From Proteiniphilum sp. (GTDB taxonomy: Bacteria; Bacteroidota; Bacteroidia; Bacteroidales; Dysgonomonadaceae): DNA of 58,142 bases. Numbering within the stretch: the first letter of the stretch is position 1; every line of letters starts with the position of its first letter. The notes below the pieces were generated by a model that ran no database searches, was not told the origin of the DNA, and saw only the letters and a list, made by a program, of their open reading frames with translations. A program made the translations under genes and the position numbers. The stretch spans positions 1 through 58,142 of the forward strand of contig JAQVWR010000008.1 of the NCBI GenBank assembly GCA_028709605.1, read 5' to 3'. Shown here piece after piece: positions 1 through 58,142 of this stretch.

Positions 1-842
1 AAAGCAGCATCGTTGAGGTAGTCGTAGCTCTCCTGCACCCCTTCAAACGGAGTGCCTGTATATCTTTCCACTTCTACGATCATATATTTGGTTCCTGCTT
101 TCTCCGCATTGTTGAAGATGCCCTCAAAATCAACCTTACCGCTCTTGCCCAGCTCCAGTTCGTCCTTGATATGCAGCAGTTCGAAGCGGCCGGGATAATT
201 GTTGAAATAATCAACCGGGTTCTTACCGCCTTCACCTACCCAATATACATCCATCTCAAAGAACACCTTGGAGGGATCGGTATGGTGCAGCAGATAATCG
301 TACATCAGCTCACCCTCCACTTCGGTAAACTCGAAGTTGTGGTTGTGATAACCAAACCGGATGCCGGCAGCGTTACACTTCTCGCCGATCTGGTTGAAGT
401 AATCACAATATGCCTGCAGGTCGGCCCGTGTCTTGGGGGTCGGAATCCAGGGCACGACCAGATACTTCATACCGGCATCTTTATGTGCCTGAATAGCGGT
501 GTCCCACCAGGCCCATGTCTCCTCCCAGTTGGTGTCGGCAGCAGGTTCAGCCAACGGCTTGCCCGCATGTGAAGAGAGCACCTCCATGCCCGCAGCCTTA
601 ATCGATTTCTGAAAGTCCGCCGGAGCCATTCCGTAGAACTGACCGTCATTATAGCCCGCAGCTTCCACGCCGGTATACCCCATTTCAGCCACTTTTGCGA
701 TGGTGCCTGCGTAGTCCGCTTTGATGTCATCGCGTACGGAGTAGAGCTGCAGGTAGATATTTTTTTTCTTCCCTTCTGTACAGGCGGAGAAGAGGAAAAG
801 TACGCTCATCAGCGCTACCAGTAAGAATAATTTTTTTTTCAT
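1..842 (-). CDS. sugar phosphate isomerase/epimerase-like lipoprotein (partial)
   Basis: Incomplete: the 3' end lies beyond the left edge, so about 280 residues are visible. The ATG at 842 opens a lipoprotein signal (charged MKKK, hydrophobic stretch, lipobox FSAC with Cys21), so the product is expected in a membrane of the cell envelope. The mature part reads as an AP-endonuclease-2/xylose-isomerase-like TIM barrel: IYLQLYSVRDDI near the start, GYHNHNFEF with paired histidines, FFEMDVYW and LLHIKDEL further on. These motifs supply metal ligands in the family. It is third in an operon after an oxidoreductase and a DUF1080 protein, which suggests lyase or epimerase action on oxidised sugars. 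The exact substrate cannot be read from sequence. Confidence 0.85.
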   Translation of the reverse strand, partial: MKKKLFLLVALMSVLFLFSACTEGKKKNIYLQLYSVRDDIKADYAGTIAKVAEMGYTGVEAAGYNDGQFYGMAPADFQKSIKAAGMEVLSSHAGKPLAEPAADTNWEETWAWWDTAIQAHKDAGMKYLVVPWIPTPKTRADLQAYCDYFNQIGEKCNAAGIRFGYHNHNFEFTEVEGELMYDYLLHHTDPSKVFFEMDVYWVGEGGKNPVDYFNNYPGRFELLHIKDELELGKSGKVDFEGIFNNAEKAGTKYMIVEVERYTGTPFEGVQESYDYLNDAA

Positions 843-906
843 TGTCTTGACTTTTTAAAACAAATCATTCAGCCCGAAGGCTGAATGATTTTCCTGTTGT
901 TACTGA

Positions 907-1686
907 TTAATCCAATACTTTCAGTTTGATGTTTCTGAACCATACATCATCTCCGTGATCCTGCAGTCCGATGTATCCTTCCTGGTTTTCACCGCCTGCA
1001 TTGAGGAAATCGGGCCAGTTTTTGAATTTGCTGTGGGCCACCATCTCTTTCCATGCATCGGTCCAAAGGTGATATTCAACCACATTTTCACCATTCTGTG
1101 AATGAACCACCGTACCTTTGTATACCATGATGCTGCCGGTGTTCCATTCCCCTGCGGGTTTCGCATTTTGCGGAACAGCGGGAACCAGGTCATAGAGCGA
1201 AGCCGACTGGCGGTTGCCGTCTTTTCCCAGCTTGGCATCGGGATGGCGTTCGTTGTCGAGGATCTGGTACTCGGGGGATGATTCATAGATCGGCTTGCCT
1301 GCTACTTCCTGTCCGAGATAGAAGACACCGCTGTTCGCTCCTTCCGAGACTTTCCACTCGAAGGTGAGCTCGAAATTCTTGAATTTCTGATCATAGATGA
1401 TGTCACCACCATCTTTGGCTCCCGCTTCACCCATCCCCGATCCGTTGATCTTGATGGCACCATCCTCGATGGTCCAAGCTGTTGGCATGTCGGTACGGTT
1501 ATACCCTCTCCAGCCGGTAAAATCGGTTCCGTTGAAAAGGGTAAGCCATTCTTCCCCTATCACAGCAACAGCTACCGCATCTTCTGATGCATCCGCTGTG
1601 GCTGATTGTTTTTTTGAATTACTACATGACATAAAAATTACTCCTGATAAGATGAGTAAAGTAAACAGATAAAAAACATTTTTCAT
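907..1686 (-). CDS. DUF1080 (3-keto-disaccharide hydrolase-like) lipoprotein
   Basis: 259 residues from the ATG at 1686. A longer frame upstream exists but lacks a signal peptide, whereas this start gives MKNVFYLF then a lipobox ending in Cys21. The body has typical DUF1080 (concanavalin-like beta-sandwich) features: WLTLFNGTDFTGWRGY at the start, FELTFEWKVSEGANSGVFY, SPEYQILDNERHPD, GEWNTGSIMVYKG and GYIGLQDHGDDVWFRNIKL at the end. Members of this family have been linked to cleavage of 3-keto-glycosides. It lies 28 bp after the Gfo/Idh/MocA gene and 64 bp before the isomerase-like gene, so the three are probably co-transcribed and act together outside the cytoplasm. Enzyme activity is inferred from the family. 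Confidence 0.88.
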   Translation of the reverse strand: MKNVFYLFTLLILSGVIFMSCSNSKKQSATADASEDAVAVAVIGEEWLTLFNGTDFTGWRGYNRTDMPTAWTIEDGAIKINGSGMGEAGAKDGGDIIYDQKFKNFELTFEWKVSEGANSGVFYLGQEVAGKPIYESSPEYQILDNERHPDAKLGKDGNRQSASLYDLVPAVPQNAKPAGEWNTGSIMVYKGTVVHSQNGENVVEYHLWTDAWKEMVAHSKFKNWPDFLNAGGENQEGYIGLQDHGDDVWFRNIKLKVLD

Positions 1687-1714
1687 AACTATTTTTCTTT
1701 TGATAAATAAACAA

Positions 1715-3184
1715 TTACGGCATAGCAGGCAGAACCCAGCCATTTTGGTACGTATGCCTGATGAGCTCGTTGGCGTATGCCACCGCGTTGACCGGATCGG
1801 TCTTGGTCTGATTGAACGTGGGATGACCGTCGGTAATCTTAAATCCGTCCTCAATGATGGTTTGGATGGTTGCATCGGCGGGGATATTGGTGAACTCCAT
1901 CTTCTCTCCGTCCCAGTGCAGTTCCTGGTTGAGCGATTGCAGACGCACGGCCAGCACACCCATTACGACAATTTCATTGAACGGCCCTGCTTCCGAGAAG
2001 GGAGAAGCTGTCTCAACACGGTTTGTGGGACTTTCTTTGCAGGCACGTACCCAGTCCATCTCGTGCGACAGCGTCACTTCACGCTGCGTCTTCGGTGAGT
2101 TGGGATTGCGTCCGGATACCAGCCAGGGGTTCACCCCGTAACAACCGCAGATCAGGGTGTCTTTCGTACCGTGGAAGATGACGCCGCCACCATGATCGTT
2201 CAGGTTTTTTCCTGCAGGAACACCTTCGGGACGCGTGGGTTGCAGACCGCCGTCGTACCAGTACACTTCCACTTCGGGCATGGCCACCTTCGGCATATTG
2301 TCGCGGGCAGGGAAGACATACTTCACCATCTGTGCATTGGGGGCACAGTCGGTCAGCAGCATGGTAGAGGATCCCTGCACCTTGGTAGGATAACCCAGGT
2401 TCAATCCTTTGAATACCGGGTGGAGAATATGACAGGCCATATCGCCGAGGGCACCGGTGCCGAAATCCCACCAGCCGCGCCAGTTCCAGGGATGATAGAT
2501 CTCATTGAACGGACGTTTCTTGGCCGGCCCGATAAAGAGATCCCAATCGAGGGTTTTGGGCACCTTGTGTACCTCCTTGGGTATCATCAGTCCCTGCGGC
2601 CAGATGGGACGGTCGGTGAAGGCCTCTACTTTCGTTACCTCGCCAATCTGTCCGTCGTAGATCCAGTCAACCACCTGGCGAACGCCGGCTCCGGATGATC
2701 CCTGGTTACCCATACTGGTAGCTACTTTGTGTTTCTTAGCCAGTTTGGTCAGCAAACGAGATTCATACACACTGTGTGTCAAGGGTTTTTGTACGTAGAC
2801 ATGTTTGCCCATGGTTATGGCGTCGGCGGCAATGAGCGCGTGGGTATGATCGGCGGTGGCAACTACCACGGCATCGATGGACTTACCCAGTTCATCGTAC
2901 ATTTTACGATAGTCTATGTACTTCTTTGCATGAGGGAAATGGTCGAATACCTGTTTGCTGTACTTCCAGTCCACGTCGCAAAGAGCTACAATGTTCTGGC
3001 TTTCCAGGTTTTTCAGGTTTGCAAAACCCATTCCGCCAATACCCACACCGGCGATGTTCAACTTATCGCTCGGCGACATATGACCCATACTTTTTCCCAG
3101 CACGGAGGAGGGCACGATGGTCAATCCGGCAGCAGCAATGGCTCCCGTTTCCAGAAATTTTCTTCTTGAAATTTTTGATGACAT
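1715..3184 (-). CDS. Tat-exported Gfo/Idh/MocA family oxidoreductase
   Basis: 489 residues. The N-terminus carries a twin-arginine signal (SRRKFLETG followed by an Ala/Gly-rich stretch), so the protein is probably exported folded with its NAD(P) cofactor. A Rossmann motif GVGIGGMG lies near residue 46, then VVVATADHTHALIA and the family-typical VQKPLTHS in place of EKP. The long C-terminal alpha/beta domain contains YHPWNWRGWWDFGTGALGD, found in secreted Bacteroidota members. It would oxidise or reduce a sugar hydroxyl, likely at C3 given the DUF1080 and isomerase-like neighbours. First gene of the operon, with a good Bacteroidota promoter 56-87 bp upstream. Substrate is unknown. Confidence 0.9.
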   Translation of the reverse strand: MSSKISRRKFLETGAIAAAGLTIVPSSVLGKSMGHMSPSDKLNIAGVGIGGMGFANLKNLESQNIVALCDVDWKYSKQVFDHFPHAKKYIDYRKMYDELGKSIDAVVVATADHTHALIAADAITMGKHVYVQKPLTHSVYESRLLTKLAKKHKVATSMGNQGSSGAGVRQVVDWIYDGQIGEVTKVEAFTDRPIWPQGLMIPKEVHKVPKTLDWDLFIGPAKKRPFNEIYHPWNWRGWWDFGTGALGDMACHILHPVFKGLNLGYPTKVQGSSTMLLTDCAPNAQMVKYVFPARDNMPKVAMPEVEVYWYDGGLQPTRPEGVPAGKNLNDHGGGVIFHGTKDTLICGCYGVNPWLVSGRNPNSPKTQREVTLSHEMDWVRACKESPTNRVETASPFSEAGPFNEIVVMGVLAVRLQSLNQELHWDGEKMEFTNIPADATIQTIIEDGFKITDGHPTFNQTKTDPVNAVAYANELIRHTYQNGWVLPAMP

Positions 3185-3239
3185 AATTTTTCTGTTGATA
3201 TGAAATTAAATTATCAGGTAAAAGCTCAATAATCAAGCA

Positions 3240-3271
3240 CAAATCTACAACTAAGCCGTAAATATACCAAA
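3240..3271 (-). promoter_or_regulatory. promoter of the keto-glycoside-type operon
   Basis: On the minus strand TTTG (3268-3271), a 20-bp spacer and TAGATTTG (3240-3247) match the Bacteroidota vegetative consensus TTTG-N19/20-TAnnTTTG. It sits 56 bp upstream of the oxidoreductase start. Confidence 0.65.
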
Positions 3272-3437
3272 ATTTATGGTTTTCGCACCCATTTCTTCTG
3301 ATCGATTGTATAAAAATGGTAAAAAAACAGTTTCCGTCACTCATTTTTGATCTTGAAACAGCCGGCCGTTGGCCCGGTTTTTTGATTCGGAGCGATCCTG
3401 ACATCGGTGCAACATTGTCACACTTATTTGAAAAAAA

Positions 3438-3469
3438 TTCGTCATAACGATATTTTTACGCTAATTTTG
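3438..3469 (+). promoter_or_regulatory. promoter of the acyl-CoA ligase
   Basis: TTCG (3438-3441), 20 bp, then TAATTTTG (3462-3469): one mismatch in the -33 box and a perfect -7 box of the Bacteroidota consensus. It lies 91 bp before the ATG at 3561, leaving a leader of roughly 85 nt. Confidence 0.6.
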
Positions 3470-3560
3470 CACTCAATGAGGACAAACAAACCGTTCGCCC
3501 GCATGTTTAATAGATGAACCTGCGGCAATGGAACAATAAAAGACAATATAGATACAGCAA

Positions 3561-5219
3561 ATGAACCCAAACACATTTTTAGGTCTGATCGAACAGGGCG
3601 TACGCAACCACTGGGAACTGCCTGCGATGACCGATTATCAGGGAAAGACTTACCTGTACAAAGATTTTGCACGGGAGATTGACCGGCTACACGACTATTT
3701 CAGGGCAGCCGGAGTAGAAAGGGGTGACAAGATCTCTCTGTGTGGAAAGAACTCAGCCCGCTGGGCGATCACATTCTTTGCTACCCTCTCCTATGGTGCT
3801 GTTGCCGTAAACATTCTACACGAGTTTGATAAGGAAAGCGTTCGCTTTATCGTGGATCATTCCGATTCAAAGCTCCTCTTCACGGATGAAAGCATCTGGA
3901 ACGACCTTGACCGCGAGCACCTGCCCCAGGTGGAGTCGGTCTTTTCGCTCGACAGCTTCTCGCTGCTGACTACTACCCGCGCCGAACTACAACGTTTTGC
4001 TTCGGAGGCGGACAGCTATTTTGACAAGAAATATGCCAAAGGGTTCTTTGTGAATGACCTCTCCTTCCGTACCGACAAGCCGGAGGAGCTGGCAGTCATC
4101 AATTATACCTCCGGCACCACCAGCAACTCCAAGGGAGTGATGATCCCTTATCGTAGTCTCTGGTCCAACACCCAATTTGCAAACGACAACCTGGAGTTTA
4201 TCCATGCGGGAGATCACATCGTCTGTATGCTGCCGATGGCACACACCTACGGGCTCGCTTTCGAGATCCTCAACTCCATTTCTATGGGTTGTCATATTCA
4301 TTTTCTGGGCAAGACACCTTCACCGAAAGTGCTGCTCGAGATCTTTGCCAGGGTGAAGCCTAAGCTGGTACTGGCGGTGCCGCTCATCATTGAAAAAATC
4401 GTCCACAAGAGTGTATTACCCAAGCTGCAAAAAGGGGCTGCAAAGGTACTCTCAGGTATTCCTTTACTCAACGCCTTTGTCTTCAGCAAAGTGCGCAAGT
4501 CGATGATCGAAGCCTTCGGCGGCAATCTCGTCGAGGTCGTGATTGGCGGGGCGTCCATCAACCCGGATGTAGAGAAGTTCCTGCGGAAGGTACGGTTTCC
4601 CTATACCGTGGGGTATGGTATGACCGAATGCGGACCGCTGATCTCCTATGCCTACTGGACCGCATTTAAAGAACACTCCTGTGGCAGGGCCGTCGACCGA
4701 ATGCAGGTGCGCATCGACTCCGATAACCCGCAGCAGGCTGTGGGTGAGATACAAGTCAAAGGAGCCAATGTAATGCTGGGCTATTACAAAAATGAGGAGA
4801 CCACCCGGTATACCTTTACCGAAGATGGATGGCTGAAGACCGGCGACCTGGGAGTGATGGACAGCGACGGATTTATCTTTATCCGGGGCAGGGACAAGAA
4901 CATGATCCTGGGTTCCTCGGGACAGAACATCTATCCGGAGGAGATCGAGGAGAAGATCAACGGGTCTCCCTTTGTGAATGAGTCGCTAGCCATTGAGGAG
5001 AACAATAAGATCGTGGCGCTGATCGTACCCGACTTTGAGGTGCTCAAAGAGTACGGCATCGGCGGCGAACAGATAAACAGCTTCTTCCGGAACCTGATCA
5101 GTGAGATCAATGTCAAGTTACCCGGATACAGCAGGATCGCCTCGTTCAGGATCCGGGAGGAGGAGTTTGAGAAGACCCCCAAGCACAGCATCAAACGGTT
5201 CAAATACCAGCAGCAATAG
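3561..5219 (+). CDS. AMP-dependent acyl-CoA synthetase/ligase
   Basis: 552 residues, an ANL-superfamily adenylating enzyme that activates a carboxylic acid with ATP and joins it to CoA, most likely a long- or medium-chain fatty acid. Visible motifs are the P-loop-like YTSGTTSNSKG near residue 181, GYGMTECGP near 350, GWLKTGDLG near 425 and the hinge IRGRDKNMILGSSGQNIYPEEIE just after. The end, EKTPKHSIKRFKY, holds the lysines expected for the adenylation half-reaction. No signal peptide, so cytoplasmic. It stands alone between its own promoter and a strong terminator, convergent with carB. Substrate chain length cannot be judged. Confidence 0.9.
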   Translation: MNPNTFLGLIEQGVRNHWELPAMTDYQGKTYLYKDFAREIDRLHDYFRAAGVERGDKISLCGKNSARWAITFFATLSYGAVAVNILHEFDKESVRFIVDHSDSKLLFTDESIWNDLDREHLPQVESVFSLDSFSLLTTTRAELQRFASEADSYFDKKYAKGFFVNDLSFRTDKPEELAVINYTSGTTSNSKGVMIPYRSLWSNTQFANDNLEFIHAGDHIVCMLPMAHTYGLAFEILNSISMGCHIHFLGKTPSPKVLLEIFARVKPKLVLAVPLIIEKIVHKSVLPKLQKGAAKVLSGIPLLNAFVFSKVRKSMIEAFGGNLVEVVIGGASINPDVEKFLRKVRFPYTVGYGMTECGPLISYAYWTAFKEHSCGRAVDRMQVRIDSDNPQQAVGEIQVKGANVMLGYYKNEETTRYTFTEDGWLKTGDLGVMDSDGFIFIRGRDKNMILGSSGQNIYPEEIEEKINGSPFVNESLAIEENNKIVALIVPDFEVLKEYGIGGEQINSFFRNLISEINVKLPGYSRIASFRIREEEFEKTPKHSIKRFKYQQQ

Positions 5220-5238
5220 AGATCTCTTGCACCCCCTA

Positions 5239-5277
5239 ACGAAAGAAGTCTGAGCACATTGCTCAGACTTCTTTCGT
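5239..5277. terminator. perfect 18-bp hairpin between convergent genes
   Basis: Positions 5239-5256 pair perfectly with 5260-5277 around the 3-nt loop CAT. The hairpin is centred between the stop of the acyl-CoA ligase (5219) and the stop of carB (5348). The uridine tract is weak on both strands, but the stem length and the convergent position favour a bidirectional terminator. Confidence 0.75.
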
Positions 5278-5347
5278 ATCCTCTTTTGTGAAAAGGATGC
5301 TTCGGTCTTCTTTCCAAAGGGGTCGCGACGATCCCTCTGGATGCGAA

Positions 5348-8300
5348 TCAATACTCGTTCCAGCTTTTGATCTCGATATCCTTCAGATCCATCTTGCAGA
5401 ACGCGGTGATAAATGCACTGGCCAGTCGTGCGTTGGTGATCAACGGGATGTTGTGGTCCACCGCGCCGCGGCGGATGATATAGCCGTTGGTCAGCTCCCT
5501 GCGTGTCACATCCTTCGGGATGTTGATGATCAGGTCGAACTGCTTCTCGGCGATCATCTGTTGGATGTTGTTCTCCCCGTCCTCATCGGGCCAGTTCACG
5601 TCGGTGGCGGCGATGCCGTTCTCTTCGAGGAACTTTTGTGTACCGTGGCTGGCATAAAGGGTATATCTTTTCTCCCCCAGCAGCTTGCATGCTTCCAGCA
5701 GGTCCACCTTCGATTTTGTCTCACCCGAGGAGATCAGGATCCCTTTTTGCGGAATCTTATACCCCACGGAGAGCATCGATTTGAGGATGGCATCGTGAAA
5801 ATCCTCCCCGATGCAACCCACCTCACCGGTGGAAGACATATCCACACCCAGTACCGGATCGGTGTTCTGCAAGCGGGAGAAAGAAAACTGCGACGCCTTC
5901 ACGCCGATATAGTCCAAGTCGAATGCTGAACTGTGCGGTTTATGGAAGGGTGCATTGAGCATGATACGGGTGGCCGTCTCAATAAAGTTCTGCTTCAGCA
6001 CCTTCGAGACAAACGGAAAGGAGCGTGAGGCGCGCAGGTTGCATTCGATCACCTTGATCTCGTTGTTCTTAGCCAGGTACTGTATGTTGAACGGTCCACT
6101 GATGTTCAGCTCCCGCGCAATCTGCCGGGAGATCTTCTTCACGCGGCGCATGGTCTCGAAATAGAGCTTCTGCGCAGGAAAGACCAGCGTGGCATCACCC
6201 GAATGAACCCCTGCAAATTCCACATGCTCGGAGATGGCATACTCCACCACCTCCCCCTCACGGGCTACTGCGTCGAACTCAATCTCCTTGGCGTTCTGCA
6301 GAAAGGAGGAGACCACCACCGGGTACTCCCTGGAGACATTGACCGCCATCTGCAGGAAGGTATGCATCTGCTCCCTGTCGTAACAGACGTTCATGGCAGC
6401 ACCGGAGAGTACATAGGATGGACGGATCAGCACCGGGAAGCCCACTTCATCCACAAAAGAGTCGATCTCATCGAAGCTGGTCAGCTCCTTCCAGCGTGGC
6501 TGGTCGATCTTCAGCTCGTCGAGCATGGCGGAGAACTTGTGCCGGTTTTCCGCACGATCGATCGATAGCGGGGAGGTCCCCAGAATGGGTACCTGCTGAC
6601 GGTGCAACTTCATCGCCAGGTTATTGGGGATCTGTCCTCCCATGGAGACGATCAGCCTTTTGGGCGATTCGATGTCGATCACATCCAGCACCCTTTCGAA
6701 GGTCAGCTCATCAAAGTAGAGCCGATCGCACATGTCGTAGTCGGTTGACACCGTTTCGGGGTTGTAGTTGATCATCACCGACTGGTACCCCAAATCGCGT
6801 GCAGTTTGTACCGCGTTCACCGAGCACCAGTCAAACTCCACGGAGGAACCGATGCGGTAAGCGCCCGAACCCAACACGATCACGGTCTCCTTCTCTTCCT
6901 GGTGTGGCTTGTAGGCACTGGCCGATCCATAGGTGAAGTAGAGGTAGTTGGTCTTATCCGGATGCTCCGAAGCCACGGTATTGATGCGGCGTACCACCGG
7001 CAGCACCTGCAGGCGCTTGCGATGGTTACGCACCCGGATCTGTTCGTTCTCCACGGTTCCCTGCGGCTCCTCCACAAAACGGGCGATCTGGAAGTCGGAG
7101 AAGCCGAGCCGCTTGGCTTCTTGTAACACTTCTGCAGGAAGTTCTTCTATCTTGTTGTAGGAGGAGAGCACCTTCGAGTAGTTGTGGATATTCTCCAGCT
7201 TCTCCAGGAACCAGCGGTCGATCTTGGTCAACTCCTCAATCTGTGTTACCGTATAGCCTTTCTCAAAGGCATCGGCGATGGCGAAGATGCGCAGGTCGGT
7301 TGGTCGCGAAAGCGACTCCTCCACATTGTCGAAGGTCATCTCCCGGTTTCCCACGAAGCCGTGCATCCCCTGCCCGATCATGCGCAGCCCCTTCTGGATG
7401 ATCTCCTCGAACGACTGGCCGATAGACATGATCTCCCCCACCGACTTCATGCTGGAGCCGATCTCATGGCTCACCCCATAAAACTTGTTCAGGTCCCATC
7501 GGGGGATCTTCACGATCAGATAATCCACCTTCGGTGCCACGTAGGCTGAGTTGGCGGTACCCTGCTCCCCGATCTGGTCGAGGGAGTAGCCCAGCGCCAG
7601 CTTGGTGGCCACGAACGCCAGCGGATAGCCTGATGCCTTAGACGCCAGTGCCGAGGAGCGGCTCAGGCGGGCATTGATCTCGATGATGCGGTAGTCGTTG
7701 GTCTCCGCGTTGAACGCATACTGTATATTGCACTCTCCCACGATACCGATATGTCGTACCGTACGGCGCGCAATATCTTCCAGCAGTTCAATCTGTTCTT
7801 TTGCCAGTGTGATGATCGGTGCCACCACGATGCTCTCGCCGGTATGGATGCCCAGTGGGTCGAAGTTCTCCATCGGCACCACCGTGAAGCAGTGATCATT
7901 CTTGTCGCGGATCACCTCAAACTCGATCTCCTTCCACCCTTTCAGGCTCTCTTCCACCAGAATCTGACTGGAGAAGGAGAGAGCGCTTTTGCAGAGTTCC
8001 ACAAACTCCTCCTCGTTGTTGCAGATGCCTGATCCCTGTCCCCCCAGGGCGTAGGCAGAGCGAACCATAATGGGAAAACCAATCTCATGAGCTGCTTTCA
8101 GGGCATCCTCCAGGCTCTCCACCGCATGCGATACCGGTGTTTTCACTGCAATCTCATCCAACTTCTTCACGAAGAGATCCCGGTCTTCCGTGATCATAAT
8201 CGCTTCCACGGTGGTGCCCAGCACCCTCACCCCGTGTTTTTCCAATATGCCGCTCCGGTAGAGCTCCGTGCCGCAGTTGAGAGCCGTCTGGCCGCCAAAG

Positions 8301-8560
8301 GCGAGCAGGATGCCGTCGGGTTTTTCTTTTTGAATTACCTTCTCCACAAAATAAGGAGTGATCGGCAGAAAATAGACAGTGTCGGCTACCCCTTCGGAGG
8401 TCTGTATGGTAGCGATGTTGGGGTTGATCAACACCGTCTTAATACCTTCCTCGCGCATCGCCTTGAGAGCTTGCGAGCCAGAGTAGTCAAACTCACCGGC
8501 TTGTCCGATCTTCAGGGCGCCGGAACCCAGTAAAACAACTTTCTTGATTGATTGGTCCAT
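5348..8560 (-). CDS. carB: carbamoyl-phosphate synthase large chain, second copy
   Basis: 1070 residues, full length. Two ATP-grasp halves and a C-terminal MGS-like allosteric domain are present. The first half has LGSGALKIGQAGEFDYSG, FGGQTALNCGTEL, HTGESIVVAP and the metal-binding EINARLSRSSALASKASG. The second has RIGSSVEFDWCSVN, NYNPETVSTDYD, EHVEFAGVHSGDAT and ECNLRASRSFPFVSK. The MGS domain runs from GILISSGETKSKVD to the end. It should make carbamoyl phosphate from bicarbonate, ammonia channelled from CarA and two ATP, for pyrimidines and/or arginine. Third gene of carA-carB-carB, 95 bp after the other copy. Its start codon is flanked by CAAT repeats. Whether both copies pair with the single CarA is unknown. 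Confidence 0.95.
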   Translation of the reverse strand: MDQSIKKVVLLGSGALKIGQAGEFDYSGSQALKAMREEGIKTVLINPNIATIQTSEGVADTVYFLPITPYFVEKVIQKEKPDGILLAFGGQTALNCGTELYRSGILEKHGVRVLGTTVEAIMITEDRDLFVKKLDEIAVKTPVSHAVESLEDALKAAHEIGFPIMVRSAYALGGQGSGICNNEEEFVELCKSALSFSSQILVEESLKGWKEIEFEVIRDKNDHCFTVVPMENFDPLGIHTGESIVVAPIITLAKEQIELLEDIARRTVRHIGIVGECNIQYAFNAETNDYRIIEINARLSRSSALASKASGYPLAFVATKLALGYSLDQIGEQGTANSAYVAPKVDYLIVKIPRWDLNKFYGVSHEIGSSMKSVGEIMSIGQSFEEIIQKGLRMIGQGMHGFVGNREMTFDNVEESLSRPTDLRIFAIADAFEKGYTVTQIEELTKIDRWFLEKLENIHNYSKVLSSYNKIEELPAEVLQEAKRLGFSDFQIARFVEEPQGTVENEQIRVRNHRKRLQVLPVVRRINTVASEHPDKTNYLYFTYGSASAYKPHQEEKETVIVLGSGAYRIGSSVEFDWCSVNAVQTARDLGYQSVMINYNPETVSTDYDMCDRLYFDELTFERVLDVIDIESPKRLIVSMGGQIPNNLAMKLHRQQVPILGTSPLSIDRAENRHKFSAMLDELKIDQPRWKELTSFDEIDSFVDEVGFPVLIRPSYVLSGAAMNVCYDREQMHTFLQMAVNVSREYPVVVSSFLQNAKEIEFDAVAREGEVVEYAISEHVEFAGVHSGDATLVFPAQKLYFETMRRVKKISRQIARELNISGPFNIQYLAKNNEIKVIECNLRASRSFPFVSKVLKQNFIETATRIMLNAPFHKPHSSAFDLDYIGVKASQFSFSRLQNTDPVLGVDMSSTGEVGCIGEDFHDAILKSMLSVGYKIPQKGILISSGETKSKVDLLEACKLLGEKRYTLYASHGTQKFLEENGIAATDVNWPDEDGENNIQQMIAEKQFDLIINIPKDVTRRELTNGYIIRRGAVDHNIPLITNARLASAFITAFCKMDLKDIEIKSWNEY

Positions 8561-8561
8561 T

Positions 8562-8581
8562 ATTGATTGATTGATTGATTG
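8562..8581 (-). repeat. (CAAT)5 tetranucleotide repeat before the carB start codon
   Basis: On the mRNA strand five CAAT copies end two bases before the ATG at 8560, and the first codons contain two more (ATGGACCAATCAATCAAG). The repeat occupies the ribosome-binding position, which in Bacteroidota is usually A-rich rather than Shine-Dalgarno-like. Confidence 0.85.
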
Positions 8582-8655
8582 TTTTCTGATTTCTTATCAA
8601 TTTCTTTTTTCAATTTTCTCCTATTTCAAACTACTGACTGCTGATCGCTGACCGC

Positions 8656-11600
8656 TTATTGATACTCCCCCCAGTGCCTGATTGCGATATCCTCCTCCGA
8701 GGTCCGACAGAACGCTTTGATAAAGGCGCTGGCCAGTCGCGCATTGGTAATGAGCGGAATATTGTAGTCGATGGCGCCGCGACGGATCTTGTAGCCGTTG
8801 GTCAACTCTCTTTCCGTCAAGTTCTTGGGAATATTGATCACCAGGTCGAACCGCTTTTCCGCGATCAGGTCGTTCACCTTCAGCGCCGCTGTTTCATCAT
8901 CCGGCCAGGCCACCAGGGTGCTTTTCACACCGTTCTCCGCCAGGAATCTTTGTGTGCCCTCGGTAGCAAACAACCGATAGCCGTTTTGTTGTAGCAGGCG
9001 ACAGGCGTCCAGCAGGTCCACCTTCGACTTGGTGCCCCCGGAAGAAACCATGATGTTCTTTTTGGGGATGCGGTAGCCCACCGCCAGCATGGAGGTGAGC
9101 AAAGCATCGTCGAAATGGGTACCGATGGTCCCCACCTCACCGGTCGATGCCATATCCACCCCAAGCACCGGATCGGCTTTCTGCAGGCGGGTAAACGAGA
9201 ACTGGGAGGCTTTGATCCCCACATAGTCGAGGTCGAAAGCCGATTTCTCCGGCTTGCGGACCGGGATATCAAGCATTACTTTCGTAGCGAGCTCTATAAA
9301 GTTTATTTTCAATACTTTTGATACAAAAGGAAATGATCTGGATGCCCTCAGATTACATTCGATTACCTTGATAGCATTCTCTTTCGCCAGGAACTGAATG
9401 TTAAAAGGCCCCGAGATATTCAGTGCCTCCGCGATCTCGCGGGTGATCTGTTTGATCCGCCTGACGGTCTGCACGTAAATCTTCTGCGGCGGGAACTGGA
9501 TGGTAGCATCGCCCGAATGGACACCGGCAAACTCCACATGCTCAGAAATCGCATAGGCAACCAGTTCTCCGTTTCGGGCAACCGCATCCATTTCGATCTC
9601 CTTGGCATTCTCCACAAACTCGGAGACCACTACCGGGTACCGATCCGACACTTCGGTGGCAAGTGTTAGAAAGCGCACTAACTCATCCCTGTTGGAGCAG
9701 ACGTTCATAGCCGCACCGGAGAGCACATAAGAGGGCCTTACCAGCAGAGGGAAGCCCACCTCATCCACGAACCGGTAAATTGCATCGAGGGTAGTGAGCT
9801 CCTGCCAGCGGGGTTGGTCGATATGGAGCCGGTCGAGCATGGAGGAAAACTTATGGCGGTCTTCGGCGTTATCGATGCTTGTGGCCGAGGTACCCAGGAT
9901 GTTCACCCCTGCGTTGTCCAGCTTCACTGCCAGGTTATTGGGGATCTGTCCCCCAACCGAGACGATGACGCCGTGGGGGTTCTCCAGTTCAACGATATCC
10001 ATCACCCGCTCAAACGACAGCTCGTCGAAATAGAGCCGGTCGCATACATCATAGTCGGTCGATACTGTTTCCGGATTATAGTTGATCATCACCGATCGGT
10101 ATCCCTCCTTACGAACGGTAGTCAACGCATTCACCGAGCACCAGTCGAATTCAACGGACGAACCGATACGGTAGGCACCCGACCCCAGGACAATTACCGA
10201 CCGGTGATCGCCCAGGTACTGCACATCGTTCTCCGACCCGTTGTAAGTGAGGTAGAGGTAGTTGGTCTGCGCGGGATACTCGGCTGCCAACGTGTCGATC
10301 TGTTTGACTACCGGCAGCAGTCCCAATTTCTTCCGGTAAGAACGTATGATGAGTGGCGATGCGTCGGTGATCTGCTCTTTCCAGATGGCCCTGGCCACCT
10401 GAAAGTCGGAGAAACCCTGTTGCTTGGCGAGCAACAGCTCCTCATCGAAACTGTTGTTGTGTGCTGCACCAAAGTCGACTGTTTCAGGGGAATATTCCTC
10501 CAGCGTTTCCGCTGTAAGCACAATGTGGTACAGTTTCCAAAGAAACCATTTATCAATTTTCGTCAGCTCATGGATCTGATCGACCGTGTATCCTTTTCGA
10601 AACGCCTTGCTGATCACGAAGATGCGCTGATCGGTCGGCTCACGGAGTGCTTTGTCGATGTCATCGATCTGCAGCTCCTTGTTCTCCACGAAGCCGTGCA
10701 TCCCCACGCCGATCATCCGGAGCCCTTTCTGGATGGCCTCCTCAAAGGTGCGGCCAATGGACATGATCTCACCAACCGACTTCATGCTGGAGCCGATCTC
10801 TTTCGATACACCGTTGAACTTACTCAGATCCCAGCGGGGGATCTTCACCACGATATAGTCGAGTGCCGGCTCAAAGAAGGCGCTGGTAGAGCGGGTGACG
10901 GAGTTTTTCAGGTCGAACAGCCCGTAACCCAGGGCCAGCTTTGCCGCCACGAAAGCCAGCGGGTAGCCGGTCGCCTTGGATGCCAGTGCCGAAGAGCGGC
11001 TCAGGCGGGCATTCACCTCGATCACGCGGTAGTCTTCCGACTCAGGGTCAAGGGCGTACTGCACGTTGCACTCTCCCACCACTCCGATATGCCGGATAAT
11101 TTTGATGGACAGCTCCCTCAGTTTATGATACTCCCTGTTGGTGAGTGTTTGCGAGGGAGCCACCACGATGCTTTCGCCGGTATGGATGCCCAACGGGTCG
11201 AAGTTCTCCATGTTGCAGACGGTGATGCAGTTGTCGTATCGGTCGCGCACCACCTCATATTCGATCTCCTTCCACCCTTTGAGCGACTTCTCAATCAGCA
11301 GTTGACGGGAGTAGTTGAACGCTTTACCGGCCAGCGCTTTCAGCTCCTCTTCCTTGTTGCAGAAGCCGGAACCCAGTCCGCCGAGAGCATAGGCAGCCCG
11401 TACAATAACAGGATAGCCGAGCGTGGCGGCGGCCTGCAGCGCATCTGCCATGGTGGTGACGGCAAAGCTTTTGATGGTCTTCACACCGATCTGGTCGAGC
11501 TTCCTGACAAACAGCTCACGGTCTTCCGTATCCATGATCGCCTGCACCGGTGTACCCAATACCGCGACCTTGTATTTTTCAAATATCCCTGTTTTGTAAA

Positions 11601-11949
11601 GTACTACGCCACAGTTCAGCGCGGTCTGGCCGCCGAAAGCCAGCAGGATGCCGTCGGGCCGTTCACGGGCAATCACCTTTTCCACAAAAAAAGGAGTGAC
11701 CGGCAGGAAGTAGATCCGGTCGGCCGATCCTTCGGAGGTTTGTACCGTGGCGATGTTGGGATTGATCAGGATGGTCTCCGCTCCCTCTTCGCGCAGCGCC
11801 TTCAGTGCCTGCGATCCGGAGTAGTCAAACTCACCCGCCTCGCCGATCTTGAGGGCACCCGAACCGAGAACCAGTACTTTCTTTTTTGGGGGGAGCTTTG
11901 TGCCACTCCCCGAGATACGATCTTGTTGCATCGAACTTTCGCAATTCAT
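8656..11949 (-). CDS. carB: carbamoyl-phosphate synthase large chain, first copy
   Basis: 1097 residues, full length, 18 bp downstream of carA. All CPSase modules are visible: ATP-grasp 1 (FGGQTALNCGVVL, GWKEIEYEVVRD, HTGESIVVAPSQTL, EVNARLSRSSALASKATG), the oligomerisation linker, ATP-grasp 2 (RIGSSVEFDWCSVN, NYNPETVSTDYD, EFAGVHSGDAT, ECNLRASRSFPFVSK) and a C-terminal MGS domain (IMVSSGGTKSKVD to the end). The N-terminus carries about 25 extra residues before KVLVLGSGALKIGEAG; a Met at residue 7 is an alternative start. From memory, its first half is very close to the human CAD enzyme, closer than copy two. It is probably the main partner of CarA. Confidence 0.95.
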   Translation of the reverse strand: MNCESSMQQDRISGSGTKLPPKKKVLVLGSGALKIGEAGEFDYSGSQALKALREEGAETILINPNIATVQTSEGSADRIYFLPVTPFFVEKVIARERPDGILLAFGGQTALNCGVVLYKTGIFEKYKVAVLGTPVQAIMDTEDRELFVRKLDQIGVKTIKSFAVTTMADALQAAATLGYPVIVRAAYALGGLGSGFCNKEEELKALAGKAFNYSRQLLIEKSLKGWKEIEYEVVRDRYDNCITVCNMENFDPLGIHTGESIVVAPSQTLTNREYHKLRELSIKIIRHIGVVGECNVQYALDPESEDYRVIEVNARLSRSSALASKATGYPLAFVAAKLALGYGLFDLKNSVTRSTSAFFEPALDYIVVKIPRWDLSKFNGVSKEIGSSMKSVGEIMSIGRTFEEAIQKGLRMIGVGMHGFVENKELQIDDIDKALREPTDQRIFVISKAFRKGYTVDQIHELTKIDKWFLWKLYHIVLTAETLEEYSPETVDFGAAHNNSFDEELLLAKQQGFSDFQVARAIWKEQITDASPLIIRSYRKKLGLLPVVKQIDTLAAEYPAQTNYLYLTYNGSENDVQYLGDHRSVIVLGSGAYRIGSSVEFDWCSVNALTTVRKEGYRSVMINYNPETVSTDYDVCDRLYFDELSFERVMDIVELENPHGVIVSVGGQIPNNLAVKLDNAGVNILGTSATSIDNAEDRHKFSSMLDRLHIDQPRWQELTTLDAIYRFVDEVGFPLLVRPSYVLSGAAMNVCSNRDELVRFLTLATEVSDRYPVVVSEFVENAKEIEMDAVARNGELVAYAISEHVEFAGVHSGDATIQFPPQKIYVQTVRRIKQITREIAEALNISGPFNIQFLAKENAIKVIECNLRASRSFPFVSKVLKINFIELATKVMLDIPVRKPEKSAFDLDYVGIKASQFSFTRLQKADPVLGVDMASTGEVGTIGTHFDDALLTSMLAVGYRIPKKNIMVSSGGTKSKVDLLDACRLLQQNGYRLFATEGTQRFLAENGVKSTLVAWPDDETAALKVNDLIAEKRFDLVINIPKNLTERELTNGYKIRRGAIDYNIPLITNARLASAFIKAFCRTSEEDIAIRHWGEYQ

Positions 11950-11967
11950 TTCTTTGGATTGATTGGG

Positions 11968-13038
11968 TTACAGCATTTTCACAAAATCCTCGAAGAAAAA
12001 ACGGGTATCCGTCGGCCCTCCCGTCGCTTCGGGATGGAACTGCACCGAGAAGAACGGTTTGGTTTTGTGGCGGATCCCCTCGTTGGTGCCGTCGTTCATG
12101 TTTACAAAGTAAGGCTCCCACTCTGCTCCCAGCCGCGACTCATCCACGGCATACCCGTGGTTCTGCGCGGTGATGAAGCAGGTATGGGTTCCCACTTTCC
12201 GCACCGGCTGGTTGTGGCTGCGGTGACCGTATTTCAGCTTATAAGTGTCGGCTCCCGCTGCTTTGGCCAGCAGCTGGTTACCCATGCAGATGCCGAACAC
12301 CGGCCTGTCCTGCTGCAGAGCATTGCGGATATGCTCTACGGTGATCCCGCAATGATCGGGATTACCGGGGCCGTTGGAGATCACCAGACCGTCGTAGTCG
12401 ATCGTGCTGAAATCGTAGTCCCAGGGTACGCGGATCAACCGGAGCTGTTGTGTGAGCAACTCCCGCACAATGTGCAGCTTCACCCCGCAATCGATCAGCA
12501 CCACCGTTTTTTTCCCCTCTCCATATTCGATCACCTCTTTGCAGCTTACTTTTGCCACCAGGTTCTCCTTTTCCGGATCATCATCACCCGCCTCATCCTC
12601 CCGGTCAAAGACAATCTTTCCCAACATGGACCCTTTTTCCCGGAGTACCTTCGTCAGCATACGGGTATCGATTCCGCTGATGCCGGGTACATCCTCCTCC
12701 CGGAGCCAGTCGCCCAGGCTTCTCTTTCCGTTCCAGTGGGAATAGTCGTCGCAGTAATCCTGCACGATCAGTCCGCGGACATGGATCCTGTCGGACTCAA
12801 AAAAATCGGAAATTCCGTTTGTTTCGCTCTGGGCGGGTACTCCGTAATTTCCGATAAGGGGATATGTGAATATTAAAATCTGTCCTTCGTAGGAAGGGTC
12901 TGTCAGGCTCTCGGGATAACCGACCATTGCTGTGCTGAAAACGACCTCTCCCGATGTTCCTTTGGGGGCTCCAAACGATTGTCCGTGAAAAACCGTCCCG
13001 TTTTCAAGGATCAATCGCACCGGCTTAAAAATGTGCAT
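11968..13038 (-). CDS. carA: carbamoyl-phosphate synthase small (glutaminase) chain
   Basis: 356 residues. The N-terminal CPSase small-chain domain shows GEVVFSTAMVGYPESLTDPSYEGQ and SGIDTRMLTKVLREKGSM. The C-terminal class-I glutamine amidotransferase has its nucleophile elbow FGICMGNQ (Cys251) and the VQFHPEA His/Glu pair, so it looks catalytically intact. It splits glutamine and passes ammonia to CarB. First gene of carA-carB-carB with a promoter about 50-80 bp upstream. Only this one small chain is visible for the two large chains. Phrases such as SNGPGNPDHCG and GHRSHNQPVRKVG resemble the eukaryotic CAD glutaminase. Confidence 0.95.
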   Translation of the reverse strand: MHIFKPVRLILENGTVFHGQSFGAPKGTSGEVVFSTAMVGYPESLTDPSYEGQILIFTYPLIGNYGVPAQSETNGISDFFESDRIHVRGLIVQDYCDDYSHWNGKRSLGDWLREEDVPGISGIDTRMLTKVLREKGSMLGKIVFDREDEAGDDDPEKENLVAKVSCKEVIEYGEGKKTVVLIDCGVKLHIVRELLTQQLRLIRVPWDYDFSTIDYDGLVISNGPGNPDHCGITVEHIRNALQQDRPVFGICMGNQLLAKAAGADTYKLKYGHRSHNQPVRKVGTHTCFITAQNHGYAVDESRLGAEWEPYFVNMNDGTNEGIRHKTKPFFSVQFHPEATGGPTDTRFFFEDFVKML

Positions 13039-13391
13039 ACTGCCAAAAATGTTATGTTGAATTGAACCCTTCTGATATCGGAATACAAAGATAGGGAAAA
13101 AATATGTAACGTTTCAATAACCGGACCTTTTCCGGAAATTTTTTTCATCCGGGAACCCTTCCGGCAACATTTTATCAGTAATCAAACGCACTGTATGCAA
13201 TCAGTTAGGAACGAAGTGACCGGGTTTTGGTGCGGGTACGATTTGCGTCTGTCCTATCCTCATCCGCCTGTTATAATGATTTTTCCATATTATTAACAAA
13301 ATTAAATTGGTTTCGACTGTTTATAAAGTATAATTCTATTCAAAAAACATTGCTGGAAACCAGCTCTTTTGTTTTAACCAATTCATACATA
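13039..13391. other. divergent intergenic region (353 bp)
   Basis: Lies between carA (minus) and the glycosyltransferase fusion (plus). It contains the carA promoter at its left end. The stretch 13140-13280 is richer in G+C than the flanks and stays open in the glycosyltransferase frame from 13227, but does not read as conserved protein. No RNA gene was recognised and no clear plus-strand promoter was found. Confidence 0.5.
13086..13118 (-). promoter_or_regulatory. promoter of carA-carB-carB
   Basis: On the minus strand TATCTTTG (13086-13093) is a perfect -7 element, with ATTG (13115-13118) about 21 bp upstream as an imperfect -33 box. It sits 48 bp before the carA start. Confidence 0.55.
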
Positions 13392-15623
13392 ATGAACAAG
13401 ATCGCAATAATCGGGAATTATCCTCCCCGTAGATGTGGCATTGCCACATTTACAAAAGACTTAAATGAAGGATTGAAGGCTAAAGGCGTATCCACCGGCG
13501 TGGTAGCCATGAACGACGGTTTAAACCGCTACAATTATTCTGAAGATGTGGTGTTTGAGATTGAGCAGAATGTGATGGCATCCTACATCAACGCCGCTGA
13601 ATATCTGAACTCGAATAATTTTGATGCAGTGATTGTGCAGCATGAGTTCGGAATTTATGGCGGCTTGAACGGCATACACATTCTCCAACTGCTGAAACGT
13701 TTACGGATCCCTGTAATTACCACGCTACACACCGTGATCGATAATCCCACCGACAATCAGAGGAAGGTGATCAGTGAGCTTGCACGCGTCTCCCAAAAGC
13801 TGGTATGTATCTCCCAAAAAGGCATTGAATTGCTGCGGACCGTGTACGGGATTCCCGCCTCCGGTTGTGTACACATTCACCATGGGGTTCATCATTACAA
13901 AACCAAAAACGTTTCCCATCTCAGGCAAAAGCTGGGAGTAGAAAACAAAAAGGTGTTGCTTACCTTTGGCCTTCTCTCCAGAAACAAATCTATCGAGGTG
14001 GTTATCAAAGCGTTGCCAAAAGTCGTGGAGAAATACCCGAATACTGTCTATATTGTGCTGGGCGCTACTCATCCCCATGTCGTGAAGCATGAGGGGGAAG
14101 ATTATCGGCTCATGCTCATCAGACTCGTAAACAAGTTAAAACTGGAAAAGCATGTGATCTTTATCAATCGGTTTGTCACCAATGAGGAGCTCTTCAGTTA
14201 CCTGGAACTGTGCGATATCTATGTGATTCCTTATCTGGGTGAAAAACAGATCTCCTCGGGGACACTGATCTACACCATGGGAGCTGCTAAACCCATCATC
14301 TCTACCCCCTTCTGGTACGCCAAAGAGATGCTTGCCGAGGAGAGGGGGCTGTTGTTTGACTTTAACAACTCAGATCAGCTGACAGCGCACATCAACGATC
14401 TGCTGGAGAATGAAGACAAAAGGCAAACGATTGCCCGGAATGCATTCAACCTGGCCAAAGAGTGTTATTGGCCCATGATTGGCAAACAGTATTATGAGCT
14501 TACGGACCAGATCATTGCGGAAGACAAAATCAGAGCCATCACTGAGCCATCGCAGGTGATGGAATCAAAGTTTGTCCTTCCGCCCATCAAACTGGATCAC
14601 CTCCGTGTCTTAACAGACTACACCGGTATTCTGCAACATGCCCGGTATAATGTGCCCGACCGAAACCACGGGTATTGTACGGATGATAACGCCAGGGCAC
14701 TGCTCCTGTCGGTAATGCTGCAGAATGAGGTGCAGGATGTGGATGAAGTGACCCGGCTCACCGGCACCTATCTTTCATTCATCGATTACGCTTACAATCC
14801 TGCCATTTCGAAATTTAGAAATTTGATGAATTATGAAAGAAAATGGCTTGATGACCAAGGATCGGAAGACACTACGGGGAGAGTGGCGTGGGCACTTGGA
14901 TACACAACGGCCTATACCGATGTATGCAATTTCCATCATCACGCCAACTACCTGTTCGGGAAGGTGTGGAAATCGGTCGGAACGCTGACTCATCCCCGGG
15001 CGCTGTCATACGCTGCATTGGGATTGGCTTATCACGCAAAAGCGCATGGGGAAGAAGCAGTGATTGAAAGGCTGAAGCATTGTGTAAAGAAGCTGTGCGA
15101 CCTGTTTGATCAACCTATCGGATCGGAATGGCGCTGGTTTGAAGAAAAGGTGAGCTATGCCAACAACCGCATCCCCCACGCATTGATCCATGCCGGGATG
15201 TTGTTGAATGATGAATCGGTGATTCAACGCGGATTGAAGGTGCTGGACTGGCTCATTGAAAAACAATTCCATGATGGCATCTTCTCCCCCATAGGCAACC
15301 ACGGGTGGCTTACCCCGCATGGCAAGGCAGCGTTCGATCAGCAACCCCTCGAGGCCAACGGCATGATCGATGCTTGTCTTCAGGCAGAGGAGTTTGTAAA
15401 GGACGGCACCTATGCCGATTATGCACTGAAAGCATTTTACTGGTTCACGGGAGAAAATGATCGTGGTGAGTCTCTGTATGATTTTGCAACAGGCGGCTGT
15501 CGCGACGGACTGCAGGCAAATGGTGTGAATCTCAACCAGGGGGCAGAGTCCACCATCTCATGGCTGATGTCTCTGATGAGCATCTCGTTTTTTCTGCGCA
15601 ACAAGAATGATTTACTGGTATGA
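13392..15623 (+). CDS. GT4 glycosyltransferase fused to a C-terminal helical (alpha/alpha barrel-like) domain
   Basis: 743 residues from the ATG at 13392; an open frame reaches back to 13227, but the conserved GT4 start MNKIAIIGNYPPRRCGIATF begins here. Residues 1 to about 400 form a GT-B retaining glycosyltransferase: PPRRCGIATFTKDL at the acceptor side, TFGLLSRNKSIEVVIKAL opening the nucleotide-sugar domain, SSGTLIYTMGAAKPIIST near 290. From about 420 a different, helix-rich domain follows with DRNHGYCTDDNARALLL, DTTGRVAWALGY, SYANNRIPHALIHAGM and a Trp/His-rich repeat pattern, resembling six-hairpin glycosidases or epimerases. Convergent with a GH130 gene, and near a second GT4. Probably builds or remodels a cytoplasmic glycan; donor and acceptor are unknown. 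Confidence 0.85.
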   Translation: MNKIAIIGNYPPRRCGIATFTKDLNEGLKAKGVSTGVVAMNDGLNRYNYSEDVVFEIEQNVMASYINAAEYLNSNNFDAVIVQHEFGIYGGLNGIHILQLLKRLRIPVITTLHTVIDNPTDNQRKVISELARVSQKLVCISQKGIELLRTVYGIPASGCVHIHHGVHHYKTKNVSHLRQKLGVENKKVLLTFGLLSRNKSIEVVIKALPKVVEKYPNTVYIVLGATHPHVVKHEGEDYRLMLIRLVNKLKLEKHVIFINRFVTNEELFSYLELCDIYVIPYLGEKQISSGTLIYTMGAAKPIISTPFWYAKEMLAEERGLLFDFNNSDQLTAHINDLLENEDKRQTIARNAFNLAKECYWPMIGKQYYELTDQIIAEDKIRAITEPSQVMESKFVLPPIKLDHLRVLTDYTGILQHARYNVPDRNHGYCTDDNARALLLSVMLQNEVQDVDEVTRLTGTYLSFIDYAYNPAISKFRNLMNYERKWLDDQGSEDTTGRVAWALGYTTAYTDVCNFHHHANYLFGKVWKSVGTLTHPRALSYAALGLAYHAKAHGEEAVIERLKHCVKKLCDLFDQPIGSEWRWFEEKVSYANNRIPHALIHAGMLLNDESVIQRGLKVLDWLIEKQFHDGIFSPIGNHGWLTPHGKAAFDQQPLEANGMIDACLQAEEFVKDGTYADYALKAFYWFTGENDRGESLYDFATGGCRDGLQANGVNLNQGAESTISWLMSLMSISFFLRNKNDLLV

Positions 15624-15760
15624 CGCAAAAGCATCGTCTTCCCATCCATATTCTCCCTTCTTCGAGAAGTGTACACTGTTCCGGCCCTTAACTGGCCTCA
15701 TCACGCATCTGACCGTTCTGCAAAACCACGAGCCGGCATCCTGGCTGTCGGAAGCATGCA

Positions 15761-17227
15761 TCAGGAGTTGAGAATCTTCCCAATCAGTTCCCTGATATCG
15801 ATGGACATAAACCCGGCGCCCGTATCTGACAATCCATATGGAACAATCAGGTGATTGTTGTGCAGGATGGATCCGCAGGAGTAGACTACGTTGGGGACAT
15901 AACCCTCCCTCTCCTCCTCGTTGGGTGCGAGCAACGGTTCCTTCAGGCGGCCGATCTCTTTTGTCGGATCATACAGGTCGAGCAAGGCAGCACCCAGGCA
16001 ATACTGCCTCATCGGCCCTACTCCGTGCGTGATCACCAGCCATCCCTCAGGCGTCTCAATCGGGGCACCGCAGTTTCCCGTCTGGATAAACTCCCACGGA
16101 TACTTTGGCTCCTGTATTTTGACAGGTTGCTGCCAGATATTGATGTTGTCGGAGAAGCCGATATAGCTGTTGATACCATCGATGCGCGATAACATGGCAT
16201 ACTGGCCACGTATCTTCCTCGGAAACAGGGCAAGATTCTTGTTTTGTGCCCCTCTTCCGTGAAGCGGTTTCACCTCAAAAGAGTAAAAATTTTCCGTAAC
16301 AATCATCTTCGGGAGAACCGTATATCCGTCGTAAGCGGTATAGGTAGCATAGTAGATAACCTTTCCGTCATCATCGGTAAAACGTACGAAACGTGCATCC
16401 TCAATGCCTCTTCGTTCCGTATAAGATATGGGGAAAATAACCCTTTCGGAAATATGGGTATCCCGTGAAAACTCTATGCGATAGTGCGAATCGGCCACCC
16501 AGACAATATGATCAACATCTCTGCGTTCCTCCTCGCTCAACGAAGGGCGTGCCAGCACTTCCAGAGCTGAGCCCAGCAGCTCGCCATAAATGAACGTCTC
16601 TTTCAGAGGCTGCATCACCGCGTGGACAATTTCTCCCTCCACACCCATCTCTCGCAGCTTGGTTTCAATCAAAGCCTTGTCGTAGGTATGTCTTTTCACT
16701 ACTTCCGGCTCATCCACATAATGTCCTGTCTGCTCAAAACTGAGTGCTCCGTTTCGATCAATCACGCCGGTGTGAAACACGATACTGGAAATATGTCCCT
16801 CGCCTGTAGCGCGGAAACTGATAATCACACGCTTCGAGCCCTCTTCAAGCCCCGTCTGGTCAGGCGATTCGACAATAGAAGGATTAAAAAATGCTGCAGA
16901 ACTGATCGCATACTCCATCGAGAAATAGGATCCGATCAGCAGTTTTTTATCCTCGCTGATCTCATCCAGTTCGGGGAGCGTTTCTCCAACAATCTTCAGA
17001 GCCTCCCGGTAATGATGTTTGAATTTTCGTGTGAGGTTTCGATGCCGCTTGGAAAACTCACGCAGGGTCTGCATCAATGTCTGACGTGCAATCACCTCAT
17101 CCATCTCAATCACCTTTAACATCAAATCACGGGTCCGTTGTGCCCCAAGATCGTGGAAACGAATGATCACCCTCTTAAAATCAGGATAAAACCTGTTTGG
17201 CAACCTGTTTACAGTTATTCTCATCAT
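15761..17227 (-). CDS. glycoside hydrolase family 130 (mannoside phosphorylase/hydrolase-like), long form
   Basis: 488 residues, longer than the 300-400 usual for GH130 mannoside phosphorylases. The first 90 or so residues are a charged helical extension. The five-bladed propeller part begins with FFNPSIVESPDQ and SFRATGEGHISSI. The acid/base motif RRGIEDARF near residue 287 keeps the Asp of the family, followed by YYATYTAYDG and HGVGPMRQYCLGAALLDL. Family members cleave or phosphorolyse beta-mannosides. No signal peptide, so cytoplasmic. It faces the GT4 fusion tail to tail and the second GT4 head to head (249 bp shared upstream region). Phosphorylase versus hydrolase cannot be settled by eye. 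Confidence 0.88.
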   Translation of the reverse strand: MMRITVNRLPNRFYPDFKRVIIRFHDLGAQRTRDLMLKVIEMDEVIARQTLMQTLREFSKRHRNLTRKFKHHYREALKIVGETLPELDEISEDKKLLIGSYFSMEYAISSAAFFNPSIVESPDQTGLEEGSKRVIISFRATGEGHISSIVFHTGVIDRNGALSFEQTGHYVDEPEVVKRHTYDKALIETKLREMGVEGEIVHAVMQPLKETFIYGELLGSALEVLARPSLSEEERRDVDHIVWVADSHYRIEFSRDTHISERVIFPISYTERRGIEDARFVRFTDDDGKVIYYATYTAYDGYTVLPKMIVTENFYSFEVKPLHGRGAQNKNLALFPRKIRGQYAMLSRIDGINSYIGFSDNINIWQQPVKIQEPKYPWEFIQTGNCGAPIETPEGWLVITHGVGPMRQYCLGAALLDLYDPTKEIGRLKEPLLAPNEEEREGYVPNVVYSCGSILHNNHLIVPYGLSDTGAGFMSIDIRELIGKILNS

Positions 17228-17263
17228 AAAAAAACAATTTTAAAAATTGCAGTGCATCAGGAA

Positions 17264-17271
17264 CAAAGGTA
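17264..17271 (-). promoter_or_regulatory. -7 element of the GH130 gene
   Basis: TACCTTTG on the minus strand fits TAnnTTTG and lies 37 bp upstream of the start at 17227. No clear -33 TTTG was found at the right distance. Confidence 0.45.
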
Positions 17272-17397
17272 ATTTTTTCTAAGTTCATCTCCTCGAATTA
17301 TCCCTTAAAAATGGTTTTTCTGTTTTGCATTCTATCTCTTTTCCCGGGCTTATGCAAACATTCCCATCGATCCGGAGAGAAACTGAGAAAAAAAATG

Positions 17398-17405
17398 TAA
17401 TTTTG
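17398..17405 (+). promoter_or_regulatory. -7 element of the second GT4 gene
   Basis: TAATTTTG fits the Bacteroidota -7 consensus, 72 bp upstream of the chosen start at 17477. The -33 box is not recognisable. The position argues for the ATG at 17477 over the earlier in-frame ATG at 17423. Confidence 0.45.
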
Positions 17406-17476
17406 TCAGCATCCTTCCACCTTTGCCACTATCAGCGGATATGGGTGCCGGAAGAGATGAAAAAACAAATCATCGT

Positions 17477-18490
17477 ATGAAAATCGCAATGCTTTCTCCC
17501 ATCGCCTGGCGTACCCCTCCGGTGCACTACGGTCCCTGGGAGCTGGTCACCTCCCTGCTGACGGAGGAGCTGGTCCGCAACGGGATCGATGTCACCCTTT
17601 TTGCCACGGGCAACTCCATGACCCATGCCAGGTTGCAATCGGTATGTCCCAGAGGCTATGAGGAGGACCGGGAAATGGATGCCAAGGTATGGGAATGTCT
17701 CCATATCTCCCACTGCTTCGACCATGCAGGTGAGTATGACATCATTCACAACCAGTTCGATTTCCTGCCACTGACCTATTCCGGATTAACAAACACACCG
17801 GTAGTTACCACGATACACGGATTCTCATCGTCCCGTATCCTGCCCGTGTACAAAAAGTATAACCGCCACACTCACTATGTCTCGATCAGCGATGCCGACC
17901 GCTCCCCCGAACTGGATTATATTGCCACCATCCACCATGGCATCGACACAACTCATTTCACCTTCAATCCCAATCCGGCAGGCGATTACATGCTTTACTA
18001 CGGACGCATACACCGGGACAAAGGAACAAAGGAAGCGGTGGAGATCGCCCGGGCGCTGGATATACGCCTGGTCATCGCCGGAATCATTCAGGATGAGGTG
18101 TATTTCAACACTTGTGTCAAACCTTTCCTGAAAGAGGGAAAGATTGAGTATATCGGCAGTGTGGGCGACGACAGACGCGATGCATTGTTGGGCAATGCCC
18201 GGCTGCTGGTGCATCCCATTAGCTTCAGTGAACCATTCGGCCTCTCTATTGTTGAGGCGATGGCGTGCGGCACCCCGGTAGTAGCTTTTAACAAGGGAAG
18301 TATGCCGGAGCTGATCAGGGATGGCGAAACCGGTTTTCTGGCAGAGAACAAGGAAGAGGCGATGGAGAAAATCAAACGAATAGACAGCATCAACCGCCAC
18401 TCCTGCAGAACAGATGTGGAGCAACACTTCAGCAAAGAGATCATGGCGAGGCGTTATATCGAAGTATACAGAAAGATCTTAAAAATGTAA
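17477..18490 (+). CDS. GT4 family glycosyltransferase
   Basis: 337 residues from the ATG at 17477, chosen because MKIAMLSPIAWRTPPVHYGPWE is the conserved N-terminus; the frame extends 18 codons further upstream without conserved sequence. It is a two-domain GT-B enzyme. The N-terminal half has a loop with YGPWE and IHNQFDFLPL; the C-terminal half has YYGRIHRDKGTKEAVEIAR and the retaining-GT4 motif SEPFGLSIVEAMACGTPVVA near residues 245-265 with its donor-binding Glu residues. No membrane segment. It is divergent from GH130 and probably works in the same glycan pathway as the GT4 fusion. Sugar donor unknown. Confidence 0.9.
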   Translation: MKIAMLSPIAWRTPPVHYGPWELVTSLLTEELVRNGIDVTLFATGNSMTHARLQSVCPRGYEEDREMDAKVWECLHISHCFDHAGEYDIIHNQFDFLPLTYSGLTNTPVVTTIHGFSSSRILPVYKKYNRHTHYVSISDADRSPELDYIATIHHGIDTTHFTFNPNPAGDYMLYYGRIHRDKGTKEAVEIARALDIRLVIAGIIQDEVYFNTCVKPFLKEGKIEYIGSVGDDRRDALLGNARLLVHPISFSEPFGLSIVEAMACGTPVVAFNKGSMPELIRDGETGFLAENKEEAMEKIKRIDSINRHSCRTDVEQHFSKEIMARRYIEVYRKILKM

Positions 18491-18499
18491 AGAATTATT

Positions 18500-18507
18500 T
18501 ATCTTTG
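18500..18507 (+). promoter_or_regulatory. -7 element of the SIMPL gene
   Basis: TATCTTTG matches TAnnTTTG exactly and lies 37 bp before the ATG at 18544. The -33 region is not convincing. Confidence 0.45.
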
Positions 18508-18543
18508 CAGTCAGCAGCAATTCATCATTAACATCAGACGCAT

Positions 18544-19245
18544 ATGCAAAACAGAATTATTGAAGCGGCGATTCTTGCCGCAGGACTGGCATTGATAGGC
18601 ATTATGATTCATGCCGGTATCAGCAATTTCAAGGACAGAGACCGCGTAGTGAGTGTGAAGGGGCTGGCAGAGATGGAGGTGCCGGCAGATAAGGTGGTAT
18701 GGCCGTTGATGTATAAGGACCTGGGGAACGACCTGGTGACCCTCTACAACAACATACAGACAAAAAACAGCACCATCGTGGCTTTTCTAAAGGCTAACGG
18801 CATCTCCCGGGAAGAGATCAGCGTGGCTCCGCCGGAGATTATCGACATGGAGGCGGAGCGGTACAACACACAGAGTCATCCCTATCGTTACAATGCCACC
18901 TCCGTGATCACGGTCACCTCGACCAACGTGGAGAAGGTGCGCCGCCTGATCTCGGAGCAGACCGAGCTGTTAAAACAGGGTGTAGCCATCACGGCAGGTG
19001 ACTATCGGTACAACATCGTTTATGAGTTCACCGGCTTGAATCAGATCAAGCCACAAATGATCGAGGAGGCGACGAAGAATGCGCGGCTGTCGGCGGAGAA
19101 ATTTGCGTTGGATTCCGGGAGCAAACTGGGGAAGATCCGGGATGCCTCACAGGGACAGTTCTCTATTACCGACAGGGATGCCAACACCCCCTATATCAAA
19201 AACATCCGGGTAGTAACCACCATCAACTACTACCTGAAAAACTAA
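18544..19245 (+). CDS. SIMPL domain-containing protein (DUF541)
   Basis: 233 residues. A single N-terminal hydrophobic segment (AAILAAGLALIGIMIHAGI, residues 8-26) anchors or exports the protein, leaving the SIMPL domain outside the cytoplasm. The domain starts at VVSVKGLAEMEVPADKVVWPL and contains ITVTSTNVEKVRRLISEQ and the terminal IRVVTTINYYL. The molecular function of the family is poorly known; in some bacteria it is linked to stress or oxidative protection. It stands alone between the GT4 gene and the convergent galactose regulator, with its own -7 element. Confidence 0.85.
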   Translation: MQNRIIEAAILAAGLALIGIMIHAGISNFKDRDRVVSVKGLAEMEVPADKVVWPLMYKDLGNDLVTLYNNIQTKNSTIVAFLKANGISREEISVAPPEIIDMEAERYNTQSHPYRYNATSVITVTSTNVEKVRRLISEQTELLKQGVAITAGDYRYNIVYEFTGLNQIKPQMIEEATKNARLSAEKFALDSGSKLGKIRDASQGQFSITDRDANTPYIKNIRVVTTINYYLKN

Positions 19246-19269
19246 AAGCAGCGCAACAGGCACCGCCTA

Positions 19270-19962
19270 TCAGAGGGAAAACCGCTTGCCTGTACGAATG
19301 AACTCGCTGTATTTATCCGGGTTGAACAGATAAAAGTAGGCACCGCGTTTGGAACTCTTTTTATCCTTATCTTCCAGCCGGTCGAGCAGGTTCATCGTGG
19401 TGAGTTTTTTTCTGAAATTGCGTTTATCCATAGGCATCTGGAAGATAGCTTCATACAGATCCTGCAAGGCGGGAAGTGTAAAGCGTTCTTCGAAAAAATT
19501 AAAAATTACCGGCTCGGTAGAGACCTTATAACGGAGCAGCGTCAGTGCATCCTGTACCATTTGGTTGTGGTCGAACACCAGATGCGGCAGTTCATTGATA
19601 TTCATCCACCTGGCATCATACTCACGCGCCAATGATGTGTCGAACTGCTCCATGGGCACCAGTGCATAGAAGGCAACGGAGATCACCCTTCCCCCCGTAT
19701 CGCGGTCAACCGCTCCATAGGCGCCCACCTGTTCCATATAGATATCCTTCTGACCTGTGTATCGGTACAGAATCTTTTCAGCCGCCATATTCAGGCTTTC
19801 GTTCTCCTCCATGAATCCGCCCATCAGGGACCACTCATGCTTCATCGGCTCCACGGGACGGCGGGTAAGCAAAAGATGCAGCTCTTTATTGCGAAAACCC
19901 AGGATGATGCAGTCAACGGCAATCAGAAAACGGGTGTTGTTGGGGTAATAAGATGGTATCAT
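19270..19962 (-). CDS. Nudix-like sugar-responsive transcriptional regulator (NrtR/AraR type)
   Basis: 230 residues from the ATG at 19962 (MIPSYYPNNTRFLIAVDC); an open frame runs 25 codons further up without conservation. Residues 10-140 form a Nudix fold: CIILGFRNKELHLLLTRRPVEP, then MGGFMEENESLNMAAEKIL at the Nudix box. The catalytic REUxEExGU core is not conserved, so the domain probably binds a ligand and does not hydrolyse it. Residues 150-230 make a winged helix typical of Bacteroidota NrtR-family regulators such as AraR. Last in the galM-permease-galK operon, so it most likely senses a galactose-derived ligand and controls these genes. Confidence 0.85.
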   Translation of the reverse strand: MIPSYYPNNTRFLIAVDCIILGFRNKELHLLLTRRPVEPMKHEWSLMGGFMEENESLNMAAEKILYRYTGQKDIYMEQVGAYGAVDRDTGGRVISVAFYALVPMEQFDTSLAREYDARWMNINELPHLVFDHNQMVQDALTLLRYKVSTEPVIFNFFEERFTLPALQDLYEAIFQMPMDKRNFRKKLTTMNLLDRLEDKDKKSSKRGAYFYLFNPDKYSEFIRTGKRFSL

Positions 19963-20054
19963 ATCAAGGTACAGTAATAAAGAAAAAAAGGCTGGAAGCC
20001 TATTCCTCCTGTCAGGGGGAACACAACTTCCAACCATTGTTTATGCAAAGGCCA

Positions 20055-21203
20055 TCAGAGTTGGCGGGCGCCATCACTGATCACTACGTCATACACTTTG
20101 GGTGCATGCCCGTATTTTGCCTTAAACCGTGCTTTGGCATCGCTGATAAAGGAGTCATACAGTGCATCCTTCACCAGGTTGATGGTGCATCCACCAAAGC
20201 CGCCGCCCATCACGCGTGAACCGGTCACGCCGTGCTCGCGGGCCACCTCATTGAGAAAATCGAGCTCTTCACAGCTCACCTCATACAGTTTGCTCATACC
20301 GTGATGCGTTTCATACATCTTCTGTCCCACGGTCTCATAATCGCCGCGTTCCAATGCTTCGCTCACGTCCCTCACCCGCTGTGTCTCTTCAATCACGTAC
20401 TGTGCACGCATAAAGTCCTCCGCTGAGATCTCTTCTTTCACCTCGTTGAGCATTTCCATGGAGGCATCGCGCAGGAAAGCCACCTTCGGGTGACGTTTGG
20501 CAATGGTGCGGGCAGCATGCTCACACGATTCGCGCCGCTTGTTATAGGCCGATGATGCAAGCTCATGCTTGACCACGGTATCGAGCAACACCAGCTTATA
20601 TCCCTTCGGATCGAAGGGGAAATAGGCGTACTCCATCGACTTGGTGTCGAGGCGAATCAGATGTCCTTTCTTTCCGAAGATAGACGCGAACTGGTCCATG
20701 ATGCCACACTTCACCCCTACATAGTTATGTTCTGTGCTTTGTCCGATGCGTGCCAGCTCAAACTGGTCGATCCCCAGTTGCAGCAGGTCATTCAGGGCGA
20801 AAGCATAGGTACTCTCAAGGGCGGCCGAGGATGACATCCCGGCGCCCAGAGGCACATCACCCGAGAAGGCCGTGTCAAATGCCTTGACGGTGCCTCCTCT
20901 TTTGATGATCTCTCGGCATACCCCAAAGAGATACTTCGCCCACCCTTCTTTGGGCAGATCCTCTTCATTGAGTCCGAATTCGGTCGATTCATCCAGATCG
21001 ATTGCATAAGCCCTCACCTTATCGGTTCCGTTGAAACGGATGGCGGCGATCATACCCTTGTCTATTGCTCCGGGAAAGACAAAGCTGCCGTTGTAGTCGG
21101 TATGCTCCCCGATCAGGTTTACACGCCCTGGCGAAGTGTAAACCTCCGGCGATGCATTCCCAAATTTTTCCTGAAATTTTTTGATTACTTCTTGTTTCGT
21201 CAT
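20055..21203 (-). CDS. galK: galactokinase
   Basis: 382 residues from the ATG at 21203; an upstream in-frame extension of 21 codons overlaps the permease gene and is not conserved. A GHMP kinase that phosphorylates galactose at C1 (Leloir pathway). The signature GRVNLIGEHTDYNGSFVFPG is near residue 26, the ATP-binding PLGAGMSSSAALE near 112, CGIMDQFASIFG near 160 and GSRVMGGGFGGCTINLV near 330. Cytoplasmic. Third gene of galM-permease-galK-regulator, 25 bp after the permease. galT and galE are not in the window. Confidence 0.95.
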   Translation of the reverse strand: MTKQEVIKKFQEKFGNASPEVYTSPGRVNLIGEHTDYNGSFVFPGAIDKGMIAAIRFNGTDKVRAYAIDLDESTEFGLNEEDLPKEGWAKYLFGVCREIIKRGGTVKAFDTAFSGDVPLGAGMSSSAALESTYAFALNDLLQLGIDQFELARIGQSTEHNYVGVKCGIMDQFASIFGKKGHLIRLDTKSMEYAYFPFDPKGYKLVLLDTVVKHELASSAYNKRRESCEHAARTIAKRHPKVAFLRDASMEMLNEVKEEISAEDFMRAQYVIEETQRVRDVSEALERGDYETVGQKMYETHHGMSKLYEVSCEELDFLNEVAREHGVTGSRVMGGGFGGCTINLVKDALYDSFISDAKARFKAKYGHAPKVYDVVISDGARQL

Positions 21204-21228
21204 AAATTGATTATCATTTAACCACAGA

Positions 21229-22539
21229 TTAACTGTGTTGTTCTTCGGCAGGGATAGCCTCTTCATCCGTTACGACAATATCCGTATTCACATTCTTTGA
21301 ACCGATCATTGCATAATAGAGCAGAAAAGCCAGTCCGGCAATCACCAGCCAGTAGCTGTTCAGGAATCCGGCCCGATCGGCAATTGATGCCTGCAGATAA
21401 GGAAGAATACCTCCCCCGCACACCATCACCATAAAGATACCGGATGCCATTTCGGTATATTTCCCCAATCCTTCTACAGCCAGGTTGAAAATACTGCCCC
21501 ACATGATGGAAGTACACAATCCGCCCAGTATCAGGAAGAATATCTTGATGGGAACCACGGCACCGAAAAGGGTGATGGAAAGTGAAACCGGCATAAAGAT
21601 CGCCGCAAGTATCAGGACGGCACCCAGCAGGGAGGTGAAGGTGAGCATGATCTTACTTGAAACTTTGGCCCCCACAGAAGCACCAATCAAACGACCGGCA
21701 AGCATCAACAACCAATAGAGTCCCACAATTGACCCGGCAACTCCGGCAGCAATGCCCAGTCCCCCGCCAATTCCGTCGGTCGTCATATAAAGATTGGCAA
21801 TATTCGGAATACCTACTTCCACTCCCACATAGATGAAAATGGCCACGATCCCCAACACAAAGTGGCGGAACGATAAAGCACTGTGTGTGTCTTTCTTTTT
21901 TACCTGTTTGGCCTGACGACGGGTGATTTCCATCCGTGGTTCCGGAATATTCACGGCCAGAATCACGATGAATGCAAAAGCAAAGATCCCCATGGCGAGG
22001 AACAATGCAGGATTGGCATCACTGATGGAAGCGCGCACTACATCGCCCATTAAATAACCCACCAGCACAGGAACGATGGTTGCTCCGATTGAGTTGATGG
22101 CACCCCCGAACTGGATCAACTGATTTCCTTTATTTCCGCCGCCGCCGAGTGTGTTCAGCATCGGATTAACGACCGTATTCAACATACACATGGAGAATCC
22201 GGAAATAAACGCACCGGTCAGGTATACGCCGAAACTGGCTACCGTTCCCGATAAAAAGGTGATGGCTACTCCAATGAAACCGATAGCCACCGCCATCAGG
22301 GAGGTAAACTTATAGCCTTTTCTTTCGAGGATAATCCCGGCGGGAATACCCATAAATGCATAAGCAATAAAGTTGGCAAGGTTGCCCAGTTGCGACATGG
22401 CGTTGCTGGCACCGAACTGATTTTTCACGATGACTCCCATCGGGTTTTGTAAACCAGTAACAAACGAGATCATGAAAAATAACATAAACATCACCGCAAT
22501 GGGTAATGCATAGTTTTTCTTTTGAGATGTAACATTCAT
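21229..22539 (-). CDS. MFS sugar transporter, glucose/galactose:H+ symporter (FucP/GluP) type
   Basis: 436 residues with about twelve hydrophobic segments and a short cytoplasmic link in the middle (ITRRQAKQVKKKD). The first helices include FFMISFVTGLQNPMGVIVKN, typical of the FucP/GluP branch. Placed between galM and galK, so galactose uptake across the inner membrane is the likely role, though glucose or another hexose cannot be excluded. It is 70 bp downstream of galM and 25 bp upstream of galK. Confidence 0.88.
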   Translation of the reverse strand: MNVTSQKKNYALPIAVMFMLFFMISFVTGLQNPMGVIVKNQFGASNAMSQLGNLANFIAYAFMGIPAGIILERKGYKFTSLMAVAIGFIGVAITFLSGTVASFGVYLTGAFISGFSMCMLNTVVNPMLNTLGGGGNKGNQLIQFGGAINSIGATIVPVLVGYLMGDVVRASISDANPALFLAMGIFAFAFIVILAVNIPEPRMEITRRQAKQVKKKDTHSALSFRHFVLGIVAIFIYVGVEVGIPNIANLYMTTDGIGGGLGIAAGVAGSIVGLYWLLMLAGRLIGASVGAKVSSKIMLTFTSLLGAVLILAAIFMPVSLSITLFGAVVPIKIFFLILGGLCTSIMWGSIFNLAVEGLGKYTEMASGIFMVMVCGGGILPYLQASIADRAGFLNSYWLVIAGLAFLLYYAMIGSKNVNTDIVVTDEEAIPAEEQHS

Positions 22540-22609
22540 ACTTTTGATAAATTTAATTTTTACTTCTTCTGACTATTTATTTCCTGAAAAATGGAGTTGC
22601 TCAATGGTG

Positions 22610-23710
22610 TTATTCGGTAAAAGCATCTGTGTTTTTACCCACAGAAAACTTGTATGTGGTTCTGGAAGTGAACACTTGATCGGGCCTCAACACGGTCGAC
22701 GGGTATTGCGGTTTGTTGATGCTGTCGGGAAAGTGCTGCGTTTCAAAGCATACCGCCGATCGTTGGGGATAGCGCTTTCCCTGTTTCGCTGTAAACCCGC
22801 CGGTCATCCAGTTGCCGGTATAGAGTTGCACTCCCGGTTCGGTGGTGTAGATCTCCATTTTTATGCCGGTTTTGGGCGATTCACAGATGCCGGCGTAAGA
22901 ATAGTCATCCGCCGTTTTTTTATTTAAGACAAAAGTGTGGTCATATCCCCTTCCAAACTTCAGCTGTTCAAACTCCTCGTCGATCCGCTCGCCGAGGGTG
23001 TGCGGTTCGGTGAAATCCATCGGTGTCCCTTTCACCGGCTCCGGATCACCATAGGGGATGGCGGTTTCATCGGTAGGCAGGTAATAATCGGCATGGAGCA
23101 TCAGCAGATGATCTCCGATCAATGGATCCCCCTGTCCGGAAAGGTTGAAGTAGGAGTGGTTGGTAAGGTTGAGGATGGTAGCCTTATCGGTCTCAGCCTG
23201 ATAGGTGATGTCCAGCGCATTGTCCTCGGTGAGCGTATAAACGACGGTTACCGACAGAGTACCCGGATAACCCTCTTCACCGTCGGGAGAGCGGTAAAAC
23301 AGTTCGATACTGGTATCGCTCACCCGCTTTACCTCCCATACCACTGCGTTGAATCCCCGGATGCCCCCGTGCAGGGAGTTGGGGCCATTGTTGACGGCCA
23401 GTTGATAGATCACCCCGTCGAGTGTAAAACGTCCCCTGGCAATACGGTTTCCCGTTCTGCCGCAGACAGCGCCGAAATAAGGCTCTTCGGACGAGAGGTA
23501 GTCCTCGATGGAAGGGTGACCCAACACCACATCCACCAATGCTCCCTTGTTGTCGGGCACCATCAGCGAGACGATTTTTGCCCCGTAATTGGTTACCGTC
23601 ACCTCGCTGCCTCTCTTGTTTGTCAGTGTGTATAACCCGGTTTGCCTGCCATCGATGGTATGTTCAAACGCTTTGACAAGCAAACCGGATTTGCTATACA
23701 TTTCTTTCAT
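22610..23710 (-). CDS. galM: aldose 1-epimerase (galactose mutarotase)
   Basis: 366 residues. It interconverts the alpha and beta anomers of galactose before phosphorylation. Motifs: GAKIVSLMVPDNKG and DVVLGH near the start, FGAVCGRTGNRIARGRF (ring-contacting Arg), LTNHSYFNLSG (catalytic His) near residue 182 and TTEPGVQLYTGNW (catalytic Glu region) near 300. No signal peptide, so cytoplasmic, unlike the secreted lipoprotein mutarotases also seen in Bacteroidota. First gene of the galactose operon, with three AT-rich palindromes 58-133 bp upstream. Confidence 0.93.
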   Translation of the reverse strand: MKEMYSKSGLLVKAFEHTIDGRQTGLYTLTNKRGSEVTVTNYGAKIVSLMVPDNKGALVDVVLGHPSIEDYLSSEEPYFGAVCGRTGNRIARGRFTLDGVIYQLAVNNGPNSLHGGIRGFNAVVWEVKRVSDTSIELFYRSPDGEEGYPGTLSVTVVYTLTEDNALDITYQAETDKATILNLTNHSYFNLSGQGDPLIGDHLLMLHADYYLPTDETAIPYGDPEPVKGTPMDFTEPHTLGERIDEEFEQLKFGRGYDHTFVLNKKTADDYSYAGICESPKTGIKMEIYTTEPGVQLYTGNWMTGGFTAKQGKRYPQRSAVCFETQHFPDSINKPQYPSTVLRPDQVFTSRTTYKFSVGKNTDAFTE

Positions 23711-23768
23711 GTAATTTTTCTGGTTTTAAAAATAAGATTGTGATGAAGATTGATCTTTTGTAAAATTG

Positions 23769-23843
23769 GTGTAAAATTAACACAGATTTCAGTCGCAACC
23801 TAATAAAAAATTGTGTTATACAACATAAATGCCGTTAATTAAC
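23769..23843. promoter_or_regulatory. candidate operators of the galactose operon
   Basis: Three related inverted repeats lie upstream of galM: GTGTAAAATTAACAC (23769-23783), TGTTATACAACA (23814-23825) and the perfect GTTAATTAAC (23834-23843). All share a TGTTAA/TTAACA half-site. They may bind the Nudix-like regulator encoded at the end of the operon. No clear TAnnTTTG element was found here, so the promoter itself is not placed. Confidence 0.45.
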
Positions 23844-23926
23844 ATTCAATTTTGCCGATACCCTTCCAATGGGAACCTTCGGTTCACGATCTTATCCTGT
23901 TCGTGTAGTGTTCGTACTCAAGGCCT

Positions 23927-25243
23927 TTAAGGGTTCGACATCTCCGGAAATGTTCTGTCCTTTTTGGTGACCAGCACCTTGTCGATTCGGTTGCCATCCA
24001 CATCAACGATCTCGAAAAGCAGATTGTCATAAGCAAAGGTATCCCCCACACAGGGTATTTTGTTGATGCATGCGAAAACGAAACCCGCCACCGTGGCATA
24101 ATCGATCTTGTCAAAATCCACAATGAACTCCTCATCCAGCCGGGTCAGTATCTCAATGGGTGCCTCTCCGCTCACCAGTGCCGTATGCTCATCGCGTCTG
24201 AAGAAAAGAGGATCAGCCGACAGCTCCTCGGTTTCCTCGGGAATATCCCCTACCAGGTTCTCGAAGATATCATGTAGGGTAATGATGCCATTGAGGCTAC
24301 CGTACTCATCCACCACGACCGCCACAAACTTATGATTGTTTTTGAAGTTCTCCAGCACCTTTTGCGCCCGCAGGGTGTTGGGCACGATGATGGGCTCCAT
24401 AATCAGATCTTCTATCTCAAACGATTCCCGGTTGTAGAGCCGCAGAAGCAGATCGCGCGCGGAGATCGTTCCCGCGAACTCATCGATCTTTCCCCTGCAG
24501 GCAAGGATCTTGCTGTGTTTGGTCTGAAGGAGATCCCGGATAATCTCTTCTTTCTCCTTGTCGATGTCCACCCACTCTACGTCGGTGCGGTGGGTCATCA
24601 GGTGTATCGCCCGTTTATCGGAGAAATAAAACACCTGTTCATGGATGATGTTCTCTTCCGCATTGATCACCCCCTCAAGAGAAGCGGTCTTCAGCATGGC
24701 GCGCAGCTCCATCTCGGAGACCACCTCATTCCGGGGTTTGATGCCGATCAGCCGGTTGACCAGGTTAGTAGAGAGGGAGAGCAGCTTCACAAAAGGAAAA
24801 AAGAGGATGCTCACCACATAAATGGCAGGGGCGGCGGCGATGGCCAGCTTCTCGGGGTTGTTCAATGCCATGGTCTTGGGGACCAGCTCGCCGATCACGA
24901 TAGAAACATAGGTGATCAGAAAAACCACCACCACCATTGCGATCGCATCAGCAAAAGGAGCAGTGACGGCAAACTGTTGGAAGAAAGGTGTCAGGTAGAC
25001 GGCAAAAGCCTGCCCTCCATAGGCTCCGTTGATGATGCCGATCAGGGTGATCCCCACCTGCACCGACGAAAGAAAGTTATCCGGTTCGGCGCGCAGCTTC
25101 AGGGCACGTTGCGCGCCCTTTCCTCCTTTCTTGCGTTCCGCTTCCAGCTTGTTTTTTCTTGCCGATACAATGGCAATCTCGGAGAGGGCAAAGAAGCCGT
25201 TGAGGAGGATCAACAGGAAAATAATGACGATGTCCCACCACAT
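23927..25243 (-). CDS. CNNM/CBS-domain membrane protein (HlyC/CorC family)
   Basis: 438 residues. The N-terminal 190 residues are a CNNM (DUF21) membrane domain with helices at about 1-22, 60-85 and 95-120 and 130-155, including GITLIGIINGAYGG. Two CBS motifs follow (MTHRTDVEWVDIDKE and EPIIVPNTLRAQKVL with VVDEYGSLNGIITLHDI). The C-terminal CorC_HlyC domain (SGEAPIEILTRLDEEF to the end) closes the protein. Relatives have been linked to magnesium or cobalt efflux; the old name hemolysin is misleading. It lies 35 bp downstream of a nucleotidyltransferase gene. The transported ion is not deduced. Confidence 0.88.
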   Translation of the reverse strand: MWWDIVIIFLLILLNGFFALSEIAIVSARKNKLEAERKKGGKGAQRALKLRAEPDNFLSSVQVGITLIGIINGAYGGQAFAVYLTPFFQQFAVTAPFADAIAMVVVVFLITYVSIVIGELVPKTMALNNPEKLAIAAAPAIYVVSILFFPFVKLLSLSTNLVNRLIGIKPRNEVVSEMELRAMLKTASLEGVINAEENIIHEQVFYFSDKRAIHLMTHRTDVEWVDIDKEKEEIIRDLLQTKHSKILACRGKIDEFAGTISARDLLLRLYNRESFEIEDLIMEPIIVPNTLRAQKVLENFKNNHKFVAVVVDEYGSLNGIITLHDIFENLVGDIPEETEELSADPLFFRRDEHTALVSGEAPIEILTRLDEEFIVDFDKIDYATVAGFVFACINKIPCVGDTFAYDNLLFEIVDVDGNRIDKVLVTKKDRTFPEMSNP

Positions 25244-25278
25244 AACCGTTCATTTCAACGATGCCGCCCCTGTTACAA

Positions 25279-26181
25279 TTACCATAGGGGAGACGGATAG
25301 ATGCCCTTCTCTGTCAGTTCTTTCAAGCGGGCGACCACCGAGGGGCGATCTTCTGCATAGGTGACGCCAAACCAACAGGACGGAGTATCGAGCACTTTCA
25401 CCGTAGCAATCCCCTGTACGATAAGATGATTCACCAGCAGGGGAATAAAAAACTCCGCCTTGATGTTGCCGGCATTCTCTTTGAGGAACTGCACGAAGTA
25501 ATCGTCTGAATAGACAAAGTAATCGGGCGTGAATCCCCACATATTCATCGAAACAGGTGTATGATCGTCAATGGGCACCCACCGGTCATGCTCATCCTTG
25601 TAGCTTACCTTGCCGTCCACGCGCATCACCTGCGTGCGTTCTACCACTCCGGTGAGATTGCCCTCCGCATCGGTTTCACATACACCACGTGCTACCGTAC
25701 CGCTCTCCGATAAGGTGTTGCCTACGCGATAACCCACCATGCAGTATTGATTCTCTCGGCCATTGAGGGCCTTCAGGTAATCACCCAGCACCCGGAAGCT
25801 CTCCCGTCCGTAAAAGTCGTCCGCATTGATCACGGCAAACGGCTCACGGATCACCTCTTTTCCCATCATTACCGCATGATTGGTTCCCCAGGGTTTCACC
25901 CTCTCGGGAGGAGGTGTGAAACCTTCCGGCAGGGCATCCAGCTCCTGGAACACCAGCTCTACCGGTATCTTTTTCTCATATTTCTGTACGATCTTATGTC
26001 TGAAATCAGCTTCAAACGATTTGCGGATCACGAAGACCAGCTTTCCGAAGCCAGCGTTCACCGCATCGTAAATGGAATAATCCATGATTGTTTCACCCGA
26101 CGGACCCACTCCGTCTAACTGTTTCAGGCCGCCGTAGCGGCTACCCATACCTGCTGCCAGTACAAATAATGTCGGTTTCAT
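25279..26181 (-). CDS. sugar nucleotidyltransferase
   Basis: 300 residues. An NTP-transferase fold with the nucleotide-binding start LFVLAAGMGSRYGGLKQLD, then GPSGETIMDYSIYDA, WGTNHAVMMGKE and the metal-binding INADDFYGRE. Such enzymes join a sugar-1-phosphate to a nucleotide. The Bacteroidota members of this type are often annotated simply as nucleotidyltransferase or UTP-glucose-1-phosphate uridylyltransferase-like. Cytoplasmic. Its own promoter lies upstream and it is probably co-transcribed with the CNNM gene. Sugar and nucleotide specificity are open. Confidence 0.85.
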   Translation of the reverse strand: MKPTLFVLAAGMGSRYGGLKQLDGVGPSGETIMDYSIYDAVNAGFGKLVFVIRKSFEADFRHKIVQKYEKKIPVELVFQELDALPEGFTPPPERVKPWGTNHAVMMGKEVIREPFAVINADDFYGRESFRVLGDYLKALNGRENQYCMVGYRVGNTLSESGTVARGVCETDAEGNLTGVVERTQVMRVDGKVSYKDEHDRWVPIDDHTPVSMNMWGFTPDYFVYSDDYFVQFLKENAGNIKAEFFIPLLVNHLIVQGIATVKVLDTPSCWFGVTYAEDRPSVVARLKELTEKGIYPSPLW

Positions 26182-26214
26182 TCGGTTTATTTACTATAAT
26201 TGTTGTTTGATCCG

Positions 26215-26246
26215 CAAATGTAAGATTTTTATGCCAGCCGAAGAAA
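26215..26246 (-). promoter_or_regulatory. promoter of the nucleotidyltransferase gene
   Basis: On the minus strand TACATTTG (26215-26222) fits the -7 consensus and TTTC (26243-26246) stands 20 bp upstream as an imperfect -33 box. It is 33 bp before the start at 26181. Confidence 0.5.
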
Positions 26247-26277
26247 TGAAAAGCAGAAAAATAGGATGGAGTGGACA

Positions 26278-26958
26278 CTACGGAGCGATCATCTTTTCGA
26301 AAGCCTGCCAGAGATTCTCCTGCGGCACCGATGCGGTCACCGTTACCTGCACTTTCGATACGGGATGAATAAATGAGATGCTGAGTGCATGCAGGCTGAT
26401 GCTACCGTCAGGGTTGGAGCGATCCGCCCCGTACTTCAGGTCCCCTTTGATGGGTGACCCCGTTTTGGCCAACTGACAGCGGATCTGATGGTGGCGTCCC
26501 GTCTCAAGGTTTACGGCCAACAGGTAATAATTTTGTGAGGCTGCAATCAGCCTGTAATGCAATACCGCCTTTTTCGTGTGAGGTTTCTCCCTATCGTAAG
26601 CTGTCGACTTGTTGTTCTTTTCGTTCTTGATCAGGTAGTGAATGAGCGTACCCTCCTCACTGGGTGGCCTGCTCTTCACCACCGCCCAGTAGGTTTTCTC
26701 CACCTCCCCGGTGCGAAACAGCTCATTGAGACGCGACAACGCCTTACTCGTCCGGGCAAAGACCACCACCCCGCTGGTAGGCCGGTCGAGACGATGTGTC
26801 ACGCCGCAAAAGACATTGCCGGGCTTGTGGTACTTTTCTTTCAGATAAGCTTTTACCTTATCCGACAAAGGAGTGTCGCCCGTTTTATCGCCCTGCACAA
26901 TCTCACCCGGAGCTTTGTTGACGATGACAATATGATTGTCTTCGTATAATACGGTCAT
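26278..26958 (-). CDS. RluA-family RNA pseudouridine synthase
   Basis: 226 residues. Converts uridine to pseudouridine in rRNA or tRNA. It carries the catalytic motif THRLDRPTSGVVVFAR (Asp of HRLD near residue 56), the early YEDNHIVIVNKAPGE, and ETGRHHQIRCQLA near 155. There is no N-terminal S4 domain, as in the short RluA/RluC-like members. Third in TetR-fabG-rluA, only 6 bp after fabG. Target site unknown. Confidence 0.9.
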   Translation of the reverse strand: MTVLYEDNHIVIVNKAPGEIVQGDKTGDTPLSDKVKAYLKEKYHKPGNVFCGVTHRLDRPTSGVVVFARTSKALSRLNELFRTGEVEKTYWAVVKSRPPSEEGTLIHYLIKNEKNNKSTAYDREKPHTKKAVLHYRLIAASQNYYLLAVNLETGRHHQIRCQLAKTGSPIKGDLKYGADRSNPDGSISLHALSISFIHPVSKVQVTVTASVPQENLWQAFEKMIAP

Positions 26959-26964
26959 GCCCGA

Positions 26965-27711
26965 TCAGGCGTTCATTCCTCCGCAGACATTGATCACCTG
27001 ACCACTGACATACGAAGAGAGGTCGGACGCAAGGAAAAGTGCCACATTCGCAACATCCTCCGGTGTTCCTCCACGGCGCAGCGGAATCTGTTTCGCCCAT
27101 TCATTGCGTACCTCTTCCGAGAGAGCACTGGTCATTTCGGTGATGATAAATCCGGGGGCGATGGCATTGGCACGGATCCCTCTTGAGCCCAGCTCTTTGG
27201 CAATCGATTTGGCCAGTCCGATCATTCCAGCCTTTGAAGCCGAGTAGTTCGACTGACCGGCGTTACCGGAGACGCCTACCACCGAGCTCATGTTGACGAT
27301 GCTTCCCGCTTTCTGGCGCATCATCACGGGGGTAACCGCATGGATGAAATTGAATGCCGACTTCAGGTTCACATTGATCACCGCATCCCACTGCTGTTCG
27401 CTCATTCTCATCATCAGTCCGTCTTTGGTGATGCCTGCGTTGTTGATCAGAATGTCGATGCGGTCGAAATCTTTCATGATCTCCCCCACCACACGATGGG
27501 TATCCTCAAAGTCAGCCGCATTGGAGGCATACCCCTTACATTTGACGCCCATGGCAGCAATCTCATGTTCCGTGGCTTCACCTGCTTCATCGATCTTCAG
27601 ATCGGTGAAGGCGATGTTTGCTCCCTCAGAAGCAAATCTCAGCGCAATGGCTTTCCCTATTCCTCTGGCTGCACCGGTGATGACAGCCGTTTTCCCTTCC
27701 AATAACTTCAT
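26965..27711 (-). CDS. fabG: 3-oxoacyl-[acyl-carrier-protein] reductase
   Basis: 248 residues, a classical short-chain dehydrogenase. It shows the cofactor motif TGAARGIGKAIA near residue 12, the structural NNAGI near 88, the catalytic Ser in NMSSVVGVSGN and the YSASK pair (Tyr/Lys) near 155. The sequence and length fit FabG, the NADPH-dependent reductase of fatty-acid elongation in the cytoplasm. It lies 23 bp downstream of a TetR regulator and 6 bp upstream of a pseudouridine synthase. Another SDR substrate is possible but less likely. Confidence 0.9.
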   Translation of the reverse strand: MKLLEGKTAVITGAARGIGKAIALRFASEGANIAFTDLKIDEAGEATEHEIAAMGVKCKGYASNAADFEDTHRVVGEIMKDFDRIDILINNAGITKDGLMMRMSEQQWDAVINVNLKSAFNFIHAVTPVMMRQKAGSIVNMSSVVGVSGNAGQSNYSASKAGMIGLAKSIAKELGSRGIRANAIAPGFIITEMTSALSEEVRNEWAKQIPLRRGGTPEDVANVALFLASDLSSYVSGQVINVCGGMNA

Positions 27712-27734
27712 ATGACTTTATGATTTAAATTACT

Positions 27735-28355
27735 TTATGATTCTTGTTTCCCGGCTTCGGTCATCAGCCTTCCATACATCCCCTTAAACAGGATGCCGGA
27801 AATGATCTCCCGGTCCTCTTTCTTATTGTAATCGAGCTTCATTACTCCGCGAATGGCCGGCACCTCCAGCCCTTTAAAGGCATAATGGAGGATCTCGGCC
27901 GTTTGTCTGACATCATTCAGTTGAAAGATCCCCTGATCGAGCCCGTCCTGAATAATCGTTTCCAGATAATGAATCTCCTTTCGGTCGAACTCTTTCCGTA
28001 CGTTCTCCACCTGCCAGATATCCCGGAAGAAATTTGCCCGAAGGGTGCCGTTACGGGTGACCACCTCTTTAATGGCATTTAACCGGGTGAATGCCAGCAT
28101 GATCAGTTTCTCGTCCGCGGGAATGTCGCGGGAAAGCACCTCTTCCAGTTTGCCGTACAACACATTTAGTTCAGACTCGACCACCGCCTTGTAGATATCA
28201 TACTTGCTACTGAAGTAGGTATAGAGGGTACGTCTGCCACGGTGCGAGGCTTCAGCAATATCATTCATAGTGGTATTCTCAACACCTTTTCTGGCAAAAA
28301 GCTGCTGGGCTACATCTATCAGATTCTTCTTCGTTTTTGAAATAGCTGATGTCAC
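27735..28355 (-). CDS. TetR family transcriptional regulator
   Basis: 206 residues. An N-terminal helix-turn-helix (residues 8-55) reads NLIDVAQQLFARKGVENTTMNDIAEASHRGRRTLYTYFSSK with typical TetR pattern; the C-terminal ligand domain is not conserved with a named group. Directly upstream of fabG and rluA in the same operon, so it may regulate fatty-acid genes, but this is inference from position only. Confidence 0.9.
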   Translation of the reverse strand: MTSAISKTKKNLIDVAQQLFARKGVENTTMNDIAEASHRGRRTLYTYFSSKYDIYKAVVESELNVLYGKLEEVLSRDIPADEKLIMLAFTRLNAIKEVVTRNGTLRANFFRDIWQVENVRKEFDRKEIHYLETIIQDGLDQGIFQLNDVRQTAEILHYAFKGLEVPAIRGVMKLDYNKKEDREIISGILFKGMYGRLMTEAGKQES

Positions 28356-28384
28356 TTTGTCTGCACATTATTCTTATATATGCG

Positions 28385-28392
28385 CAAAAATA
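28385..28392 (-). promoter_or_regulatory. -7 element of the TetR-fabG-rluA operon
   Basis: TATTTTTG on the minus strand, 29 bp upstream of the TetR start. A matching -33 box was not found at 19-20 bp. Confidence 0.4.
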
Positions 28393-28434
28393 AAACAAAG
28401 ATTTCAAATATCACAGGCAAAAGAGAAAAAAAAG

Positions 28435-29013
28435 CTATTTCTTTTCTCTTTCCAGCAGTCGTGCCGCTTCACATACCTCACCGTACCACACTTCACCAAA
28501 CTTGCGGATCAACGGTTCCCGGAGAAAACGATAGAGCGGCACACCCTCTTTGCGTCCCCGTCTCACCGCCGACCAGCATACCGACCAGCGGTGGTAATTG
28601 ACGGCTGTGAAGTCGGCATATTCGGTCAGCCGGATGGGGTAAAGATGACACGATATCGGTTTTTGCACGGCAATCCGTCCCTCACGATATGCCGTGTCGA
28701 TGGCACATTTGCATACTCCGTCCACATCGAACGAGGTGAAGACGCACTCTTCGCCGTTGATGATGGAGGTGACCAGCTCTCCGTCGGTGTCCGTATAGGC
28801 TATTCCCTGTTGTGTGATCAGCTCCTGTGCCTTAGGAGAGAGGTCATCCCGGATGGCCGGAAGGATCTCATTGAGCTGTTCAAATTCCTCTTGTGTGAGC
28901 GGGGCTCCCGACTCACCGGCAACGCAGCACGCTCCTTTACATTTGCAGAGATCACAGAGAAACTGTTCTTCAAAAATATCATCCGACAAGAGGGTATTCG
29001 CAATTTGTATCAT
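28435..29013 (-). CDS. DUF3109 family protein
   Basis: 192 residues. A cysteine-rich start CDLCKCKGACCVAGESGAPL plus later CVFTSFDVDGVCKCAID and ISCHLYPIRL mark DUF3109, with about nine conserved cysteines that could bind a metal or cluster. No signal peptide or membrane segment. Function not established. It follows the CPBP protease gene by 5 bp, so the two are co-transcribed. Confidence 0.88.
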   Translation of the reverse strand: MIQIANTLLSDDIFEEQFLCDLCKCKGACCVAGESGAPLTQEEFEQLNEILPAIRDDLSPKAQELITQQGIAYTDTDGELVTSIINGEECVFTSFDVDGVCKCAIDTAYREGRIAVQKPISCHLYPIRLTEYADFTAVNYHRWSVCWSAVRRGRKEGVPLYRFLREPLIRKFGEVWYGEVCEAARLLEREKK

Positions 29014-29018
29014 TGTCT

Positions 29019-29921
29019 CTATAAGAATTTATGGGCCTGTTGTGCAGGAAGGGGGGACCTTCTGCGATAAAAGCGGAACAGGAGAAAGGTAAACAGGGCA
29101 CCTGCAAGGGCAGCTGCCAGAAAAGAAAGAGTGAGGGGCTGATCGTCCAGGCTGTTGAACCAGCGGGCATCACCCCAGAAATAATGAAACAGGATCACCG
29201 TGGCGTTGTTGATGAAATGAAAGAGAATGGGGATCCAGAGATTGGCCGTGTAAAGGAAGAGATAACCCAGCAGTGCTCCCAGCAACATCCTGGGCAGGAA
29301 GCCGTAAAACTGAAAATGGACCAGGCTGAAGATTCCCGCCGATGCCCAAACGGATCCATGACCACTCCCGAACCAATTCCGAAGCAGCTGCTGCAATGCT
29401 CCGCGAAAAAAAAGCTCTTCCGTCACCGCTGCCAGCAGGGCCACGACCAAGAGGTTGAGCAGCAATCCGCCCGCAGTATCCACCGATAGCAGCAGCTCTG
29501 TTGTTTCCATTGCCGCATCTTCCATCGACCGCATCGCCGCTTCAATCTCATGGAATGATTCCGGCAACACCATCTGTTTGTTCAATTGCGACAAAAACGA
29601 AGCCAGGGGGTAAGAAAAAAGATAAACCATCCACACCAAAACGATCTGACCGGCCATCATTTTGTTTCCAGCCAGTTTCAGGTAATGCGCCGGACGTTTG
29701 TCCGTCAGAAGGGCCAACAGAGTGGCCGGTGCCGCAAGGACAAAAATCGACTGCACCGCAGTACCGGCATAGATCATTGTCAGCCGACCGCCTTCACCCG
29801 GTCCTGAAAACAGTCCGATCCAAGCGATCATTCCTGCTGACAGGATCAGACCTGTGAGCAGGAACAAAAAGAGTATGGCTATCCGTGTACCGGAAGAGGC
29901 AGATGTCAGAATGGGTTGCAT
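29019..29921 (-). CDS. CPBP family intramembrane metalloprotease
   Basis: 300 residues from the ATG at 29921; the frame extends 31 codons upstream across the promoter-like element, which is unlikely. Eight or so hydrophobic segments. The Abi/CAAX-protease motifs are present: AAVTEELFFRGALQ (EExxxR, near residue 190), LVHFQFYGF with a His, and LFHFINNA with a second His. These residues bind the zinc in the family. It may process or degrade membrane proteins or act in bacteriocin self-protection; the substrate is unknown. Co-transcribed with DUF3109. Confidence 0.88.
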   Translation of the reverse strand: MQPILTSASSGTRIAILFLFLLTGLILSAGMIAWIGLFSGPGEGGRLTMIYAGTAVQSIFVLAAPATLLALLTDKRPAHYLKLAGNKMMAGQIVLVWMVYLFSYPLASFLSQLNKQMVLPESFHEIEAAMRSMEDAAMETTELLLSVDTAGGLLLNLLVVALLAAVTEELFFRGALQQLLRNWFGSGHGSVWASAGIFSLVHFQFYGFLPRMLLGALLGYLFLYTANLWIPILFHFINNATVILFHYFWGDARWFNSLDDQPLTLSFLAAALAGALFTFLLFRFYRRRSPLPAQQAHKFL

Positions 29922-29940
29922 TGCTTCGATATTGTGACTG

Positions 29941-29948
29941 CAAAGATA
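29941..29948 (-). promoter_or_regulatory. -7 element of the CPBP-DUF3109 operon
   Basis: TATCTTTG on the minus strand, 19 bp upstream of the start at 29921, which supports that ATG as the true start. No good -33 box. Confidence 0.45.
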
Positions 29949-30045
29949 AGGAAATATTGAGAAATTGAGATTGAAAAGTTGAGATTGGGGCTCCGGAAAG
30001 GTCAGCGGTTGCAATCAGATCAACAAAGGCAATGATAAAATATTT

Positions 30046-30076
30046 TTTGCAGATTGGAAGAATAACACTATTTTTG
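30046..30076 (+). promoter_or_regulatory. promoter of the trigger factor gene
   Basis: TTTG (30046-30049), 19 bp, TATTTTTG (30069-30076): a perfect match to the Bacteroidota vegetative promoter. It lies 73 bp upstream of the ATG at 30150. Confidence 0.75.
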
Positions 30077-30149
30077 CACTCTTGTTTCAAAAAATAATTC
30101 AATCGGTTGAAATATACCTACTTTCAACTATAAAAAATCATTCATCTCA

Positions 30150-31583
30150 ATGAAGTCGACACTGAATAAAACAAACGATGTAAACGGAACCATCGTGATT
30201 GAACTGGAAAAAGAAGATTATCAGGAAAAGGTAGAAAAATCGCTGAACCAATACCGTCAGCGCGCAAATATCCCTGGGTTCCGCCAGGGCAAGGTGCCTA
30301 AAAACGTGATCCGTAAAATGTATGGCAAGGCTGTGTTGGTAGACGAGATCAACAAGCTCATATCGGATGAGCTGGGCAATTTTATCCGGGAGAACAAAGT
30401 GAAGATCCTGGGGGAGCCCATTGCCGACAACAGTGAAGAAAAACAGGTGGATCTGGAAAAGGAAGAGAACATGACCTTCTATTTCGACGTGGCACTCACC
30501 CCCGAGTTTGAACTGCCGCTGGACAAGAACACCGAGCTGACCTGGTATAACGTGCAGCTGGAAGCTGACCTGCTCGACAAGCAGATGAATGCCTACCGTC
30601 AGAACTACGGGACCTATGCTTCCGTGGAGGAAGAGGCCAAAGATACCGACCTCATCAAGGGAACACTCACGGAAATGGTTGGGGAGAAAGCGAAGGAAGA
30701 GGGTCAGGTGATCGAAAACGCGATCCTGATGCCCTCCTATGTGAAAGACGAAACGGTGAAGAACCGTTTTATCGGTGCGAAGGTAGGTGACAGCGTGCTG
30801 TTCAACCCCATGACGGCATACGACAACAATAAAGCGGAAGTGGCCTCCTTGCTGCAGACCACCCAAGACCATGTGACGGATATCACCCCCGACTTCCGAT
30901 TCGAGATCAAAGAGGTCACCCGTTATCAGGAAGCCGAGATGAACCAGAAGCTGTTCGACAAGGTGCTGGGCGAGGGTATGGCCGCTACGGAAGAGGAGTT
31001 CAGACAGAAGGTAGAGGTTGAGTTGACCCGTCAATTCAAGCCCGGCGCCGATCATCTCTTCATTCACCAAGCAAAGAGCCTCATCGTGGAAAAGATGCAG
31101 GATGTGGTGTTCCCCGATGCGTTTCTGAAACGCTGGCTGCTGGAAACCAGCAAGGAACGGACTGCCGAACAGCTGGAGGAGGATTATCCGAAGATCCTGG
31201 AAGATCTCAAGTTCCATATTGCCAAGCAAAAGATCGTGGAAGAGAACGAGCTCAAGGTGGAGTACCAGGATATTGAAGCACTTGCCGCCGAGGTGGCTAA
31301 GGCACAGTTTGCACAGTATGGCATGACCAACCTGCCGGCTGATATGCTGCAGAACTACACAAAGAGTCTTCTCGAAAAGGAAGAGACCGTACAAAACCTG
31401 GTGGAAAGAGCTACCGAAAACAAGGTGATCGAGTGGTTGAAAGCCAATGTAACGGTTGTAGAGAAAGAGATCTCCTCAAAAGATTTCAACGACCTGATGA
31501 ACAAGCATGCAGATGTGCACAACGAAGAGGCGCATGAGGAAGCGGTCGTGGAAGAAACATCAAAAGAGGAAACAGAAGAATAA
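30150..31583 (+). CDS. tig: trigger factor, ribosome-associated chaperone
   Basis: 477 residues. The N-terminal ribosome-docking domain has the signature GFRQGKVPKNVIRKMYG near residue 42. The middle FKBP-like domain (about 150-245) is present but divergent, starting DLIKGTLTEMVGEKAKEEG, so peptidyl-prolyl isomerase activity is uncertain. The C-terminal helical chaperone arms follow, with an acidic tail (EEAHEEAVVEETSKEETEE). Acts on nascent chains in the cytoplasm. The tig-clpP-clpX order is conserved in many bacteria. It has its own strong promoter. Confidence 0.92.
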   Translation: MKSTLNKTNDVNGTIVIELEKEDYQEKVEKSLNQYRQRANIPGFRQGKVPKNVIRKMYGKAVLVDEINKLISDELGNFIRENKVKILGEPIADNSEEKQVDLEKEENMTFYFDVALTPEFELPLDKNTELTWYNVQLEADLLDKQMNAYRQNYGTYASVEEEAKDTDLIKGTLTEMVGEKAKEEGQVIENAILMPSYVKDETVKNRFIGAKVGDSVLFNPMTAYDNNKAEVASLLQTTQDHVTDITPDFRFEIKEVTRYQEAEMNQKLFDKVLGEGMAATEEEFRQKVEVELTRQFKPGADHLFIHQAKSLIVEKMQDVVFPDAFLKRWLLETSKERTAEQLEEDYPKILEDLKFHIAKQKIVEENELKVEYQDIEALAAEVAKAQFAQYGMTNLPADMLQNYTKSLLEKEETVQNLVERATENKVIEWLKANVTVVEKEISSKDFNDLMNKHADVHNEEAHEEAVVEETSKEETEE

Positions 31584-31596
31584 ACAAACGATTTTT

Positions 31597-31626
31597 TTCG
31601 TAATTCAACAATTCGTTATACATTTG
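31597..31626 (+). promoter_or_regulatory. internal promoter of clpP-clpX
   Basis: TTCG (31597-31600), 18 bp, TACATTTG (31619-31626), 61 bp before the clpP start. It suggests that clpPX can be expressed apart from tig. Confidence 0.45.
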
Positions 31627-31686
31627 TTTTTCAAACAGGTGGTGCAGATGTGTGCGAAATCACCAATCGAATGTTGAATAATAAGG

Positions 31687-32370
31687 ATGAGTATGCAAAA
31701 CGATTTTAGGAAATATGCGGTAAAACATCTGGGCATGAGTGGCTCCAGACTGGATAGTTATATGCAGATCACCAGCCAGGGTGGCGGAGGATATATCTCT
31801 CCCACCATCATCGAGGAACGTCAGCTCAATGTGGCACAGATGGATGTCTTTTCACGACTGATGATGGATCGCATCATCTTTCTGGGAACAGCCATTGATG
31901 ACTATACGGCCAACGTGATCCAGGCACAGTTGCTGTACCTGGACTCAGCTGATCCGGGTAAGGATATCTCGATCTATATCAATTCACCCGGCGGATCGGT
32001 TTATGCCGGTCTGGGAATCTATGACACCATGCAGTTTGTTTCCAGCAACATCTCCACCATCTGTACCGGCATCGCTGCCTCCATGGCGGCCGTACTACTG
32101 GTAGCAGGTTTTGAGAAAAAACGGTTTGCCCTCACCCACTCCCGCGTGATGATCCATCAGCCGCTGGGAGGCGTACAGGGACAGGCTTCCGATATAGAGA
32201 TCACGGCACGTGAGATTGCGAAGATCAAACAGGAGCTTTATGCCATCATCTCCACTCATTCCGGCAAACCCATGGAGGAAGTAGCGCGTGACTCAGACCG
32301 TGATTTCTGGATGACGGCTGCCGAAGCGAAAGCCTATGGCATGGTTGACGATGTACTGGTAAAAAAATAA
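31687..32370 (+). CDS. clpP: ATP-dependent Clp protease proteolytic subunit
   Basis: 227 residues, the peptidase ring of the ClpXP protease. The catalytic triad is visible at Ser132 ([11 protein letters not shown]), His157 ([10 protein letters not shown]) and Asp206 (DRDFWM), with the usual 25 and 49 residue spacings. The N-terminal 25 residues before [14 protein letters not shown] are longer than in Escherichia coli. No frameshift. It lies 11 bp upstream of clpX and downstream of tig. Confidence 0.95.
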
Positions 32371-32381
32371 CCCTTCCACAA

Positions 32382-33623
<1,242 letters not shown>

Positions 33624-33690
33624 ACACCCGTTGTCCCCTCCTCACGCATACGTAACCTGCCGTCAGACAGACGAACGGCTCCCATATCCG

Positions 33691-33721
33691 AAAAAAACGC
33701 ATGGTCTCCCTGCGTTTTTTT
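33691..33721 (+). terminator. terminator after clpX
   Basis: An 11-bp stem (seven A plus CGCA against TGCG plus seven T) with a 9-nt loop, 67 bp after clpX. It ends the tig-clpP-clpX block before the recQ promoter. Confidence 0.8.
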
Positions 33722-33742
33722 CGTACAAAGACTTTTTTATGA

Positions 33743-33772
33743 TTGGAAATATGAAATACTTTTTTAATTTTG
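33743..33772 (+). promoter_or_regulatory. promoter of recQ
   Basis: TTGG (33743-33746), 18 bp, TAATTTTG (33765-33772). The -7 element is perfect and lies 13 bp before the ATG at 33786, so the leader is very short if this start is right; an internal start at Met10 (MGAMGKQD) or Met13 would give more room. Confidence 0.4.
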
Positions 33773-33785
33773 TATCAACCTTTCG

Positions 33786-36020
<2,235 letters not shown>

Positions 36021-36089
36021 TCTGATGAAAATTAATAAACATATTTCCCCTTACATCGTTTATGAGAAAAGACAAAGGGCGTATGGATC

Positions 36090-38051
36090 ATGAAGTATTT
36101 ACAAGACATAAACAGTCCCGATGACCTGAAAAAGCTCTCGATAGAGCAGCTGGGAGAGGTGTGTGCCGACCTGCGGGAGTTCATCATAGAACAGCTCTCC
36201 CACAATCCGGGCCATTTTGCGTCCAGCCTGGGTACGGTAGAATTGACCGTAGCCCTGCACTATCTGTACAATACCCCTTACGACCGGCTGGTATGGGATG
36301 TGGGACATCAGGCCTACAGCCACAAAATCCTTACCGGCCGTCGCGACCGGTTTGTCACCAACCGCAAGCTGGGAGGTCTCTCCGGCTTCACCAACCCGGC
36401 GGAAAGCGAATATGATACGTTTATCGCCGGACATGCCTCCACCTCCATCTCAGCAGCCCTGGGCATGGCCGTGGCAGCCTCGCTGCGCAACGAAGAAGAC
36501 CGGCACGTGGTGGCCGTTATCGGCGATGGATCGATGACGGGAGGCCTGGCTTTTGAAGGGCTTAACAACGCCTGCTCGCAACCGAACAACCTGCTGATCA
36601 TTCTCAACGACAACAACATGTCGATCGATCACAATGTGGGAGGACTGCAGGATTACCTGGTGAAGCTGACCACCTCAGCGAAGTATAACAAAGTACGGTA
36701 TGATGTCTACCAGGGTTTCAAGCGTCGCAACCTGATCTCGGAAAAGGATAAAAACAGGGTGCTGCGCTTCAACAACAGCATCAAGGCACTCATCACCAAA
36801 GAACAGAACCTGTTCGAGGGGTTCAACATCCGCTATTTCGGCCCCGTCGACGGTCACGATCTGCGGGGACTGATCCGCATCCTCTCCAACATCAAAGAGA
36901 TGAAAGGCCCCAAGCTGCTTCATATCAAGACGGTGAAAGGCAAAGGATATAAACCTGCCGAACGATCGGCCACCGAGTGGCACGCCCCCGGTCTGTTCAA
37001 CAAGAAGACCGGTGAACGGATAGTGAAGAAGGATCTGAACCAGCCGCAGCTCTATCAGGATGTCTTTGGCCATACCCTGGTGGAAATGGCCAAACAAAAT
37101 GACTCTATTGTAGGGGTGACACCCGCCATGCCTACTGGCTGTTCCATGATCTACCTGATGGAAGAGCTGCCGGGACGCGCTTTCGATGTAGGGATCGCAG
37201 AAGCACATGCCGTCACCTTCTCCGCCGGAATGGCGCGAGAGGGGATGATTCCCTTCTGTAACATTTACTCTTCCTTTATGCAACGGGCCTACGACCAGGT
37301 GATCCACGATGTGGCGCTGCAGAAGCTGAAGGTGATCATGTGCCTCGACAGGGCAGGACTGGTAGGGCCCGACGGGCCCACCCATCACGGGGTATTCGAC
37401 CTGGCTTATCTGCGGCCGATCCCCAACCTGGTGATCTCGGCTCCCTACAATGAGCATGAGCTGCGCAACCTGATGTACACCGCTGTCTACGCCAACGACG
37501 GTCCGTTTGTGATCCGCTATCCGCGTGGACAAGGGCAGCTCACTGACTGGAAAAACGTGCCAAAAATTGTACCTGTCGGCAAAGGAAGGAAGCTCAGAGA
37601 GGGAACAGATATCGCGCTGCTCTCCATCGGCGCCATCGGCAACAATGCCGCCAGAGCGATCGAGCAGGCGGAGAAGAAGGGTATCAGCGTAGCTCACTAT
37701 GACATGGTCTTCCTCAAGCCCATCGACGAGGAACTGCTCAAAGAGGTAGCCACCCGGTACCATGCCGTCATCACCGTGGAAAACGGTGTGGTGAACGGCG
37801 GTCTGGGCAGTGCCGTATCGGAGTTTCTCTCCGACAACCACTACCATGATGTCCGGCTACACCGAATCGGTATCGGCGATGCATTTGTGACACACGGATC
37901 CATCGGCGAACTGCAGCATATGACCGGAATAGATGAAGACGGAATACTGAAACAGATCATTGAACTGTTCCATAAGAATCGTGAAGATCCCCCTGCAAAA
38001 GAGCTCTCTGCCGAATCAAAGGAGTGTGCGAAGATGGAGCACATCAACTAA
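36090..38051 (+). CDS. dxs: 1-deoxy-D-xylulose-5-phosphate synthase
   Basis: 653 residues, a thiamine-diphosphate enzyme that condenses pyruvate and glyceraldehyde 3-phosphate, the first step of the MEP isoprenoid pathway. Motifs: [45 protein letters not shown] with LNDNNMSID (ThDP/Mg site near 150-180), then [31 protein letters not shown] and a transketolase C-terminal domain. The tail after about 625 is extended and charged. Cytoplasmic. Sits between recQ and trkA, 29 bp before trkA, so the last two are likely one operon. Confidence 0.96.
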
Positions 38052-38080
38052 TTGAAACATAATTTATTGCAACGCAATCG

Positions 38081-39418
38081 ATGAAAATTTTAATCGCCGG
38101 TGCAGGCGCCGTCGGAACACACCTTGCAAAACTGCTTGGGCAGGAGAATCATGACATCACCCTGATGGATGAGGACAAGGATCGTCTCGCCATGATCCGT
38201 GACAACTCCGACGTGCTCACCTATATCGGAAGCTGCACCTCCCTGAAAAACCTCACGGAGGCCGGCACAGCCGGTGCCGACCTCTATATCGGTGTCACAC
38301 CCGAAGAATCAAAGAACATCACCTCCTGCATGCTGGCATCCAACCTGGGAGCAAAGAAGACACTGGCCAGGATCGACAATTATGAATACTTGCTGCCCAA
38401 AAACACCGAGTTCTTCGAGAAGCTGGGTATCCACTCCATGATCTACCCCGAGCTGATCGCCGCCCGCGAGATCGCCATGTCACTAAAGAAGCCCTGGACG
38501 CGCTTCTGGTGGGAGCTTTGCAACGGCACGGTGATCCTTGCCGCCGCCAAGGTGAGAGAGAACGCCCCCATCGTCAACAAGTATCTGTATGAGCTGATTG
38601 AGGAGAACAAGCGGTTTCATCTGGTGGCCATCAAACGGAACGGCATGACGCTGATTCCCAGGGGGAATGACCAGGTGCTATCAAACGACATCATCTACTT
38701 CACCACCCTGCGCAAACATATCGACAACCTTTCGGAGATGCTGGGGAAGAAGTCGTTTGAAACGAAAAAAATTATTTTCATGGGGGGCAGCCGTATCACC
38801 ATGCGCACCATCCAGCAGCTGCCACAAAACATCAGCATCAAGATTATCGAAAAAGACCGGGAGCGGGCTGAGATGCTGGTGGAGAAGGCACCCCAAAACG
38901 TCACTGTACTCGTAGAGGATGGCAGAAACACCGAGTTTCTTCTGCGGGAGGGGATCACCGAAACCGATGCCTTCCTTGCCCTCACCGCCAACTCGGAGGC
39001 CAATATCCTGGGATGCATGATGGCAAAGCAGTACGGCGTGAAGAAGACGGTAGCCGAAGTGGAGAACCTCGATTATATCTCCATGGCCGAGCGATTCGAC
39101 ATCGGTACGGTGATCAACAAGAAGCTGATCGCCGCCAGTAAGATTTACGAACTGCTGCTCAAGGCGGATGCCTCCAACATCAAGAGCCTTACCATCGCCG
39201 ATGCCAATGTGGGAGAGGTGACCGCCAAGCCCAACTCAAAGGTAACCAAGAAACTGATTAAGAACCTGAACCTGCCGTCCGACATCACTTTCGGCGCATT
39301 GATCCGCAACGGCGAGCCGATGCTGGTGGACGGCGACACGCTGATTGAACCTTACGACCAGGTGGTGGTCTTCTTTCTCAACAAATCGCTCAAGAGCATC
39401 GAGAGCCTGTTTAACTGA
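38081..39418 (+). CDS. trkA: Trk-type potassium uptake regulatory protein TrkA
   Basis: 445 residues: two tandem RCK modules. Each starts with a Rossmann nucleotide-binding motif, MKILIAGAGAVGTHLAKLLG at residue 1 and KKIIFMGGSRITMRTIQ near 227, each followed by a TrkA-C domain. It binds NAD(H) on the inner face of the membrane and gates a TrkH-type K+ channel. No trkH is seen on this side of dxs or after the gene, which is followed by clpB on the other strand; the partner is probably elsewhere. The glycine-rich motif of the second module departs from GxGxxG. Confidence 0.93.
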   Translation: MKILIAGAGAVGTHLAKLLGQENHDITLMDEDKDRLAMIRDNSDVLTYIGSCTSLKNLTEAGTAGADLYIGVTPEESKNITSCMLASNLGAKKTLARIDNYEYLLPKNTEFFEKLGIHSMIYPELIAAREIAMSLKKPWTRFWWELCNGTVILAAAKVRENAPIVNKYLYELIEENKRFHLVAIKRNGMTLIPRGNDQVLSNDIIYFTTLRKHIDNLSEMLGKKSFETKKIIFMGGSRITMRTIQQLPQNISIKIIEKDRERAEMLVEKAPQNVTVLVEDGRNTEFLLREGITETDAFLALTANSEANILGCMMAKQYGVKKTVAEVENLDYISMAERFDIGTVINKKLIAASKIYELLLKADASNIKSLTIADANVGEVTAKPNSKVTKKLIKNLNLPSDITFGALIRNGEPMLVDGDTLIEPYDQVVVFFLNKSLKSIESLFN

Positions 39419-39459
39419 CCGCCAATACGTTGGCGTAGGCAGAGACACAACTGCTGTGG

Positions 39460-42054
39460 TCAGCGTTCGTTTTTGAAGAAGACGGTGTCGTCGACGGCAT
39501 CGAGGGTAATCGGCTGCGACTTGTCGACGCTGCCCGCAAGCAGGTCTTTTGAAAGCGGGTTCAGTACCCTGCGCTGGATCACCCGTTTCACCGGCCGCGC
39601 CCCGAACTCGGGATCAAAACCGGCCCGTGAGATGCTCTTCACTGCCTCCTCACTGAATTTCAGTTCTACACTGTTCTCCGCCAACATCCTGCGCACACCC
39701 TCCAGCTGTAGGCGGACGATCTGTTCGATCTCATGCTCCCTGAGCGGGGCAAACATGATGATATCGTCGATGCGGTTCAGGAACTCGGGACGAATGGTCT
39801 GCTTGAGCATGCCCAGCACCATGTTCTTCGTCTTCTCCACAATCTCTTCGCGGTTGGCGGGTGTGATCCGTTCGAAGTTCTCCCGGATGAGGCTCGACCC
39901 CATGTTGGAGGTCATGATGATGATGCTGTTCTTGAAGTTGACCACCCGGCCCTTGTTGTCGGTCAGCCGCCCGTCGTCCAGTACCTGCAACAGGATGTTG
40001 AACACGTCGGGATGAGCTTTCTCAATCTCATCAAACAGCACCACCGAATAGGGTTTACGGCGGATCGCCTCGGTGAGCTGTCCCCCCTCGTCATACCCCA
40101 CATATCCCGGAGGGGCACCGATCAGTCGCGTGGCACTGAACTTCTCCTGGTATTCGCTCATGTCGATGCGGGTCATCATGTTTTCATCATCGAACAGGTA
40201 CTCCGCCAGCGCCTTTGCCAGCTCGGTCTTCCCCACCCCGGTGGTACCGAGAAAGATGAAGGAACCGATGGGCCGCTTCGGGTCGCTCAGCCCGGCACGG
40301 TTGCGGCGCACCGCATCGGCGACTGCCGTGATCGCCTCCTCCTGGCCGATTACCCGCTTGTGCAGCTCCTCCTCGAGATGCAGCAACTTCACCCGTTCGC
40401 TCTGCAGCATGCGGCTTACCGGAATGCCGGTCCAGCGTGACACCACATCGGCGATATCCCCGGCATCCACCTCCTCCTTGATCATGGCGCTGGCGCCCTG
40501 CCGCTGATGCAACTCCTGCTGCAGCGATTCAATCTCGTTCTCCTTCTCCTTGATCCTTCCGTAGCGTAATTCGGCTACCTTTCCGTAGTCGCCTTCACGT
40601 TCGGCTTTCTCTGCTTCGAACTTGGCATCTTCGATATCAATTTTCGCCTGCTGGATGCGGTTGATCAGCTCCTTCTCCGACTGCCACTTGGCCTTGTAAT
40701 CCGCCTCCTCGGCTTTCAGCTCCCCGATCTGGCGGGAGAGCAGCTCCTCCTTGGCGCTGTCGTTCTCACGGCGGATCGCCTCCCGCTCGATCTCCAGCTG
40801 CTTCACCCGGCGCATGATCTCATCCAGCTCCTCCGGCACCGAGTCCACCTCCATCCGCAGCTTGGCTGCCGCCTCGTCCATCAGGTCGATCGCCTTGTCA
40901 GGCAGGAAGCGGTCGGTGATGTAACGGTGCGACAGCTGCACGGCAGCAATGATCGCTTCATCCTTGATCCGCACCTTGTGGTGGTTTTCATACCGCTCCT
41001 TGAGTCCCCGGAGAATGGAGATACTGTCCGACTCGTTCGGCTCATCCACCATCACCGTCTGGAAGCGGCGCTCCAGCGCTTTGTCCTTCTCAAAGTACTT
41101 TTGGTATTCATCGAGGGTGGTGGCCCCGATGGCACGCAGCTCACCCCGTGCCAGCGCCGGCTTCAGGATGTTGGCCGCATCCATCGCTCCTTCGCTCTTG
41201 CCGGCACCCACCAGCGTGTGGATCTCGTCGATAAAGAGGATGATCTCTCCTTCCGCCTTTACCACTTCATTCACCACCGCCTTGAGCCGTTCCTCGAACT
41301 CACCCTTATACTTAGCACCGGCAATCAGTGCCCCCATGTCGAGCGAGTAGATTTGCTTGCTGCGCAGGTTCTCCGGCACGTCGCCCCGCACGATGCGGTA
41401 GGCCAATCCCTCGGCAATGGCGGTCTTACCCGTTCCCGGCTCACCGATCAGGATCGGGTTGTTCTTGGTGCGGCGGCTCAGGATCTGCAGCACACGCCGG
41501 ATCTCCTCATCACGGCCGATCACCGGGTCCAGCTTGCCGTTGCGGGCCCGATCGGTGAGGTTGACCGCATACTTGGCAAGCGACTGGTAGGTCTCCTCGG
41601 CGGACTGGCTGGTCACCCTCTCCCCTTTGCGGAGCTCCTCAACTGCCTTCTTCAGGGTGCCGGCGGTGATGCCTGCATCCTGCATCATCCGTGAGGCATT
41701 GCTGTTCACCTCCACCAGCGCCAGGAGCAGATGTTCCACCGAGACAAACTGATCGCCCATCTTCGCGGCAAGGTCTGCCGCCTTCTGAAACACCGCGTTG
41801 GTCTCACGCCCCAATATCGGCTCGCCGCCCGACACGCGCGGATAGGAGCCGATCTCCCGATCGAGCACCGTTTCCAGCTGGCGACGGTTCACCCCCAGCT
41901 TCTGAAAGAGAAAGGCGGTCACATTCTCACCTGCCTGCATCACACCCTTGAGCAGATGCAACGGCTCGATCATCTGCTGGTTGTTCGCCTGCGCCAGGTC
42001 GATCGCTTTCTGCACCGACTCCTGCGCCTTTATGGTAAAATTGTTGAAATTCAT
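39460..42054 (-). CDS. clpB: ATP-dependent disaggregase ClpB
   Basis: 864 residues, the normal ClpB length. Clp N-domain with two repeats ([17 protein letters not shown] to about 145), AAA+ 1 with [15 protein letters not shown] near 205 and [15 protein letters not shown], a long coiled-coil middle domain (about 410-530), AAA+ 2 with [17 protein letters not shown] near 606 and [14 protein letters not shown], and a D2-small domain to the end. It rescues aggregated proteins with DnaK. Convergent with trkA (41-bp gap). Upstream sequence carries an inverted repeat TGCCAAA/TTTGGCA. Confidence 0.96.
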
Positions 42055-42170
42055 ATGCTGCTGTTTTCAATTGTCATTCAATTCTGCTTCTGTTGTGCAA
42101 CGGCAGCTACTCAAAAGCCGCTATGCAGAAAATAACTGCCACACAACCAACAGATAGGGATCAAATTCTT

Positions 42171-42200
42171 TGCCAAACAACAAAATATGACGTTTTGGCA
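42171..42200. promoter_or_regulatory. inverted repeat upstream of clpB and the hemolysin-III gene
   Basis: TGCCAAA (42171-42177) and TTTGGCA (42194-42200) are perfect arms 16 bp apart, in the divergent region. The -33-like TTTG of a minus-strand promoter would lie in the left arm, followed by an imperfect TATCTGTTG near 42148. It may be a heat-shock operator; it is not CIRCE. Confidence 0.35.
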
Positions 42201-42249
42201 GATTTCCGCATAAAAGGAGCAGTGATCAGGTTTATTGGAAAAATTACGG

Positions 42250-42257
42250 TAGATTTG
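42250..42257 (+). promoter_or_regulatory. -7 element of the hemolysin-III gene
   Basis: TAGATTTG fits TAnnTTTG and lies 8 bp before the ATG at 42266. The mRNA would be nearly leaderless if this start is right. Confidence 0.35.
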
Positions 42258-42265
42258 CAGTCGGA

Positions 42266-42925
42266 ATGACAAAAGAAAAATTCTATACCCTCCGCGAAGA
42301 GAGAGCCAACTACCTGACGCATGGCTTCGGCGTGCTGATGAGCTTCGCTGCTGCGATCCTATTGATCGGAAAAGCGGTTGTGGCGGATGACTCGAGGGCG
42401 GTGGTAGCATTTGCCCTTTTCGGATTGGGAATGATCGGCTGCATGGGTACCTCCACCCTCTATCATTATGTGCAGGAGCCGCAGCGCAAAGCGAAGCTGC
42501 GCCATTTCGACCATGCGGCCATCTACCTGCTGATCGCGGCCAGCTACTCCCCCTTCACGTTGATCCTGCTGCGAGATGAACCCTTCTGGAGCTGGCTGAT
42601 GTTCACGCTGGTCTGGGTCATTGCCCTCACCGGCATCTGCATCAGCTTCCGGCCGCTGAAGCGAAACAGCCATCTCCAGACAACCTCCTATGTAGTGATG
42701 GGACTGATCGTGCTGATCGCCTTTAAGCCGCTAATGGAAGTAGCCCAACGACTGGATGCCATGGATACAGTGATCTGGCTCATCGGCGGCGGCATTTTCT
42801 ATATTGCCGGGGCAGTGATCTACGCTACGGCGCGAAAGGAGTTTGTCCATGCCGTTTTTCATCTCTTTGTACTCCTGGGATTGGCGAGCCATATCTACGC
42901 CGCCTGGCTGATACCGCTTACATAA
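42266..42925 (+). CDS. hemolysin III / PAQR family membrane protein
   Basis: 219 residues with seven hydrophobic segments. The conserved motifs are NYLTHGFGVLMS, STLYHYVQEP, RHFDHAAIYLLIAASYSPFTL and AVFHLFVLLGLASHIYA, with histidines thought to bind zinc in the PAQR superfamily. In the inner membrane. The family is often called hemolysin III, but a cytolytic role is doubtful for most members. It stands alone, divergent from clpB. Confidence 0.9.
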   Translation: MTKEKFYTLREERANYLTHGFGVLMSFAAAILLIGKAVVADDSRAVVAFALFGLGMIGCMGTSTLYHYVQEPQRKAKLRHFDHAAIYLLIAASYSPFTLILLRDEPFWSWLMFTLVWVIALTGICISFRPLKRNSHLQTTSYVVMGLIVLIAFKPLMEVAQRLDAMDTVIWLIGGGIFYIAGAVIYATARKEFVHAVFHLFVLLGLASHIYAAWLIPLT

Positions 42926-42926
42926 A

Positions 42927-42960
42927 AAAACCCATGGCTGCCAGCCACGAGTCTTTTTTA
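42927..42960. terminator. imperfect bidirectional terminator
   Basis: An A-tract, the arms TGGCT and AGCCA around GCC, and a T-tract follow directly after the hemolysin-III stop. The stem has mismatches. It lies between two convergent genes (hemolysin III, MFS). Confidence 0.5.
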
Positions 42961-42980
42961 TTCCTGGTTCAAAGCTTTCA

Positions 42981-43006
42981 GCTTATTGCTTATTGCTTAT
43001 TGCTTA
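42981..43006. repeat. GCTTATT heptanucleotide tandem repeat
   Basis: Three perfect copies of GCTTATT and a partial fourth, just beyond the stop of the MFS gene (43015). Confidence 0.8.
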
Positions 43007-43014
43007 CAGCTATC

Positions 43015-44400
43015 TTACGACTGGATATTGGGTGATTCCAGTCCGTATCCCTTCTTCTTATCCTCTGCTTTCAGCAGGAAAGCGAAGATCAGTGCCAGTA
43101 TACCAAAGCTGGTGAAGATCAGCATCGGCAACGTATAGTCATAGGTGTTGACGGCAAGGCCGTTGCGGATAGTCTGTCCGGTTACGCAGTACTTCTCGAG
43201 CACCCAGCCGATCAGGAGGGGTACGCCCATCAGTCCCCAGTTCTGTACCCAGAAGATCAACGAATAGGCGGTACCCAGCCGCTTTTCAGGAATGATCTTG
43301 GGCACGGAGGGCCACATGGCGGAGGGCACCAGTGAGAAGGCGATCCCCAGCACCACCACCAGGACCATGGCGAAGATCCAGCTATTGAGACCCGGTATCG
43401 AGAAGAGCGCATGGACAAAGATCAGCAACACGGCTCCGATAATCATGATGGTTGCCCCTTTCCCTTTTCGGTCATAGATTCCCCCGAAGAGCGGCGTGAG
43501 CAGGATATTGCCGAAGGGGAGCAGCATCGGGATCAGTCCCGCCAGATCCTCCTTCACACCGAACTTGTTCACCATCAGGTCGGTGGCATATTTCAGGAAG
43601 GGAAAGACAGCCGAGTAGAACAGCACACAGAGAATGGCAATAAACCACCATCCTTTGTTGGTCAGGATCTTGCCGATATCAGCAATTCGAAACTCCTCTT
43701 CCGCGTCGTTGTGTTCCACTGCGTCCGTAGCTTCCGATGCATCCAGCTTCTTGTCCATCGTCACGTAGACAATAAAGGAGATCAGACCGATGCAGAGGCC
43801 GATCAATGCCACCAGCACCGGACGGGAGACATCGATCACACCGGTTGCCTTGGCAATCGGTACCGAAAAACCGAGCGCCATGGCCGTACCGATGCGGGCC
43901 ATCGCCATCTCCATCCCCATGGCCATGGCCATCTCCTTGCCCTTGAACCATTTCACAATGATCTTCGAGACGGTGATGCCGGCCACCTCAACACCCACGG
44001 CAAAGGTAGCGAAGCCGATGCTGGCCCAGAACACCTGTGCATTGAGGCCGAAGAGGGTTGCACTGCCCAGTGCATCGGTCGAGACCGCCCAGTACTTGAT
44101 AGCCGTACCGATCACCATCACCGAGGCAGCGCCCAGACCGGTTATGCGTACCCCCAGCTTGTCGAGGATGATCCCGCCAAAGATCAGCATCAGCAGAAAG
44201 ACGTTGAACCAGCCGTAGGAGCTGGTGAAGGTACCATATTCGGCGCGTGACCAGCCAAGTTGTCCCTCCAGGAGGCCTGCCAGCGGAGCCATGATATCAG
44301 TTAAAAAATATCCGCACATCATCGTGAAGGAGACAATGAGCAGTGCGGTCCATCTTGCCGCTGCAGAATCCCTGAGCGATTTCCTCAAATTCTCTACCAT
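43015..44400 (-). CDS. MFS transporter
   Basis: 461 residues with about twelve predicted membrane segments. A motif like the MFS loop-2 signature (GGIILDKLGVRITG) lies near residue 80 and a central cytoplasmic loop (about 215-245) is rich in Asp/Glu. The start MVENLRKSLRDSAAARW precedes the first helix. The substrate is not clear; an oxalate/formate antiporter-like branch is possible from the overall pattern. It follows hutH on the same strand after 79 bp and has its own -7 element, so a link to histidine breakdown is only a possibility. Confidence 0.82.
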   Translation of the reverse strand: MVENLRKSLRDSAAARWTALLIVSFTMMCGYFLTDIMAPLAGLLEGQLGWSRAEYGTFTSSYGWFNVFLLMLIFGGIILDKLGVRITGLGAASVMVIGTAIKYWAVSTDALGSATLFGLNAQVFWASIGFATFAVGVEVAGITVSKIIVKWFKGKEMAMAMGMEMAMARIGTAMALGFSVPIAKATGVIDVSRPVLVALIGLCIGLISFIVYVTMDKKLDASEATDAVEHNDAEEEFRIADIGKILTNKGWWFIAILCVLFYSAVFPFLKYATDLMVNKFGVKEDLAGLIPMLLPFGNILLTPLFGGIYDRKGKGATIMIIGAVLLIFVHALFSIPGLNSWIFAMVLVVVLGIAFSLVPSAMWPSVPKIIPEKRLGTAYSLIFWVQNWGLMGVPLLIGWVLEKYCVTGQTIRNGLAVNTYDYTLPMLIFTSFGILALIFAFLLKAEDKKKGYGLESPNIQS

Positions 44401-44438
44401 TTTGTTGTAAGTTTACTCTGTTTGATTGATCGAATGCG

Positions 44439-44446
44439 CAAAGATA
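44439..44446 (-). promoter_or_regulatory. -7 element of the MFS gene
   Basis: TATCTTTG on the minus strand, 38 bp upstream of the start at 44400 and just after hutH. No good -33 box. Confidence 0.4.
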
Positions 44447-44479
44447 CACAAACCGATTCGTTTTTCAGGCAATGAACCG

Positions 44480-45991
44480 TTAAATCTGCCCCATCAGTGC
44501 ATCCACATCGAGCCGGTTCAGGAAGGCCACAGTCTTACGGATCTCCTTGTACATCACAATATCCTCATTGATGAAGGGCACCTCCTTGCGATAGGCCTTC
44601 ACCACCTTCTCGATGAGGGGCGATGAGCAGAGGGGACGGCGGAACTCCAGCGCCTGCACGCCATTCATCAGCTCAATGGAGAGGATGATGTCGAGGTTGT
44701 CCATCAGCGGTAGCAGCTTGATGGCTGCGGTGGCACCCATACTCACATGGTCCTCCTGTCCGTTGGAGGAGACGATGGAGTCGGTGCTAGCCGCATAGCT
44801 GTACATCTTGTTCTGGCTCACCACCGATGCCGCTACGTACTGGGGGATCATAAAGCCGGAGTTGAGGCCGGGATTAGCCACTAAGAACTCGGGCAATCCC
44901 CGTTTGCCGAGGATCAGCTGTGCCGTGCGCCGCTCGGAGATGTTGCCCAGCTCCGCCAGGGCGATCGCGAGAAAGTCGAAGGAGATGGCCAGCGGCTGAC
45001 CGTGGAAGTTTCCACCGGAGAGGATCTCATCGTCGTCGGGGAAGATGGTGGGGTTGTCGGTCACCGAGTTGATCTCGGTCACCACCACCTGTTTCACATA
45101 TTCGATGGCATCCTTCGTAGCGCCGTGTACTTGCGGTACGCAGCGGAACGAATAGGGGTCTTGCAGGTGTTGCTTCTCGCGGGTGATGATCTCACTTCCC
45201 TGCAGGAAGCAGCGGATATTCCGGCTGGTCTCCTGCTGGCCGCGGTGAGGACGGATCCGGTGGAGCCGCTCGTCGAATGGCTCAAGATGGCCGTCGTAGG
45301 CATCGAGCGAGAGGGCAGCGATCAGGTCGGCCCGTTTGGAGAGACGCTTCGCTTTCATGATGGCATAAACACCATGTGCCGACATAAACTGGGTGCCGTT
45401 CAGCAGTGCCAGTCCCTCCTTACTTTTCAGCCGCACCGGATTCCACCCGAACTCATCGAGTACCGCTCCGATGTCACGCTTCTGTCCCTTGTAAAAGACA
45501 TCCCCCACCCCGATCAGCGGCAGGAAGAGATTAGCCAGCGGTGCCAGGTCGCCCGACGCACCGAGCGATCCCTTGTCGTAGACCACGGGGAGGATGTCGT
45601 TGTTGAAGAAGTCGAGCATCCGCTGCACGGTGGCCACTTGCACCCCGCTGTACCCCAGCGAGAGGGCATGTGCTTTCAACAGGAACATCAGCTTCACGAT
45701 CAGCGGCGCCACCTCTTTGCCCACACTGCAGGCATGTGACTTCACCAGATTCTCCTGCAGGGTATTGAGATCATTGCCTGAGATAGTGTGGTCGCAGAGG
45801 GAGCCGAAGCCGGTGGTGATACCGTAGATCGGTTCCGTTTGTCTCTCCATCTTCCGGTCGAGGTAATCGCGACACTTCTGTATCCTCTCCCTGGCTTCGG
45901 GTGCCATCTCCACGCGAATGTTCTCCGTGATGATCCATTCCAGGTCCTCGATGGTCAGTTCCTCTTTTCCAATATAATAGATGTTTTTCAT
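44480..45991 (-). CDS. hutH: histidine ammonia-lyase
   Basis: 503 residues from the ATG at 45991 (MKNIYYIGKEELTIED); a frame extension of 21 codons overlaps the cyclodeaminase gene and is unconserved. Removes ammonia from L-histidine to give urocanate. The self-processed MIO cofactor triad Ala-Ser-Gly is at residues 145-147 (LGASGDLAPLANL). Also seen: ITTGFGSL near 55, LLNGTQFMSAHG near 190 and SSNGQEDHVSMG near 415. Last gene of the hut operon, 43 bp after the cyclodeaminase gene. Confidence 0.96.
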   Translation of the reverse strand: MKNIYYIGKEELTIEDLEWIITENIRVEMAPEARERIQKCRDYLDRKMERQTEPIYGITTGFGSLCDHTISGNDLNTLQENLVKSHACSVGKEVAPLIVKLMFLLKAHALSLGYSGVQVATVQRMLDFFNNDILPVVYDKGSLGASGDLAPLANLFLPLIGVGDVFYKGQKRDIGAVLDEFGWNPVRLKSKEGLALLNGTQFMSAHGVYAIMKAKRLSKRADLIAALSLDAYDGHLEPFDERLHRIRPHRGQQETSRNIRCFLQGSEIITREKQHLQDPYSFRCVPQVHGATKDAIEYVKQVVVTEINSVTDNPTIFPDDDEILSGGNFHGQPLAISFDFLAIALAELGNISERRTAQLILGKRGLPEFLVANPGLNSGFMIPQYVAASVVSQNKMYSYAASTDSIVSSNGQEDHVSMGATAAIKLLPLMDNLDIILSIELMNGVQALEFRRPLCSSPLIEKVVKAYRKEVPFINEDIVMYKEIRKTVAFLNRLDVDALMGQI

Positions 45992-46034
45992 ATTGTCATG
46001 CCCGTTTCCTTGTGATGTTGGTGAATGGTCTTTC

Positions 46035-46664
46035 CTACAGTTGTTTTTTGACAAGGGCGATCAGTTCCTGTTCCATGGCGGTAGTTTCTTCCTCCAGCCG
46101 GTCGCATTTCGACGCCAGCGCTTGTACGAGGAGATCGTCGCGGATGCCTCCCAGGTTGATGCGCACGTTGAGCAGCGCTCCCATGATGGCGGTGCGGCAG
46201 GCCATAGCGCCCACCAACCCGTCGGTCACCGCGTTGCAGTTCCCTTTTCCGATGGTTTCTGCCAGCAGGTGGAGCATCTCAAAAGCTTTTTCCGCCACCT
46301 CCATGGGTACCCGGGCAGCTGTTTCCATCGCTTCCCCGATCCTGTCGCTGCGCAGCCGTTTTGCCGCTTCGTCCTCCTTTGGCAGCCGGTAAGCCTCCAT
46401 CACCAGCCGGTAGGCCTCCGCATCGCGGTCGATATCATTCACAAACCGGCTCCGGCAAGCATGCAATTCAGTTGCCAGCTCCCGCATTCGCTCCTCCACC
46501 CCGACATAGTGCTTCTTTCCGATGGTCAGGTTGGCCACCATCTCTCCCAGTGCGGCAGCGATCGCAGCAGTCAGTGCCGCAGTACTTCCTCCGCCCGGCA
46601 CCGCCTCATTGGCAGCGGTTTTTTCCAGAAATTCTTTCAAGGTCAGATCCTGTAATTTCTTCAT
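46035..46664 (-). CDS. cyclodeaminase/cyclohydrolase family protein
   Basis: 209 residues from the ATG at 46664; a TTG three codons up is an alternative. An all-helical protein like the C-terminal half of mammalian formiminotransferase-cyclodeaminase: LKEFLEKTAANEAVPGGGSTAALTAAIAAALGEMV at the start. Such enzymes convert 5-formimino-tetrahydrofolate to methenyl-THF plus ammonia. It complements the separate FtcD gene, so the two activities are split here. It lies 12 bp after hutI. Confidence 0.92.
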   Translation of the reverse strand: MKKLQDLTLKEFLEKTAANEAVPGGGSTAALTAAIAAALGEMVANLTIGKKHYVGVEERMRELATELHACRSRFVNDIDRDAEAYRLVMEAYRLPKEDEAAKRLRSDRIGEAMETAARVPMEVAEKAFEMLHLLAETIGKGNCNAVTDGLVGAMACRTAIMGALLNVRINLGGIRDDLLVQALASKCDRLEEETTAMEQELIALVKKQL

Positions 46665-46676
46665 ATGGTACAAATT

Positions 46677-47927
46677 TTAAGCATTATCGACAATGAGTAT
46701 CCCTTTTTTTATCACCTTCTCTACGATATTCATCCCCACATGGTAAGGCAAGAACTTGTAGGAAGGGAACTGCAGCAACACCAGGTCGCCCTGCTTGCCC
46801 ACATCGATGCTGCCGATACGGTCGGCACGGCCGAGGGCTGCCGCACTGTTGAGGGTGAAAGCGGTCACCGCCTCCTCTGGCGTCAGCTGCATATAGATGC
46901 AGGCCAGGGCGAAGAGCAGCGGCACCGAGGCGGTGAAGGAGCTGCCCGGGTTGAGGTCGGAAGCCAGCGCCACCACGCAGCCGGCATCGATCATCGTACG
47001 GGCACGGGCATAGGGCTCGCGCAGCGAGAAGGCGGTGAGGGGCAGTAGTGTAGCCACCGTACCTGCTTCCGCCAGGGCGCGGATCCCCTTGTCGGAGGCC
47101 TGCAGCAGGTGATCGGCAGAGAGGCAGTGCAGCTCCGCCGCCAGCTCAGCACCTCCCAGGGGTGCAATTTCATCGGCATGTATTTTTAGCTGCAACCCCT
47201 GTTCCCGGGCAGCCAGCAGGTATCGGCGAGACTGGTCGATTAAGAAGACCCCCTTTTCGCAGAAGATATCCGCCGCTACCGCCAGTCCTTCTTTCGCCAC
47301 CAGCGGAAACATCTCCTCTATCTGGAAGTCGATAAAGGCATCCTCCCTGCCCTTCCACTCCTCCGGTACCGCATGTGCCCCCATAAAGGTAGCAACGATA
47401 TCTATCGGGTGGCTCTCATTCAGGTGGCGCATCACCCGCAGCTGTTTCAGCTCGGTCTCCCGGTCCAGTCCGTAGCCGCTCTTGCCCTCCACGGTGGTGA
47501 TGCCGAGCCGCATCATCGCATCCAGCCGCTGCCGTCCCGATACGATCAGCTCCTTCTCCGTGGCGGCACGTGTGGCATGAGTGGTGCAGACGATGCCTCC
47601 GCCCCGCTGCATGATCGCCATATAGCTGTCGCCCCGCATTCGCCAGGAGAACTCCTCCTCGCGGTAGCCGCCGAAAACGAAGTGGGTATGGGGATCGACA
47701 AAGCCGGGCAACAATGCTTTGCCCGTGGCGTCGATCACGGTGTAGTCCGACTCGTTCACCGGCACAGGCTCACCCGGTTTCAGTACATGAGAGATGATGC
47801 CGCCGGTTACGATCACCGTACCGTTTTCAATCACCCGCAGGTCGGCCATCTCCCTGCCTCTCTTCCCTTCAAAGCCACTGCAGGTGACCACCTGCGCGGC
47901 ATGTTTGATCATAAGGTTATGCATCAT
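46677..47927 (-). CDS. hutI: imidazolonepropionase
   Basis: 416 residues from the Met pair at 47927/47924; the open frame runs 13 codons further up into pnuC. Hydrolyses 4-imidazolone-5-propanoate to N-formimino-glutamate. Amidohydrolase motifs: the metal-binding FVDPHTHFVFGGYREEEF near 75, GKSGYGLDRETELKQLR, MGAHAVPEEW, KIHADEIAPLGGAELA and ALASDLNPGSS. Cytoplasmic. It overlaps the end of pnuC by 11 bp, which suggests translational coupling. Confidence 0.95.
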   Translation of the reverse strand: MMHNLMIKHAAQVVTCSGFEGKRGREMADLRVIENGTVIVTGGIISHVLKPGEPVPVNESDYTVIDATGKALLPGFVDPHTHFVFGGYREEEFSWRMRGDSYMAIMQRGGGIVCTTHATRAATEKELIVSGRQRLDAMMRLGITTVEGKSGYGLDRETELKQLRVMRHLNESHPIDIVATFMGAHAVPEEWKGREDAFIDFQIEEMFPLVAKEGLAVAADIFCEKGVFLIDQSRRYLLAAREQGLQLKIHADEIAPLGGAELAAELHCLSADHLLQASDKGIRALAEAGTVATLLPLTAFSLREPYARARTMIDAGCVVALASDLNPGSSFTASVPLLFALACIYMQLTPEEAVTAFTLNSAAALGRADRIGSIDVGKQGDLVLLQFPSYKFLPYHVGMNIVEKVIKKGILIVDNA

Positions 47928-48507
47928 TGTTTTGTTTTTCTTTTGCTTTCCACTCTCTCCACCCAAGGATGGCCAGTACCAGGAAGACGGTATACTGCAG
48001 AGAGGTGAAGTACAACCCTTGCGAGAGATAGATCGGGATCGAAACGATGTTTCCGATGATCCAGAACTGCCAGTTCTCCAGCTTCTTCACCGCCATCAGG
48101 ATCGTGGCCACCAGAAAGAAAGAGGTGTTGAACGCATCGATCCATGGCAGCCATGAAGCCATATAGGCGGCATCGTTCCTGTTCGCCCAGCGCAGAAGGA
48201 GGAATACCGAAGCATAGATCAAACCGACTGCACCCCAGGAAAAAATCTTCTGTGTGGAGGTATTGCGTTTGATCTGCAGCTGCTGATTGTCGTCTCCGGT
48301 ACGGGACCACATATACCATCCGTAGATATTCGATCCCAGGTAGGCCATGTTGATGCCGGCATTGGCATAGAGACGTGCCTCGAAACAGATGTAGATGTAG
48401 ATCGCCACGTTGATGATTCCGAATGGAAAGACCAGGATCCTCTCTTTGCGGGCATACCATACGCTGATCACACCGAAAATGGCGGCGGTCAGTTCGATCC
48501 AGTTCAT
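47917..48507 (-). CDS. pnuC: PnuC-family nicotinamide riboside/vitamin transporter
   Basis: 196 residues with about seven hydrophobic segments. Family marks are Trp-rich helices (FGVISVWYARKERILVFPFGIINVAIY) and NIYGWYMWSRTG near 60, also FWIIGNIVSIPIYLS. PnuC proteins move nicotinamide riboside by facilitated diffusion; relatives move thiamine or riboflavin. Its start directly follows the ftcD stop (48508-48510), with no gap, and its end overlaps hutI, so it is a true member of the hut operon. Urocanase needs NAD+ as cofactor, which may explain the pairing (inference). Confidence 0.88.
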   Translation of the reverse strand: MNWIELTAAIFGVISVWYARKERILVFPFGIINVAIYIYICFEARLYANAGINMAYLGSNIYGWYMWSRTGDDNQQLQIKRNTSTQKIFSWGAVGLIYASVFLLLRWANRNDAAYMASWLPWIDAFNTSFFLVATILMAVKKLENWQFWIIGNIVSIPIYLSQGLYFTSLQYTVFLVLAILGWREWKAKEKQNNDA

Positions 48508-49404
48508 CTATTCCATTAGTTTTGCTTCAAGCACCTGGCTCATGGAAAAATGATCCAGTCCCAGGTAGTAGGCGGCGGCATCGACCAGTGCTTCCATCGG
48601 CACCAGACCGATCACCTCAGCTCCCACCACAGATACCCCGTAGCGCCGTGCTTCGATCCGCACCAACTCCTGAGCGCGGTAGATGGCGGTTTTGGTATAG
48701 TCGGTCAGGTTCATCGAGACCTGGGTGATGCCCCTCTCCTCCAGGGCTACCCCCATCGCCTTGCAGTAACGGAGACCGCCCCCTATGTAGCGCACCTTTT
48801 TAGCGATGGCCGTGGCGATGGCAAGGTCACCGGTGCCCAGGTTCACATTGTAGGCCACCAGCGGCATGCGTGCACCCACGGCAACGGCTCCCGCGGTGGC
48901 ATGCGGCTCCGCGGGACCAAAATCGGCCTGCCACTCCGGCAGCTGCATCTTCTCCGCAAGCCCTTCGAATTCACCCTTACGCACAGCTGCAAGGTTCTCG
49001 CGATGCGGTGCAGAGGCCGATTTCTCATAGAGGAACACCGGCAGTCGATATTGATCCGCCACCGTTTGTGCCACCTCTTTCGAGAGGGCAATCGCCTCCT
49101 CCATCGTCACGTTGCGGATGGGGATAAAGGGCACCACATCCACCGCACCCATGCGGGGATGCTGTCCCCTGTGCTGTGTCAGATCGATCAGCTCCACCGC
49201 CCTTCCCACCGCATCGATCACCGCATGCTTCAATGCTTCGGGTTCACCCACGACGGTGATCACCGATCGGTTATGGTCCGCATCGCTGCTGTAATCGAGC
49301 AGTTTCACCCCTTCTCTGCCGCGGAAAGCATCCGCGATCTTTTCTACTTTTGCTTTGTCGCGTCCCTCACTGAAATTGGGTACGCACTCCATGATCCTGT
49401 TCAT
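48508..49404 (-). CDS. ftcD: glutamate formiminotransferase
   Basis: 298 residues from the ATG at 49404 (MNRIMECVPNFSEGRD); the frame extends seven codons further. Transfers the formimino group of N-formimino-glutamate to tetrahydrofolate and releases glutamate. The signature PRMGAVDVVPFIPI is near residue 85, VFLYEKSASAPHRENLA near 140, and the family core GARMPLVAYNVNLGT near 190. Only the transferase half is present; the cyclodeaminase is a separate gene. First gene of the ftcD-pnuC-hutI-cyclodeaminase-hutH operon. Confidence 0.95.
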   Translation of the reverse strand: MNRIMECVPNFSEGRDKAKVEKIADAFRGREGVKLLDYSSDADHNRSVITVVGEPEALKHAVIDAVGRAVELIDLTQHRGQHPRMGAVDVVPFIPIRNVTMEEAIALSKEVAQTVADQYRLPVFLYEKSASAPHRENLAAVRKGEFEGLAEKMQLPEWQADFGPAEPHATAGAVAVGARMPLVAYNVNLGTGDLAIATAIAKKVRYIGGGLRYCKAMGVALEERGITQVSMNLTDYTKTAIYRAQELVRIEARRYGVSVVGAEVIGLVPMEALVDAAAYYLGLDHFSMSQVLEAKLME

Positions 49405-49441
49405 TGATGATGTAATGTTTCGCAATAAATTTGTTTCGTTG

Positions 49442-49449
49442 CAAATGTA
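49442..49449 (-). promoter_or_regulatory. -7 element of the ftcD-pnuC-hutI-hutH operon
   Basis: TACATTTG on the minus strand, 37 bp before the ftcD start and after hutU. It suggests that the downstream operon can be transcribed without hutU. No clear -33 TTTG. Confidence 0.45.
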
Positions 49450-49505
49450 TCGTTATAATTCCGATTTCGTTCGTTTTTTGGGGATGATTTCTTGATGCAG
49501 GGCGC

Positions 49506-51494
<1,989 letters not shown>

Positions 51495-51572
51495 TCAATG
51501 ATTCGATTAAAACTTGTTACATCAGGATGTAAGATCATTCCCCCTCATATTTGGAAATACCTGCTCAACAAT

Positions 51573-51630
51573 ATTCCATTTGTAAAGGAATGATTGACTT
51601 ATTGATTGTAAAAATAGAAAATTCCGGAAT
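51573..51630. promoter_or_regulatory. candidate hut operators upstream of hutU
   Basis: Two inverted repeats with ATTCC/GGAAT arms: 51573-51591 (ATTCC, 9 nt, GGAAT, with extra TT/AA pairs inside) and the perfect ATTCCGGAAT at 51621-51630. They lie just downstream of the hutU -7 element and in the shared region with cutC. No hut repressor gene is in the window. Confidence 0.4.
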
Positions 51631-51636
51631 GATAAA

Positions 51637-51644
51637 CAAAAATA
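51637..51644 (-). promoter_or_regulatory. -7 element of hutU
   Basis: TATTTTTG on the minus strand, 142 bp before the hutU start. The predicted leader of about 130 nt contains the ATTCC/GGAAT palindromes. The -33 box is not clear. Confidence 0.4.
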
Positions 51645-51675
51645 TTTAAAAAAAGACACCCCATCCATTCGATTA

Positions 51676-51707
51676 TTTGCCTGCTTTAAGTAAATATATT
51701 ACTTTCG
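51676..51707 (+). promoter_or_regulatory. promoter of cutC and the hexosaminidase gene
   Basis: TTTG (51676-51679), 20 bp, TACTTTCG (51700-51707), one mismatch in the -7 box. It lies 47 bp before the ATG at 51755 and downstream of the earlier in-frame ATG at 51677, which rules out that longer start. Confidence 0.55.
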
Positions 51708-51754
51708 CTAAAATATTTAAAATAATATCGTTTTTTTCGGATCATAAAACAGTC

Positions 51755-52513
51755 ATGAGTGACTACAAACTGGAAATTTGCGCCAACTCGGTGGTCAGCT
51801 GTCTGGAGGCGCAAAAGGGAGGGGCATACAGGGTGGAACTCTGCGCCGCCATTCCCGAGGGAGGTACCACTCCCTCCTATGGAGAGATCGCACTGGCACG
51901 AGAGCTGCTGCAGATCAAGCTGCACGTGATCATTCGTCCCCGCGGGGGTGATTTTCTCTACTCCGACCTGGAGCACCGCATTATGCTGAAAGAGATCGAA
52001 ATGGCCCGCAGACTGGGTGCGGATGGTATCGTCATCGGCTGCCTCACGGCCAACGGCGAAATTGATCTGCCGCGCAACAGGGAACTGATGGATGCCGCAC
52101 AGGGGATGAGCGTCACTTTCCACCGGGCGTTCGACATGTGCCGTGATCCGTATGAGAGCCTGGAACGGGTCATTGAGCTGGGGTGCGACCGGATTCTCAC
52201 TTCCGGTCAGCAATCCAAGGCGGAGCAGGGAATCTCCCTGCTTCGGGAGTTAGTGAAACGAGCCGGTGAAAGGATCATCATCATGCCGGGCAGCGGTGTG
52301 AATGCACAGAACATTGCCTCCCTGGCACAGACCACCGGTGCACGGGAGTTTCATCTTTCTGCACGGGAACTGACGGAGAGCGGAATGATTTACCGTAATC
52401 CGAATGTGAAGATGGGTGGTGAAACGATCGTAATCGACGAGTATGCAGTACCGGTCACCTGTGCCAATAAGGTGCGACAGACAATTAATGCACTCCATAG
52501 AATATCTGAATAA
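51755..52513 (+). CDS. cutC: CutC family protein (copper homeostasis name)
   Basis: 252 residues from the ATG at 51755 (MSDYKLEICANSVVSCLEAQKG), chosen because the promoter overlaps the longer reading. A TIM-barrel protein with RVELCAAIPEGGTTPSYGEI, VIIRPRGGDFLYSD, GADGIVIGCLTANGEID, VTFHRAFDM and DRILTSGQQSKAEQG, all CutC marks. The role in copper handling is disputed for bacteria, and the conserved pocket suggests an enzyme. It is 23 bp upstream of the hexosaminidase, so the pair is likely one operon, which may point to sugar metabolism. Confidence 0.92.
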   Translation: MSDYKLEICANSVVSCLEAQKGGAYRVELCAAIPEGGTTPSYGEIALARELLQIKLHVIIRPRGGDFLYSDLEHRIMLKEIEMARRLGADGIVIGCLTANGEIDLPRNRELMDAAQGMSVTFHRAFDMCRDPYESLERVIELGCDRILTSGQQSKAEQGISLLRELVKRAGERIIIMPGSGVNAQNIASLAQTTGAREFHLSARELTESGMIYRNPNVKMGGETIVIDEYAVPVTCANKVRQTINALHRISE

Positions 52514-52536
52514 TCAATTCATAAAATTTACATAAC

Positions 52537-54870
52537 ATGAAGAAAATAATCAGACTACAATTACTAACGACTGTTGTCATCCTGTTTTTCGCCTGTAGCA
52601 CAGGAGGCAAAGGATCGGCCGAAGCAAACTACCAGGTGGTGCCCCTGCCCGAACAGATTGAGATGACGGAGGGAGAAGCATTCACGCTCACCAGTTCCAC
52701 CAAGATCGTATACCCGGAAGGAAACGAGAAGATGGAGCGCAACGCTGCGTTTCTGGCCGATTACATAGAGCTGTCGGCCGGCATCAAGCCGGCAGTGACT
52801 ACGGCAGCTGCCGAAAAAGATGCCGTGATTCTCTCCCTGGGACTGCAGCATGACAACCCGGAAGCATACCGGATCAGCGTAACCGGCCAAACGATCCGCA
52901 TTGAGGGAGCCTCCGAAGCAGCGGTCTTCTACGGTATCCAAACGCTGCGCAAATCGGTTCCTGCAGGCAACTACAAACAGGTCTCCTTTGCTGCGGCCAC
53001 CATCAATGATGCACCCCGCTTTGCCTACCGCGGCATGATGCTCGATGTGGCCCGTCACTTTCAACCAGTGGAATTTGTAAAAAAATATATCGACCTGTTG
53101 GCATTGCACAACATCAACCGTTTTCACTGGCACCTGACCGAGGATCAGGGGTGGCGTATCGAAATTGACGCCTATCCGAAGCTGACGGAGGTCGGCTCGA
53201 TGCGTAACGAGACGGTGATCGGCCGCAACACGGACCAATATGACGGCACACCACACGGCGGCTTCTACACAAAGGAAGAGCTAAAAGAGGTGGTTGCCTA
53301 TGCGGCAGAGCGATACATCACCATCATCCCCGAAATAGATCTGCCGGGACATATGCTGGCTGCGCTGACCGCCTATCCGGAGCTGGGATGTACCGGAGGC
53401 CCCTATGAGGTAGCGCGTAAGTGGGGTATCTTCGAAGATGTGCTCTGCCCCGGTAAGGAAGAGACCTTCACCTTTCTGGAGGCAGTGCTGACAGAGGTGA
53501 TGGAGATCTTCCCCTCCGAATACATTCATATCGGCGGTGACGAAGCGCCCAAGACACGCTGGGAGAAATGCCCCGATTGTCAGGCCCGCATCAGGGAGCT
53601 GGGGCTGACCGACCACGACGGACACTTGGCTGAGCACTACCTGCAGAGCTACGTGACTGCCCGCATCGAGAAGTTCCTGAACGAGCACGGACGCAACATC
53701 ATCGGCTGGGATGAGATCCTGGAAGGTGAGCTGGCCCCCAACGCTACGGTGATGTCGTGGCGCGGCATGGGAGGAGGCATACAGGCCGCACAGATGGGTC
53801 ACGATGTGATCATGACCCCGACCACCTACTGCTACTTCGATTATTATCAGACGCAGCATACCGACGGGGAACCGCTGGCGATCGGCGGGTACCTGCCTCT
53901 GGAACAGGTCTATAGCTTTGAGCCGGCACCCGATCAGCTTACTACGGAGCAAAAAAACCATATTCTGGGTGCACAAGCCAACCTCTGGACGGAGTATGTC
54001 AGTGAAAAGGAGCATGTGGAATATATGACCCTGCCGCGACTGGCAGCCATGTGCGAGGTACAGTGGATGGAACCGGCAAAGAAAGATTACGCTGCGTTCC
54101 TGAGTCGCCTGCCCCGGCTGCTGGCTCTGTATGACAAGCTGGGATACCATTACGCCACCCACGTATTCGATGTAGAAGCGAAGCTGACACCCAATTTCGA
54201 TACCAACGCACTCGACGTAACCTTCAGCACGATCGACGATGCACCGGTTTACTACACGCTGGACGGAAGCGAGCCCACCGAATCGTCGCAGAGGTATGAA
54301 GGCACATTAGCCATCCGGGAAAACTGCGAACTGAAGGCGATGGCCATCCGTCAGGGCAAGAAGAGCAAGCTCTTCAGTGAGAAGATTGCTATCAGCGCCT
54401 CCAGCTTTAAGCCCACAGAGCTGCTCACCACACCCGCCAGCGGTTACGCATACGACGGGGCAGCCATGCTGGTGGACGGCTTGTACGGCAACAGCACCTA
54501 TTATCGCTCCGGTCGATGGATCGGTTTTCAGAAAGAGGATCTGGTGGCAGTGATCGACCTGCTGCAGCCCACCGCAATCCACACAGCGGAGATCCGCACA
54601 GCAGTGGTGACAGGTGACTGGATCTTCGACGCATCGGAGCTCCTCATCGAGAGCTCTGACGACAACAAGCGCTTCACACAAGTTGTGGCACAAAAGATTA
54701 CCGACGACAGAAAAGAACACTGGTCCGATATCTCTGACCACACGTTCACCTTCGCACCGGTGACTGCCCGTTACTTCAAAGTGACAGTGAAGCCCTCCCT
54801 GATACCGGAATGGCACCCCGGCAAGGGCAACAGAGCTTTTGTCTTTGTGGATGAGATCAGACTCGATTGA
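52537..54870 (+). CDS. beta-N-acetylhexosaminidase, GH20 lipoprotein
   Basis: 777 residues. Lipoprotein signal with Cys20 (LFFACST), so envelope-bound. A GH20b domain (about 30-150) precedes the catalytic TIM barrel, which has RFHWHLTEDQGWRIEID, PEIDLPGHMLAAL and the catalytic pair Asp335-Glu336 in HIGGDEAPK. After the barrel (about 545) come a chitobiase C-terminal-like segment (DDAPVYYTLDGSEPTESSQRY) and an F5/8-type carbohydrate-binding domain (about 640-777). Releases terminal GlcNAc or GalNAc from glycans or chitin fragments. Followed by a repeat and a terminator. Confidence 0.95.
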   Translation: MKKIIRLQLLTTVVILFFACSTGGKGSAEANYQVVPLPEQIEMTEGEAFTLTSSTKIVYPEGNEKMERNAAFLADYIELSAGIKPAVTTAAAEKDAVILSLGLQHDNPEAYRISVTGQTIRIEGASEAAVFYGIQTLRKSVPAGNYKQVSFAAATINDAPRFAYRGMMLDVARHFQPVEFVKKYIDLLALHNINRFHWHLTEDQGWRIEIDAYPKLTEVGSMRNETVIGRNTDQYDGTPHGGFYTKEELKEVVAYAAERYITIIPEIDLPGHMLAALTAYPELGCTGGPYEVARKWGIFEDVLCPGKEETFTFLEAVLTEVMEIFPSEYIHIGGDEAPKTRWEKCPDCQARIRELGLTDHDGHLAEHYLQSYVTARIEKFLNEHGRNIIGWDEILEGELAPNATVMSWRGMGGGIQAAQMGHDVIMTPTTYCYFDYYQTQHTDGEPLAIGGYLPLEQVYSFEPAPDQLTTEQKNHILGAQANLWTEYVSEKEHVEYMTLPRLAAMCEVQWMEPAKKDYAAFLSRLPRLLALYDKLGYHYATHVFDVEAKLTPNFDTNALDVTFSTIDDAPVYYTLDGSEPTESSQRYEGTLAIRENCELKAMAIRQGKKSKLFSEKIAISASSFKPTELLTTPASGYAYDGAAMLVDGLYGNSTYYRSGRWIGFQKEDLVAVIDLLQPTAIHTAEIRTAVVTGDWIFDASELLIESSDDNKRFTQVVAQKITDDRKEHWSDISDHTFTFAPVTARYFKVTVKPSLIPEWHPGKGNRAFVFVDEIRLD

Positions 54871-54880
54871 ATCAGATTGA

Positions 54881-54920
54881 GGAAGACTGAGGAAAATTGA
54901 GGAAGACTGAGGAAAATTGA
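54881..54920 (+). repeat. 20-bp direct tandem duplication
   Basis: Positions 54881-54900 and 54901-54920 are identical. They fall between the hexosaminidase stop and its terminator; no function is evident. Confidence 0.9.
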
Positions 54921-54956
54921 AAAAGCGCCGTACCTTTCGGGATACGGCGTTTTTTT
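54921..54956 (+). terminator. terminator after the hexosaminidase gene
   Basis: A-tract, stem CGCCGTA against TACGGCG, and seven T at the end. Convergent with endonuclease IV; it could work on both strands. Confidence 0.85.
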
Positions 54957-54967
54957 ATGGCAAATGA

Positions 54968-55819
54968 TCAGTGAGAAGACTGCTGCAATGCATAAAGCAT
55001 CCGGATCTCTTCCGCCCAGAGGGTTTCATCGGGGGTCTCAAGGATCAGCGGCAGGTCATCGAAGCGGGGATCATTCATGATCAAGGTAAAGAGATCCATG
55101 TTCATCACCCCCTTGCCGAGGCTGTCATGGCGGTCCACCCGCGTAGCCAGTTCTTTCTTGGAGTCGTTGATGTGCATGCCTTTCAGGTAACGAAAGCCGA
55201 TGATCCCGTCAAATTTCCGAAAGGTATCCTCGAATCCTTCCCGGGTTCTGATCTCGTAACCCGCAGCCAGGGTATGGGCCGTATCCAGACAGACCCCCAC
55301 CCTGCTTTTGTCCTCCACCTTGTCGATGATCTGGGCAATCTGCTCAAAGGTATGCCCCAGATTCGTGCCCTGCCCTGCCGTATTCTCGATTACGGCAGTC
55401 ACCCCGCCGGTTCTCTCCAGTGCCAGGTTGATCGATTCGGCGATCCGGTCGAGGCAGTCATCCACAGAGATCCGGTTCAGGTGGCTTCCCGGATGGAAGT
55501 TGAGCCGGTTGAGGCCGAGCTGCCCGCACCGCTTCATCTCATCGTTGAAAGCGGCACGTGATTTCTGCACCTCCTCTTCGCCCGGATTACCCAGGTTGAT
55601 CAGATAGCTGCTGTGCGGGAGGATATGATCCGGTGAAAAGCCAAACTCAAGGCAACGGGAGCGGAACAGATCGATATTCTGTTCGGTATAGGCGGCAGCG
55701 AACCACTGCCGCTGGTTCTTCGTAAAAAAGGCGAATGCCTTTGCCCCGATGGCGTGGGCGTTGAGCGGTGCATTTTCCACACCGCCTGATGCGCTGATAT
55801 GTGCTCCTACATACTTCAT
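54968..55819 (-). CDS. nfo: endonuclease IV
   Basis: 283 residues from the ATG at 55819 ([13 protein letters not shown]); a TTG five codons upstream is less likely. An AP endonuclease of base-excision repair. The TIM barrel shows the metal-site motifs [20 protein letters not shown] near residue 105, [13 protein letters not shown] near 140, [15 protein letters not shown] near 175 and [19 protein letters not shown] near 215. Cytoplasmic. It stands alone between the hexosaminidase terminator and the histidine kinase. Confidence 0.95.
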
Positions 55820-55857
55820 ATGATTCAATTCCAATCAATGTATCATCGTAAAAAAAA

Positions 55858-55865
55858 CAAATATA
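55858..55865 (-). promoter_or_regulatory. -7 element of nfo
   Basis: TATATTTG on the minus strand, 38 bp before the nfo start. The -33 box is not clear. Confidence 0.4.
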
Positions 55866-55920
55866 CAACGATTTGCCGAAAAATCCGATTTCCGGTGCGC
55901 AACAGATTCACAGGACAACC

Positions 55921-57669
55921 CTAACTGCGTATTTTCGGGAAAGTGATCAGGAAGGAGAGACCTCCTTCGGCACGGTTACGGGCAAGGATGCTCCCCTTAT
56001 GGAAGAGCACCGCATTCTTCACGATGGAAAGGCCCAGTCCGGAGCCTCCCGTCTTGCGGGTGCGTCCCTCATTCACCCGGTAAAACCGTTCGAAGATGCG
56101 CACCAGATGCTTTTCCTCCAGTCCGGCACCGGTATCATGAAACTCAAAATAAAAGACATCTTCGTTCCCGCTATAACAACGGATCACGATGTCGATATCC
56201 TCACCGCCGTAGGCGATGGCATTCTCCGTCAGGTTGCGGAAGATGGAGTAGAGTAATGTCCGGCTACCGTAAAGCACAACCTGCTCATCCACCTCAACCA
56301 TGAAACGGTCGCCCTTCTCCGCCATTTTCTCTGCCAGGTCGCTCTCCAGTTCGTACAGCAGAGCCCGGATATTCACCGATTCCAGTTCAAACCGATCGGA
56401 TGCCTCTTCGATCTTGGTGAGCATGCTGATATCCTGGATGAGCTCAGAGAGGCGGATGGTCTGTGCATAGGCTCTGTCGAGAAAGGCACGTACACGGTCG
56501 TCGATGTCGTCGCCGGAGAGGCTCAGGATCGTCTCCAGGTATCCGCGGATGCTGGTCACGGGTGTCCGCAGCTCATGAGCGATGTTGTTGGTCATCTCCT
56601 GTTTGAGCAGCCGTCGCTTCTCCATCTTGGTGATATCACTGATATAGAGCTCAAAGCTTCGATCCTCGAAGATGATCACCCGCACATTGAACATTTTTCC
56701 GCTCTTGTTGATGCGTTGTGAAAAGACCTGCTCAGATGGAGCATCCTTTTCGAGGAAACGCACCACCTTCCTGAATGCAGGATCTGCAAAGAGATTTTCC
56801 GTGATCAATGTGGGTGACTCAAGGATCACGTTGAGATATTGCAGAAAATGGGAATTGGCATAAAGCTGTTTCCGCGCTGCCGAGAAGATGGCGATACCTT
56901 CTTCCGAGAATTGGAAGTGCTGCAACAGCTTCTCCCGCTCGGCTGCCAGACAACGTCGGTTTTCCTGCAACAGGTTGTAATTTTCTACAATGACTGCGCT
57001 TACCTCACCCACCTCGTCGTCGGCAAAAACAAAAGAGGGAGGAATCGATGCTCCCTTTTTTACGTTCTGGGAGAACTCTCTCAACTCCCGTATCGACCTG
57101 GAGAAACGATTGGCGAAATAAATCATCATCAGCACACAAACGATAAAGAAGAGGAGGATATAGTAGGTAAAAGAATTGCCCGAATGAATAAAGGAGCGCA
57201 GATCCACATCGTAGGGAAAGGCGACCCGGACAAAGCCCCCCGCTGTTTTCTTTGCATAGTAAAGATACTCCAACTGATTGCTGGCAGAACGGCGGATATC
57301 CGAACCGCTGCCTTCGGTGATGCTTTTCTGTATCTCGGGACGCATCAGGTGGTTCTCCATGGCAACTGCTTCCATCCGGTTGTCGAACAGCACCTCTCCC
57401 TCGCGGCCAATCAGCGTAAGGCGCAGCTCCGGATGCATATACTGCAGCAGCTCTACCAGCCTGGCGGTATCATTTTCTCTGAGGATATGGTTTTTCCGGA
57501 GGTAGTTTGCGATCAGCAGCGCATCGTTGTCGAGCATCCGCTCCAGGCTACCGGTACGTTCCTGTTTCACCTGTTGCTGCTCAAAAAAGATGACACCCGC
57601 GGTGAAGAGGGCAATGATCAGAGAGAAAGACAGCAGGATGCGCCGTTTGAAGGAGAACTTTTTTTTCAT
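55921..57669 (-). CDS. membrane sensor histidine kinase (PhoR-like)
   Basis: 582 residues. Two membrane helices (about 10-30 and 165-185) flank an extracytoplasmic sensor region; a HAMP-like segment (YFANRFSRSIRELREFSQNV) and a PAS-like region follow. The kinase core has NIAHELRTPVTSIRGYLE with the phospho-accepting His365, ENAIAYGGEDIDI (N box), FEFHDTGAGLEEKHL and RKTGGSGLGLSIVKNAV (G boxes). It overlaps the response-regulator gene by 4 bp (ATGA), a sign of translational coupling. The domain order and partner resemble PhoR/PhoB of phosphate sensing, but no phosphate genes are in the window. Confidence 0.93.
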   Translation of the reverse strand: MKKKFSFKRRILLSFSLIIALFTAGVIFFEQQQVKQERTGSLERMLDNDALLIANYLRKNHILRENDTARLVELLQYMHPELRLTLIGREGEVLFDNRMEAVAMENHLMRPEIQKSITEGSGSDIRRSASNQLEYLYYAKKTAGGFVRVAFPYDVDLRSFIHSGNSFTYYILLFFIVCVLMMIYFANRFSRSIRELREFSQNVKKGASIPPSFVFADDEVGEVSAVIVENYNLLQENRRCLAAEREKLLQHFQFSEEGIAIFSAARKQLYANSHFLQYLNVILESPTLITENLFADPAFRKVVRFLEKDAPSEQVFSQRINKSGKMFNVRVIIFEDRSFELYISDITKMEKRRLLKQEMTNNIAHELRTPVTSIRGYLETILSLSGDDIDDRVRAFLDRAYAQTIRLSELIQDISMLTKIEEASDRFELESVNIRALLYELESDLAEKMAEKGDRFMVEVDEQVVLYGSRTLLYSIFRNLTENAIAYGGEDIDIVIRCYSGNEDVFYFEFHDTGAGLEEKHLVRIFERFYRVNEGRTRKTGGSGLGLSIVKNAVLFHKGSILARNRAEGGLSFLITFPKIRS

Positions 57670-58142
57670 GGCTCTTTCCCGGGATCGAGGTTCAGGTAAT
57701 AACCGAAACCGGAACGGTTCACAATGATGCCCGCATACTCGCCCAGCTTCTTTCGGAGACGGGTAATATGCACATCGACGGTGCGGTCGAGCACGTACTC
57801 ATGATCGCCCCAGACGCTGCCGAGGATCTCCGCACGGGTAAGCACATTGGGAGCCACCTGTGCCAACAACGACAGGATCTCAAACTCCTTCTTGGTGAGT
57901 GACACCTCCGCATCGTCAATAGACACCCTGTCGGCACGAATATCGATGGTCAGTCCCCGGTAGCTCCACCGGGTCTCTGCCGGCATCCGCACCAGGGATG
58001 TGCGCTTCAGAAGTGCTTTCACACGGGCAATCACCTCCTTCACCGAGAAAGGTTTGGAGATATAGTCATCCCCGCCAAGCGAAAAGCCGGTCAGCATATC
58101 GTTCTCCCTGTTTTTGGCAGTGAGGAAGATGATGGGAATGCA
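57666..58142 (-). CDS. OmpR/PhoB-type response regulator (partial)
   Basis: The 5' end lies past the right edge; 158 residues remain. The visible receiver part is IIFLTAKN with the conserved switch Thr, and GGDDYISKPFSVKEVIARVKALLKR with the conserved Lys. The phospho-accepting Asp is outside the window. The C-terminal winged-helix domain (SLTKKEFEILSLLAQVAPNVLTRAE, HITRLRKKLGEY, GFGYYL) is typical of the OmpR family. Overlaps the kinase start by 4 bp, so the two form one unit. Confidence 0.93.
   Translation of the reverse strand, partial: CIPIIFLTAKNRENDMLTGFSLGGDDYISKPFSVKEVIARVKALLKRTSLVRMPAETRWSYRGLTIDIRADRVSIDDAEVSLTKKEFEILSLLAQVAPNVLTRAEILGSVWGDHEYVLDRTVDVHITRLRKKLGEYAGIIVNRSGFGYYLNLDPGKEP

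Follow-up and report, generated by a model that had tools for sequence, protein, structure and literature searches.

A recurrent, partly plasmid-borne module of a GT4 fusion protein, a long GH130 and a second GT4, with a possible role in mannose-glycan metabolism

The closest published system that we found, judged from the accessible part of its description, is the Thermoanaerobacter cluster Teth514_1786-1789, in which two GH130 proteins are encoded together with manC and a GT4 glycosyltransferase; in that part of the text, the GH130s are the only proteins of the cluster documented by assay (PMC4264767). The BT3780-type GH130 beta-1,2-mannosidases, as described in the available sections of a second report, have a catalytic Asp, a pair of Glu residues and a Lys tied to beta-1,2 specificity (PMC4599007). 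A locus combining a GT4-helical-domain fusion with a long GH130 and a second GT4 (GT4b) was not recognised in any published description in the text accessible to our literature search, in agreement with the first-pass annotation of this DNA, which knew of no system of exactly this composition. Such a locus is present in the window, the 58,142-nucleotide stretch of Proteiniphilum sp. DNA analysed here, with the three genes on one contig of a genome of 2.3 Mb that is 88% complete. ORFs and Pfam matches place all three genes where they were first annotated, with a revised start for GT4b, and the features are as follows.

13392..15623, + strand: GT4-helical-domain fusion, 743 aa (ORF, Pfam, AlphaFold model with pLDDT 85.9; fusion in 42 of 80 loci, the best of at least 589 relatives)
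13392..14540, + strand: GT4 half of the fusion, residues 1-383 (Pfam, model, Foldseek)
14595..15620, + strand: helical C-terminal domain of the fusion, residues 402-743 (helices in the model)
15761..17227, - strand: long GH130, 488 aa (PF04041, Foldseek, own clade 100/100)
16928..17227, - strand: N-terminal helical region of the long GH130, approximately residues 1-100 (model)
16490..16678, - strand: helical insertion of the long GH130, approximately residues 184-246 (model; short GH130s lack the insertion in the alignment)
16397..16399, - strand: predicted catalytic-acid Asp, D277, of the long GH130 (conserved in all 31 long GH130s compared; same alignment column as the Asp that is invariant in other GH130s)
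17477..18490, + strand: second GT4 (GT4b), probably 337 aa (Pfam; start from relatives; canonical EX7E, EPFGLSIVEA)

The description of the fusion as a GT4 half followed by a different, helix-rich C-terminal half is borne out by Pfam (PF00534 at residues 16-352, 73.5 bits against a cut-off of 26.4) and by the AlphaFold model, in which a weak linker at residues 383-393 separates a GT-B-like first half from a helical second half. The solved folds closest to the fusion in Foldseek are HepE, MshA and PimB', with 7tem also matched. GT4b scores 99 bits with PF00534, and both glycosyltransferases exceed the cut-offs of Pfam GT4 models, the GT-B fold having been examined for the fusion alone. The family of GT4b is thus as first annotated but its start is not, as the alignment with relatives begins at the ATG at 17477, making a protein of 337 aa more likely than one of 355 aa. 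By eye, none of the three proteins has a signal peptide. The EX7E motif is a hallmark of GT4 enzymes, and is canonical in five of six GT4b proteins inspected, that of the window included. At the position that we take to be the second Glu of this motif in the fusion, 19 of 20 sequences have Leu (L292 in the window) and one has Phe, so that the canonical motif is absent.

GT4 enzymes are common in envelope and protein glycosylation, and the two transferases could assemble a mannose glycan on a lipid or protein, with the GH130 editing it. Agl16 is the best, albeit weak, NCBIfam match of GT4b (83 bits, cut-off 575) and a DUF5916/CBM9 protein adjoins GT4b in two loci (L033 and L075), both consistent with such a role, but the neighbour families counted, most of which are without annotation, include no recurrent gene for a flippase, a polymerase or export, and we regard this explanation as unlikely.

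The second half of the fusion matched no Pfam family. Residues 583-731 match 7tem by sequence (E = 8e-18 with a profile), and from the model we read the domain as a probable (alpha/alpha)6 barrel. Free-standing relatives of ~425 aa adjoin GH130s in three Bacteroidota loci; the two that were translated have lipoprotein-like N-termini, and one locus was confirmed to encode a MalK-type ABC protein. On a Sphingomonas plasmid, a weak relative has a GH130 and genes of an ABC importer as its neighbours. Conserved acids, fold and gene context suggest that the helical domain is probably a glycosidase, mainly because the context of the free-standing relatives points to one glycan for both the domain and GH130. 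These importer-associated relatives are also consistent with the locus serving salvage only, as proposed in the accessible text for the two GH130s, manC and GT4 of the Thermoanaerobacter cluster (PMC4264767), with the GH130 and the helical domain degrading imported or recycled beta-mannosides to mannose-1-phosphate and the GT4s spending GDP-mannose on an unrelated envelope glycan. We consider this rather unlikely; the annotated plasmid stretches that were examined have no importer gene accompanying the fusion, and the putative trimming domain is fused to a transferase.

The long GH130 matches PF04041 at residues 258-482 (105.2 bits, cut-off 26), and its AlphaFold model has a mean pLDDT of 91.9. 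What was first described as a charged helical extension is indeed helical extra length, but it is ordered in the model and divided between ~100 residues that precede the propeller and an insertion at residues ~184-246. The best Foldseek match is Teth514_1788, a beta-1,2-oligomannan phosphorylase, and a five-bladed propeller is indicated by matches to GH130 structures together with the invariance of N115, R139 and D277. In a tree of 42 rows, 20 of them long GH130s, the long GH130s form their own clade with 100/100 branch support, spanning Bacteroidota, Alphaproteobacteria and Ilyobacter, with long-branch warnings confined to other parts of the tree.

Ten residues (N115, R139, E276, D277, R279, K330, R348, G384, N385 and D468) are invariant in 31 long GH130s, and in 30 of the 31, position 401 is His and position 382 is Gln. 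The same residue pattern is present in six long GH130s from outside the Bacteroidota and in a second copy on plasmid pSCLO_2. Three columns that are basic in phosphorylases and non-basic in two hydrolases presumably mark the phosphate site; two of these are basic in the long GH130s (R348 in 31/31, H401 in 30/31), whereas the third, occupied by Lys or Arg in four known GH130 phosphorylases or synthases, is Q382 in 30/31. The hydrolase Glu pair, E227 and E268 of BT3780, is absent, with G384 and the R348 region in its place. Two BT3780-type hydrolases from genomes of the order, both above the NF058598 cut-off, have N74, R89, K199, E227 and E268 spaced around D142 as published. K330 occupies a column that is Lys in both Teth514 enzymes, and this, with the published statement on the hydrolases' Lys in the available text (PMC4599007), makes it a predicted beta-1,2 determinant, although it is not cleanly aligned with that Lys. 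The short GH130s have Arg in this column, as do mannosylglucose-phosphorylase-like proteins. Long GH130 scores are 147.5 bits with the NCBIfam beta-1,2-mannobiose phosphorylase model NF052550 (cut-off 450) and 25 bits with the BT3780-type mannosidase model NF058598 (cut-off 550). As judged from these residues, phosphorolysis, as first suggested, is likely, with the hydrolase glutamates missing, but not assured, because one of the three basic residues of known phosphorylases is replaced. In 9 of 113 typed loci, the long GH130 also carries a receiver-like C-terminal domain, confirmed as Pfam Response_reg in all three proteins tested.

The recurrence of these genes rules out an assembly artefact as the origin of the fusion and establishes that the GT4 fusion, long GH130 and GT4b occur together. 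Among the 80 named loci, the best of at least 589 relatives in a GTDB scan, the fusion is present in 42, GT4b in 33, GH130, fusion and GT4 together in 27, and a short GH130 in four. In this same set, the order GH130> <fusion occurs in 38 of the 41 loci with both genes, and 38 loci, many from Flavobacterium, have no fusion in the stretch fetched. Of 33 loci from the order, the window included, 20 have the fusion, 10 have GH130, fusion and GT4 together, and 9 have a complete four-gene set. The fourth gene, a short GH130, is absent from the window, so that the three genes first annotated as a set do recur as a module but are an incomplete version of it. Contig ends conceal neighbours in several loci from metagenome-assembled genomes.

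A long GH130 is encoded in 30 of 149 genomes of the order, and 23 of these 30 have a full-length C-terminal half of the fusion (C-half; Fisher P = 1.6e-14) and 26 have any C-half match (P = 1.9e-17), values calculated from genome lists copied by hand from match tables and taking no account of the relatedness of the genomes. GT4b (E <= 1e-60) is present in 12 of the 149 genomes; the C-half accompanies it in every one of these and the long GH130 in 11. Within a phylum sample of 296, 40 genomes have the long GH130; a full-length C-half is present in 33, and six of the remaining seven have a weak, mostly short-frame relative. In a variant locus the GH130 next to the fusion is of another kind, ~350 aa long, and 22 genomes of the phylum sample have the C-half without the long GH130, at least 14 of them with another GH130 within 6 kb. 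The distribution is patchy, with the two sampled genomes from the window's own family (G019 and G133) having neither the long GH130 nor the C-half. Carriers of the long GH130, among the best 80 of at least 589 relatives, also include one strain of Flavobacterium johnsoniae as well as species of Pedobacter and Chitinophaga, in which gene removal should be feasible.

Elsewhere in the window's genome there is a gene encoding a ManC-type domain. A second GH130 in this genome (C33) was considered as the missing short GH130 and rejected, being only 38% identical over 192 residues to the cluster type. It has 73-75% identity over 288 residues to GH130s in loci of three other genomes, two of which we read as holding SusC/SusD-like proteins. 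The module is not the genome's only storage route, as a GT35-type phosphorylase is also encoded.

Twenty-eight plasmid records, from sphingomonads, rhizobia, Ilyobacter and Deinococcus, carry the C-half; 16 are typed as conjugative, and some are near-copies of each other. A GH130 is located within ~1.2 kb of the C-half in 24, at 3-6 kb in two and at ~19 kb in two. An Ilyobacter polytropus plasmid has a single run of all four genes (GT4, short GH130, long GH130, fusion), and a Deinococcus plasmid has fusion, GT4 and GH130. The module is recurrent, widespread and partly plasmid-borne. Neighbourhoods were examined for 20 of the 28 records, three of these being without usable annotation, and the other eight were judged by coordinates. 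A manC or manA-like gene is in the same run in 11 of the 20, with manC upstream of the fusion in seven and a manA-like gene alone in four; an AGE-family epimerase is encoded downstream in two, and no mannose gene was seen in seven, a tblastn search with mannose genes being likewise negative for the unannotated one. Sphingobium yanoikuyae pSES220 and S. xenophagum p1 have the order manC, manA-like, fusion, GH130, phosphomannomutase, the last identified by the depositors' name and Pfam domains, and in both the manA-like gene and the fusion overlap by 4 bases. The two ManC proteins tested scored above their model's cut-off, and the ManA-like proteins below theirs. Mannose-gene neighbours are rare in Bacteroidota (3/132 loci). 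Because of the shared runs in 11 of 20 plasmid neighbourhoods, mannose, the sugar first proposed, is probably the sugar of the module.

Some plasmid neighbourhoods are also consistent with stress tolerance, the product being a protectant under heat, salt or drying. On Sphingobium cloacae pSCLO_2, the module is in an island with genes for GroEL, ClpB, DnaK, DnaJ, GrpE, two Hsp20, Dps and YfdX, six further sphingomonad records have DnaK/GrpE or GroEL neighbours, and Hsp20 genes are present in 6 of the 80 named Bacteroidota loci (the best 80 of at least 589) versus 0/40 controls (P = 0.08). As a set, however, stress genes are not enriched near Bacteroidota copies (24/80 of these same best-scoring loci, 2/32 and 5/20, against 7/40 control stretches; P = 0.10 for 24/80), and a stress association in Bacteroidota was rejected as not significant relative to these 40 stretches. 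Nor was an EcfG-type promoter found at the module in 14 alphaproteobacterial loci, which gave two motif hits, neither at the module, against 6.75 from shuffled sequences, using a consensus matched to examples in the available text of PMC6599016. With this evidence, there seems little chance that protection is the function. The accessible text on S. melonis includes EcfG targets #1750 'Glycosyltransferase' and #1751 'Glycosidases' (PMC6599016). These could be a pair of the fusion/GH130 type. We make no such claim, because the second label also fits alpha-amylases.

Recurrence, domain architectures, conserved residues and, in other phyla, a genetic link to GDP-mannose genes are consistent with a cytoplasmic mannose-glycan cycle that is fed by GDP-mannose and makes and phosphorolyses a beta-mannoside, with the GH130 as phosphorylase or synthase. 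We hold this about as strongly as we doubt it, and infer its donor, linkage, direction, helical-domain activity and cellular site as follows. ManA, ManB and ManC would provide GDP-mannose to one or both GT4 enzymes, which would add mannose to an acceptor. GT4 glycosyltransferases are retaining, so the mannose would probably be alpha-linked. The long GH130 would add or remove beta-linked, most likely beta-1,2-linked, mannose in exchange with mannose-1-phosphate, which ManC would return to GDP-mannose. The fused helical domain would probably act as a glycosidase on the same glycan, and one polypeptide would therefore both build and trim. Several observations argue against the simplest form of this cycle. 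The bond formed by a retaining GT4 would not be the one cleaved by an inverting GH130, and Q382 and the missing EX7E Glu of the fusion also count against it, as do the rarity of mannose neighbours in Bacteroidota and their absence from seven of the 20 plasmid neighbourhoods, the ManA-like proteins below their cut-off and the NCBIfam phosphorylase models, with which the long GH130 is far below cut-off. The interpretation first offered is, overall, partly supported.

More speculatively, and in our view doubtfully, the module might be a bacterial counterpart of mannogen, transmissible and specifying a beta-1,2-mannan reserve inside the cell; the long GH130, with its altered phosphate site and sometimes controlled by a fused receiver, would build and shorten the chain, and the GT4-barrel fusion would make and trim the primer. 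If the GDP-mannose-fed cycle is right, an economy of mannose glycan comparable to that of glycogen would be widespread among Bacteroidota and also carried on plasmids of Alphaproteobacteria, Fusobacteriota and Deinococcota. Three oddities merit attention: the uncharacterised helical domain joined to a glycosyltransferase, the altered phosphate site of a GH130 clade, and the attachment of a response-regulator receiver to a GH130.

Among known proteins, Yersinia YPO2471 (PDB 7tem), a name not found in the literature searched, resembles the C-half of the fusion in sequence and fold but is free-standing and named as exported. The long GH130 shares its family, catalytic Asp and the Lys tied to beta-1,2 specificity with the BT3780-type mannosidases, as described in the available text, but lacks both catalytic-base Glu residues and has R348 and H401 (PMC4599007). 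The Leishmania mannogen GT108 enzymes, according to the accessible sections, resemble the proposed module in having a five-bladed propeller, a beta-1,2-mannan, and synthesis and phosphorolysis in one cycle; they differ in that no GT4 fusion is described there, and by fold the long GH130 is far closer to GH130s (PMC8950772). These enzymes were not among the PDB sequence matches at E <= 1, and Foldseek gave a weak match of the long GH130 to the Leishmania protein 2b4w (E = 5.5e-6). The Thermoanaerobacter cluster, in the text available, differs from the module in having GH130s of ~300 aa, an ABC importer and a GH5, with no GT4 fusion named, but resembles it in having two GH130s beside manC and a GT4, in the lack of signal peptides on the GH130s, and in the idea that mannose-1-phosphate is returned to GDP-mannose (PMC4264767).

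Immediately behind the second glycosyltransferase (GT4) gene, the window encodes a SIMPL/DUF541 protein on the forward strand:

18544-19245, (+), SIMPL/DUF541 protein

As none of the 112 other loci drawn has a gene with this label, the SIMPL/DUF541 protein seems to lie outside the module. On the 5′ side of the module are genes resembling those for carbamoyl-phosphate synthase, the larger of which were named by eye:

5348-8560, (-), carB-like gene, full-length, large subunit
8656-11949, (-), carB-like gene, full-length, large subunit
11968-13038, carA-like gene adjoining the carB-like pair

The two carB-like genes form a tandem pair and are 66% identical over an alignment of 1075 columns.

In two other loci, L033 and L075, the position usual for the GT4 fusion, adjoining the second GT4, is occupied by a different gene. 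Pfam identifies the L033 product (10528-12738) as a DUF5916/CBM9 protein, and L075 has a similar gene; the two proteins, of which only that from L033 was run against Pfam, have about 720-740 residues. Free-standing relatives of the helical domain of the fusion are encoded near GH130 genes in L058, L061, L064 and the plasmid locus L247. Of these loci, L058 has confirmed ABC importer genes, and L247 carries genes annotated as such. The long GH130s of L035, L036, L038, L039, L076, L079, L086, L091 and L143 have a response-regulator receiver domain at the C-terminal end.

Plasmids of Sphingobium provide two further contexts. In Sphingobium sp. RSMS, a lone long-GH130 relative (L167, 8061-9284) on pRSMS1 is flanked by copper-related genes. 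The conjugative plasmid pSCLO_2 of Sphingobium cloacae (L169) has, at 205000-250000, an island of stress genes that spans about 45 kb and encodes two GH130s together with GroEL/ES, ClpB, DnaK/J, GrpE, Hsp20, Dps and YfdX.
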